Part shown: one piece after another, positions 1-38,085 of the stretch
How the letters are laid out: every line of letters begins with the position of its first letter
Numbering within the stretch: position 1 is the first letter of the stretch
DNA from: a virus
Direction: 5' to 3' (one strand)
IMG/VR virus record: IMGVR_UViG_3300050821_005432
Coordinates: 1 to 38,085 of that record
DNA: 38,085 bases
Program-made: the position numbers and the translations under genes
Notes under the pieces: generated by a model
Databases searched by the model: none
What the model was told of the DNA's origin: nothing
Seen by the model: only the letters and a program-made list of their open reading frames with translations

Positions 1-1
1 G

Positions 2-565
2 ATATCTCCGATTCGTGGCGGCGAGAAGATTGACGAGGATTACTTCGGTCCCTGTATCGTGTTCCCTCATTTCTGGGAAGGTAGGCTTGTGGGATGGCAG
101 CACCGCTGGACCAACCACGGCATCGACACACCTAAGTGGCTCCCCAAGTACACGAACACCAGCGACTTCCCCAAATCGCACACGCTTTACAACTACGACG
201 TGGCGATCAAACACCCTTCCAACCGCGTGGTGGTGGTCGAGTCGGTTCCGACGGTGCTCTTCCTAGAAAGCATGGGAGTCAACGCCGTGGCTACCTTTGG
301 ATCGAGTGTCGTGGATGCCCAGATGCGCTTGTTGCGACGCTTCGAGCATGTGATCCTGGGGCAGGACAACGATGCACCGGGAGCCAAGTTCGTCAAAGGC
401 GCGCGAGCCTACCTGGAGCGCTACGTAGAGGTCACTACGCTCGCTCCCGTGCTCCTCGGAGACGGAGCAGACCTGGGAGACTACATCAAGACGGACGAGC
501 CTGTAACCAACCTCTACGACCACCTGGAAAAAGCCGTAGAAGACGATGTTTTGGACCTATTCTGA
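2..565 (+). CDS. DNA primase, C-terminal TOPRIM part (5' end outside window)
   Basis: The frame is open from base 2 with no stop, so the gene is cut by the window edge; an internal GTG at 59 is not needed as a start. The visible 187 residues contain a TOPRIM fold: a beta strand ending in VVVVES supplies the conserved Glu, and about 50 residues later GQDNDAPG supplies the D-x-D metal motif, followed by an amphipathic helix. Upstream of it, RLVGWQHR resembles the loop before TOPRIM in CHC2-type primases. Such primases make RNA primers on single-stranded DNA for the replicative polymerase, and the DnaE-type polymerase gene lies 1.8 kb downstream. The zinc-binding and helicase parts, if present, are outside the window. 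An OLD-type TOPRIM nuclease is less likely given the neighbours. Confidence 0.75.
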   Translation: MSPIRGGEKIDEDYFGPCIVFPHFWEGRLVGWQHRWTNHGIDTPKWLPKYTNTSDFPKSHTLYNYDVAIKHPSNRVVVVESVPTVLFLESMGVNAVATFGSSVVDAQMRLLRRFEHVILGQDNDAPGAKFVKGARAYLERYVEVTTLAPVLLGDGADLGDYIKTDEPVTNLYDHLEKAVEDDVLDLF

Positions 566-578
566 GGCATAATAGACG

Positions 579-734
579 ATGGGAATGACGAAGTACCAGT
601 CGGTCGAGAAGGCGGAGGTTCTATCCCCCGAGGATCACGAACGTATTGGAACAGAGCTTCGTCGTCTAGGCAAGACCAACGCTCAAGACCTTACTGAGGC
701 TGAGCGTAGGCGCGTGCTAGACTCATCAGAGTAA
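579..734 (+). CDS. Small charged protein of unknown function (51 aa)
   Basis: An open frame of 51 codons fills the gap between the primase and the next gene. It starts at ATG 579 (a second in-frame ATG is at 585) and ends at TAA 734. The product is rich in Glu and Arg, with a predicted helical C-terminal half (ELRRLGK, then LTEAERRRVL). No known domain, membrane segment or metal-binding cluster is seen. There is no clear ribosome-binding site; instead CATAAT lies 5 nt before the ATG, the same arrangement seen ahead of several tail genes. Its place in the replication operon suggests an accessory role, but that is only context. Confidence 0.5.
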   Translation: MGMTKYQSVEKAEVLSPEDHERIGTELRRLGKTNAQDLTEAERRRVLDSSE

Positions 735-742
735 TGAAGTTT

Positions 743-756
743 GGCCCGAATGGGCC
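743..756 (+). promoter_or_regulatory. GC-rich inverted repeat upstream of the ssDNA-binding gene
   Basis: GGCCC-GAAT-GGGCC forms a perfect 5-bp stem with a 4-nt loop. It lies directly after the stop of the 51-aa gene and directly before an extended -10 box. No T-run follows, so it is a weak terminator candidate. An operator or RNA hairpin at the promoter is equally possible. Confidence 0.4.
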
Positions 757-766
757 TTGCTATACT
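757..766 (+). promoter_or_regulatory. Extended -10 promoter (TTGCTATACT) for the early operon
   Basis: TTGCTATACT matches the extended -10 form TGn-TATAAT at five of six hexamer positions. No good -35 at 17 bp spacing is visible. Transcription would start near 773, giving an untranslated leader of about 40 nt. The next gene (ATG 816) has an AAAGGAG Shine-Dalgarno 8 nt ahead of it. The same decamer recurs on the minus strand at 35289-35298 and as TTGCTAGACT at two other places. Confidence 0.6.
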
Positions 767-815
767 CACAACAACAAAGGCAATCGGGATCAACCCGGCC
801 AAAGGAGAAGACTAG

Positions 816-1901
816 ATGTCTGAAATTCGCAGGGGCTCGGCAGCTATTCAAGATGCTGCTAAGTCATCAGGAACGAGTGAGTTCCGCCCTTTCCTTCCGT
901 CGATCTACTGGAAGGATGATCAGGAGGAGCGCTACGTACTCTTCCTCAACGAGGTCGAGGACATGCCGCTGTTCGACATGATCCAGTACATTCCCACTGA
1001 CAGTGGTTTCTTCCAGGAAACTGTCTCGAAGACCGATCCGTTCTTCGGAGAGCGTTCGGATGAGTTCGAGTCCAAGTGGGACGCAACGATCCGCAAAACC
1101 AACGTTGCTATCGCTGTCGAGCTTGAGCCCGTGGTGGAGGTCGTCAACAAACGACGCAAGCCGCGCGGTTTCGAGGTCAAGACAGTGGAGTACGAGCGTC
1201 GCATCTTCGATGATGACGGCGAGGCAACAGGTGAGACAGAAGAAGTGACGGCTCCTGCCGTTGGCTACGTGGCTCAGAGCCCGAACAACTTCTTCAACCA
1301 GGTCAGCAACTACGATGCGAACGAGGCTCCGGTCACCGCGACGGCGCTGAAGATCACTCGTATTGGCAAGGACAAGACCACCGTCTACCAGATCGTCGGT
1401 TACGACGAACTCCCCATCGATCTGTCCAACTTGGTTGGGTACATTGACGGGATCAGTTACCTGGGCGACGACCTCGATCCTCTCCTTGATGAGATCGAGG
1501 ACCTCTCACCGGAGGAGGCCGCGCTAGCAATCGGCCGCAAGCTCCTCGACAAACGCGAAGAGGAGTTGATCGATGACGACCGCTACCAGGAGTTGCTAGA
1601 GGGCGTCACGGAGTCGATGGACAAGTACGGCAACAAGAAGAAAAACAAGAAGAAGGAGAAAGACCCACCGAGGAGTCGGGCGGCTGCGCGTCGTTCGACA
1701 AAAGCAACGGAGCCCGAGCCGGAGGACGCAGGAGACGATCCTGACGAGCCCGCTTCTGACCCGGAGCCTACCGAGGAGGTCAAACCTGCCCGCAAAGCTG
1801 CCAAAAAAGCAGCAGCGAAAACGTCCACCAAACAGTCTCCTGAAGACCGGATGGCGGAGTTGCGCAAAAAGGCAGCGGAGAGAGCAGCAGCGCGAAAGTA
1901 A
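816..1901 (+). CDS. Probable phage single-stranded-DNA-binding or replisome accessory protein
   Basis: This 361-aa protein starts at ATG 816 behind AAAGGAG. Residues 1-270 form a globular part, beginning with a basic helix and then a WKDD..RYVLFL strand. That pattern resembles proteins carried by actinophages next to replication genes and often annotated as ssDNA-binding; I infer the role from this and from its place between primase and polymerase. The tail is low complexity and modular: a Lys-rich stretch (KKKNKKKEK, about 273-282), an acidic Glu/Asp/Pro stretch (about 299-322), then a Lys/Ala-rich histone-like tail (about 323-361). Acidic tails of SSB-type proteins recruit partners, whereas Lys/Ala tails bind DNA nonspecifically. 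No catalytic motif is seen. A structural or purely regulatory role cannot be excluded. Confidence 0.5.
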   Translation: MSEIRRGSAAIQDAAKSSGTSEFRPFLPSIYWKDDQEERYVLFLNEVEDMPLFDMIQYIPTDSGFFQETVSKTDPFFGERSDEFESKWDATIRKTNVAIAVELEPVVEVVNKRRKPRGFEVKTVEYERRIFDDDGEATGETEEVTAPAVGYVAQSPNNFFNQVSNYDANEAPVTATALKITRIGKDKTTVYQIVGYDELPIDLSNLVGYIDGISYLGDDLDPLLDEIEDLSPEEAALAIGRKLLDKREEELIDDDRYQELLEGVTESMDKYGNKKKNKKKEKDPPRSRAAARRSTKATEPEPEDAGDDPDEPASDPEPTEEVKPARKAAKKAAAKTSTKQSPEDRMAELRKKAAERAAARK

Positions 1902-1906
1902 CGCGC

Positions 1907-2335
1907 GTGCTTGATCCAAAGAAAGGCATCGCTCTATTCACCGATGGGTCGTCCTATTACAAGGACGGCTCCGGTGGATGGGCGTGGGTCGCCATTGACT
2001 GCTTCGGCGGCGAGGAGATTGGCTCCGGCTATGTCCCCGACACGACGAACAATCGAATGGAGATGCAGGCATGGGTTGAGGGCTTGAACCATCTGGTCGA
2101 GACTCTTGGCCCATGCGATGTTCTTCTCTACAGCGACAGCGAGTACGTGGGGCTCGGAGCTATGGACCGATCTCGCGCTCGCAAAAAGAACAAGGACCTA
2201 TGGGAAGAAATTGATGAAGCGATCGACCGCCACAAGTATGTCGAGTTCGTGTGGGTCAAGGGTCACCACGAGAGCCACTACAATCACCTAGTAGACGAGC
2301 TAGCAGGCAACGCAAGGAAGATGGGTAGCCGATGA
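1907..2335 (+). CDS. rnhA: Ribonuclease HI
   Basis: The 142-aa product has the complete RNase HI active site: D13 in LFTDGSS, E52 in NNRMEM, D77 in YSDSEYV and D130 in HLVDELAG, with histidines at 120, 121 and 124 in the flexible loop before the last Asp. The enzyme cuts RNA in RNA-DNA hybrids, which here would remove primers made by the upstream primase. Length is normal for a minimal bacterial or phage RNase HI. The start is GTG 1907, six bases after the previous stop, with no strong ribosome-binding site, so coupling to the preceding gene is likely. Its end overlaps the polymerase start by ATGA. Confidence 0.9.
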   Translation: MLDPKKGIALFTDGSSYYKDGSGGWAWVAIDCFGGEEIGSGYVPDTTNNRMEMQAWVEGLNHLVETLGPCDVLLYSDSEYVGLGAMDRSRARKKNKDLWEEIDEAIDRHKYVEFVWVKGHHESHYNHLVDELAGNARKMGSR

Positions 2336-5300
2336 GTCTCCATGTACATAGCGAGTATTCCGCCCTCGACGGTTGGTCAACCGTTGATGAGATTGCGGAG
2401 CGCATGCTGGAGATCAAGTGCCCGTTCTGCGGGCTCACCGATCACGGCGTGGTAGCTGGGCACATCGAGTTCGACAAAGCCATGCGCAGTCGTGGCCTCA
2501 ACCCCGTGTTCGGAGCCGAGCTATACCACGGGATCAACTTCGGCACCCTCAAGAAAAACGAGCGCGACCAGGCCCACCTTATCGCCCTGGCTATGACCGA
2601 CGAGGGCCTAAGGAACCTGTGGTGCCTCACCAATGCGACGGCTGCCCGCGACCACTTCCACCACGTTGGACGTGTGACTAGTGAGGACATCATAAGGTAC
2701 AAGGAGGGCATCGTATTCACATCAGCATGCCCGCTCGGTCATGTACCCCAAGGTCTGCTCAAAGGTGATACCACGATGCTCAACTGGTACCTCGAAAACC
2801 TGGGCGACAACTTCTGCATGGAGATCACGACGTATCCCGGTGATGTTGAGTGGCGCGACAGGGACTCTGACGATGACGAAGCGACCATCACTCCGCAACT
2901 CATCAACGAACTGGTCGTAGATACCGCTCACGAGCGAGGGGTGCGAGTCACTTACGGGGATGATGGTCACTACGCCCGCCTGGACCAGTACGAGGCTCAC
3001 GATATGTACATCGCGGCACAGCTACGCGAGTCGATATATACGCCAACCGAGGACCGCAAGATGTGGCATCCTCCTGGAGCGCTCTGCATCAAGGACGAGG
3101 CGACCGTGCGCGAGAACCTTGGCTACCTGCCCGAGTCAGTGGTTGATGAAGCGATCAACAACACGTATGAGATTGGTGAAAAGGCCGACGCCCACCTGCC
3201 CAACGTAGAGAAACCTCACATGCCGATCTTCGTGCCAGCCGATTGTCCGTGGCTGGAGGATACGGACGAGGACGTGGCAGAAATCTTCATGCGCCTAGTG
3301 ACCGAAGGCATCGAGCGCATCTACGGTGGCACGGAGAAAGAGGTCGAGGCGATTGAGAAAGCCATCAAGGAGATGGAAACCCTCATGGAGGATGACCTGG
3401 AGCATTACTTCCTCCTGGCGTGGGACGTGATCCAGTTCTGCAAACTGGAAGAAATCAACGTGGGTCCTGGACGAGGATCATCCGCCGGGGCGATCGTCGC
3501 ATACGCTCTGGGCATCACGGACGTGGACCCTCTCCACTATGACTTGTACTTCGAGCGATTCTGGAACAAGGGGCGCACCGATGGCTTCCCTGATATCGAT
3601 ACTGACTTCGCCAAGTCTCGCCGTGGGGAGATTCTTGACTACCTGATCGCGCGCATTGGGCTAGAGCGCGTCTGCTCCATCGGAACGGTGACCCGCATGA
3701 AGCCCGTTGCCGTCATCGAGAAGCTTGCCATCGCATGCGAGATCGATCACGGTTCAATGGAACAGATCAAGCGTATCGTCAAGCAGACGAAGGACATCGA
3801 GATTCACGGCCACGAACAGATCGGATGGAACCCTGAGCTTGAGCCTGGAAAGATCATCTACGTCAATACATCCACGGAGCACAACCCCGAGGGTGACAAA
3901 GTAGGTGAAGAAATCCAGGACTGGATCGGCGATGATAGGCTACGCGCCAAGTTCATCGAGATGTGTGAACACGCATGCTCGCGTGCCAGCAACTACGGCA
4001 TCCACGCTTCCGGGATCGTGGTCGCTGACATCGATCTCTCCGGCTACGCGCCTGCGTACCTGCGTGGCGGCGGTAAAACGGAAGGTATCCCAGCTACGCA
4101 GTTCCCCATGTCAACGATCGAGAACTTGAAGCTCCTGAAGCTCGATGTCCTGGGGCTCAAGACGCTCGACACCTTGGCTGTGTGGGATCAACTCATGAAA
4201 GAAAAAGGGACCGAGACTAAATGGTCTGGTCTTGATCTCCAGGACCACCCGGAGGAGATGTGGGACTTGCCAGAGGAAGGGTTTGTCTCAGGCATCTTCC
4301 AGGTGGAGACACCAGGCGGCAAGGTGCTCGCTGAAAAGCTGAAACCACGCTCGATCGAGGAGCTTGCGGTCCTTGGTTCCCTGAACCGCCCTGGACCTCA
4401 ACGAGATGGTGTTCCTAACAGGTACATCGCTCGCATGGAGGGACGCAGCGAGGTCACATACCCCCATCCCATGCTGGAAGAGATTCTGAAGCCGACCTAC
4501 GGGCTTTTTGTTTACCAGGAGCAGATCATTCGGTTCATGGGTGCCCTTGGGTACTCGCTCGGCGACGCTGACGCTGTGCGAAAGATACTTGGAAAGAAGC
4601 ATCCGGAGAAGCTGAGTGAAATCTTCGAGGGCTTCAACGAGTGGGACAAAAAGGGCTTCCTTGCCGTTGCTGTTGAAAAAGGATTCACCAAGGAGTCGGC
4701 GACAGAGGTCTGGAAAGGCATCGAAGGGTTCGCAAGCTATTCATTCAACAAGTCCCACGCCGTGGCGTATGCGATCATCGGCTTCCGCTGCTTGTATGCC
4801 AAGTACTACGGTCCCCAGGAGTTCTACATCGCATGTATCCGTACAGTGGACAAGCAGAAGCGCGCTGAACTGACGCCCCAGTACATCAAAGAGGCTCGTC
4901 GTGCCGGGATCAAGGTACTGCCTCCGGACATCCGCTACTCGCAGGCGGAAGTGAACGTCCACGACGGGAATATCTACTTCGGATTCGGTGACATCAAGGG
5001 CGTGGGTACCGGCGGAGCGTACTTGGTCAAACTGCGCGACGAGGAGGGCTTCGATATCTCTACTCCCGAGTCATTTGAGGAGATGTTGGGGTGCTTCAAT
5101 GAAGTGGCGCTTGCAGAAAAGAAGGAACTCGTGGCATCCGGTGATCTACCCGAGGAATGGAAGTCACCAAAGCAGATGCTCAATGAGAAAAAGCTTTCGC
5201 TGGTGCATGCTGTCGGTGCGTGGGATGATCTGGAAGGTGTAGCCGTGGACCTTCGCACCAAACAGAAGTGCGAGCTTGAGCTTCTGAATGTGATCCTGAC

Positions 5301-5721
5301 TGACGACACAGAAGAAATCATCGAAGCTCACGAGGATGTTATCGAGCAGTGCTCTTCCTGGGATCAGGCAGTGATGACATGGGAAGACAAAGAGAACGAC
5401 CCCGAGCAGGAGGTCGAGTGGGTCTACGAGGACACCGGGGAGGAGATACCTGCCGCCAAGAGGTACAGGGACTATCGCCTACCTGGTATCATTACAGAGG
5501 TAAGACCGACGAAGGTGAGAGCTAGTGGGAAGGCAATGGGTATCATCACAATCGAGTACGGCAGGCATGAGTTGCAGTTCGCATGCTTCTCGCACAAGTG
5601 GCCCACTAACAAGTTCATGTTCAAACCACACAACGTCGGCATCTTCTCCATCCGCCAGAGCGCTCCCACCGAGAAGCGCGGCGAGGGATATCACTTCGAG
5701 ACGGGGCATTTGTTGAAATGA
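2332..5721 (+). CDS. dnaE: DNA polymerase III alpha subunit-like replicative polymerase (C family)
   Basis: The 1129-aa protein is a full-length DnaE-type polymerase. The N-terminal PHP domain begins with HVHSEYS (H4, H6), followed by TDHG (D37, H38) and a later Glu in GAELY; these metal ligands look intact, so the domain could be active. The polymerase palm has GPGRGSSAGA at about 378-387 and PDIDTDF at 420-426, equivalent to the two catalytic aspartates of E. coli PDFDIDF. A C-terminal OB-like strand region lies at about 1040-1100. It would extend DNA from primers as the phage's own replicase. The start overlaps rnhA and the end overlaps the next gene, both by ATGA. No intein or frameshift is seen. 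No separate clamp or epsilon exonuclease gene is visible, so host subunits or the PHP domain may supply those functions. Confidence 0.95.
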   Translation: MSLHVHSEYSALDGWSTVDEIAERMLEIKCPFCGLTDHGVVAGHIEFDKAMRSRGLNPVFGAELYHGINFGTLKKNERDQAHLIALAMTDEGLRNLWCLTNATAARDHFHHVGRVTSEDIIRYKEGIVFTSACPLGHVPQGLLKGDTTMLNWYLENLGDNFCMEITTYPGDVEWRDRDSDDDEATITPQLINELVVDTAHERGVRVTYGDDGHYARLDQYEAHDMYIAAQLRESIYTPTEDRKMWHPPGALCIKDEATVRENLGYLPESVVDEAINNTYEIGEKADAHLPNVEKPHMPIFVPADCPWLEDTDEDVAEIFMRLVTEGIERIYGGTEKEVEAIEKAIKEMETLMEDDLEHYFLLAWDVIQFCKLEEINVGPGRGSSAGAIVAYALGITDVDPLHYDLYFERFWNKGRTDGFPDIDTDFAKSRRGEILDYLIARIGLERVCSIGTVTRMKPVAVIEKLAIACEIDHGSMEQIKRIVKQTKDIEIHGHEQIGWNPELEPGKIIYVNTSTEHNPEGDKVGEEIQDWIGDDRLRAKFIEMCEHACSRASNYGIHASGIVVADIDLSGYAPAYLRGGGKTEGIPATQFPMSTIENLKLLKLDVLGLKTLDTLAVWDQLMKEKGTETKWSGLDLQDHPEEMWDLPEEGFVSGIFQVETPGGKVLAEKLKPRSIEELAVLGSLNRPGPQRDGVPNRYIARMEGRSEVTYPHPMLEEILKPTYGLFVYQEQIIRFMGALGYSLGDADAVRKILGKKHPEKLSEIFEGFNEWDKKGFLAVAVEKGFTKESATEVWKGIEGFASYSFNKSHAVAYAIIGFRCLYAKYYGPQEFYIACIRTVDKQKRAELTPQYIKEARRAGIKVLPPDIRYSQAEVNVHDGNIYFGFGDIKGVGTGGAYLVKLRDEEGFDISTPESFEEMLGCFNEVALAEKKELVASGDLPEEWKSPKQMLNEKKLSLVHAVGAWDDLEGVAVDLRTKQKCELELLNVILTDDTEEIIEAHEDVIEQCSSWDQAVMTWEDKENDPEQEVEWVYEDTGEEIPAAKRYRDYRLPGIITEVRPTKVRASGKAMGIITIEYGRHELQFACFSHKWPTNKFMFKPHNVGIFSIRQSAPTEKRGEGYHFETGHLLK

Positions 5722-5912
5722 AGATCAGAGTCAAATTCAGAGAACCAGGACAAAGCTACACGTATGAAACCGATCTACCAGTAGCGGTCAATGATCAGGT
5801 ACTTGTGCCTACGGATTCACCAATCTCTGGACCGGAGGAGAAGGCCGCAACCGTTGTCAGCCTTACCTCTTCCTACGACGGGCCATGCAAGGAAGTACTG
5901 GAGATTCTATGA
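5718..5912 (+). CDS. Small beta-rich protein of unknown function (64 aa)
   Basis: A 64-aa frame is translationally coupled on both sides: its ATG overlaps the polymerase stop and its stop overlaps the recA start, both as ATGA. The sequence is mostly short beta strands, with a VNDQVLVPTD segment and a C-terminal SSYDGPCKEVLEIL that I recognise as a recurrent pattern in small actinophage proteins of unknown role. It resembles a small SH3 or OB barrel, loosely like the N-terminus of PriA. A role in replication or recombination is inferred only from position. Confidence 0.65.
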   Translation: MKIRVKFREPGQSYTYETDLPVAVNDQVLVPTDSPISGPEEKAATVVSLTSSYDGPCKEVLEIL

Positions 5913-7021
5913 GCAAGCAAACGCAACGCAAAAAGCTAGACGCAATGAAGACGAGCGCCATCAAAGCCTACGGGCCGCGCTCCGCTGCTATGGGCAGTGA
6001 GCACTACGTCTTCAACGCCGTGTCCACCGGCTCCCTCATGCTGGACTACAAGCTTGGCACCGGGGGTGTCATCTATGGCGGTCTGGTCGAGGTCTTCGGA
6101 GCCAACGGCCTGGGCAAGAGTAGTGCCCTTCTCTACGGCACACTCGCTAACGTGCAGAAGGAAGAAAAGCTCGCGGCGCTGATCGCAACCGAGCCTATCT
6201 TTGACAAGAAGTGGGCAGCCAAGCTTGGCCTTGACCCCGACTTCCTCCTCATCCTGCGTCCGGAAAACGCCCAAGAGGCGTTCGACATGATGCGTGATCT
6301 GACGTTCAATACCGACATCGACTTCATCGGCATGGACTCACTCGGCGCGATGGGTAACGAATCGAGTCAGAAAGAGGGCGGTAGGCCCAAGGCATACGGC
6401 ATCTCAGGTGAGGTCACGTCTGGACTCAACGACATCATGCCCCGTGTGTACAAGTCCAACAAGGGCATCATGGTCATCAACCAGCAGCGCCAAGCTGGGC
6501 AGGCGAACGGCAACACCTTCTACGAGTCGCCCGGTGGAGAGGCCCTGAAGCACCACGCCTGGGTACGCATCCAGGTCAAGCCAGGGTCGAAAAAATACCA
6601 GGTCAAGATCGATGGCGAGGATGCGCTAGCCGGTCGGGAATTGAAGTGTACCTTCAAGAAGCCCAGCAAGGTATCACATCTGCTTGGTAAGTCTGCTGAG
6701 TTCGACTTCTACACGATCGAACACCCGGACTTCGAAAACCTGATTGGCATCGATCAGGTGGGTGATTACGTGAAAGTCGCCAAGGTCACCGGGGTCTTCA
6801 AATCACAGGGCTCATGGCTCGAACATTCGGTGTTCCCCAAAGGGAAAATCCAGGGCATCGCCAAGGCTCGCAAATTCTTCACCAAAGAGCCAGAGGCGAT
6901 GGAGGCCGTGCGCAATGATGTGATGAAAGTCATGATCCAGCAAGAGCTTGAGGCCCAAGAGAAGTCCGGTCCCCCGTCCGATGAGAGCGGGGGCGACGAT
7001 GGCACGTCGGGGGACGAGTAA
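5909..7021 (+). CDS. recA: RecA/UvsX-like recombinase
   Basis: The 370-aa protein starts at ATG 5909, which overlaps the previous stop and has GGAG upstream; an in-frame ATG at 5885 would overlap more and lacks a site. Walker A is GANGLGKS (64-71) and a Walker B-like strand is DFIGMDS (about 138-144). The conserved Glu follows in IATEP, and a segment with VINQQRQAG matches the region leading into DNA-binding loop L2. It would form filaments on ssDNA and catalyse strand exchange in recombination-dependent replication. The C-terminus is acidic and Gly-rich. It lies directly upstream of two nucleases and RuvC, a coherent recombination set. Divergence from bacterial RecA is substantial; UvsX is the closest functional analogue. 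Confidence 0.9.
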   Translation: MSKQTQRKKLDAMKTSAIKAYGPRSAAMGSEHYVFNAVSTGSLMLDYKLGTGGVIYGGLVEVFGANGLGKSSALLYGTLANVQKEEKLAALIATEPIFDKKWAAKLGLDPDFLLILRPENAQEAFDMMRDLTFNTDIDFIGMDSLGAMGNESSQKEGGRPKAYGISGEVTSGLNDIMPRVYKSNKGIMVINQQRQAGQANGNTFYESPGGEALKHHAWVRIQVKPGSKKYQVKIDGEDALAGRELKCTFKKPSKVSHLLGKSAEFDFYTIEHPDFENLIGIDQVGDYVKVAKVTGVFKSQGSWLEHSVFPKGKIQGIAKARKFFTKEPEAMEAVRNDVMKVMIQQELEAQEKSGPPSDESGGDDGTSGDE

Positions 7022-7349
7022 GCGCCTCTCAGTGGACCACGAGGAAGCTATCGCCCGCGCCTACGGCGGAAAGCGCTCGCCCTCCTCAGGAGGAGCCGCA
7101 CACGACTACGGCGATGTAAGGTGTCCGACGGTCTTGATAGAGTGCAAGGCCACCATGCAGGAAGCCAAGCCCAAAGTCCTCAAAGAGTTCGAGAAGATCG
7201 CCGTCGAGGCATACGCAGAGGGGCGCGAACCCGCGTTGGCCCTGCGCTACTATGCCCCGGACAGCATCCTGGCTGACACCGATGGATGGGTCGATCTGAT
7301 CGTGCGCACGGTAGGCGACGACAAGGAGCGCGAGCCATGCTCAAGCTAG
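6999..7349 (+). CDS. PD-(D/E)XK nuclease, possible Holliday-junction resolvase-like
   Basis: I choose ATG 6999, which overlaps the end of recA by 23 nt; an upstream TTG at 6948 would overlap far more. The 116-aa protein carries a PD-(D/E)XK signature: an early Glu in DHEEAIA (15-16), D39 in YGDVRCP, and E48-C-K50 in LIECKAT, followed by helices and the strand ALALRYY. Size and spacing fit archaeal-type (Hjc-like) or phage resolvases and small VRR-type nucleases. The substrate cannot be told from sequence. It overlaps the next gene by 13 nt. A second, RuvC-type resolvase lies downstream, so this one may instead process ends or flaps. Confidence 0.65.
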   Translation: MARRGTSKRLSVDHEEAIARAYGGKRSPSSGGAAHDYGDVRCPTVLIECKATMQEAKPKVLKEFEKIAVEAYAEGREPALALRYYAPDSILADTDGWVDLIVRTVGDDKEREPCSS

Positions 7350-8131
7350 ACAAAACTCAGATTACCAAAAACCTCGGTAAGAAGTACAAGTACGTCCCCT
7401 ACCTGGAGAAGGCGATTGCCGAGTTCGATGACGAATGGCAGTTCGTCTATCAGGAAAAGGAAGATGACAAGTACTGGCATCCCTCCGGCCATTGCCTGCC
7501 CTCCCTTCAGGAGCTATACGTCATCGCTTGCGGGGAAACAGAGCGCGAGGCGATCTCTGGGTCCTTGCGCAAGATTTTCCAGGTCGGTCACTTCTGGCAT
7601 CAGTGGCTCCAGTACATCACCCTAGAGAAGCTAGGATTCTGCGACGCTGACGCGATCGAGCGTCGTGCTATGCGCGCGTGGGGCGAGAAGGAAGTCGCCC
7701 GAGTCGGCATCAACGAGCATGGCCTGACGGCAGAGGGGTGGAAGCCTGCTCCCTATCACGCGGTACTAGGGTCAGGGGATGTGGCTCCGCTCAAAGCTCC
7801 TAACTGGACTGGCATCGTGGATTACAAGACGATGAACTCCAATAGTTTCGCGCAGCCGAGGATACCTGAGCGATTCGATGCCAAGTACGAGTGCCAGATC
7901 AACGTCTACATGGACCTCTTTGATGTGGCCGAGGCAATCATCCTGCCGATCAACAAGGACACCTGTGAATTCAAGGAGTTCTTGTACGAGCGCAACCAGC
8001 CGTTGATCGATACGATTTACGAGAAGTGGGAATTTGTAAGCGTCTGCCTTGATGCGGGCGAGCCACCCACGCAGGCCGACAACGATATGTTCGACCTCGA
8101 TCATCTGCTAGTAGGGCCGATATCGACATGA
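7337..8131 (+). CDS. RecB/Cas4-family PD-(D/E)XK exonuclease
   Basis: The 264-aa frame begins at ATG 7337 with GGAG ten bases upstream, inside the end of the preceding gene. The motifs of the RecB/lambda-exonuclease branch are in order: H85 in VGHFWHQWL, D148 in GSGDVA, D162-Y-K164 in IVDYKT, and Q187...Y191 in ECQINVYM. The cysteines do not form the four-Cys iron-sulfur cluster typical of Cas4, so this is an AddB/RecB-like nuclease without that cluster. It likely resects DNA ends to load the neighbouring RecA-like protein. It overlaps ruvC by ATGA. Confidence 0.8.
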   Translation: MLKLDKTQITKNLGKKYKYVPYLEKAIAEFDDEWQFVYQEKEDDKYWHPSGHCLPSLQELYVIACGETEREAISGSLRKIFQVGHFWHQWLQYITLEKLGFCDADAIERRAMRAWGEKEVARVGINEHGLTAEGWKPAPYHAVLGSGDVAPLKAPNWTGIVDYKTMNSNSFAQPRIPERFDAKYECQINVYMDLFDVAEAIILPINKDTCEFKEFLYERNQPLIDTIYEKWEFVSVCLDAGEPPTQADNDMFDLDHLLVGPIST

Positions 8132-8700
8132 ACGTGCTGGCCGTTGACCCCGGTGCAACTCGCGCCGGATGGGCCGTCCTGGGAGAGCCCGGTAAGGACG
8201 GCAAAGCCAGCTATATAGCGTCAGGTGTGGTGCATCACCCTCGCCTGCCCAAACAGGAGTTCCAGAAGTACCGCATGGAACTCACTGAGCACTGGATCGA
8301 AGAGGCTTTCGATCTCATGGAAGAGTACAAACCGTCTGTGCTGATCTCGGAGACGGTTCCTTCGCGTGGGCCGGAGATTATGGACCAGTTGTACCTAGTC
8401 AACGTCCAGGTAACCGTGCTCCACACAATTGCCCTGACCTACGGGGTGAAAGTGGAGCAAGTATCCGCCCGCACAGTACAGTCCAAAATTGCGCTGCGAA
8501 AGAAAGACGTGAAAGTTACGAAACCTCAGGTCCGTAATGGTGTATTGTCACAGTTCCCCGAGTTGGCAGAGCGGCTAAAACCTAAGGGCTCCCAGATATT
8601 TGAGGAGTCTGACGCCATCGCAATTGGCCTGTGGTTTTTCAACTGCTATACTGTTTCAGTGAATGACAGCCGTAGCGAAAAAGATAAACAAACCAACTGA
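8128..8700 (+). CDS. ruvC: RuvC-like Holliday junction resolvase
   Basis: The 190-aa protein shows the RuvC arrangement: D7 in AVDPGATRAGW, E75 in LISET, a Lys-rich loop (KKDVKVTKPQV) and the final acidic pair E159 and D162 in FEESDAIAIG. It cuts four-way DNA junctions, needed to resolve recombination intermediates before packaging. The start overlaps the nuclease gene by ATGA. The last 38 nt overlap the start of the next gene, and the promoter of that gene lies within this coding region. The C-terminal 20 residues are polar and probably unstructured. Confidence 0.88.
   Translation: MNVLAVDPGATRAGWAVLGEPGKDGKASYIASGVVHHPRLPKQEFQKYRMELTEHWIEEAFDLMEEYKPSVLISETVPSRGPEIMDQLYLVNVQVTVLHTIALTYGVKVEQVSARTVQSKIALRKKDVKVTKPQVRNGVLSQFPELAERLKPKGSQIFEESDAIAIGLWFFNCYTVSVNDSRSEKDKQTN
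8624..8652 (+). promoter_or_regulatory. Sigma70-type promoter inside ruvC
   Basis: TTGGCC, a 17-bp spacer and TATACT, with TG one base before the -10 (CTGCTATACT). The start codon at 8663 is 10 nt past the -10, so the transcript would have no more than about 3 leader bases. It would give a separate transcript for the sigma-like gene and the genes after it. Confidence 0.65.
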
Positions 8701-9064
8701 GCCGATCCCGCTTCACAGAATCCTTCGGGAGGTCTTGCGTCACTACACGGAGTACCGCGAACTAGTGAACCAAGATGGACGCCTGCACGTAATCGACTAC
8801 GGGTATTGGGTGTACAACGAGGATGGCACACGCAAGGAGAAACAGGATGTGTCAATCTCCTTCTGGGATTTGTACGAGGGGCTCAAAGAGTTGGCTCCCC
8901 GCAAGCGTGAGGCAATCTTCTACAACGTCATTCTTGACATGAAGCAAAAGGACGTAGCCAAAATTATGGGCATAACTACTGTGAGCGTCGGCCAGTACGT
9001 GGAGGCAGGAACGATCCAACTGGCCAAGAAATACTTCTCGGAGGCCGAGGATGGCTCATTGTAG
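8663..9064 (+). CDS. Sigma factor region-4-like HTH protein
   Basis: The 133-aa protein has an unrecognised N-terminal half (1-65). Its C-terminal half reads like sigma70 region 4: ELAPRKREAIF, then DMKQKDVAKIMGIT as the first helix-turn and TVSVGQYVEAGTIQLAKKYF as the recognition and final helices (about 75-125). Region 4 contacts -35 DNA and the polymerase flap. No region 2 is present, so it cannot melt DNA alone as a standard sigma factor. It may be a transcriptional regulator, a split or auxiliary sigma, or a DNA-binding protein with a borrowed fold. It has its own near-leaderless promoter, as expected for a regulator timed apart from the operon. Confidence 0.6.
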   Translation: MTAVAKKINKPTEPIPLHRILREVLRHYTEYRELVNQDGRLHVIDYGYWVYNEDGTRKEKQDVSISFWDLYEGLKELAPRKREAIFYNVILDMKQKDVAKIMGITTVSVGQYVEAGTIQLAKKYFSEAEDGSL

Positions 9065-9671
9065 AAGTAATGGAAATGGTGGATTGGTAATGTACGACGA
9101 CACTGAGCCGGAGGAAGTGGTCGAGGACGACGAAGACCTCCTCCCAGAAGAGGACGAGGGTGAGGCGGAGTTTGATCCCTCTGGAGACTACACGTCCGAA
9201 GAGCTAATTGCCTTCGCCGACAAGCTCTTGCGAGAAGACTCCAATCGTGAGCTATGCCGCAGGTGCAAAGAGAAAGACAAACGACCTGACTTCCTCCCTT
9301 ACGGAGAAGAGACAGGAGAGATAGAGTCTGTCCCCCAGTACACGGGCGACGGCGATCCGCTCTTGGATGACGAGGGCAATCAGTTGTATCTCGACTTCCC
9401 TGAAATGAAATGTGACAAAGGGCACCGCTGGTTCCAGGGCGAGGGGCAGCGACGTGACATCAGGGGACCCAACCCAATCCTCTTCGAGAGCCACTTGTAC
9501 AATCGCAAACGTAGAGAGATTTACGTCGAGGCCGGGACTCCCGATCCGGCGTTTACGATGGACAGGAAGGGCCGTCCCACACAGGGCATCTATAATAGAG
9601 CCCATCCCGAGGGACGCAAGATCAACACCAAGGCACAGAGGGCAAAAAATGGAGCGAGTTACTACCGATGA
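9051..9671 (+). CDS. Acidic protein with a possible zinc site, unknown function
   Basis: ATG 9051 has GGAGG six bases upstream and overlaps the previous gene by 14 nt; ATG 9090 is an alternative start that begins at the acidic segment. From 9051 the product is 206 aa. Residues 16-45 are almost all Asp and Glu. C69 and C72 (ELCRRCK) together with C121 and H125 (MKCDKGHRW) could bind one zinc ion around a 45-residue insert. The C-terminal third is basic and ends ASYYR. The layout, an acidic head with a zinc-ribbon-like body and a basic tail, suggests nucleic-acid or protein binding. I do not recognise the family. The end overlaps the next gene by ATGA. Confidence 0.6.
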   Translation: MAHCRSNGNGGLVMYDDTEPEEVVEDDEDLLPEEDEGEAEFDPSGDYTSEELIAFADKLLREDSNRELCRRCKEKDKRPDFLPYGEETGEIESVPQYTGDGDPLLDDEGNQLYLDFPEMKCDKGHRWFQGEGQRRDIRGPNPILFESHLYNRKRREIYVEAGTPDPAFTMDRKGRPTQGIYNRAHPEGRKINTKAQRAKNGASYYR

Positions 9672-9907
9672 ACAATACGTATGACATATTGAAGGGATCA
9701 ACGGTCGTAGGTTGGGCCAATTTGGTCAGAGAGTCAGAGGGCGAGCACCCTAGCACGCTGCGCATTGGGCAGTTGGTTGGCGACCGGGCTTGCAAACTCT
9801 CCAACGTAGACTATGACGCCATCGTGGAGGATTGTCATGTCGATTGGACACGCCTGGACCATGATCGCGTCCTAGACGAACAGCCGTGGGGAGTGGAGCC
9901 GAGATGA
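9668..9907 (+). CDS. Hypothetical protein (79 aa)
   Basis: A short frame is coupled to both neighbours by ATGA overlaps. The sequence is soluble and mixed alpha/beta, with several Trp residues near both ends (VVGWANL, HVDWTRLD, EQPWGVE). No membrane segment, signal peptide, metal cluster or family motif is recognised. The perfect packing between neighbouring stops and starts argues that it is a real gene. Confidence 0.55.
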   Translation: MNNTYDILKGSTVVGWANLVRESEGEHPSTLRIGQLVGDRACKLSNVDYDAIVEDCHVDWTRLDHDRVLDEQPWGVEPR

Positions 9908-10098
9908 GCGCGGGCGCATTTGGTTACCGGGATTTGCTAGAGCCTGACGATAAAGAAAGGCTAGAATCGCACGTCCTCAACTCCCCGAACGACCTCATCA
10001 CGCGCATCATTCTCAAGCTGTACCAGCGCATCGAGAGCTTGGAGAGCGAAGTGGCAAGCCACTCCTCAGTAGTGAACATGCATAGACCGCTTGGATAA
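9904..10098 (+). CDS. Hypothetical small helical protein (64 aa)
   Basis: The start is ATG 9904, overlapping the previous stop as ATGA; a GTG-side extension to 9886 is possible but needless. The middle and C-terminal parts (RIILKLYQRIESLESEVASH) form a likely amphipathic helix with heptad-like hydrophobics, suggesting oligomerisation. No family is recognised. It precedes the Cys/HTH protein by two bases. Confidence 0.5.
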   Translation: MSAGAFGYRDLLEPDDKERLESHVLNSPNDLITRIILKLYQRIESLESEVASHSSVVNMHRPLG

Positions 10099-10100
10099 TC

Positions 10101-10913
10101 ATGGCCGAAGTTGACGACATCGAGGCGCAAGAACTGGGCATCTCGGATGACGAGCGCAGGAAGCGCAAACGCATCCTAGACAAACGCTCTGGCGCTGACC
10201 TCAAAAAGCGCTGGGAGCAAGGTGACCGCGCCGAGATAGAGGTACGCGAACGTGAGTCATCGCCGCCAGTCATCAGCGAGCCGCGTTGCCATGTGTGTCA
10301 GAGCGAGTACCGGGAGTTCATTGAGGAGCAGCTAATCAAAGGCCACTCCTACGAACGCATCGCCAAGCAGATACCGCCAGGTGAGGATGGAAAGAAGATC
10401 GACCGCCGCTCGATCTCCAACCATCTCAAGGAACACATGGACCTCCAGCGCATGGCGATCCGCGAGGAGCTTGAGGAGGAGGCACGTAACCTCCAGCAGA
10501 ACGTAGAAGAGGGATCGCTGGGAGCCAAAACTGACAGGGGTATCCTGAAGGTGCTCGTTGCCAAAGGGTTCGATGATGTCCTCAAAGGCGTCTCGACCGT
10601 CGAACCAAAGGACCTCATCGCCATCATCAAGCTGCTCAACGAGTTGAACAGCGATGCCTCCAACTCACGCGCAGAGGAGAACGAGATCGCCTTGCGGACG
10701 TTCGTGCGCGCGATCGAAAACGTATGCTCACCCGAGATGATCAAGCAGATTGTGGCCGAGGCAGAACGCATCCGCAACATGGACGACGTAGAGTTTGCGA
10801 TGGAAGGCGTAGTCATACGCGATGACCGACAAGCGCTAGCCCGCGCCCCCTTGGAGCTTGAGGGGGCATCGGATGAGAGCGCACGACTCCAGGAGGTTCC
10901 CAGTGGAACATAG
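10101..10913 (+). CDS. Cys/HTH DNA-binding protein, possible terminase small subunit
   Basis: The 270-aa product begins with a highly charged helix (1-55). It continues with a compact motif: C63-x2-C66, a helix, GHSYERIAKQI as the first part of a helix-turn-helix, RSISNHL as its second helix, and H108-x3-H112. This C-x2-C ... H-x3-H arrangement around an HTH is frequent in small DNA-binding proteins of actinobacteria and their phages. Long acidic helices follow (residues 115-250), as in oligomerising small terminases. Location before structural genes would fit packaging, but no large terminase is in the window and a helicase gene follows, so a replication or regulatory role is also possible. 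Confidence 0.5.
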   Translation: MAEVDDIEAQELGISDDERRKRKRILDKRSGADLKKRWEQGDRAEIEVRERESSPPVISEPRCHVCQSEYREFIEEQLIKGHSYERIAKQIPPGEDGKKIDRRSISNHLKEHMDLQRMAIREELEEEARNLQQNVEEGSLGAKTDRGILKVLVAKGFDDVLKGVSTVEPKDLIAIIKLLNELNSDASNSRAEENEIALRTFVRAIENVCSPEMIKQIVAEAERIRNMDDVEFAMEGVVIRDDRQALARAPLELEGASDESARLQEVPSGT

Positions 10914-11079
10914 GTTTGGCAAGTGCGATCACTGCGGCACATGGCATCAGATCAAGGTGGTAGACTTTGGGGGAGTCCCAATCGAGTCCTGCCCGCATAT
11001 CCCCGAGAACGTGATGTTCGCTATCAGTGACCCAGAAAAAGACAACCCGATATCAGCTTCTTACCGAGGACCTTCTTGA
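10903..11079 (+). CDS. Small zinc-ribbon protein (58 aa)
   Basis: The start is GTG 10903, chosen because AGGAGG lies six bases upstream (10891-10896); upstream in-frame ATG and TTG codons lack this. It overlaps the end of the previous gene by 11 nt. The product has C8-x2-C11 (GKCDHCGTW) and C30-P-H32, consistent with a one-zinc ribbon. The rest is short and polar. No partner or reaction can be named. Its last 53 nt overlap the start assigned to the helicase gene. Confidence 0.55.
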   Translation: MEHRFGKCDHCGTWHQIKVVDFGGVPIESCPHIPENVMFAISDPEKDNPISASYRGPS

Positions 11080-12985
11080 TACGATAGAGGGTGCTCCGCG
11101 TTCCTCTCAGGAGGAGTACCTGTTCCTATCCGAGAGTGACGAGTTCAAGGGCCGTTGGGAGGTCACAGCGCTCTGGGCCGACTGGTTCTTCGACTTCGAA
11201 GAGATCGTTGGGCACTACCGCACGGTATCTCCTGCCCGGCTGGACACCTTCCTGTCGTTCGCCAAGAGCGGTGGCTACAAGATCGTCTTCACCGATCCGC
11301 CAGAGGACATCCTGGATGCATACGAGCGTTTGCACGATCCCCCACCGTTCTCTCTCAAATCCTCACTCGACAACACCATCCACGGGATGTTCCCGTGGCA
11401 GGTCGAGGGTTTCAACAAGCTCGTGCGCGATGAATCGATCGACTCAGGGCTAGTCATCTGGGACACAGGTACCGGCAAGACGGCCTTCATCGCATCCGCC
11501 CTCGAATGGCACAACGGGGAGGGGCACCCGTATGACATCGGGCTCGTTGTCGTCAAGAAGAACAACAAGATCGACACGCAGCGCAAGCTCCTCTCCCTTG
11601 CTGGGCTCGATTCATTCGTGCTCGCGGGTACACCCAAAAAGCGCGACCAGGTATATGCAGAAGTGTCGGACTCTCTGGGCGATAAAGCCAAACCGATCTT
11701 GATCACCAACTACGAGAGCTTCCGCCAAGACGATGAGATGTTCAAGTGGCTGATCGAAGACCGCGACTGCCTAGCCTTCTGGGATGAGATGCCTACGCGG
11801 CTCAGCAACCGTACCACGCAGGTATACGAGACGGTCCAGAAGTGCCTTTGGAGGACGTTCCAGCCTCGTACAGGGCCTCCGACGCCTCGACCCAGGTGGT
11901 TGCGCCAGTGGGAGCTTTCTGCGACTCCCATCGAGAATTCGCCTGAAGGCTTGTTCAACTGCGTGCGACTACTCGATCCGCTCCTGCTCGGTAGTGTCAC
12001 ACAGTTTGATGCCTCATACGTGATCAACCGTAATCCCGTGTCACACAAGCCGGAACGATGGGGTAGGCTCGACAAGCTAGCGGGCAAGATCGAGTACATG
12101 ACCCATCGCGCTAGCTTGGACGATCCCATGATTGCCAAGATGTTCCCCGAGATCATGGAAGACCCCTTGATCATCGACTGGGACCCACGCGACCGTGCGA
12201 TCTACGACATGCTCGCCAGCAACGCCGTGAAGATTCTCGAAGAAGAATCAGAGTCAGAAGAATTCAACGTGCTAGCGCTCATCCAGGTCATGCAGATGAT
12301 CTGTGACGCTCCGTCGATGATCGGACAGTCATCGGAGAATCACAAGGAGTTCCAGAGGGTTCTCCTGGACGTAGAAGACGAAGACGAGATGCCCCGGATG
12401 ACCAAGGGGTCAGAGATTGCCGTGCGCCTCGTGGAAACTCTCAAGAAAGCCCCCACGGACGATCGCCACACGAAGTTCGAAACCCTCCACGAAATCCTCA
12501 CGGAGAAACACCCTGATAGCAAAGCCCTCATCTACATGACCTGGGCCTCCTATGGCTTCGAGCCGGTCTGCGCTAAGCTTGATGAGTGGGGAATCACCTA
12601 TGTCTCATACACCGGCACCGACAAACAACGACAGACGGTCAAGGATGAATTTCGAGCCGATCCAGATATCCAAGTCTTTCTCTCCTCCGACAAGGGATCA
12701 GACTCGATTGACCTTCCTGAGGCTGCGGTCGGAGTCAACTACAACCTACCGTGGACATGGACCCGGAAGCGCCAACGACAAGGCCGCAATAATCGAGTCG
12801 ATTCTAAGCTCGACACCACCTGGTGGTACGACCTGATCATGGCTAACAGCGTCGAGGAGCGCAAGCAGGAAATCATCGCCACTAAGAAGGGCTACCACAC
12901 CCAGTTGTTCGATGGCAAAGCAGCGGAAGACTCCATCGCTTCCAAGCTCACGCGCGATGACTTGATTTACATTCTCAAGGGTTAG
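11027..12985 (+). CDS. SNF2-type superfamily 2 helicase/ATPase
   Basis: The 652-aa frame contains motif I DTGTGKT (146-152), motif II FWDEM (251-255), motif III LSATPIEN (about 298-304), and near the C-terminus motif V-like SDKGSDSIDLPEA and motif VI-like RQGRNNR. The spacing and the QGRNNR box match SNF2/RapA-like translocases rather than replicative helicases. It would move on duplex DNA using ATP, aiding replication, recombination or displacement of bound proteins. The first 110 residues are unrecognised. GTG 11027 is the only early start in frame but has no clear ribosome-binding site and overlaps the previous gene by 53 nt, so the true N-terminus is uncertain. The gene ends stop-to-stop against the first minus-strand tail gene. 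Confidence 0.85.
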   Translation: MTQKKTTRYQLLTEDLLDTIEGAPRSSQEEYLFLSESDEFKGRWEVTALWADWFFDFEEIVGHYRTVSPARLDTFLSFAKSGGYKIVFTDPPEDILDAYERLHDPPPFSLKSSLDNTIHGMFPWQVEGFNKLVRDESIDSGLVIWDTGTGKTAFIASALEWHNGEGHPYDIGLVVVKKNNKIDTQRKLLSLAGLDSFVLAGTPKKRDQVYAEVSDSLGDKAKPILITNYESFRQDDEMFKWLIEDRDCLAFWDEMPTRLSNRTTQVYETVQKCLWRTFQPRTGPPTPRPRWLRQWELSATPIENSPEGLFNCVRLLDPLLLGSVTQFDASYVINRNPVSHKPERWGRLDKLAGKIEYMTHRASLDDPMIAKMFPEIMEDPLIIDWDPRDRAIYDMLASNAVKILEEESESEEFNVLALIQVMQMICDAPSMIGQSSENHKEFQRVLLDVEDEDEMPRMTKGSEIAVRLVETLKKAPTDDRHTKFETLHEILTEKHPDSKALIYMTWASYGFEPVCAKLDEWGITYVSYTGTDKQRQTVKDEFRADPDIQVFLSSDKGSDSIDLPEAAVGVNYNLPWTWTRKRQRQGRNNRVDSKLDTTWWYDLIMANSVEERKQEIIATKKGYHTQLFDGKAAEDSIASKLTRDDLIYILKG

Positions 12986-13884
12986 TGAGGCGATTTGCCT
13001 TTGAGCCCTAGCAATGCTTTGAGGCTAAAGCGCGTGCGTGCGCTTCTGCTACCGGCAAACGATAGCGAAGCTAGGAAGGTCTTGCCTGGCTTCGCTTTGG
13101 CTGCGCTTGACAGCGCCGTATCCGTGGCGTGAGCGGTACGGTGAGTGTTGCTCCTGACTACACCGGAGGTCAAAGAGATATCAGTCGTGTGACGCACGAG
13201 TTCGCGCGTGCGTTTGGGAGCGTCAGATGAGAGGCTTGTGTCGGTCGTTGATCGGAAGTAGTGGGTGGTGACCGTAGCTCGATCAACTGCGACTGCTTTG
13301 TCTTCCTCTTCACGGACTTTTTTACCACCACGAGCAATCCACACTCGTTTCGGCGTGCCCTCGATCGTCAAAGCGAAGTCGCCAGAGGCTTCGACTTCCT
13401 GTCGTTTCGGTGGGGTTTCAGTGTTCTGTCCACGGATGCGCGTGTAGACGTAACCGAAGTCAACGACGAGCAGGCTCAGCGCCTTCGAGGTAGAGAACTG
13501 ACGGCCGAGCGAGTCGAGTACGGTCAGGCTGATAGATGTGGTCGGGTCGGGTACCTCGTAGGTGTGCGTAACGATCGGCCCGTGGCCTGTATGCCCGTCT
13601 CCGAAGTCCCAGAAGTACTCCAGGACCGTAATCCCCGGAGGAGCCGCGACGTGCGGCTGGACTTTCCCTTCCACCGTGTGCGCGATCCCGAAGAATTCAA
13701 CGGCTAGGAAGACCGGGGTGGTTCCCCATGCGTAGCGGTAATCGCTGCCTTTGTCGCTCGGGAGCGGAGGGTAGGGGTAGAGGTCGCCGTCATATGTGGC
13801 GATGCCCGGAGGACCTGTCTGTTCAAAGAAGAAGTCGCAGGTGACGGGGAGCGGAGGCGCAGGTGGTTCTTGGAGGATGGACAT
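12982..13884 (-). CDS. PKD-domain tail/fibre protein with C-terminal 20-residue repeats
   Basis: The 300-aa protein is last in the minus-strand tail operon and coupled by TAATG to the gene before it. A PKD domain spans about 83-140, with WDFGDG at 92-97 and a THTYE strand. Residues 211-270 hold three consecutive 20-residue repeats that share a TTD-x-SLSS core (at 213, 233 and, as ATDTALSS, 253), rich in Thr, Ser and Arg. Such beta repeats occur in surface and fibre proteins. The C-terminus is very basic. PKD and repeat modules suggest adhesion to the host surface at the tail tip. No enzymatic motif is visible, and the first 80 residues are Pro-rich and unassigned. Confidence 0.65.
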   Translation of the reverse strand: MSILQEPPAPPLPVTCDFFFEQTGPPGIATYDGDLYPYPPLPSDKGSDYRYAWGTTPVFLAVEFFGIAHTVEGKVQPHVAAPPGITVLEYFWDFGDGHTGHGPIVTHTYEVPDPTTSISLTVLDSLGRQFSTSKALSLLVVDFGYVYTRIRGQNTETPPKRQEVEASGDFALTIEGTPKRVWIARGGKKVREEEDKAVAVDRATVTTHYFRSTTDTSLSSDAPKRTRELVRHTTDISLTSGVVRSNTHRTAHATDTALSSAAKAKPGKTFLASLSFAGSRSARTRFSLKALLGLKGKSPH

Positions 13885-16373
13885 TAGAATATCTCCACCG
13901 AGTGCGTGGCCTCGCTGCGCAAGCCGTTACGATCAATCGTCACGAGCGTCACGAAGTAGGTTCCTTCTTGTGAGTACGTGTGTTCGGTGATAAGCTGGTT
14001 GCCCGCTGAAAATGCACCGTCACCAAAGTTCCATTCGCGGAAGATAATGGCACCCGTACCCGGCGTTGATTCGTCAGTGAACTTGAACGATTTGACGGAC
14101 AGTGGTTTGATGGCGAATTCAGCGATCGGAGCTTTCTTGCCCACCAAGCGTTCCTCAGGCCACACAAGACGACCGAGGCTTGCATACCGAGGAATGATCT
14201 TGGGAGACTTGATCGTGGCGTTCTGACGCAGCGCACGCGCTCGTAGCTGTAGCTCCTTGCCTCGCGGCGAGAGCAGGATACCCTTGTGGTTGACGTTGAC
14301 GATCTCTCGGAAGTCGGTCCAGGGGGCGTAGTTGCTGTTCCACGGGTCGCTCACGGTCGAACGCGCGCTCCACTGCACGGTGCGCTCGAAGATCGAGATA
14401 TTATCGACCCACCATGAGGACGCAACTTTGGTCGGCTGGAGTATCTGTACGCGGTATTTACCAGTCTGCACGATCTCTGTCGTGGGGAGACGGATCGTGA
14501 CCTCCTGCCACTGGTTCGTTTCAAGTTCGGGCATGGGCAGCGGGATCACGGTACCTTCTTCGCTGACTAGCTGAGCGGTGATGTTGCCAAGCATCTCCTG
14601 GTTGAACGTGATGAACCCTTTGCTTGGGAAGAACGGCGGGAATTTACGCGGTCCAGGGAACGACGGAGGATGTTTGACTTCCACCGTTTCGACTGTACGT
14701 GGCTGGCCGGAGAACCAGATGAAGAAACGAATCTCAGCTTGCGTGAAGTCGATGAACTCAATGAGGTCAGTCGTAATGCCCACGTCTTTTTCGGTGCCGT
14801 TGGTATCGACACGGAAGCTTTCGCCACTGAGCGTGCGCGATTTATCGCGGGTTAGGATGACACCCGCTGATCCCGCTGGGGTGATTTCAAATCCCTGGTT
14901 CCACAGTTCTTCGTTGCCGGTGAAGTTAGCGAATAGCTGGGCTCCGTCAACTGGAGTAAAACTCGTCAGCGGAGTTGACTTGTATTCAGCGAAGACCACG
15001 CTACGCGGACGGATCGAACGCACGTAGGCATCATTGTCGGCGAGCAAGGCTTTCCACCCTACACGTCCTTGGCGACGACGGAATACGCCATCGTCTTCGA
15101 TCACCGTGGAATCGAAGAGTGGTTCCTGCACTACGGATTTGTCTTTGTTCAGGGCGAAGATGCGCACACGCGCGCTAGAGTCTTCCAGTGAGCACACCAT
15201 GAGGTATTCGAGGTTGTTGTCCAACGGTGGTACTTTGGGGAAGATGTAACCCGGCAGCACCGAGTTGGTCATGATGAGCTTTGTTTTTCCTTCGCCCCAT
15301 TTGAAGGTAAAGGTGATCCAGCTTTGCTCGACGGGGCTCGGTACAGACAGGCGCTCCAGGTCTTTCATCTGCTCCAGTTGATCGAAGCGCGACATGGGCT
15401 GTTTGTCGAATTCACCAACGGTGCGGGGTACGAACTCTTCCGTTCCAAGGTCTGGCTGTGGGTGTCCGTCTAGCTGTGACTGCGTGACTCCGATGAGATC
15501 AAGCTGCGTCTGAAAGATCAAGGGCTCCTGGCGCATATACAAGACGACTTCGTTCTGTTTTGTCTGTGAGCCGGGATTGATGACGACGCCGAATTCGGTA
15601 TCCACAGGGCGTGGGTCGTTGTAGCCCGGTAGGAGGTTGGCCTTCCAGAGAATACCCTGATCTAGGACTGGTCCATCCGTGACATCACCGTTTAGGGGAG
15701 TCGGCTTGCGCAACATGCCATTCCAGTTGTCGAAGTCTACCGTTGACACAACCCACCCTGGCTTCCCTTCTGTCGCGGCGAGAACGAGCTTCATTCCCAT
15801 GACGTAGACGGTGCCCGATTTTCCTACGTTGCAGACGATCTTGATTCGCACGCCGGTAATCGCGGCGAGGTCGATTTCGTTTTGTTCTAGGGTGGAGCGT
15901 TCGATTATGAATTGGCTGTCTCCTTCGATAATCGCTTTGAGGCTTTCCGACAGAGCAACTGTGGCAGTCAATTTGGTGTTGGAGCAACGCCCTTCTGGGT
16001 CGGATGTGATTTCAATCCTGCTCTGAGCGATGTTGATAGCTTCCAACGGGAATTTGGGTAGCGCAAACGTGAATAGATCATCGTCGGTGAACCCAGTCGA
16101 TAGGTCAACTGGGCGACTCGGAGTGATCGATTCGGATTCCGTCACGTTTTCGGCTAGGATTTCGATAGCCGGGTATTTGGACACTGCTGTCAGGTAGCCG
16201 AATTTACCCTTGGTCCATTCCTCTCCTGAGATCGACAAGAAGGTGCGCAGGTCAACGTGGCGCTGGAACGCTAGTTGTTCTTTGGTTTCCGTTTCAAAGG
16301 AATCGTAGTACAGCCATTCACGCTCAGTGAACTCCTCGGTGAGTGGTACATTTGATCGTTCGCGTTCAAGCAT
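13884..16373 (-). CDS. Large tail fibre / receptor-binding protein with C-terminal PKD domain
   Basis: The 829-aa protein starts in a TAATG overlap with the upstream fibre gene and ends in TAATG with the next. It is almost entirely beta-structured. Residues of about 560-690 look like a carbohydrate-binding jelly-roll (ITFNQ, NQWQEVTIRLP, WWVDNISIFE). The last 65 residues are a PKD domain with EWNFGDGAF and HTYSQEGTYFVTLVT. The central part contains another sandwich of unknown type (WITFTFKW, EYLMVCSLED). No coiled coil or collagen region is seen. It likely extends from the baseplate and contacts host wall polysaccharide. The assignment rests on domain style and position; no close homologue can be named. 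Confidence 0.6.
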   Translation of the reverse strand: MLERERSNVPLTEEFTEREWLYYDSFETETKEQLAFQRHVDLRTFLSISGEEWTKGKFGYLTAVSKYPAIEILAENVTESESITPSRPVDLSTGFTDDDLFTFALPKFPLEAINIAQSRIEITSDPEGRCSNTKLTATVALSESLKAIIEGDSQFIIERSTLEQNEIDLAAITGVRIKIVCNVGKSGTVYVMGMKLVLAATEGKPGWVVSTVDFDNWNGMLRKPTPLNGDVTDGPVLDQGILWKANLLPGYNDPRPVDTEFGVVINPGSQTKQNEVVLYMRQEPLIFQTQLDLIGVTQSQLDGHPQPDLGTEEFVPRTVGEFDKQPMSRFDQLEQMKDLERLSVPSPVEQSWITFTFKWGEGKTKLIMTNSVLPGYIFPKVPPLDNNLEYLMVCSLEDSSARVRIFALNKDKSVVQEPLFDSTVIEDDGVFRRRQGRVGWKALLADNDAYVRSIRPRSVVFAEYKSTPLTSFTPVDGAQLFANFTGNEELWNQGFEITPAGSAGVILTRDKSRTLSGESFRVDTNGTEKDVGITTDLIEFIDFTQAEIRFFIWFSGQPRTVETVEVKHPPSFPGPRKFPPFFPSKGFITFNQEMLGNITAQLVSEEGTVIPLPMPELETNQWQEVTIRLPTTEIVQTGKYRVQILQPTKVASSWWVDNISIFERTVQWSARSTVSDPWNSNYAPWTDFREIVNVNHKGILLSPRGKELQLRARALRQNATIKSPKIIPRYASLGRLVWPEERLVGKKAPIAEFAIKPLSVKSFKFTDESTPGTGAIIFREWNFGDGAFSAGNQLITEHTYSQEGTYFVTLVTIDRNGLRSEATHSVEIF

Positions 16374-18751
16374 TAGTAGGTGAACCAGACGCTTTCTTCC
16401 CCATAGACGACTCCATTGTTTTCGACCGGGAAGGTTTCAACATTGAAGTCACTGAGTTCGGTATTCGTGTCGTCGGTCCCGGCCTCAATGTAGAGCCCCG
16501 TGTCTGATGATACCGAAAATTGGTTGCGCAGGAAGGCCAATTCTTTGAGTCCCGCGAAGTATGCACGATCGTTTTCGAATTTGCCGTTGAGTTCCTTGTA
16601 TTCGTGACGACAGGTGACCCAGAAGTACATCACGGGCATCGATTCATCGAGCACGATAGCTTGCGTGTCCAGTCCAGAGACAGCGATGGTCGAGGTACCA
16701 CGGAATTGCGGTTCTCCCTCGACTGGATAGCTTGGTGCGTTGTTGGCGTTGGTGGCTGCGCGCTGCCCGAGGAGGGTGAGAGGATCGGCCCTTGCGGCAG
16801 GGGGCTTCAGGTAGGTGTTGAGGGTTATTTCGATGCGGCGCAGAGTTTCAGGGTCAACGCGGTTGGATGCTGGCGGTGCAATGGATGGCGTAGGCGTTGG
16901 GTGTTCCGGCGAAGACGGTCCTTGGATCAAGTCTTCGATCAGGGGCTTGTAGCCTAGTTCGAGTGCATCGTATACAACACCTACGCGCTTGGATGTGAAG
17001 GCTGGCAACACGAGTTCTGCCAAGAATGGGGTGGCTACCCAGTCCGGGAATAGTTTGTACGTGGTCGGCTTCTGATAGTCGCCTGGTTCGTAGGGGCGAG
17101 CCTGTAGCTGGCTGAACTCGATCTTGATGAACTTGGCTGTGATAGGTTCAGGCAATGCATACGTTGTCTTGACGGATGTCACAAACGATTGTGGTACGTG
17201 AATCCATAGCTTCTGTTCCCACTCTTCTTCTGTCATTTCCCCACCTTCAGGGGTGCCGGTGAGATCATTCGTGTAGTAGACGTTGAAGGCTACGCCCGGC
17301 GTAATCGGATCGAGGATGATACTGTCGATCACAACGGGTTCATCAGAAAGCTCGGGTTCGGTTAGTTCAATAGACGCAGAGCGACCGCGCTGGTTTTCCC
17401 ACTTGATGCTTGCCATATCGCCGTCGATGTACGGGGCTGCTACTGTGCCCGAGTTAGCCATCGCTGCATCGAGGTAGAAGGTGCGCGCGTTTGTCTCGTT
17501 AGCCACGGTGCGAACGCCTGCTAGAGTTTCCCCGCTTTCGATCGGGTTCAGGGTGACAGAGAAGCGCTGCCATTCTGGTGTGACGGTTACGACTTCTTCC
17601 GCTTTGCCGGTAATCGAGTTGCCAATTTCTAGCACCAATTGGTAACTCCCGACGTTGCTGCGGACCCACACGGAGAAGGTGATTGGTTTCGCTAGGCCCA
17701 CTGAGATAGGGGTGAAAGCGCCTTCGGGTTCGTGATAGCGACCTTTGGCGTGTGCGACTGTGTTGACTTCGAGTGAGTTCAGACCGCGCTCAGCTTCGAT
17801 CGAGTTGACGACCTTGATAGTGGCGAGAGTTTCAAGGATGCTGAAGGCCAAGACCGCCGGGAGCTTCTGACGAGCTTTGAAGCTGGCTTCTCCTTCTTTG
17901 CCCGCGAGAACTTCTTTTGCAGGGAGTGCCGGTGTCATGAGTTTTTCTTCGATGACCGGCTGCACCTGCCATGCGAAAGGCGCTTGCCCTACGATGTCAT
18001 ACTCGAAGCTGGGGTTGAGCACCGTGTTGATGACGCCATAGATCGGAGTCGAGGGGAAGGTGCGCAAATCTGAGTAGTGGCTGGTGACCGCGAACCTAGA
18101 TGGCTGCGGTGCGGAGAGCCAGAACCCCGAGTTGGTATTCGCCCCGACAGGAGCTTGCGCACTGGAGTGGATGGCGACTGAGCGGTATGGGTCCCCCAGG
18201 AAGTCTGTGCCCGCGTCTGCGACCAAGCCGAGGAGACGGAAGGCGAATGACGCAGGAGGCGCTAGAAGGGCTTTACCGTTGCTCTGAAGGGCTTCTACGA
18301 ACCCAGGCAGCGGGTTGGGCTGCGCGTAGTAGAGCTTTTCGATCCCCGACACGATCTGGATGCCGATGCGTAGCTCGGAGACGTTCGTGGTCATGCTGAC
18401 ATCAACCGGGATTTCCTCGCCCAGAATGGCGTCGATCCAGATGCGTTCTCCTTCGGCCTGAGCGCCCGTGGCAGTCCCTTTAGCTAGGACCTCCCATTCT
18501 GAGTTGCCGAAATTGTGCTGTTCGATGGTGTAGTTGAACGAGGCTGTCGCGGCAGCTTCTTTCTCGACGGCAGCTAGAATCTGAAACCCAGAGATACCGG
18601 GGAGGCGCGTCTGGCCAGTTTTGACGCCTCGCAGGTAGTCTTCTGGCAAGCGAAACTCCTGATAATAGAAGTTAGGGCCAGGGGAAAGTGACGCCGTGAC
18701 GACGTTTTGGTCGATTACGACTCCGCTGTATTCGGCGCACAGGTTAGCCAT
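16373..18751 (-). CDS. Large tail fibre / baseplate protein with carbohydrate-binding-like domain
   Basis: The start is ATG 18751; a GTG one codon earlier (18754) is in frame. CATAAT lies 5 nt before the ATG, and the start region is part of a 35-bp repeat found again at 21454-21488. The product is about 792 aa. A CBM-like jelly-roll lies around 245-450 (VLNPSFEYD near its start, EWQRFSVTLNP, then YIDGD at its end). It is followed by a second sandwich with ITAKFIKIEFSQ, similar to discoidin-type domains, at about 455-610. A Pro-rich linker (PTPTPS) precedes a C-terminal domain with YFWVTCRHEY. A role in recognising surface glycans is inferred from these domains and from location downstream of the baseplate genes. 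Confidence 0.6.
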   Translation of the reverse strand: MANLCAEYSGVVIDQNVVTASLSPGPNFYYQEFRLPEDYLRGVKTGQTRLPGISGFQILAAVEKEAAATASFNYTIEQHNFGNSEWEVLAKGTATGAQAEGERIWIDAILGEEIPVDVSMTTNVSELRIGIQIVSGIEKLYYAQPNPLPGFVEALQSNGKALLAPPASFAFRLLGLVADAGTDFLGDPYRSVAIHSSAQAPVGANTNSGFWLSAPQPSRFAVTSHYSDLRTFPSTPIYGVINTVLNPSFEYDIVGQAPFAWQVQPVIEEKLMTPALPAKEVLAGKEGEASFKARQKLPAVLAFSILETLATIKVVNSIEAERGLNSLEVNTVAHAKGRYHEPEGAFTPISVGLAKPITFSVWVRSNVGSYQLVLEIGNSITGKAEEVVTVTPEWQRFSVTLNPIESGETLAGVRTVANETNARTFYLDAAMANSGTVAAPYIDGDMASIKWENQRGRSASIELTEPELSDEPVVIDSIILDPITPGVAFNVYYTNDLTGTPEGGEMTEEEWEQKLWIHVPQSFVTSVKTTYALPEPITAKFIKIEFSQLQARPYEPGDYQKPTTYKLFPDWVATPFLAELVLPAFTSKRVGVVYDALELGYKPLIEDLIQGPSSPEHPTPTPSIAPPASNRVDPETLRRIEITLNTYLKPPAARADPLTLLGQRAATNANNAPSYPVEGEPQFRGTSTIAVSGLDTQAIVLDESMPVMYFWVTCRHEYKELNGKFENDRAYFAGLKELAFLRNQFSVSSDTGLYIEAGTDDTNTELSDFNVETFPVENNGVVYGEESVWFTY

Positions 18752-18780
18752 CACCGATTATGAGTACGAAGTCGCCTAGT
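18746..18780. repeat. 35-bp direct repeat, copy 1
   Basis: Thirty-five bases from AGCCATCACC to GTCGCCTAGT are identical to positions 21454-21488 in the same orientation. Copy 1 spans the first codons and CATAAT leader of the minus-strand fibre gene and ends just upstream of the promoter of the 96-aa plus-strand gene. A shorter degenerate match (AGCCATCAGCCATTATG) starts at 33261, at another minus-strand start. Confidence 0.9.
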
Positions 18781-18785
18781 CCTGT

Positions 18786-18793
18786 GCTATCAT
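18786..18793 (+). promoter_or_regulatory. Extended -10 promoter (TGC-TATCAT... form) for the 96-aa gene
   Basis: TGCTATCAT (hexamer TATCAT at 18788-18793) lies 7 nt before ATG 18801. No -35 match is seen at 17 bp. The first in-frame ATG (18792) sits inside the hexamer, so the second ATG is the more likely start of a leaderless message. Confidence 0.45.
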
Positions 18794-18800
18794 GGGGAGC

Positions 18801-19091
18801 ATGGATGGAGATCGTACAATCAACGATATAGTCAAAGATCAGATCGCGGCGCAAGTCAAGGTGATCAAACCACAGCCGGGTGACATTATTGTGGCCAAAC
18901 TGGGGATCGTGGACATGGGCGAGGGTATGCCACCGTGGATTCCCAACGTCGATGAATTGGTCATGGCGCGAGAAGACCTTGAACTAGTACTACCAGAGGG
19001 CGTTGAGGCACTCGTGTACCATATGGGCCTTGAATTTGAGGTCTTGAGTGACCTCTCAGAGGCCGACCGCGTTCTTGTGACACAACCCTAA
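18801..19091 (+). CDS. Orphan plus-strand protein of unknown function (96 aa)
   Basis: This lone rightward gene is set between two leftward tail genes. It has its own -10 box 7 nt before the start chosen here (ATG 18792 would add three residues), and its stop overlaps the stop of the opposing gene. The product is soluble and acidic, with Val/Ile-rich strands (VIKPQPGDIIVAKLG, LVLPEGVEALVYHMG) and a VDMGEGMPPW segment. There is no signal peptide, membrane segment or Cys. I do not recognise the family. Its arrangement is that of a moron: an independently transcribed extra gene, possibly expressed when the tail operon is silent. Confidence 0.6.
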   Translation: MDGDRTINDIVKDQIAAQVKVIKPQPGDIIVAKLGIVDMGEGMPPWIPNVDELVMAREDLELVLPEGVEALVYHMGLEFEVLSDLSEADRVLVTQP

Positions 19092-21046
19092 GGTGCTACA
19101 TTGCGCCCGATGCGCAAGTTGCGAATCTCAACGCTGTAAGGGAACGTCAAACCTTTTTCCGGACGGGTAAACTCGAACCGGATGAACCGTGTGTAGATCA
19201 TGGCTCCTAGTGACGTGCTGACATTCATGGTGATGAGCGACCACTGGTTGAGATTCTTGGCTTCGTAAGATGTGCTCTGCGTGGATGAGGCTTCGCGTTC
19301 ATTGACGAGCGTCACCGGGATAAACCGGCGCTCTGGTGCTGCATCGAGCAGATCGTAACTCGCGGCGATCTTGAAAGGCTTCTGCGAGATTTCAAATGAC
19401 AGGAAGTTGACAGCTTGCACCGCACCGAAATCGATCTCTAGGAAGTCCGACCCCGATAGGCGCTCTAGCGATGACCAGAAGGGTGCAGTTTCGGTTGGCG
19501 CTCCTTTGACCTGCGCTAGGTTCTGATAGACGGCCGGGTAGATCGAGTTCACCAAGGGTTCCGGACCTACTTTGGTCGTGAGGAGTTCGGGAGGATTGAC
19601 AGCCGCATCGATAGCTTTGAATTCTTCGCGCGGGTTTTTGAAGACGGAGAGGAATGGGTACTGCGCCTGCTGCGAAGCAGAGAAGACACCTATGTGTTCA
19701 TCTTTGAAGTTTTCAAGTTCGTTGAGATGTTCCGCGCCCTCTTCGGTGTACGCGACAGCCGCAGCGATGTTGTGGAAGTTGACGTAGTTTGCGTGCTGCC
19801 CGTTGATTGCCACGGGAGCCTCATTCTCCACACCCGGTTCGATCCACGTAGTGGCGCTTATGGGAGGCCACGGGAGGCCACGCTTACCTGTCACGTACCT
19901 CAGAACTTCGATGAATTCTGAGTCGGCGAACGACGCATTGGGAATCTGTCGCCTGGTGAGCCCAGGTGCTTTACCGGGGGTTAGGATGGCGGTCACTGGC
20001 TTGATGTTGTCGATGGCTACCTGTGCGAAGTACCAGTCTTCAGTCGGGATGACCGCTTCCTCACCGTCGGCCGAGACGCCAACCTGGTCAACGATGACTT
20101 CGATCTCGATCAAATGGCTTTCGTTATCAGCTAGCGAGTTCTGGGTGATGAGGAACTGCGGCATAGGTCTGTCCGCCAGTTCGTTGGTGAAACTGATAAC
20201 CAATGGGTTGCCAGGAAAGGGTCCGCCAGTAACCGATACGTTGCCTTTTCCGATCACGGGTAGCGCTTCGAGCGCAAGGGTAAGCTCTTCGAAATCTACA
20301 TCGAAGGGTAGCGCAAACGTGGTAGTGGTGTTCTGTACTTCTTCACCCTTGCGCCCTGGACCTAGCGGCATCGTGAGCTTGAACGTACCTGCGATTGCGT
20401 TGCCTTCCTCCACGGCGATCGTCTGCTGCGCGCTCTGAGGGTGTTCCTGTCGGGGAAGGAGGATGATCTCCTCGGTTGATTTGGTGAGGCCGATGAAAGC
20501 TAGCCCAAGCGGATCGTCTGAGAAGCCATCGTACAGCGCGTGGTAGTTCTCGATGACTTCCACAGCACGGTTGAGAGCCGACTTAGCAGCCAGGGTGATA
20601 CCGAGCACCGTACCTCCTGCGCGAACTGCCTTGAGGTAGTTGATGGCGCGGTTCTTGTATGAGGAGTCTGATTCCTGGATGCTCTCCCACTGTTCGTTAG
20701 TGAGGAGCCCTTCGGTGTCGTCCGTGTATGTCTCAGCCGCCAGGCGAGCGAACGAGAATGGTTCTGCATAGAAGGCGTCGAGTTCGGTGGTGCGAAGCCC
20801 GTTGGCTTCGATTTTCAGACGAGCCTCTAGGTAGTTCTGCTTGAGCGTACCGACACCTGCTGGACCAAGCAGCGTGTACATGAGCGCCACGAGGTTAGAG
20901 TCCAACGACTTGTTGTACAGGGTTTCAGGGAAAGCTTCAAGGTAACTGACAGGATGTTTCGGACCACCTAGCGGCTCGATGAATACCTGCTGGTTGATGG
21001 TGGTCGTGATGTCGGGGGTTTCTACTGTCGTTCCTAGTGATTCCAT
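19088..21046 (-). CDS. Baseplate protein (gpI-region) with C-terminal discoidin-like domain
   Basis: The 652-aa product follows the J-like gene in tail order. Residues 33-170 (YLEAFPETLY, NLVALMYTLLGPAGVG, LKQNYLEARL, YLKAVRAGG) match a helical N-terminal pattern I know from baseplate proteins of actinophages, in the position of P2 gpI. Residues of about 207-325 look like an inserted beta domain (LALEALPVIGKGNVSVTGG) of a kind recurrent in phage tail proteins. Residues 533-650 resemble an F5/8 (discoidin) sandwich (FLEIDFGAVQAVNFLSFEI, TRFIRFEFT), probably glycan-binding. The ATG at 21046 lies only 25 bp from the divergent HNH start at 21072. Its own upstream region appears to have been displaced by the inserted HNH and collagen-like genes. 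Confidence 0.6.
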   Translation of the reverse strand: MESLGTTVETPDITTTINQQVFIEPLGGPKHPVSYLEAFPETLYNKSLDSNLVALMYTLLGPAGVGTLKQNYLEARLKIEANGLRTTELDAFYAEPFSFARLAAETYTDDTEGLLTNEQWESIQESDSSYKNRAINYLKAVRAGGTVLGITLAAKSALNRAVEVIENYHALYDGFSDDPLGLAFIGLTKSTEEIILLPRQEHPQSAQQTIAVEEGNAIAGTFKLTMPLGPGRKGEEVQNTTTTFALPFDVDFEELTLALEALPVIGKGNVSVTGGPFPGNPLVISFTNELADRPMPQFLITQNSLADNESHLIEIEVIVDQVGVSADGEEAVIPTEDWYFAQVAIDNIKPVTAILTPGKAPGLTRRQIPNASFADSEFIEVLRYVTGKRGLPWPPISATTWIEPGVENEAPVAINGQHANYVNFHNIAAAVAYTEEGAEHLNELENFKDEHIGVFSASQQAQYPFLSVFKNPREEFKAIDAAVNPPELLTTKVGPEPLVNSIYPAVYQNLAQVKGAPTETAPFWSSLERLSGSDFLEIDFGAVQAVNFLSFEISQKPFKIAASYDLLDAAPERRFIPVTLVNEREASSTQSTSYEAKNLNQWSLITMNVSTSLGAMIYTRFIRFEFTRPEKGLTFPYSVEIRNLRIGRNVAP

Positions 21047-21057
21047 AGCAAACCCGC

Positions 21058-21063
21058 TATACT
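21058..21063 (+). promoter_or_regulatory. -10 box TATACT for the HNH gene at 21072
   Basis: CGCTATACT lies 8 nt before ATG 21072, with no Shine-Dalgarno and no -35 match. It shares GCTATACT with the boxes at 759, 8646 and 35289, but lacks the TG of the extended form. Confidence 0.5.
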
Positions 21064-21071
21064 GATTAGAG

Positions 21072-21443
21072 ATGGGTTACTTTGATTGTTGGCAATGTCC
21101 GGGCCTGAGCAAAGACTATGGCTCTGTGCGATTTGATGGACGAGTACGGGTCGCTCATCGGGTGGCTTATGAACTGTGGTTCGACATGCAGATTCCAAAG
21201 GGATACGAACTTCATCACACTTGCGAAAATAGACGTTGTTACAATCCTGCTCATCTACAACTGACGCGGCCAAAGCGACATCCGGGCACCACGGGCTCAA
21301 TGAATCGTGCAAAGACTTGTTGCCCGCAAGGGCATCCCTATACGCCTGAGAACACTTATTTCCGTAGAAAAGGTCCGCATCGAATTTGCCGAACCTGTGA
21401 TTTGGCCAATCAAAAGAAACGGCGGATGCAGAATGCGGTGTAA
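21072..21443 (+). CDS. HNH homing endonuclease (HNH_3-like)
   Basis: The 123-aa protein has the compact HNH arrangement RVAHRVAYELW, then GYELHHTCENRRCYNPAHLQL, giving H48/H49, N53 and H61 as the likely ββα-metal residues. Cysteines C51, C56 and a C-terminal ribbon (C83/C84, H88, C106, C109) may bind zinc. The tail is basic. Free-standing enzymes of this type nick or cut intron- or gene-free alleles to spread. It is oriented against the tail operon, with its own -10 box and an apparently leaderless start. It is placed between the J-like and gpI-region genes next to a collagen-like moron. Confidence 0.85.
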   Translation: MGYFDCWQCPGLSKDYGSVRFDGRVRVAHRVAYELWFDMQIPKGYELHHTCENRRCYNPAHLQLTRPKRHPGTTGSMNRAKTCCPQGHPYTPENTYFRRKGPHRICRTCDLANQKKRRMQNAV

Positions 21444-21453
21444 TTGAGAGTTC

Positions 21454-21488
21454 AGCCATCACCGATTATGAGTACGAAGTCGCCTAGT
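21454..21488. repeat. 35-bp direct repeat, copy 2
   Basis: The sequence is identical to 18746-18780. Here the minus-strand CATAAT plus start-codon segment no longer precedes a fibre gene: leftward it runs into the antisense of the HNH gene. The copy ends 11 nt before the -35 of the collagen-like gene. It looks like a duplicated gene-start segment carried in with, or left by, the inserted genes. Confidence 0.9.
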
Positions 21489-21499
21489 TGCGAAGGCCC

Positions 21500-21528
21500 T
21501 TGACATCCGCCTCAAGGCTTGCTAGACT
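21500..21528 (+). promoter_or_regulatory. Near-consensus sigma70 promoter of the collagen-like gene
   Basis: TTGACA, 17 bp, TAGACT, with TG one base before the -10 (TTGCTAGACT). The -35 and spacing are perfect. Transcription should start near 21535, leaving a leader of about 27 nt with AAAGGA five bases before ATG 21562. This is the strongest promoter seen in the window. Confidence 0.88.
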
Positions 21529-21561
21529 CCCGCGCTCTATCCAAACGAACAAAGGATTACC

Positions 21562-22224
21562 ATGAGCAAGAAGTTCCTTGTTGGAATCGTTGCTGCGGCT
21601 GCGCTGGGCTTGATCCCCGCGACTGCTTCGGCCTCGTCCACCAATCTCTGCGTCTCGTCGTCGCAGTTGGTGTCCGTGACAACGCCTCTGACGCTCGGAG
21701 GATGTCTCTCGGAATACACGTTGACGACATTCGGCGAAGTAGGACCAGAAGGAAAAGAAGGCAAAACCGGAGCGACTGGAGCAACCGGAGCAACAGGACC
21801 AGAAGGTCCGAAAGGTGCCGAAGGAGAAGTCGGTGCTCAGGGACTGAAAGGCGAAAAAGGAGAAAAAGGAACGACGGGTGCAACGGGCGCAACCGGACCA
21901 GAAGGCAAAGAAGGAAAAGGTTTGACATTTGGCGCGTATACGGGATCGGTGGCAATGAGTCCAGAATCCTCGGGTAGCGAATCTTATGGCACAACGCCTA
22001 CAGAGGTAATTGTCACTGCGACGCTTACAAAGAAAGAAAAAGAGTCAGCATTTTGTAGGATCAAGGTTGGCGGTAAAGAAGTGACCCAGCTTCTTTGGGA
22101 AAACTTCAAAACCGAAGTAACACCCCATCTGAACGCGACTTTTATCGTTCCCCCTAGCACAACGTGGGAATGGAAAGAATGTTCGGGTTGGCTATCACTC
22201 AGCTACGTTTCGCTGTCCATATAA
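21562..22224 (+). CDS. Secreted collagen-like protein (moron)
   Basis: The 220-aa product has a Sec signal peptide: lysines at 3-4, a hydrophobic core FLVGIVAAAALGLIP, and a likely cut after ATASA (residue 25). A linker with C30 and C48 follows. Residues 58-120 are 21 uninterrupted Gly-X-Y triplets, many of them GAT, GPE, GKE and GEK, enough for a short triple helix. The last 100 residues are a globular beta domain with C165 and C207. The protein should be exported by the host and trimerise at the surface or outside. The gene runs against the tail operon with its own promoter, Shine-Dalgarno and terminator. A lysogenic-conversion or host-surface role is inferred; a virion fibre is unlikely because of the signal peptide. 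Confidence 0.85.
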   Translation: MSKKFLVGIVAAAALGLIPATASASSTNLCVSSSQLVSVTTPLTLGGCLSEYTLTTFGEVGPEGKEGKTGATGATGATGPEGPKGAEGEVGAQGLKGEKGEKGTTGATGATGPEGKEGKGLTFGAYTGSVAMSPESSGSESYGTTPTEVIVTATLTKKEKESAFCRIKVGGKEVTQLLWENFKTEVTPHLNATFIVPPSTTWEWKECSGWLSLSYVSLSI

Positions 22225-22248
22225 TCCTCACGCCGAGATAGGTTGAGA

Positions 22249-22285
22249 AGGCAGACCTAGTTTCGCTAGGTCTGTCTTCTTGTAT
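22249..22285 (+). terminator. Rho-independent terminator after the collagen-like gene
   Basis: AGGCAGACCTAG and CTAGGTCTGTCT form a 12-bp stem (one G-T pair) with loop TTTCG, followed by TCTTGT. It lies 25 nt after the collagen-like stop and 6 nt before the opposing J-like stop, so it probably serves both strands. Confidence 0.82.
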
Positions 22286-22290
22286 TGTGG

Positions 22291-24975
22291 CTAAGCCTTA
22301 CCCCAAACATTCTCTGCACGCGATCTGATGATCAGACCAGGAACGGTATCTCCTTCCTGCAACCCGGTCGGCAATGCAGGCAACTCATCATCACGCAGGA
22401 AGAAGTCGGAATCAAATGTATATTCACCCCCCGCTATCGGTTTATTTCGTTTCGGCACAGCGGGATAAAAGACGGTTGGGAGTATCTGTTTGCCGGACGC
22501 TGAGTATTCGATGCGGAATGAACGGATAGGTTCTGTAACTCCTACCGATGAACGCTGATCTTCGCTCACGACAACGGTCGCTGCCCCCAAGACTTTGTTG
22601 ATCTGTTCTTCAAGCTTGGCAGCGGTTGTACCTTCTTCAACTGGCTCAATTTCTTCTGTTCTTTCTGCTTCTCCTTTACCATACACAAGTTCATAAGCAC
22701 CGCGTTCTGGGTGACCTACTACGTATAGTGCTTGTATCTCTTTTTCACCACCGATGCCCCAGCGCACGCGATCCAAGAAGACGCCCTCTAGAGGTCGGCC
22801 GTCGATATCGGTCTGCCAGACGCGGATGAGGTTGGGGTCGTTCGGAACATCGTTTGACCAACGCACGTTCTGGACCCCGGCGACATTGTGAATCTGCGCG
22901 AGTAGGTCTGAGAGTCGGATAACGCTACCAAAGAACTGATCGGCAAAGAAGGTTTCGATCGCTTCATGGATGGCGTTGTTAACCGTCGAAGGCGTTGCCT
23001 GCGGAGCGTACACCACTGTGATGTCCAGCTTGAAGTAGCGCGGGTGAGCCCTGTGAGCAAGCACGTCTGTGGTGATCTGCCTGCTTGCCTCTAGTGCAGC
23101 CTGCAAGTCTTCGATGTTCTGGTCGTAGAAGTACGGTTCGACTTCCACGGTTTCCGGGCTTTCGCGTTCGCTGAAGCGTATCCCGGTGTATTCGGGCTCC
23201 GGTTTCACTGGGGTCGGGACGCCTTCTTCAGGGCCTCCGAGATCGGCAGGAATGGTTGCGCTCCACTCGATGCCATCGCGGGCGCGGATGGTGCCTCCGT
23301 AGCCCGAGACATCATGCACGAGCCAGTAGTGAACGCCTCGGTAGTATTTGCTTGTCCCGATCGTGATCTGTGCAGGAACGCCTAGCACCGGCTGCGAGAA
23401 GAGGGACGTGAGGATATTGCCTTCGAGCGGACGCTTCGTCGGTTCGCCGTCGCGTCGGTAGTTCTCGTAGTAGTACATGCTCGTGGGGTTGTCCACGAAC
23501 GCCTGCGAGTTGCCTGCTAGCGGAGCGGTGAAGATCGTAGAGGTTGACTGTTCGTTGGTGCCGTCAATGTAAACGTCTACGGCGTTCGTCACGTTGTGCA
23601 GGATGCTGTTACGCGACGCAGATGACGTGTAGGCATATTCGAACAGCACCACATCGTTCGGCGAGAGAGCCTTGACTGCTTCTTCTGACCCCAGGTAGAC
23701 GTTGATGAAGGTGACGTTCGGCTGGTTTTTACCCGTGATGTTGGTGCGCGGATCGACGCCGACGCCATCGATCATGGCGCGTAGCGTGTCACCCTGGAGG
23801 AGCGGTGGGTAGTTGAAGTCAAAATCCACTCCTTCGCGGAAGAAGAATTTGCTGATGCCAGATGTGATGTTGGATACGAAGACCGGCAGACCTTTCCAGA
23901 TTTCCTTTGCGAACGGGTTGGTAGACAAAGCGGTCGTCCACTTGTTGACGAGGGTTTCGTAGTACGGTTTCCATTCGCCCACGAATACCCAGCCGTCTTC
24001 AACCGCGCTGGCGAGAGGTTTGGAGATGACGATTTCCGTAGGCGATTTGATCGAGGAGACGGTACCCGATGAAGCGAGCGTGGGGCTATCTTCTGATTTG
24101 AAGACCTCGACAGGTTCCCCAACTTTGATACCGATCGTGGACGGGATGGTGACCACGGTGCCACCATTTGCTCCAGAGCCACGCACCATGACCGGATAGG
24201 GGTAGCCGAAGTAGGATTCCCCTCCGCCAAACGGATACGATGTCTGGTCGTCTCCGACCGGGACCTGGATGTACTCCTGGTATTTGGAGATCGGCCCAAT
24301 GACATTGGCCTTGGTACTGAAGGCTGTTGCTACGCAGAGCGCGAGGAACTGATCTTCGGTACCAGCAAGGTTACGGAAGACCGTGTTCTTGAAGCGCGTC
24401 TTGAGGCTATTGTCGTCTTCTTGATCGGTGCCTCCTTCGGTCGCTGCGGGGTTGGTGACTGATGTGATCCCCAACACAGGGGCGAACGACATGATCGTAA
24501 CGGCTTCAGCCGGGACGTTGCCGATGGACCCAGGAGTTTTCGCCTTGATCGGCACGAGCCCCGTTTCAGATTCTCCAACATGCAACGTGACTGTCGAGGT
24601 CGTTACGAATTCAGGCAAGACGCCATCGGTTGCCGTCGAGATATGAGACTTGAGGATTACCCCTGCCGGGATGACGATGTTGGCGGTCGCGGGAGTGTTG
24701 CGTTTGAACTTCACGAACCCTGTGGCGATCGTAGCCTTCTGTCGTTCGAAGCCAAACAACGACATGAAGTTGGTTAGGTTCGCGCCGAACTTGCTATCGA
24801 CGTTGAGCGCTTCCTGTAGCCCCACGAGATCGATGGAGTTTTCAGCGATGGCTCCTGACACCGTATCGAAGACGAGGCGCTCAGGTGTTCCTACTTCGGC
24901 AGAGATCGTCGGCTTGAGCAAACGAATCTGCGCAACCATCTGTTCTGCGATTTGGGTTTGAGTCAAGACAGGCAT
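22291..24975 (-). CDS. Baseplate J-like protein (gp47/gpJ family), enlarged
   Basis: The 894-aa protein starts at ATG 24975 inside the end of the HNH gene. The N-terminal 230 residues follow the gpJ pattern: an initial helix with IAEQMVAQIR, DTVSGAIAEN, a strand region with IPAGVILKS, then GLVPIKAKTPGSIGNVPAEAV and a conserved GGTDQEDD..LKTRF. The later FLALCVATAF and C-terminal LFAQIHNVAGVQNV-like segment (with LLAQIHNVAG) also fit. In the phage it connects the hub to the wedges and drives baseplate rearrangement on contraction. It is much longer than P2 gpJ (about 300 aa), with inserted beta domains between about 240 and 640. It follows the gp25-like gene, as in most contractile tails. Confidence 0.82.
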   Translation of the reverse strand: MPVLTQTQIAEQMVAQIRLLKPTISAEVGTPERLVFDTVSGAIAENSIDLVGLQEALNVDSKFGANLTNFMSLFGFERQKATIATGFVKFKRNTPATANIVIPAGVILKSHISTATDGVLPEFVTTSTVTLHVGESETGLVPIKAKTPGSIGNVPAEAVTIMSFAPVLGITSVTNPAATEGGTDQEDDNSLKTRFKNTVFRNLAGTEDQFLALCVATAFSTKANVIGPISKYQEYIQVPVGDDQTSYPFGGGESYFGYPYPVMVRGSGANGGTVVTIPSTIGIKVGEPVEVFKSEDSPTLASSGTVSSIKSPTEIVISKPLASAVEDGWVFVGEWKPYYETLVNKWTTALSTNPFAKEIWKGLPVFVSNITSGISKFFFREGVDFDFNYPPLLQGDTLRAMIDGVGVDPRTNITGKNQPNVTFINVYLGSEEAVKALSPNDVVLFEYAYTSSASRNSILHNVTNAVDVYIDGTNEQSTSTIFTAPLAGNSQAFVDNPTSMYYYENYRRDGEPTKRPLEGNILTSLFSQPVLGVPAQITIGTSKYYRGVHYWLVHDVSGYGGTIRARDGIEWSATIPADLGGPEEGVPTPVKPEPEYTGIRFSERESPETVEVEPYFYDQNIEDLQAALEASRQITTDVLAHRAHPRYFKLDITVVYAPQATPSTVNNAIHEAIETFFADQFFGSVIRLSDLLAQIHNVAGVQNVRWSNDVPNDPNLIRVWQTDIDGRPLEGVFLDRVRWGIGGEKEIQALYVVGHPERGAYELVYGKGEAERTEEIEPVEEGTTAAKLEEQINKVLGAATVVVSEDQRSSVGVTEPIRSFRIEYSASGKQILPTVFYPAVPKRNKPIAGGEYTFDSDFFLRDDELPALPTGLQEGDTVPGLIIRSRAENVWGKA

Positions 24976-25421
24976 ATGATTTTGTCTTTCTTCTGAAGAT
25001 TACAACTTGGATGTGCAGGCTGCACATTCACATATCCGTGCATACCGCCTTTGGCGAGCGGTATGCGATGATCGACGTGAAAGTCATCTTCTGTGACGAA
25101 CTCCTCGCAAATACCACACATGCCCCCGTGCATCTGGTAGACAACACGAGGGTCAACATCCTCGATGAATTGATTTTTCTTATAGGCGCGTCGCTTCATA
25201 GACCTAGCACGATGAAGCAATTTAGCATTGGGTTTTTCTATGTATTTGTGGTTGTCAGATTTGCGTTTTTCAGGGTCTCTGGGTACATACGGTTTACGTC
25301 TACTCTCTTGATTACGGCAGGTCGTGCATTCTGGTCTACAACCGTACTTTGACGTTGGATGCTTACCAAATTGATCAAGAGACTTGATCTCATTACATAT
25401 TTTACATTTCTTAGTTTGCAT
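24963..25421 (-). CDS. HNH homing endonuclease between gp25-like and J-like genes
   Basis: The 152-aa protein has an N-terminal C-x2-C ... C-x2-C ribbon (C6, C9, C32, C35), a basic helical middle, and an HNH domain at about 102-145: MCGIC, FHVDHRIPLAKGG, VNVQPAHPSCNL. It is a sense-strand insertion. Its ATG overlaps the gp25-like stop as TAATG, and its last 13 nt overlap the J-like start, so it sits in the operon without a separate promoter. The HNH core closely resembles that of the protein at 34836-35282, suggesting related elements at two sites. Confidence 0.85.
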   Translation of the reverse strand: MQTKKCKICNEIKSLDQFGKHPTSKYGCRPECTTCRNQESRRKPYVPRDPEKRKSDNHKYIEKPNAKLLHRARSMKRRAYKKNQFIEDVDPRVVYQMHGGMCGICEEFVTEDDFHVDHRIPLAKGGMHGYVNVQPAHPSCNLQKKDKIICLS

Positions 25422-25873
25422 TAGGTGCTCACCGGAATACTGACTTCGAGTGTGTTGGTACCGACTTCGAGTGTTAGGTTGCAGAGCAAGTGATCTTCTG
25501 CGGCTACGAAGTTTACACTGACCACGCGCAGCAAAATCTCCTCAGGAGTTAGTGTCGGCTTTCCGAATTTGATTGCATCATCTTCATTACGCGCGATCTG
25601 CTGTGCCTGGTAGTTCTGGCAGATGCGTAGAAGCTCGGAACGGACAAGGGCTGCCGCATGCTCGAAATCTCGTGTGCCGATGACGGTGGTTTCGGGATTG
25701 ATCAGGTCTTCCTCTAGGACCGATCCAAATTCTGGGTGGAGTTCCTCAAAACCAAGTGGGGTCAGAATGGCACACACTAGGTCCTGTTGGAGCTTGGCTG
25801 CATTCACAACGGTACCAAGGGATGTTCCACTTAGACCAAGGTCACCGTTTTTGAGTAGCAAACTAAAGGACAT
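25421..25873 (-). CDS. gp25-like baseplate wedge protein
   Basis: The 150-aa product has the gp25/gpW pattern: KLQQDLVCAILTPLGFEELHPEFGSVLEEDL, split here as LQQDLVCAILTP and HPEFGSVL, then a helix (ALVRSELLRICQNY) and C-terminal strands (LLCNLTLEVG). gp25-like proteins sit in the inner baseplate and nucleate the sheath. The position directly before the J-like gene (apart from the HNH insertion) supports this. GATAAT lies 7 nt before its ATG. Confidence 0.85.
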   Translation of the reverse strand: MSFSLLLKNGDLGLSGTSLGTVVNAAKLQQDLVCAILTPLGFEELHPEFGSVLEEDLINPETTVIGTRDFEHAAALVRSELLRICQNYQAQQIARNEDDAIKFGKPTLTPEEILLRVVSVNFVAAEDHLLCNLTLEVGTNTLEVSIPVST

Positions 25874-25899
25874 GTCATCTATTATCGTATCGCACTCGT

Positions 25900-26289
25900 C
25901 TAAACAATCTGTAGTTGTTGTCCGGTGGCAATGAAACCCGTCCCTTTGCCTTCGACAATGAAGTATTTTTCTGCCATAAAGGAAACAGAGGCATTTTGAG
26001 CGATTGTGATGGGTTCTGCAAATAGCTGGTTTCCGTCAACTGTGATTTTGATTTCAGTACCGGGGGAATCGATAGTATGAATACAGACCAAAGCGGTTTC
26101 TCCAACCTCGTGTCGGCTACTGCTGTATCCTTGAGGAAATGCTGCGGAGGTAGAAACGTGTATTTTGAAGGAACCCGGTTTTTCGCCCGTCTTGAGTAGT
26201 TTGAGTTTACCTTGAACATTTAGCAAAATACGACCAGTCGCCGTGCTGATAATTGCATCTCCGGGTATTGCTTCAATGGTTTCACTCAT
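25900..26289 (-). CDS. Small baseplate-associated protein of unknown function (129 aa)
   Basis: The start overlaps the previous stop by ATGA. The sequence is largely beta-stranded (GRILLNVQGKLKLL, EIKITVDGNQLF) with a centre resembling a sandwich and an ALVCIHTID strand. No catalytic residues or repeats are obvious. Its position between the hub and gp25-like genes suggests a spike, spike-tip or hub accessory protein, in the place of P2 gpV or gp5.4-like proteins, but it lacks the beta-helix repeats and PAAR motif that would prove it. Confidence 0.55.
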   Translation of the reverse strand: MSETIEAIPGDAIISTATGRILLNVQGKLKLLKTGEKPGSFKIHVSTSAAFPQGYSSSRHEVGETALVCIHTIDSPGTEIKITVDGNQLFAEPITIAQNASVSFMAEKYFIVEGKGTGFIATGQQLQIV

Positions 26290-26546
26290 GATCCTTCGCC
26301 GCCTTCTTCTTCTTCAGTCGGTTCTTGCGCCTCATAAATCCCATCCAGGAACCAGGAACCATTCTCTTCACGCACCACCCACTTCTCTCCAGGCACAGGC
26401 CAACGGAATACATGTGACAGGTAGTATGCGTTGATGGAGATGACCTCGCCATTGCGCGTTTCTGCTTCGATGGTCCTGGTGGCGGGCTCACAGGTGATGA
26501 TCTTGACTCCGCGCTTGAGTCGTATGTTTACGTGATCGCTTAGCAT
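26286..26546 (-). CDS. Small barrel-like baseplate protein (86 aa)
   Basis: The 86-aa protein is mostly short strands (NIRLKRGVKIITCEP, RTIEAETRNGEVI, KWVVREENGSWFL), resembling an SH3 or OB barrel, with an acidic Glu/Gly tail. CATAAT, derived in part from the stop codon of the hub gene, lies 8 nt before its ATG. Short barrel proteins in this position often cap or connect the hub. No family is recognised with certainty. Confidence 0.55.
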   Translation of the reverse strand: MLSDHVNIRLKRGVKIITCEPATRTIEAETRNGEVISINAYYLSHVFRWPVPGEKWVVREENGSWFLDGIYEAQEPTEEEEGGEGS

Positions 26547-26555
26547 TGGTGTCTA

Positions 26556-29390
26556 TTATGCTTTGGCAGTATGGGTTGAGGCTTTGATTGGAAGTGCCGG
26601 GCGCTGTTTCGGAGCAGTTGCTTTCTGCTTCGTTTCATCGCGTAGAGGCTCGATAAGAGCGTCTACCATATTAGGCGGTAGATTTTGTCCGCCTACGATC
26701 GGAGTCTGTGCGTTCGGCTGTAGCACGGATGGGGCGGTGAGTTGCGCTACAGTCTGATACCCGTTGGTCGTGTCCCAGGTGTGCGTGACAGATTCGATGA
26801 ACATCTGGATACCGTGCTCAGGGAAGCCAACCTTACCACCGGGGAACAACTCGGGCATGAATGTGAAAGTAAACGGCGTGATGAACTGGCGGGACCACCC
26901 TAGTAGGAATTGCTGGTATGCCAACAGGCACTCATAGATTGTACTGGTTACTAGCGGGTATTCCTCCTTGAGCACTCGTGGGCCATAGCGTCGGAGGAAT
27001 TCGACCGCCTCCTTGCTGTTCATGAGTGCTGAAACTCCTGGGCGCTTCTGATCGATTTCTTCCTGTTCGGTGTTGTACAGGATGCCTTCGGAGTCCATCG
27101 CTTCGAAGATCGTCATGACGCCAGCCTTCTGCTCGATCACCAACGGGTTGCTTGTCGGGCTAGCGGGGTAGATTGGGTTGCCGAGAGAGAAGACGTGCGT
27201 GACTAGGTTGTCATCGCTAAGGTCAATGCCGCCATCAAGAATCTCTATGTCATAGATCAACCAGTAGGCATCGTGGTGACCGAATTCACCGAAGTAGTCG
27301 GGGTAGAAGGCGTAGAAGTCGCCATTCGGTAGCGACTGGAAGCTGCGCAAGGAAGCTTGGCACACCTGCTGAACGAAGTTCATGAGTTTCTGTGAGTTCA
27401 TGAGCGCCTTCTGGCCACCGAAAATCTGTGCCTCGGCTCGTTCGATAGCTCCTGGCAAGCTGATGTTGGAAGCGAACGCCGCTGCTGTAGCCTGACTGAG
27501 GATTGAGCCAGTGGGGGAGCCTGAGCCTTCTTCGCCTTTGGCGCGACCTTCAGTTTCTCCTTCTGTCCCTGCGAGAGCCGGAGGAGGTTCGCCCGTGTAG
27601 GGTTCTTCCAGTTGTTTGGTTGATAGGTGCATCGATTCGTATGACCCGCTAGCCGACGGCCATTCGCTTTCGTTTTCCCCTCCCCAGCCTGCGCCACCGT
27701 TCGGGTTCTTGTTCCACCCTGTGCTGAAGTAGCGGCCATTGATTGTCATCCACTCGTGCTGAGCGTTCCAGTAGATGGTGACGCCTTTGCCCTTCGGGCC
27801 AGGACCCGGTTCCCCGATGTTGCCGTAGACGTGGCCCATTTCACCCGAGGTACCGAACGATGAGCCCGTGGGTACGAACCCACCGGATGCCAACACAGCA
27901 AGCACGGAGCCCGAGCAATCAAAGCCGTTGACGAGTGAGCCGCCCGTCTCGTGTTCAGTGCCCATGCTCGGCGTACCGACGTGAGGGTGACCGCCCCCGA
28001 ACGAGTAGGGGTAGTTCTTGTTGCTGATTTCAGAGGCGCGCGAGATCATCACGTCCATACGTGTACGCTGACCACTACCCCCCTTGCCTTTGGTTTCCTT
28101 GGAGTTGCGCTGAGTTTCTTCAGGGCTTTCTTCGTTTTCTTTCTTCTGGGTCGGAGGGTACTGAGAGATTAGGCGCTTTGCCTTGGCGAGGTTGACGGCC
28201 CAGTCTGGCTTGTAGGCTTCCTTGCCCGGCTGCTGCGTGGTGGTTGCCCATTCTTCCCAGTTGCCTTCGATCTTGAGGTTGGGATTTTCCACGGCGCGCA
28301 TGACGGCAGCCTTGCAGAACGCTTCGGTGGCTTTCCCTGTGTCGCGTGCGTCTTCTGGGTAGTTGACTTTGATGCCGGGGTAGGGTTCGTTAGATGTGAA
28401 CTGGAACCAGCCGGTGGCTTTGGCCGAGTTGAAGGATGTGATCTCGCTCTGGTTGAATCCGCACTCACATAGGGATGTGCAGATGACGAAGGCGGGCGGT
28501 AGATTGTTACGGTTGGCATCTTCGGTCATGGTTTCCACCACTTCCTTGACGTTGGTCAAGTTGCCCGAGGCTTTGTTTTTACCTTCCCCTCCGCCGGGAC
28601 CCCCGCCTTTGCCGTGCGAGCTAACGCCAATGGCTGCTGCCCAGAAGAGGTTGATCTCTTCCTGAGCCTTTTTGTCGTTCTGTTCGAAGTCATTCCAGAG
28701 CTTGTTGATGAGCTTGGGTACCGACGCCGGTACGTTCTCGATCCAAATCTTCTCGTCCTGCCAGTCGCCGATGAAGAAGAGAATCGCCCATAGGAGGTTT
28801 GCGAACGAACCATCGTTGGTCGCATACTGACCACCTTTTTCGACACCAAATGGAACGCCGTTCGGGCTGTTCTTGAATCCTTCCTGACCGGCCTTAGCTG
28901 CCCATTTGTCTGCTAGTTCGGTTCCCTGTCCGCCTTCGATGCCACCTGCGGTGGGACCGATGACCTCACCTTCGGGACCCTTGGTCGGGTTCCAACCAAA
29001 GTGTTCAAGTAGACTGAGTGTATACGGCTGGGCAAGCTGGTACCAGGTGTAGAGGAGTTTCTTGAGTGTGCAGGATGCTTCGAGCGTGATCGGACCCGGA
29101 CGCATCTGGTAGTAGGGAGTCTTGTCCAGGAAGCCAGTGAAGACCTGCACGGGGTGACCAGGCGTGCGCTCCAGGAAGATGGTAATCGGGTCCTGAGGAT
29201 GGAAGGCCACTTCGCCGGGGCGTGTGAAGATACGATCTGGGTTGCGCAGCGTTAGCTTGGCTGTCGATACCTGATTGACGAGTCGGTTGATTTCTCCGCC
29301 GATCACATATTCCGACAGGTCCATGATTTCTTCGCGCGTGTTCTTGATGAAGGCGTAGCACTTGGGGCTGTATACGAGGCGCTGTGCCAT
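26556..29390 (-). CDS. Baseplate hub with embedded transglycosylase-like and NlpC/P60 domains
   Basis: The 944-aa protein is a fusion. Residues 1-140 (EINRLVNQVSTAKLTLRNP, PITIFLERTP, VFTGFLDK) and 690-890 (YDIEILDGGI, TPFTFTFMPELFPGG) resemble the hub fold (gp27, P2 gpD). Between them are two wall-hydrolase modules separated by Gly/Glu-rich linkers (about 258-276, 412-442, 597-640). One is transglycosylase-like at about 285-410, with E309 in LCECG and GWFQF at 327-331. The other is NlpC/P60-like at about 446-570, with C492 in FDCSGS and H545 in QHEWM. Together they could cut glycan strands and stem peptides during DNA entry. The gene is coupled by TAATG to the upstream tail gene. The catalytic assignments rest on motif recognition. 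Confidence 0.8.
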   Translation of the reverse strand: MAQRLVYSPKCYAFIKNTREEIMDLSEYVIGGEINRLVNQVSTAKLTLRNPDRIFTRPGEVAFHPQDPITIFLERTPGHPVQVFTGFLDKTPYYQMRPGPITLEASCTLKKLLYTWYQLAQPYTLSLLEHFGWNPTKGPEGEVIGPTAGGIEGGQGTELADKWAAKAGQEGFKNSPNGVPFGVEKGGQYATNDGSFANLLWAILFFIGDWQDEKIWIENVPASVPKLINKLWNDFEQNDKKAQEEINLFWAAAIGVSSHGKGGGPGGGEGKNKASGNLTNVKEVVETMTEDANRNNLPPAFVICTSLCECGFNQSEITSFNSAKATGWFQFTSNEPYPGIKVNYPEDARDTGKATEAFCKAAVMRAVENPNLKIEGNWEEWATTTQQPGKEAYKPDWAVNLAKAKRLISQYPPTQKKENEESPEETQRNSKETKGKGGSGQRTRMDVMISRASEISNKNYPYSFGGGHPHVGTPSMGTEHETGGSLVNGFDCSGSVLAVLASGGFVPTGSSFGTSGEMGHVYGNIGEPGPGPKGKGVTIYWNAQHEWMTINGRYFSTGWNKNPNGGAGWGGENESEWPSASGSYESMHLSTKQLEEPYTGEPPPALAGTEGETEGRAKGEEGSGSPTGSILSQATAAAFASNISLPGAIERAEAQIFGGQKALMNSQKLMNFVQQVCQASLRSFQSLPNGDFYAFYPDYFGEFGHHDAYWLIYDIEILDGGIDLSDDNLVTHVFSLGNPIYPASPTSNPLVIEQKAGVMTIFEAMDSEGILYNTEQEEIDQKRPGVSALMNSKEAVEFLRRYGPRVLKEEYPLVTSTIYECLLAYQQFLLGWSRQFITPFTFTFMPELFPGGKVGFPEHGIQMFIESVTHTWDTTNGYQTVAQLTAPSVLQPNAQTPIVGGQNLPPNMVDALIEPLRDETKQKATAPKQRPALPIKASTHTAKA

Positions 29391-30166
29391 TAGAAGCCGC
29401 CCCCTCCAGGTAGTTGCTGCACGAGTTCCACTTTGGGTTCAGGCGGGGCTTCTGGTTGTTTCGGAGGCTGCGCTTTGGGTTTCGAGTTCGCCGCCGTTTC
29501 CTGCTTCTTGTAGGTCGGCTGGTACGGAGTTGTGAGCCCTTCGAGGATGCTCACCCAACTTGACTGTTCGTTTTCGAACACGCTAGCCGCGACATCCTCA
29601 TAGATGCCAGCGAATGACTGGGCGATTGTGAAGTTGAATGTGAAGGCGGGCGCGTATTCACCTTTTTTGTGTTTGCGTTCGATGCGAGGAATGAATCCCT
29701 GTGCGCAGGTTCGTTTGTGCGGACCCTTCATGATCGGTCGATTGACTTTGAGTCCGCCGCCCTTGATTTCAAGCTGGGTGATGTTGTTGGCAGCGTTCCC
29801 GACGGCCTTCTTCTGCGCCTGATGGATGAACTCGACTAGGACCCCGTAGTCGCCCTGGTCAAGGCACTGACCCTTGACGGTGAGAGATGGGAGCACGATG
29901 TTGTGAGCGTAGAAGTCTCGTGTGTATCGGCCCTGAGATGTGGTGCCGCTGATGCCGACGTTTAGAGTCAGTTCTGAGACAAAGAAGAGGACCTTCGATA
30001 TCCCGTCACACAGGACGCCGTTGGCTGAACCGAAAGCCGCGTTGCGTCGAGCTTCGCTGATGCGCGTAGCGCGAATGTCGTATGCCTGTTGCGTCTCGGG
30101 CACGACTCCCGCCCAGGAGGTAGGCACATAAACGGGCAATGACTCACTGTTGAATTCGGCAGACAT
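29390..30166 (-). CDS. Tail/baseplate protein between tape measure and hub (258 aa)
   Basis: The 258-aa protein has a beta-rich core (FVSELTLNVG, HNIVLPSLTVKGQ), a helix GVLVEFIHQAQKK, and a C-terminal Pro/Lys-rich tail ending LPGGGGF. Order in contractile tails (tape measure, one or two small proteins, hub) suggests a tail-tip or peptidoglycan-interaction protein in the place of LysM-type proteins such as XkdP, but no LysM motif is seen. The fold pattern parallels the gene directly upstream (30193-30966). The start has AGG close to the ATG and CGTAAT 7 nt before it. Confidence 0.6.
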   Translation of the reverse strand: MSAEFNSESLPVYVPTSWAGVVPETQQAYDIRATRISEARRNAAFGSANGVLCDGISKVLFFVSELTLNVGISGTTSQGRYTRDFYAHNIVLPSLTVKGQCLDQGDYGVLVEFIHQAQKKAVGNAANNITQLEIKGGGLKVNRPIMKGPHKRTCAQGFIPRIERKHKKGEYAPAFTFNFTIAQSFAGIYEDVAASVFENEQSSWVSILEGLTTPYQPTYKKQETAANSKPKAQPPKQPEAPPEPKVELVQQLPGGGGF

Positions 30167-30192
30167 CCTATTGATTACGGCTGCGATACCTT

Positions 30193-30966
30193 CTACTTGT
30201 TGCTCTTGACCTTAGCCCCAGGAAGCGTCGTGGTGGGGGTTTCGCCCTTACCTTCGTTTCCGAAGTTGGGCTTAGCTCCCACGGCCGTCTCATCCTGGAA
30301 GAAAGTGTCGTTGAGATATGATGGCAAGAGCGAGTTGTAGTAGTCGCCGATCTTGGTGACACCTTCCGCCGCTTGCTTGGCTGTGGCTTCCACGAACTTG
30401 TCGCCCAAGAAGGTGCCGGGCGCAATGAAAGGATTCTGCGCCGGGTCCCCAGACTCCGGCGAGATGGTACCTTTGAGGTTGAACTTTTCTTTGTTGACCA
30501 GTTCTTGCACTACGAGATTTTGAAGCTTGCTCACGTCAGGTGTCTTGTCAACCATGTGGGCTTTGAGTTGCCATTTGGGCGTAACCGTTTCGAGAGAGTA
30601 CATGAACCCAGGAGCCTCAAGCGGCTGGATTTCGAATCTCCATCCACGGTGCGCGTACTCCATTATCATTGGGACCTGTGAGTATTTGTCGGCGCTGGCT
30701 GCGCTGCTGCCCTGCGTGGCGATCGTGAAGTACTGCATGAAGAATTCGTAGATTTCCTCGGCTTCCGAGTACTGCCGCACGGTTCCTTCAACCGTAACGT
30801 CGTCTATGTACACGCTGAGAATCTGTACGACTTCGCCGCCGTAGGTGGGGAATTCAGCGACGTTGAGTGCATAGCTCCATGCGATTTCGTCTGCGCCCGT
30901 GACGACTATCAACGGTTCTCCGCCGTTGACTAGTTCATGGTGGAAAAGCAATTGCGTTGCGGCCAT
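30193..30966 (-). CDS. Tail protein downstream of tape measure (257 aa)
   Basis: The 257-aa product starts three bases after the tape-measure stop. It has a beta-helix-beta order: IAWSYALNVAEFP, VVQILSVYIDDVTVEGTV, helix AEEIYEFFMQYF, then GWRFEIQPLE, GFMYSLETVTPKWQLKAHM, and a low-complexity Pro/Gly/Lys end. It is probably a tail-tip or baseplate-initiator component. Pattern similarity to the next gene suggests ancient duplication. No enzymatic motif is visible. Confidence 0.6.
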   Translation of the reverse strand: MAATQLLFHHELVNGGEPLIVVTGADEIAWSYALNVAEFPTYGGEVVQILSVYIDDVTVEGTVRQYSEAEEIYEFFMQYFTIATQGSSAASADKYSQVPMIMEYAHRGWRFEIQPLEAPGFMYSLETVTPKWQLKAHMVDKTPDVSKLQNLVVQELVNKEKFNLKGTISPESGDPAQNPFIAPGTFLGDKFVEATAKQAAEGVTKIGDYYNSLLPSYLNDTFFQDETAVGAKPNFGNEGKGETPTTTLPGAKVKSNK

Positions 30967-30968
30967 GA

Positions 30969-33266
30969 CTATTGTCCTGGGGTGACGGGTTCAGCGCGCT
31001 GAGCCTGTTCAGCCTGGCGCATGACTGATTGCTCCGATGCCGTTTCGCCTGCTGCGTTGGGTGACGCCGCCTTGTTAGAGATCGGAGAACCACCTTCGTT
31101 CGATTCTGCCTTCGCTGCTGCGGCCGGGAACTTGAGTTTGAAGAACGCCTTAGCCGGACCAGACAATTCGATTTTGGCGTTTTCTTCATTCTGCTTTTCG
31201 ATACTGACCTTGTTGAGCTTTTCAAGCGCTTTGTAGATGTCGCCAGCCTGGTGGGTGACGCCCTCTTTCTTGATCTTGGCCAGTTCATCTGAGCTAACTC
31301 CCGCTGCTGCCGCTGTGGCGTACAAGCCTTTCGGTCCTTCGAGTTCGCCACGTAGTAGACCTTGCTGAGAGCCGGTGAGCTTGCCTGCCTTGGACGCCTT
31401 AGCCATTGCGCTCGTGTAAGCGGAGTGCCGTGAGTTCAGCTTTTCTTCTTCTGCTTCCAGTTCGCCCCTGACATCACCATACTTCGCTTCGTCCGAACTG
31501 AAGATATCGCCACTCGGCATCTTGGACAGCTTGTCTTTGAGTTCGGTGACTCGCGTCTGCGTAGCGGACCATTCGTTGCGCGCTTTGATCAGCGATGCGC
31601 CATCCTTGCTCTTCTCGTTAGCCTGTTCCATCGCGTAGCGGTGCTGCTGGACCGCATTAGCCTCACCGAATCCACCTTGCACGGCTTCGAGCTTCGGTCC
31701 AATTTCTTTCAAGCGCTTCGCCTCTTCCGCCGTGATGCTCGGTTCGAGCATGTGAATGTAAGCGCCTTCCTTTTCAGCGGCAGTCTCAGTCACTTCGTAT
31801 TTGCCCGTGACCTTGTTGAGCGAGCGCGTATCGGTCTGCTTCGGTACGTAGCCCGCGACTTTCTTTACAGTTTCCCAGGCGTTGAGGGCAGCGGAGTTGC
31901 CCGACATACCTTGAATCTCCCAAGGCATGATGCCCTTACTGAGTGCTTGCACCTGGCCGAACTGCCCTTCGTTGATCCCCTGCACGAGGAGAGGATTCAT
32001 TTTGGTGACCTTGCCGATTTCACCATAGGCGGTCAAGCCGTGAATCATGGTCGATCCACCCTCGACAGATTTGGCCATGAACTCCTGCGCTTTGACGGCT
32101 TCTGCTTCAAGCGTCTGGTGAGTCATCTTGGCAGTTTCAGCAAGCTGTTCGATGCCCTGCGTCAGTTCTCCGATGTTGCCGGACCCTAGCTTGAGAGCGC
32201 TCGTGAATTCGGAAAGGACCTCGGGGTTTTTGAATCCTTTCTTCATCAGCGGTTCAAGGGCAAGGGCCAACGTCTCTTGTTCGCCTCCCATAGTCAGACC
32301 GAGCATCCCGCTGTTACGCTGGTTAGACCATCCCTGAGAGCCCAACGCCTGACGCAACGAGTTAGCTTCACCAAGGCCAATCCCCGATCCCCCGATGGCT
32401 GCTTCCGCTGCGTTGACGACGGTACCCAGACCTTGTTTACCAGCGGGCGATGTGATGGCCGCTAGCGGGTTGGGGATACCAAAGTAGTGGCTAGCGCCAA
32501 GGAACCCTCCGCCTAGTCCTTCACCCTGTGGTGAGAAGCCCAGCGATGCGCCAGCGTTGGACGCACCGAATCCGATGTCGAGCAGAGGGGAGAGATATGT
32601 TTTCGCAATGCTTCCTACGACGGCTGCCTGTGATGCCTTCGCCAGTGTTCCGGAAACATTGCCTGCTGCTATCGGGCTTTGTTTTTCGAGCCATTCTTGT
32701 GCTGGCATTGCCTCCGAACCCGCTTCGCTAGCATAAGTTTCGTAATTGCTCAAAGCTTTTTTACCTGAAACCTGAGAAGCCAATTTCAATACCGCATCCA
32801 ATCGCCAATCCCCGAAGCTCGGAATGCGAATTGGTTCTTCCTCTAGGCGTTGAGCTTCAACGTTAGTCTTGCCAGCAATGGCACTTTGTTCTCTTGCCCA
32901 CTGCGATGGCGCTCCAGCTTGACCACCTGTAGCTCCAAACATTTCATTCCATTGAGGTCCCGTACCCGTCCCAACGAGTGACGATCCTCTTGTTGCGAAA
33001 GAGGCATCTGGATTCAATTGACCTGGCTCATGCGTTCCGATTTGGGCTCCTGGACCAGCCTGTGATACAAATTTGCGCACTAGCGCCGATTGATCTAGCT
33101 CTTCAAGTCCTGTGTCTGTGATCCGTTTTCTTTGCGCAAGCGCTAGCTCCATCGTCGGGGCTGTAAGCGCCTGGATATGTTCGTCAAGGCGCGATACGGC
33201 CACATACAACTGTTCGTTTGCACGCCGACCCGCTTGTGCGGGATCAATATCATCTGCCGTAGCCAT
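30969..33266 (-). CDS. Tail tape-measure protein
   Basis: The 765-aa protein is the longest helical, Ala/Gly/Glu-rich protein of the tail operon and directly follows the chaperone genes, the defining context for a tape measure. Hydrophobic segments lie at about 215-275 (SQAAVVGSIAKTYLSPLL, GASLGFSPQG, LGASHYFGIPNPLAAI), as in tape measures that insert in membranes. Long charged helices fill the C-terminal half (NSRHSAYTSAMAKASK, DIYKALEKLNKVSIEKQ). By the rule of roughly 0.15 nm per residue it would set a tail of about 115 nm. No lysozyme or peptidase motif is visible here; those are in the hub. CATAAT lies 5 nt before the ATG. Confidence 0.75.
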   Translation of the reverse strand: MATADDIDPAQAGRRANEQLYVAVSRLDEHIQALTAPTMELALAQRKRITDTGLEELDQSALVRKFVSQAGPGAQIGTHEPGQLNPDASFATRGSSLVGTGTGPQWNEMFGATGGQAGAPSQWAREQSAIAGKTNVEAQRLEEEPIRIPSFGDWRLDAVLKLASQVSGKKALSNYETYASEAGSEAMPAQEWLEKQSPIAAGNVSGTLAKASQAAVVGSIAKTYLSPLLDIGFGASNAGASLGFSPQGEGLGGGFLGASHYFGIPNPLAAITSPAGKQGLGTVVNAAEAAIGGSGIGLGEANSLRQALGSQGWSNQRNSGMLGLTMGGEQETLALALEPLMKKGFKNPEVLSEFTSALKLGSGNIGELTQGIEQLAETAKMTHQTLEAEAVKAQEFMAKSVEGGSTMIHGLTAYGEIGKVTKMNPLLVQGINEGQFGQVQALSKGIMPWEIQGMSGNSAALNAWETVKKVAGYVPKQTDTRSLNKVTGKYEVTETAAEKEGAYIHMLEPSITAEEAKRLKEIGPKLEAVQGGFGEANAVQQHRYAMEQANEKSKDGASLIKARNEWSATQTRVTELKDKLSKMPSGDIFSSDEAKYGDVRGELEAEEEKLNSRHSAYTSAMAKASKAGKLTGSQQGLLRGELEGPKGLYATAAAAGVSSDELAKIKKEGVTHQAGDIYKALEKLNKVSIEKQNEENAKIELSGPAKAFFKLKFPAAAAKAESNEGGSPISNKAASPNAAGETASEQSVMRQAEQAQRAEPVTPGQ

Positions 33267-33296
33267 CAGCCATTATGTCGTTGTTTGGCTCTAGTT

Positions 33297-33304
33297 GCTA
33301 GACT
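33297..33304 (+). promoter_or_regulatory. Extended -10 promoter (TTGCTAGACT) for the HNH gene at 33312
   Basis: TGCTAGACT (hexamer TAGACT at 33299-33304) ends 7 nt before ATG 33312; another ATG at 33309 is only 4 nt away. There is no good -35 at 17 bp. It lies in the 45-bp divergent gap with the tape-measure start. Confidence 0.6.
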
Positions 33305-33311
33305 GGTGATG

Positions 33312-33869
33312 ATGCGCATTTGCCAAGAAGAAGGCTGCTCAGAACCGTGTAAGATCGGGGGTAACGATGTTTGTTTTCATTTGTGCCCGGAACATTACGC
33401 GATTTACAAACGACGCAAGAACCGCGAGAGCTATCAACGTCACAAAGAGAAGCGCATTCGGGAAGCAGTTCGATGGCAAATTGAGAATCCTGGGCGTTAC
33501 AAAGCTCGACAAGTGGCTTATCGCGCTCAGGAGAAGGCTAAAGAGACGGAGCGACAACGATCCAAAAGGCGGTATGTTCAAGACCCCGCTGCCAATCGTC
33601 AACGGGTGCGTCGATATGAACATCGTAAGAGGGCTGCCGCAGGAGACTATACCGAGGATCAACTACAGTCCCGTATTGACTTTTATGGCCGACGTTGCTA
33701 TCTCTGCGGTTGCGATTGGGATGCCCTGCCGCAAACCGAGAAACACCTTGAGCATGTCATTCCACTTAGTCGAGGCGGTACCAATTGGCCATCCAACATA
33801 CGTCCAGCTTGCGGGCCATGCAATAGACATAAGTGGTCTAAGCCTCTTGACAATGCCCTTGCGGCTTGA
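33312..33869 (+). CDS. HNH homing endonuclease opposite the tail operon
   Basis: From ATG 33312 the product is 185 aa. The N-terminus has a Cys/His cluster (C4, C9, C13, C21, C25, H28) that may bind zinc, a long basic helical middle (40-110), and an HNH domain at about 125-174: RRCYLCGCDWD, LEHVIPLSRGG, NIRPACGPCNRHK. It is transcribed against the tape-measure and chaperone genes from its own extended -10, with an apparently leaderless start. The gene for a small membrane protein follows on the same strand. Confidence 0.85.
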   Translation: MRICQEEGCSEPCKIGGNDVCFHLCPEHYAIYKRRKNRESYQRHKEKRIREAVRWQIENPGRYKARQVAYRAQEKAKETERQRSKRRYVQDPAANRQRVRRYEHRKRAAAGDYTEDQLQSRIDFYGRRCYLCGCDWDALPQTEKHLEHVIPLSRGGTNWPSNIRPACGPCNRHKWSKPLDNALAA

Positions 33870-33875
33870 TATGCT
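33847..33875 (+). promoter_or_regulatory. Sigma70 promoter TTGACA-17-TATGCT for the small membrane protein
   Basis: The -35 is perfect and the spacer is 17 bp; the -10 is TATGCT with TG one base before it. The next ATG (33882) starts 6 nt after the -10, the expected position of the first transcribed base, so the mRNA is predicted to be leaderless. The promoter overlaps the 3' end of the HNH gene. Confidence 0.75.
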
Positions 33876-33881
33876 GTAGGC

Positions 33882-34070
33882 ATGCTAACGATATGGAGCG
33901 GCTCTTTGGGTGTCCTTTGTTACTCGCTTTGGGTGATAGCGCGTTCGCATAAACGCCCTGCGATCAAGCAATCACAAGCAAAGCCGCTCAGAATACCGCC
34001 GAGATTCCCTGACCGCGCGCTCATCGAAGGCCATAGGCGTTTCGTCCGCGCTCAGGAACGCGGACGTTAG
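33882..34070 (+). CDS. Small single-span membrane protein (62 aa)
   Basis: The product has one hydrophobic segment at about residues 3-20 (WSGSLGVLCYSLWVIA) followed by a strongly basic soluble tail (SHKRPAIKQ, HRRFVRAQERGR), which predicts N-out, C-in topology. It has its own near-perfect promoter and an apparent leaderless ATG, and its stop overlaps the opposing chaperone stop. It could be a holin-like protein, a superinfection-exclusion protein or a host-acting toxin-like peptide. The sequence does not decide. It has no paired endolysin in the window. Confidence 0.6.
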   Translation: MLTIWSGSLGVLCYSLWVIARSHKRPAIKQSQAKPLRIPPRFPDRALIEGHRRFVRAQERGR

Positions 34071-34857
34071 CCTACCTCGGGCTCGTAGCCTTCGCTCTCC
34101 CATTCTGCAATCATAAGCTCGAAGTCCTCCTCGGTTGTCGGGTAGCGGATTTTGACGCCAGGACCCTCGGCTACGATGTCCTTGCCGTATAGCTCCTTCC
34201 ACATCTCCGGGTTGGAGATGAACATAGAGCGTTCGAGGTCAACTTGATCGTTGTCCCTCTCGATACGGTTTTCCTCGCCATGCAAGCACATGACAAGCTC
34301 GGCCTGGAAGTCGTTTAGGGCTGGATATCCGAAGCGATCGGTGCGCCCAAAGTATCCGGCACGGTCAAGGAATCGGGCAAGGGCGGCGAAGGGACCCGGT
34401 TCCTCTCGGAGAAATCCTGTAGTTCACTAATTCCCCTGAGGGCTTCTTGCTCCAACTCCAAGTAGCGCGCGTAGAGGAAAGAGAGCGTCGGCTGGTACCA
34501 CTTCTGCGAGACGTAGTTCAAGCGCGCTTTGGCGAAGTCGTTGAGATCAGGTCCCGCCTTGGCGCAAAAGTCAGGGTCACCGTCTACTGACGTGAGGCTT
34601 AGGGCGACTTGAGCGTTGGCCCATACCTCACCCTCAGAGATTGAGCCTCGCCACGGTTGCACTATGATCGAGACTGCGGCCTTCTCAGACGGGTAGAGGG
34701 TGCGTAGAGAGAATGTGTGACCACAAAACTCGACTTCCTTCTCGATGTGACCAAGGAACGCCAAGCCACGCACCGGGATACGTGTTTGTTCCGAAAACAA
34801 GCTGAACGGATCGACGCTCTCGTCCCCTGTTGGTGCTACCTGTTGCTGGTCTGGCAT
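34067..34857 (-). CDS. Tail assembly chaperone, -1 frameshift fusion (GT-like)
   Basis: After 171 codons of the upstream frame, a one-base slip at T TTG GGC continues in the -1 frame from CGC (C at 34345) through RTDRFGYPALNDFQAELV to the stop at 34067, adding 92 residues for a 263-aa fusion. The -1 frame is open across the junction, whereas the unshifted frame stops at 34315. An in-frame ATG at 34291 exists, but the codons before it (ALNDFQAEL) look like coding sequence, so a fusion is favoured over a separate gene. This is the known G/GT arrangement of many long-tailed phages. The T part is acidic (EGYEPEVG at the end) and would recruit tail tube protein to the tape measure. Confidence 0.8.
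34315..34857 (-). CDS. Tail assembly chaperone, upstream product (G-like)
   Basis: The 180-aa protein starts at ATG 34857 behind AGGAGGA and lies between the tube and tape-measure genes, the standard place for tail chaperones. The N-terminal region is polar; then VRGLAFLGHIEKEVEFCGHTF and LRTLYPSEKAA form a compact mixed domain, and the rest is helical (AKARLNYVSQKW, LSFLYARYLELEQEAL). It is expected to coat the tape measure during tail assembly and be absent from the virion. Near its end the codons ACT TTG GGC contain a -1 slippery heptamer, so a longer product is also made (see the GT entry). Confidence 0.8.
   Translation of the reverse strand: MPDQQQVAPTGDESVDPFSLFSEQTRIPVRGLAFLGHIEKEVEFCGHTFSLRTLYPSEKAAVSIIVQPWRGSISEGEVWANAQVALSLTSVDGDPDFCAKAGPDLNDFAKARLNYVSQKWYQPTLSFLYARYLELEQEALRGISELQDFSERNRVPSPPLPDSLTVPDTLGAPIASDIQP
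34345..34351 (-). other. Programmed -1 ribosomal frameshift site (T TTG GGC)
   Basis: On the minus strand the bases read TTTGGGC in the frame ACT TTG GGC GCA. This fits the X XXY YYZ slippery rule with X=T, Y=G, Z=C, and both tRNAs can re-pair after a one-base backward slip. It is 28 bases before the G stop codon. I did not identify a convincing downstream pseudoknot by eye. Confidence 0.8.
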
Positions 34858-35282
34858 ATTTCCTCCTGAAGTTTTGGTCCCTTGCGTAGATTACATGCGG
34901 GATGTGCTGTTTGAACGTTATCATAGGTGTGAAGTCCACCTTTGAAAAGAGGGATTACATGATCGATGTGGAACTTTCCTATGATGGGCTTGTTGCAAAT
35001 TCCACAAATGCCTTTGTCACGGTCAAGGACGATTTGGGGATCAATTGGCTCTACGAAAAGACTACGCGCGCGAGTGCGGCGTGTTGATTGCCTCTTCCGA
35101 GTTTTGATTCGATTAGCGTCTGGGTATCGGGCTCGCCAAAGCTTTGACTTCTGACGATTTTCATTGCGCCCCTTTTCGCTTTGTCGCCAATCTGCTTGAT
35201 ATTGATGCCAAGCATCCGTACAAGCATCACAACGACATCTATGATTGCTGTAACCGCCAATTGTTCCGTGATCCCAAGCCAC
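34836..35282 (-). CDS. HNH homing endonuclease between tube and chaperone genes
   Basis: The 148-aa product starts at GTG 35282. The first 25 residues, HGTIGGYSNHRCRCDACTD, match the HGT-x2-GY ... C-x-C-x2-C motif common in actinophage HNH proteins. The HNH core is at about 91-135: GICGIC, FHIDHVIPLFKGG, NVQTAHPACNLRKG, with D107/H108, N122 and the Cys pair visible. It is inserted in the sense direction, overlaps the chaperone start by 22 nt and has its own promoter (35289-35316). Its HNH core closely resembles that of the protein at 24963-25421. Confidence 0.87.
   Translation of the reverse strand: MAWDHGTIGGYSNHRCRCDACTDAWHQYQADWRQSEKGRNENRQKSKLWRARYPDANRIKTRKRQSTRRTRARSLFVEPIDPQIVLDRDKGICGICNKPIIGKFHIDHVIPLFKGGLHTYDNVQTAHPACNLRKGPKLQEEICQTSNR
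34861..34867 (-). promoter_or_regulatory. Strong Shine-Dalgarno (AGGAGGA) for the chaperone gene
   Basis: AGGAGGA followed by AAT and ATG. It lies within the last codons of the inserted HNH gene, reading QEE there, so the HNH 3' end carries the chaperone's ribosome-binding site. This supports the start at 34857. Confidence 0.85.
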
Positions 35283-35288
35283 GAATGT

Positions 35289-35316
35289 AGTATAGCAAAT
35301 TAGAGAGGATTGTCAC
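35289..35316 (-). promoter_or_regulatory. Promoter GTGACA-16-TATACT for the HNH gene
   Basis: On the minus strand GTGACA (35311-35316), a 16-bp spacer and TATACT, with the full decamer TTGCTATACT at 35289-35298. The -10 ends 6 nt before GTG 35282, so the message is predicted to be leaderless. It overlaps the 3' end of the tail tube gene. Confidence 0.7.
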
Positions 35317-35971
35317 GAACCTTGAATGCAAGGCTCGGATTACCGTTACGCGTGACATAACGGAAGTTCACTGTGATCTGCTTCAGCACTTCCATCGTGC
35401 CTACTGCGATCTGCTCGCCGTCCTGGACATTCGTGATAACGCATCCGTGATACTCCTCTGTGTACGGAGTGATCGGAGAACCCGCAGGTCCCGATGCCCC
35501 GAGAGGACGGATGATCTTGACGATTTCGGTCTTGGCTGGTTCAGCCTGAGCCTGACGGATGAAGATGTCCACGATATCGACAGCGCCCATGAAGATACCG
35601 CCGTTCTTCGGACCTGTGAGTTTGAAGTTTGTGCTCTGGTTTTCAGGAGTTTCAGAACCAAAGGGACCGTTCTTAGCACCGAGGCTTAGTCCTAGTCGGT
35701 CCCACACCTTGGATGCCGTACCACCGCTACCGAATAGCTCGAACATATTGAGCACGATCTGGCCCGGACCTGCTGCGGCCGGAGTGATGATCTCGATCGG
35801 GTAAGGCTCATCCATAGGCTGGATGGCAGACATGCCTCCGCCGACGGGCTGCGGCGATGTGTATGAGACTTGCTGGCAGAAGGTAATGGGCTGACCTCCG
35901 AACGTGAAGATCGTAAAGCCCGAACCACCTACGCGAACTCTTGAAGTGAATGTGGGGTCTGTACCGGCCAT
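35300..35971 (-). CDS. Tail tube protein
   Basis: The 223-aa protein lies directly after the sheath gene, the usual place of the tube protein in contractile tails. It is beta-rich, starting with GTDPTFTSRVRVGG, with PYPIEIITPAAAGPGQIVLNMFELFG near the middle and a C-terminal TEEYHGCVITNVQDGEQIAVGTMEV pattern that fits tube-type two-sheet folds (conserved strand, short helix, strand with Thr/Val). The length fits T4 gp19-like and P2 FII-like proteins. AGTAAT lies 5 nt before the ATG. Confidence 0.75.
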   Translation of the reverse strand: MAGTDPTFTSRVRVGGSGFTIFTFGGQPITFCQQVSYTSPQPVGGGMSAIQPMDEPYPIEIITPAAAGPGQIVLNMFELFGSGGTASKVWDRLGLSLGAKNGPFGSETPENQSTNFKLTGPKNGGIFMGAVDIVDIFIRQAQAEPAKTEIVKIIRPLGASGPAGSPITPYTEEYHGCVITNVQDGEQIAVGTMEVLKQITVNFRYVTRNGNPSLAFKVRDNPL

Positions 35972-35980
35972 CGTCTATTA

Positions 35981-37750
35981 CTACGCCGTTTCGCCTTGTG
36001 TCGTGTTTTCCGTAATCGTGACCGTCTGGCTCGATAGATCGAGTGAGAATACGATGTCGATGTAGTTGAGGGTGAAGGCCGGGCGGTAGCTGAAGCTTGC
36101 TGTGATTGTGGTCGGTTCGAGTGACGCGATCTGAACGACCGGCGTTGCGAAGTCCACAAGATCGCCTGCTGACTGGAGAGCACTGAGGACTCCCACGATT
36201 GCAGAGCGGACGATGATCGGCGAGTTACCGTCTGCGATAATCTGACCGATGATCTGGTTTTCAAGAGTCTCTTTGACGGATTCAACCATCAAGAACTTGG
36301 CACGGACCACCGATACCTCAGAGCGAGATGCGCCGTGTCCTATATCAAGCGAGATCGCGTGACGGCAGCGGATTTCCCCACCTTTGGTCTGCTCGATGAC
36401 CATGAGTCCTTCGCCAGCATCTTCGTTCTTCTGGGCCGGGGTCCTGAGATCGCGGACCTTGGTGAAGCCCGTGATGCCCTTGCGGGTTAGAGATGAAGCG
36501 ACAGGTCGAGATGCGAGCGCACCGGCCACTGCGGCTGCCATGTACTCACCACCGAGGTTGGTTTCTCCACCTTCGGGTAGAGAGATAGCGAAGTTACCAC
36601 CGTTGATCAAGATGTTCTGTGCTGCGAGCTTACCGCCAGCGTAAGCGCGGATGTTACGCGCATGCTGCCAGAGAGTCGCCTCTAGAGCTTCACCAGTAGT
36701 AGAGTCCTCTCCAAAGACGCCGTAGATGAACTGCTCTTCGATCTCGCGGTATTGCTCGTAACCCAAGAAGGCGCTGATGATCGAGTTCATCGTTCCATCT
36801 TTGACTTCCTTCATCGACTGTCCGACGACAGGCACAATGATGTCGATTGCTTCGACTAGGTTGAGGGCTTTGAGTGTACCTTCCCAAGTTTTGACTTCAG
36901 CGTTCTGTTTCGCGGTCGGCTGTTCCGCGTTGATGATGAACCCGTTAGAGTTGTATTCTGGTTCGGTACCGCTGCTGAGAGCAAAGAGCGGCTGAAGGAT
37001 CACGTTGCCAGCACCGCTTTCAAATGCCTTCTGGGCAGCGAGGCTGAGCGGTGACGTGTATTCCCCTTCGGTGTTCTTTTCTAGCGCACTTCCGAAACGG
37101 TTTTGGACTTCGTTGAAGTTGAAGAGACGGATCGGGTTGTAATAGCCAGCCGGAACGTAGGTGTAGGTGACGTTGACCAACTGGTTGGCTTTGATCAGAC
37201 CACCGTTGATACGGATGACTGCGCCCGCTGATTTGTCAACTTTGTACGCGCCCGCGCCTTCTTTGTATTCCTTGAAACCCTTACCTTCGTTTTCGCCTTC
37301 AGCGGGGTTGGTAGCGCTGTAGACGGAGATGACAGTCTCTAGCTGTGAGCCAGGAAGAGACGCCAAGAAGGGCAGCGGTGTCGGTTCCAGTTCGAAGACC
37401 AGAGTGGTTTCTTCAGTTTTGGTTGCGTTCTGGCTGAGTTCGATTTCGGTTTCGCCAGGGACAGCGGTGACCGTGGTTCCTTCGGGGATGCCCGAGCCGG
37501 TAACGGTAGAGCCAACGTCAATGAGTTCTTTGGCTTTTTCGAGTCCTTTGACGGTTTTTTCGCCAGATTTGATTTTCGCTTTTTTGGCTTCGAAAGCCCC
37601 TCCGCCCAGGCGTACTTGATCAGTGCGGGTTTGGTGGCCTAGCGTGAGTCCAACAAGCACCACTTCAGAAGATGAAGCAATGAGCGGGACGACCTGCGGA
37701 GCAACCGCCTCTGTGATAGTGACGCCAGGTGGTACGTAAGGTTGAGCCAT
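35981..37750 (-). CDS. Tail sheath protein with an N-terminal inserted domain
   Basis: The 589-aa protein starts YVPPGVTITEAV, the hallmark N-terminus of contractile sheath proteins. The C-terminal third shows the conserved sheath core: VRAKFLMVESVKETLENQI followed by FSYRPAFTLNYIDIVFSLD. Sheath subunits wrap the tube and shorten to drive it through the cell envelope. Residues of about 65-120 are an inserted beta module (GSGIPEGTTVTAV, TEIELSQNAT) not part of the core sheath fold. The middle (VEAIDIIVPVVGQSMK, IVPV strand) fits the sheath handshake region. It is the clearest proof that this is a contractile-tailed phage. Confidence 0.93.
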   Translation of the reverse strand: MAQPYVPPGVTITEAVAPQVVPLIASSSEVVLVGLTLGHQTRTDQVRLGGGAFEAKKAKIKSGEKTVKGLEKAKELIDVGSTVTGSGIPEGTTVTAVPGETEIELSQNATKTEETTLVFELEPTPLPFLASLPGSQLETVISVYSATNPAEGENEGKGFKEYKEGAGAYKVDKSAGAVIRINGGLIKANQLVNVTYTYVPAGYYNPIRLFNFNEVQNRFGSALEKNTEGEYTSPLSLAAQKAFESGAGNVILQPLFALSSGTEPEYNSNGFIINAEQPTAKQNAEVKTWEGTLKALNLVEAIDIIVPVVGQSMKEVKDGTMNSIISAFLGYEQYREIEEQFIYGVFGEDSTTGEALEATLWQHARNIRAYAGGKLAAQNILINGGNFAISLPEGGETNLGGEYMAAAVAGALASRPVASSLTRKGITGFTKVRDLRTPAQKNEDAGEGLMVIEQTKGGEIRCRHAISLDIGHGASRSEVSVVRAKFLMVESVKETLENQIIGQIIADGNSPIIVRSAIVGVLSALQSAGDLVDFATPVVQIASLEPTTITASFSYRPAFTLNYIDIVFSLDLSSQTVTITENTTQGETA

Positions 37751-37787
37751 CTCACAGGTTATCTCTGCGGATTAGCTCCTTAGTAAG

Positions 37788-38085
37788 CTACAGCTTGCGG
37801 GGAACGAGGCTGCCCCGCATGCTCATCCCCGCATCGAAGGCTCGATGGTTTTCCTCACGGATCGGTGGCAAGTTGTAGTAGTCTTCATTAGGAACCTGAC
37901 CGCCAGGGAATTCGCTCGGTTCGATTTCGCCATACTGGCCTTCTGGTGTGTCTGAAATACCAGTTGTATTCCAAGGGTACAGCTTGACGCGCTTGACCAG
38001 GCCGAGTGTGCCTTTGAGGCTTTTCGGCGTGATGCTGTAGAACTCACCGAGCACCGGAACGCGGTACTCGCATCGGTAAATCCAG
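37788..38085 (-). CDS. Structural protein upstream of the sheath, C-terminal part (cut by window edge)
   Basis: The frame is open to the last base, so the 5' end is outside the window; the visible 98 residues end at TAG 37788. The sequence (WIYRCEYRVPVLGEFYSITP, LKGTLGLVKRVKLYPW) is mixed strand and loop with a Pro/Gly-rich acidic middle and a basic end (MRGSLVPRKL). Position before the sheath gene suggests a head-tail connector, tail completion or tail terminator protein. No family-specific motif is seen, so that is context only. No promoter is found in the 37-bp gap to the sheath, but GATAAC lies 7 nt before the sheath ATG. Confidence 0.5.
   Translation of the reverse strand, partial: WIYRCEYRVPVLGEFYSITPKSLKGTLGLVKRVKLYPWNTTGISDTPEGQYGEIEPSEFPGGQVPNEDYYNLPPIREENHRAFDAGMSMRGSLVPRKL

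What the first reader, a model, noticed from the sequence alone, without database searches (positions are those of the whole stretch)
21500..22285. Self-contained moron for a secreted collagen-like protein
A consensus promoter, a Shine-Dalgarno, a signal-peptide protein with 21 uninterrupted Gly-X-Y triplets and a Cys-bearing C-terminal domain, and a 12-bp-stem terminator form a complete unit inside and against the tail operon. Gly-X-Y stretches are known in phage fibres and in bacterial surface proteins, but a signal peptide points to export from the host cell rather than virion assembly. It may alter the host surface, for example by adhesion, biofilm formation or blocking other phages.
Basis: partly seen in the sequence, partly recalled or inferred. 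Interest (0 to 1): 0.72.

Follow-up and report, generated by a model that had tools for sequence, protein, structure and literature searches.

The report
Phage-borne secreted collagen-like protein gene
A soil-type tailed phage carries, wedged backwards between two of its tail genes, a self-contained gene for an exported collagen-like protein built from the same modules as surface proteins of its probable bacterial hosts, and its relatives carry similar genes elsewhere, so it probably remodels the surface of the infected cell rather than the virus particle.

Summary
ORF 21562-22224 (+, 220 aa) has a textbook Sec signal peptide, exactly 21 uninterrupted Gly-X-Y triplets (residues 58-120) and a six-stranded beta C-terminal domain. 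It has its own TTGACA-17-TAGACT promoter, a Shine-Dalgarno and a very stable hairpin. Only 1 of 32 gene-like ORFs in the window looks exported: this one. With an HNH endonuclease gene it forms a 1,244-bp insert, reversed relative to the tail operon, between baseplate J and a DUF7297 virion gene. Close relatives (92-93% identical) have those genes adjacent. No viral relative was found for the C-terminal domain, but related phages carry other signal-peptide/collagen genes, most with the same promoter type; in one, an HNH_3 gene again lies directly upstream. The N- and C-terminal modules recur in secreted proteins of Thermoleophilia (soil Actinomycetota). Best reading: a host-derived, exported, probably trimeric surface or matrix protein made independently of the late operon. 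The biological role (receptor masking, adhesion, aggregation) is inferred. No integrase was found in 160-170 kb relatives, so action during lytic infection is more likely than lysogenic conversion.

The parts
21562..22224 (+). Exported collagen-like protein, 220 aa: signal peptide ~1-24, Cys-pair N-module 25-57, 21 Gly-X-Y 58-120, linker, six-strand beta C-terminal domain ~145-220
21500..21528 (+). sigma70/sigmaA-type promoter TTGACA-17-TAGACT with TG upstream of -10
   Evidence: same type upstream of further signal-peptide genes in relatives
21552..21557 (+). Shine-Dalgarno AAAGGA
   Evidence: direct reading
22240..22285 (+). Strong hairpin (about 17 bp stem) with imperfect T-rich tail, between convergent genes; probable terminator
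   Evidence: z -5.3 on +, -4.0 on -; not listed by the mechanical scan; similar hairpins after the collagen genes of relatives G402 and G404
21072..21443 (+). HNH_3 endonuclease (homing-type), upstream part of the same insert
   Evidence: HNH_3 gene also directly upstream of the secreted collagen gene in relative G402
21449..21488 (-). Copy (95% over 40 nt) of the leader and start of tail gene 16373-18754 (original at 18741-18780); possible restart signal for the tail operon
21047..22290 (.). Whole insert, absent from close relatives L082, L083
22291..24975 (-). Upstream neighbour: baseplate J-like / baseplate wedge protein
19088..21046 (-). Downstream neighbour: DUF7297 / virion structural protein

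Best explanation
It is a moron: a host-derived gene acquired by a large lytic-type actinobacteriophage myovirus together with an HNH endonuclease gene, inserted into the 2-bp gap between two tail genes. Host RNA polymerase with the housekeeping sigma factor transcribes it from its own promoter, independently of the late tail operon; the hairpin stops this transcription before it runs further against the baseplate gene. The protein is exported by the Sec pathway and cleaved after TASA. Three chains form a short collagen triple helix capped by a beta-sandwich head, with disulfides forming outside the cell, and the trimer is released or held at the cell surface or matrix. It most likely imitates the host's own collagen-like surface proteins and changes the surface of the infected cell, by masking receptors against competing phages or by altering adhesion and aggregation. 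Shown: gene anatomy, insert and empty site, collagen run, shared modules with Thermoleophilia secreted proteins, recurrence in relatives. Inferred: expression, export, trimerisation, surface role.
For: Anatomy. Empty site: baseplate J and DUF7297 genes adjacent in L082 and L083; a different small ORF or HNH gene at the same boundary in L084 and L085/L086. Recurrence: relative G402 has HNH_3, then signal-peptide/collagen protein (341-aa ORF, 318 aa from its probable ATG), then a second signal-peptide protein, on the strand opposite its neighbours; G404 has an ortholog (40% over about 350 aa) plus another signal-peptide/collagen gene; G403 has one more. Most carry the same promoter type, and the G402 and G404 collagen genes end in strong hairpins. 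Host origin: the N-module recurs in Thermoleophilia secreted proteins; the C-terminal domain recurs after a collagen stretch in a Solirubrobacteraceae contig with metK- and der-like genes; the C-terminal domain of the G402 protein matches 20 of 349 Thermoleophilia genomes (51% at best, in a protein with the same signal-peptide/Cys-pair/collagen/C-domain layout beside an ammonium-transporter-like gene) but 0 of 346 genomes of the Streptomyces class. Moron and HNH genes differ from core genes in GC3. No viral relative of the C-terminal domain was found.
Against: No expression or export data and no SignalP. The C-terminal domain model is of moderate confidence (pLDDT 67). No sortase signal, lipobox or transmembrane anchor is seen, so surface retention is unproven. 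The host is inferred, not shown. Collagen stretches alone match many tail fibres.
Confidence: 0.62

Rival explanations
1. Accessory virion fibre or tail decoration protein: the hydrophobic N-terminus is a membrane-like or assembly segment, and the gene sits among tail genes because it is a tail gene.
For: Located between baseplate genes; collagen stretches match many phage tail fibre families; most viral collagen-like relatives are long proteins without a signal peptide, fibre-like in sequence.
Against: Only exported-looking ORF of 32 in the window; wrong strand for the tail operon; own promoter and hairpin; absent from close relatives with an otherwise conserved tail module; related proteins lie outside the tail module in G402-G404; module relatives in bacterial secreted proteins.
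Confidence: 0.1
2. Neutral hitchhiker: cargo carried by a homing HNH element into a permissive gap, with no benefit to the phage.
For: HNH_3 directly upstream and co-oriented in both the window and G402; the boundary is an insertion hotspot with unrelated ORFs; GC3 marks recent arrival.
Against: Several related phages keep intact open reading frames of the same class at different loci with promoters and hairpins; these phages hold many HNH genes, so adjacency is weak evidence.
Confidence: 0.15
3. Envelope or lysis accessory: acts at the host wall or membrane as part of a lysis or wall-remodelling module rather than on adhesion or exclusion.
For: In G403 and G404 the signal-peptide/collagen genes lie beside small multi-span membrane (holin-like) proteins and membrane-anchored collagen proteins, and in G403 beside an L,D-transpeptidase (YkuD) gene.
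Against: In the window and G402 there is no such neighbourhood; a housekeeping-type promoter suggests early or constitutive rather than late expression.
Confidence: 0.13

Closest known systems
Secreted collagen-like proteins of Thermoleophilia (e.g. G208:C82, G389:C207, G002:C272)
   Same: Signal peptide, Cys-pair N-module, collagen run and/or beta C-terminal domain; sister phage proteins share the full layout with G208:C82
   Different: The window protein combines an N-module and a C-domain each seen in a different genome; no single full-length bacterial ortholog was found
Bacterial surface collagens with a globular head (BclA of Bacillus spores; Scl proteins of streptococci)
   Same: Short collagen stalk with globular domain, outside the cell; the C-domain model gives weak C1q/TNF-type matches, BclA among them
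   Different: No sequence relation outside Gly-X-Y; no LPXTG as in Scl; phage-encoded
Prophage collagen-like proteins of E. coli O157:H7 (EPcl proteins; PMC3368898)
   Same: Phage-borne collagen stretch
   Different: Those carry phage fibre N- and C-terminal domains and are fibre-type; no signal peptide is reported in the passages read
Phage morons with signal peptide acting in superinfection exclusion (Ltp lipoprotein type; Cutibacterium phage gp41, PMC11480721)
   Same: Exported phage protein thought to act outside the host membrane
   Different: Lipoprotein/HTH-type fold; no collagen

Membership tests
Moron (independently transcribed gene acquired between phage operon genes) | Absent from close relatives at an otherwise conserved site | tested here: met
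   BpJ and DUF7297 genes adjacent in L082 and L083
Moron | Own promoter and terminator | tested here: met
   Sequence level only; transcription not measured and T-tract imperfect
Moron | Composition differs from neighbours | tested here: met
   GC3 0.48 (HNH 0.46) against 0.61-0.70
Moron | Changes host phenotype | not testable with these tools
   needs expression or deletion
Collagen-like protein (PF01391) | Significant Gly-X-Y match above the curated cut-off | tested here: met
   36.3 bits, cut-off 27.2; 21 triplets
Collagen-like protein | Triple helix formed | not testable with these tools
   needs circular dichroism or crystallography
Sec-exported protein | n-, h- and c-regions with AxA site | tested here: met
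   (home-made criterion)
Phage tail fibre protein | Non-collagen regions homologous to fibre or tail proteins | tested here: inconclusive
   Listed PHROG matches centre on the collagen stretch; C-domain has no viral sequence match and only weak fold matches to fibres among many others
C1q/TNF-like head domain (as in BclA) | Jelly-roll trimer fold | tested here: inconclusive
   Foldseek E 0.03 or worse; VIA Z up to 6.2 with many unrelated beta-sandwiches
HNH homing-associated cargo | Adjacent HNH gene inserted together | tested here: met
   mobility itself untested

The most novel reading that the evidence does not exclude
A clade of large lytic phages of Thermoleophilia maintains and reshuffles a set of host-derived, self-transcribed collagen-like surface proteins that build a phage-specified extracellular coat during infection, excluding competitors or binding cells together.
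Probability: 0.22. Interest if true: 0.75.

Novelty: new variant of a known kind. Interest (0 to 1): 0.52.

Why it matters
Collagen in phages is usually read as tail fibre. Here it comes with a signal peptide, its own promoter, host-type modules and a reversed position, and the pattern recurs in related phages. That makes a testable case that lytic phages take over host surface-protein genes to act outside the cell, in a bacterial group (Thermoleophilia) common in soil. It also shows that collagen-like ORFs in phage genomes should be screened for signal peptides before being called fibres.

Tried and rejected
Close relatives in cultured phages: no match at 1e-5. Viral relatives of the C-terminal domain alone or as a two-row profile: none. 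Viral hits to the whole protein: 80 loci, matching through Gly-X-Y and mostly long proteins without a signal peptide. C-domain as a single sequence in Thermoleophilia: only weak hits; the two-row profile gave G389 at E 2e-4, a secreted protein with the domain before the collagen run. The antisense ORF 21034-21462 (-), which starts in the copied leader, was considered as a gene and set aside: long antisense ORFs are common in this window. Whole-protein structure model too poor (pLDDT 45). Fold search gives only weak beta-sandwich matches. Lysogenic conversion disfavoured: no PF00589 or PF00239 in eight related records. Actinomycetia phage DSL-LC01 annotated collagen-like genes include very large ORFs near the small terminase gene, not of this kind as far as looked at. 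Literature searches found no described phage-borne secreted collagen of this type; the library is incomplete.

Full report
What is there. The window is an IMG/VR virus record of 38,085 bp. ORF 21562-22224 (+) encodes 220 aa. Residues 1-24 are a typical Sec signal peptide (MSKK, a hydrophobic core, then PATASA/SS). The Gly-X-Y run covers residues 58-120 without interruption, 21 triplets; 20,000 shuffles of the protein reach at most 7, and the next best ORF in the window has 3. Pfam Collagen scores 36.3 bits against a cut-off of 27.2. Cysteines are at 30, 48, 165 and 207. The C-terminal 100 residues alone are modelled as six beta strands at moderate confidence (pLDDT 67, about 80 in the core strands).

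Control signals. TTGACA-17-TAGACT at 21500-21528, with TG before the -10, ends 33 nt before the ATG; AAAGGA precedes the ATG. In a single sequence this promoter is near chance expectation. Comparison lifts it: the pattern TTGAC-(16-18)-TANNNT occurs 40 times in 704 kb of strand scanned, yet stands upstream of the ATG of this gene, of the collagen genes of G402, G404 (11790-10828 in L210) and G403, and of a second signal-peptide gene in G402 and G406. The pattern was defined after inspection, and the last two genes are orthologs. The hairpin after the stop codon folds at -30.8 kcal/mol, z -5.3; strong hairpins also follow the collagen genes of G402 and G404, not clearly that of G403. Its T-tract is imperfect and the mechanical scan did not list it, so 'terminator' is probable rather than proven.

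The insert. The neighbours are a baseplate J-like gene (22291-24975, -) and a DUF7297 virion gene (19088-21046, -). In relatives L082 and L083 (93% and 92% identical in baseplate J) these two genes are adjacent; in L083 the stop of the first and the start of the second are separated by 2 bp. In the window 1,244 bp lie between them, holding the HNH_3 gene 21072-21443 and the collagen gene, both against the operon. The same boundary holds a different small ORF in L084 and an HNH-like ORF in L085/L086, so it is an insertion hotspot. GC3 is 0.48 for the collagen gene and 0.46 for the HNH gene against 0.61-0.70 for core phage genes. Between the two inserted genes lies a 40-nt copy (95%) of the leader and start of tail gene 16373-18754. 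Versions of that leader precede the same gene in relatives, so 18741-18780 is probably the original. On the minus strand the copy could restart expression of the tail genes behind the insert; this is inference.

Recurrence. Searching the full records of seven relatives with this protein found further signal-peptide/collagen genes. In G402 the order HNH_3, signal-peptide/collagen (318 aa from its probable ATG), second signal-peptide protein stands on the strand opposite its neighbours. In G406 the corresponding place has a different HNH gene followed by an ortholog of the second exported protein. G404 has an ortholog of the G402 collagen protein (40% over about 350 aa) and another signal-peptide/collagen gene; G403 has one. 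In these two records they sit near small multi-span membrane proteins and membrane-anchored collagen proteins, and in G403 beside a YkuD L,D-transpeptidase gene. A simple signal-peptide criterion picks 1 of 32 gene-like ORFs in the window, the collagen gene, and picks these genes among a small minority in the relatives.

Origin. The N-module (Cys pair followed by Y-x-L-T) matches a Thermoleophilia secreted protein (41% over 67 residues) and others including a 225-aa protein with a short collagen run. The C-domain matches a collagen-like protein of a Solirubrobacteraceae contig that also carries metK- and der-like genes, named here from sequence. The C-domain of the G402 protein matches 20 of 349 Thermoleophilia genomes, best 51% in a protein with the same overall layout and an ammonium-transporter-like neighbour gene, and 0 of 346 genomes from the Streptomyces class. 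Nearest cultured phages by baseplate J and DUF7297 are actinobacterial myoviruses such as Rhodococcus E3, Mycobacterium Myrna/I3 and Gordonia Pupper at about 30-35%. The probable host is therefore a member of Thermoleophilia, by inference. No tyrosine or serine integrase was found.

Mechanism. Shown at the sequence level: an acquired, independently controlled gene for an export-type collagen-like protein with host-type modules. Inferred: host polymerase transcribes it, Sec exports it, the chains trimerise through the collagen stalk and head, and the product modifies the infected cell's surface. Receptor masking or adhesion and aggregation are the likeliest roles; the data do not separate them. 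Signal-peptide phage proteins acting in superinfection exclusion have been proposed in an actinobacterial phage (PMC11480721), which is a precedent of function type, not a relative.

Comparison and verdict. As a moron and as an export-type collagen-like protein it meets the testable criteria. As a tail fibre it is unlikely but not excluded. The novelty lies in the combination: host-type exported collagen modules as recurrent, self-transcribed cargo, twice found beside an HNH_3 gene, in large lytic-type actinobacteriophages. I rate it a new variant of a known kind, interest 0.52.

Noticed in passing
18741-18780 and 21449-21488: 40-nt direct repeat (95%), the leader and start region of tail gene 16373-18754 (-), copied beside the insert; versions of the leader (GACTTCg...TAAT..TGATG) precede this gene in relatives and may be a late promoter or leaderless start.
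   Followed up: partly
18792-19091 (+): Second reversed small gene in the tail operon (99 aa) with an extended -10-like TGTGCTATCAT; homolog in the same place in L084. Weak PHROG match to a portal profile.
   Followed up: partly
L083 12643-12857: Another insert between the DUF7297 and next tail gene, apparently a small reversed ORF with its own TATACT-like box: reversed mini-genes in tail-gene gaps look like a habit of this phage group.
   Followed up: no
L209 10958-12656 (G403): L,D-transpeptidase (YkuD) gene next to a signal-peptide/collagen protein whose C-terminus is Lys/His-rich; such an enzyme could in principle fix the protein to peptidoglycan.
   Followed up: no
L210 7818-9296 and L209 9550-10038 (-): N-terminally membrane-anchored collagen-like proteins (MTEKRFR.F..AS) beside small multi-span membrane proteins in both 168-170 kb relatives; possible lysis or envelope module.
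   Followed up: no
24963-25421 (-) and 33177-33869 (+): Two more HNH endonuclease genes in the window, so homing-type genes are frequent in this phage.
   Followed up: no
L185 2257-3135 (G003): Thermoleophilia secreted protein with the same Cys-pair N-module followed by ASVSGG..N-type repeats resembling trimeric adhesin heads (weak Pfam match to an ice-binding beta roll).
   Followed up: no
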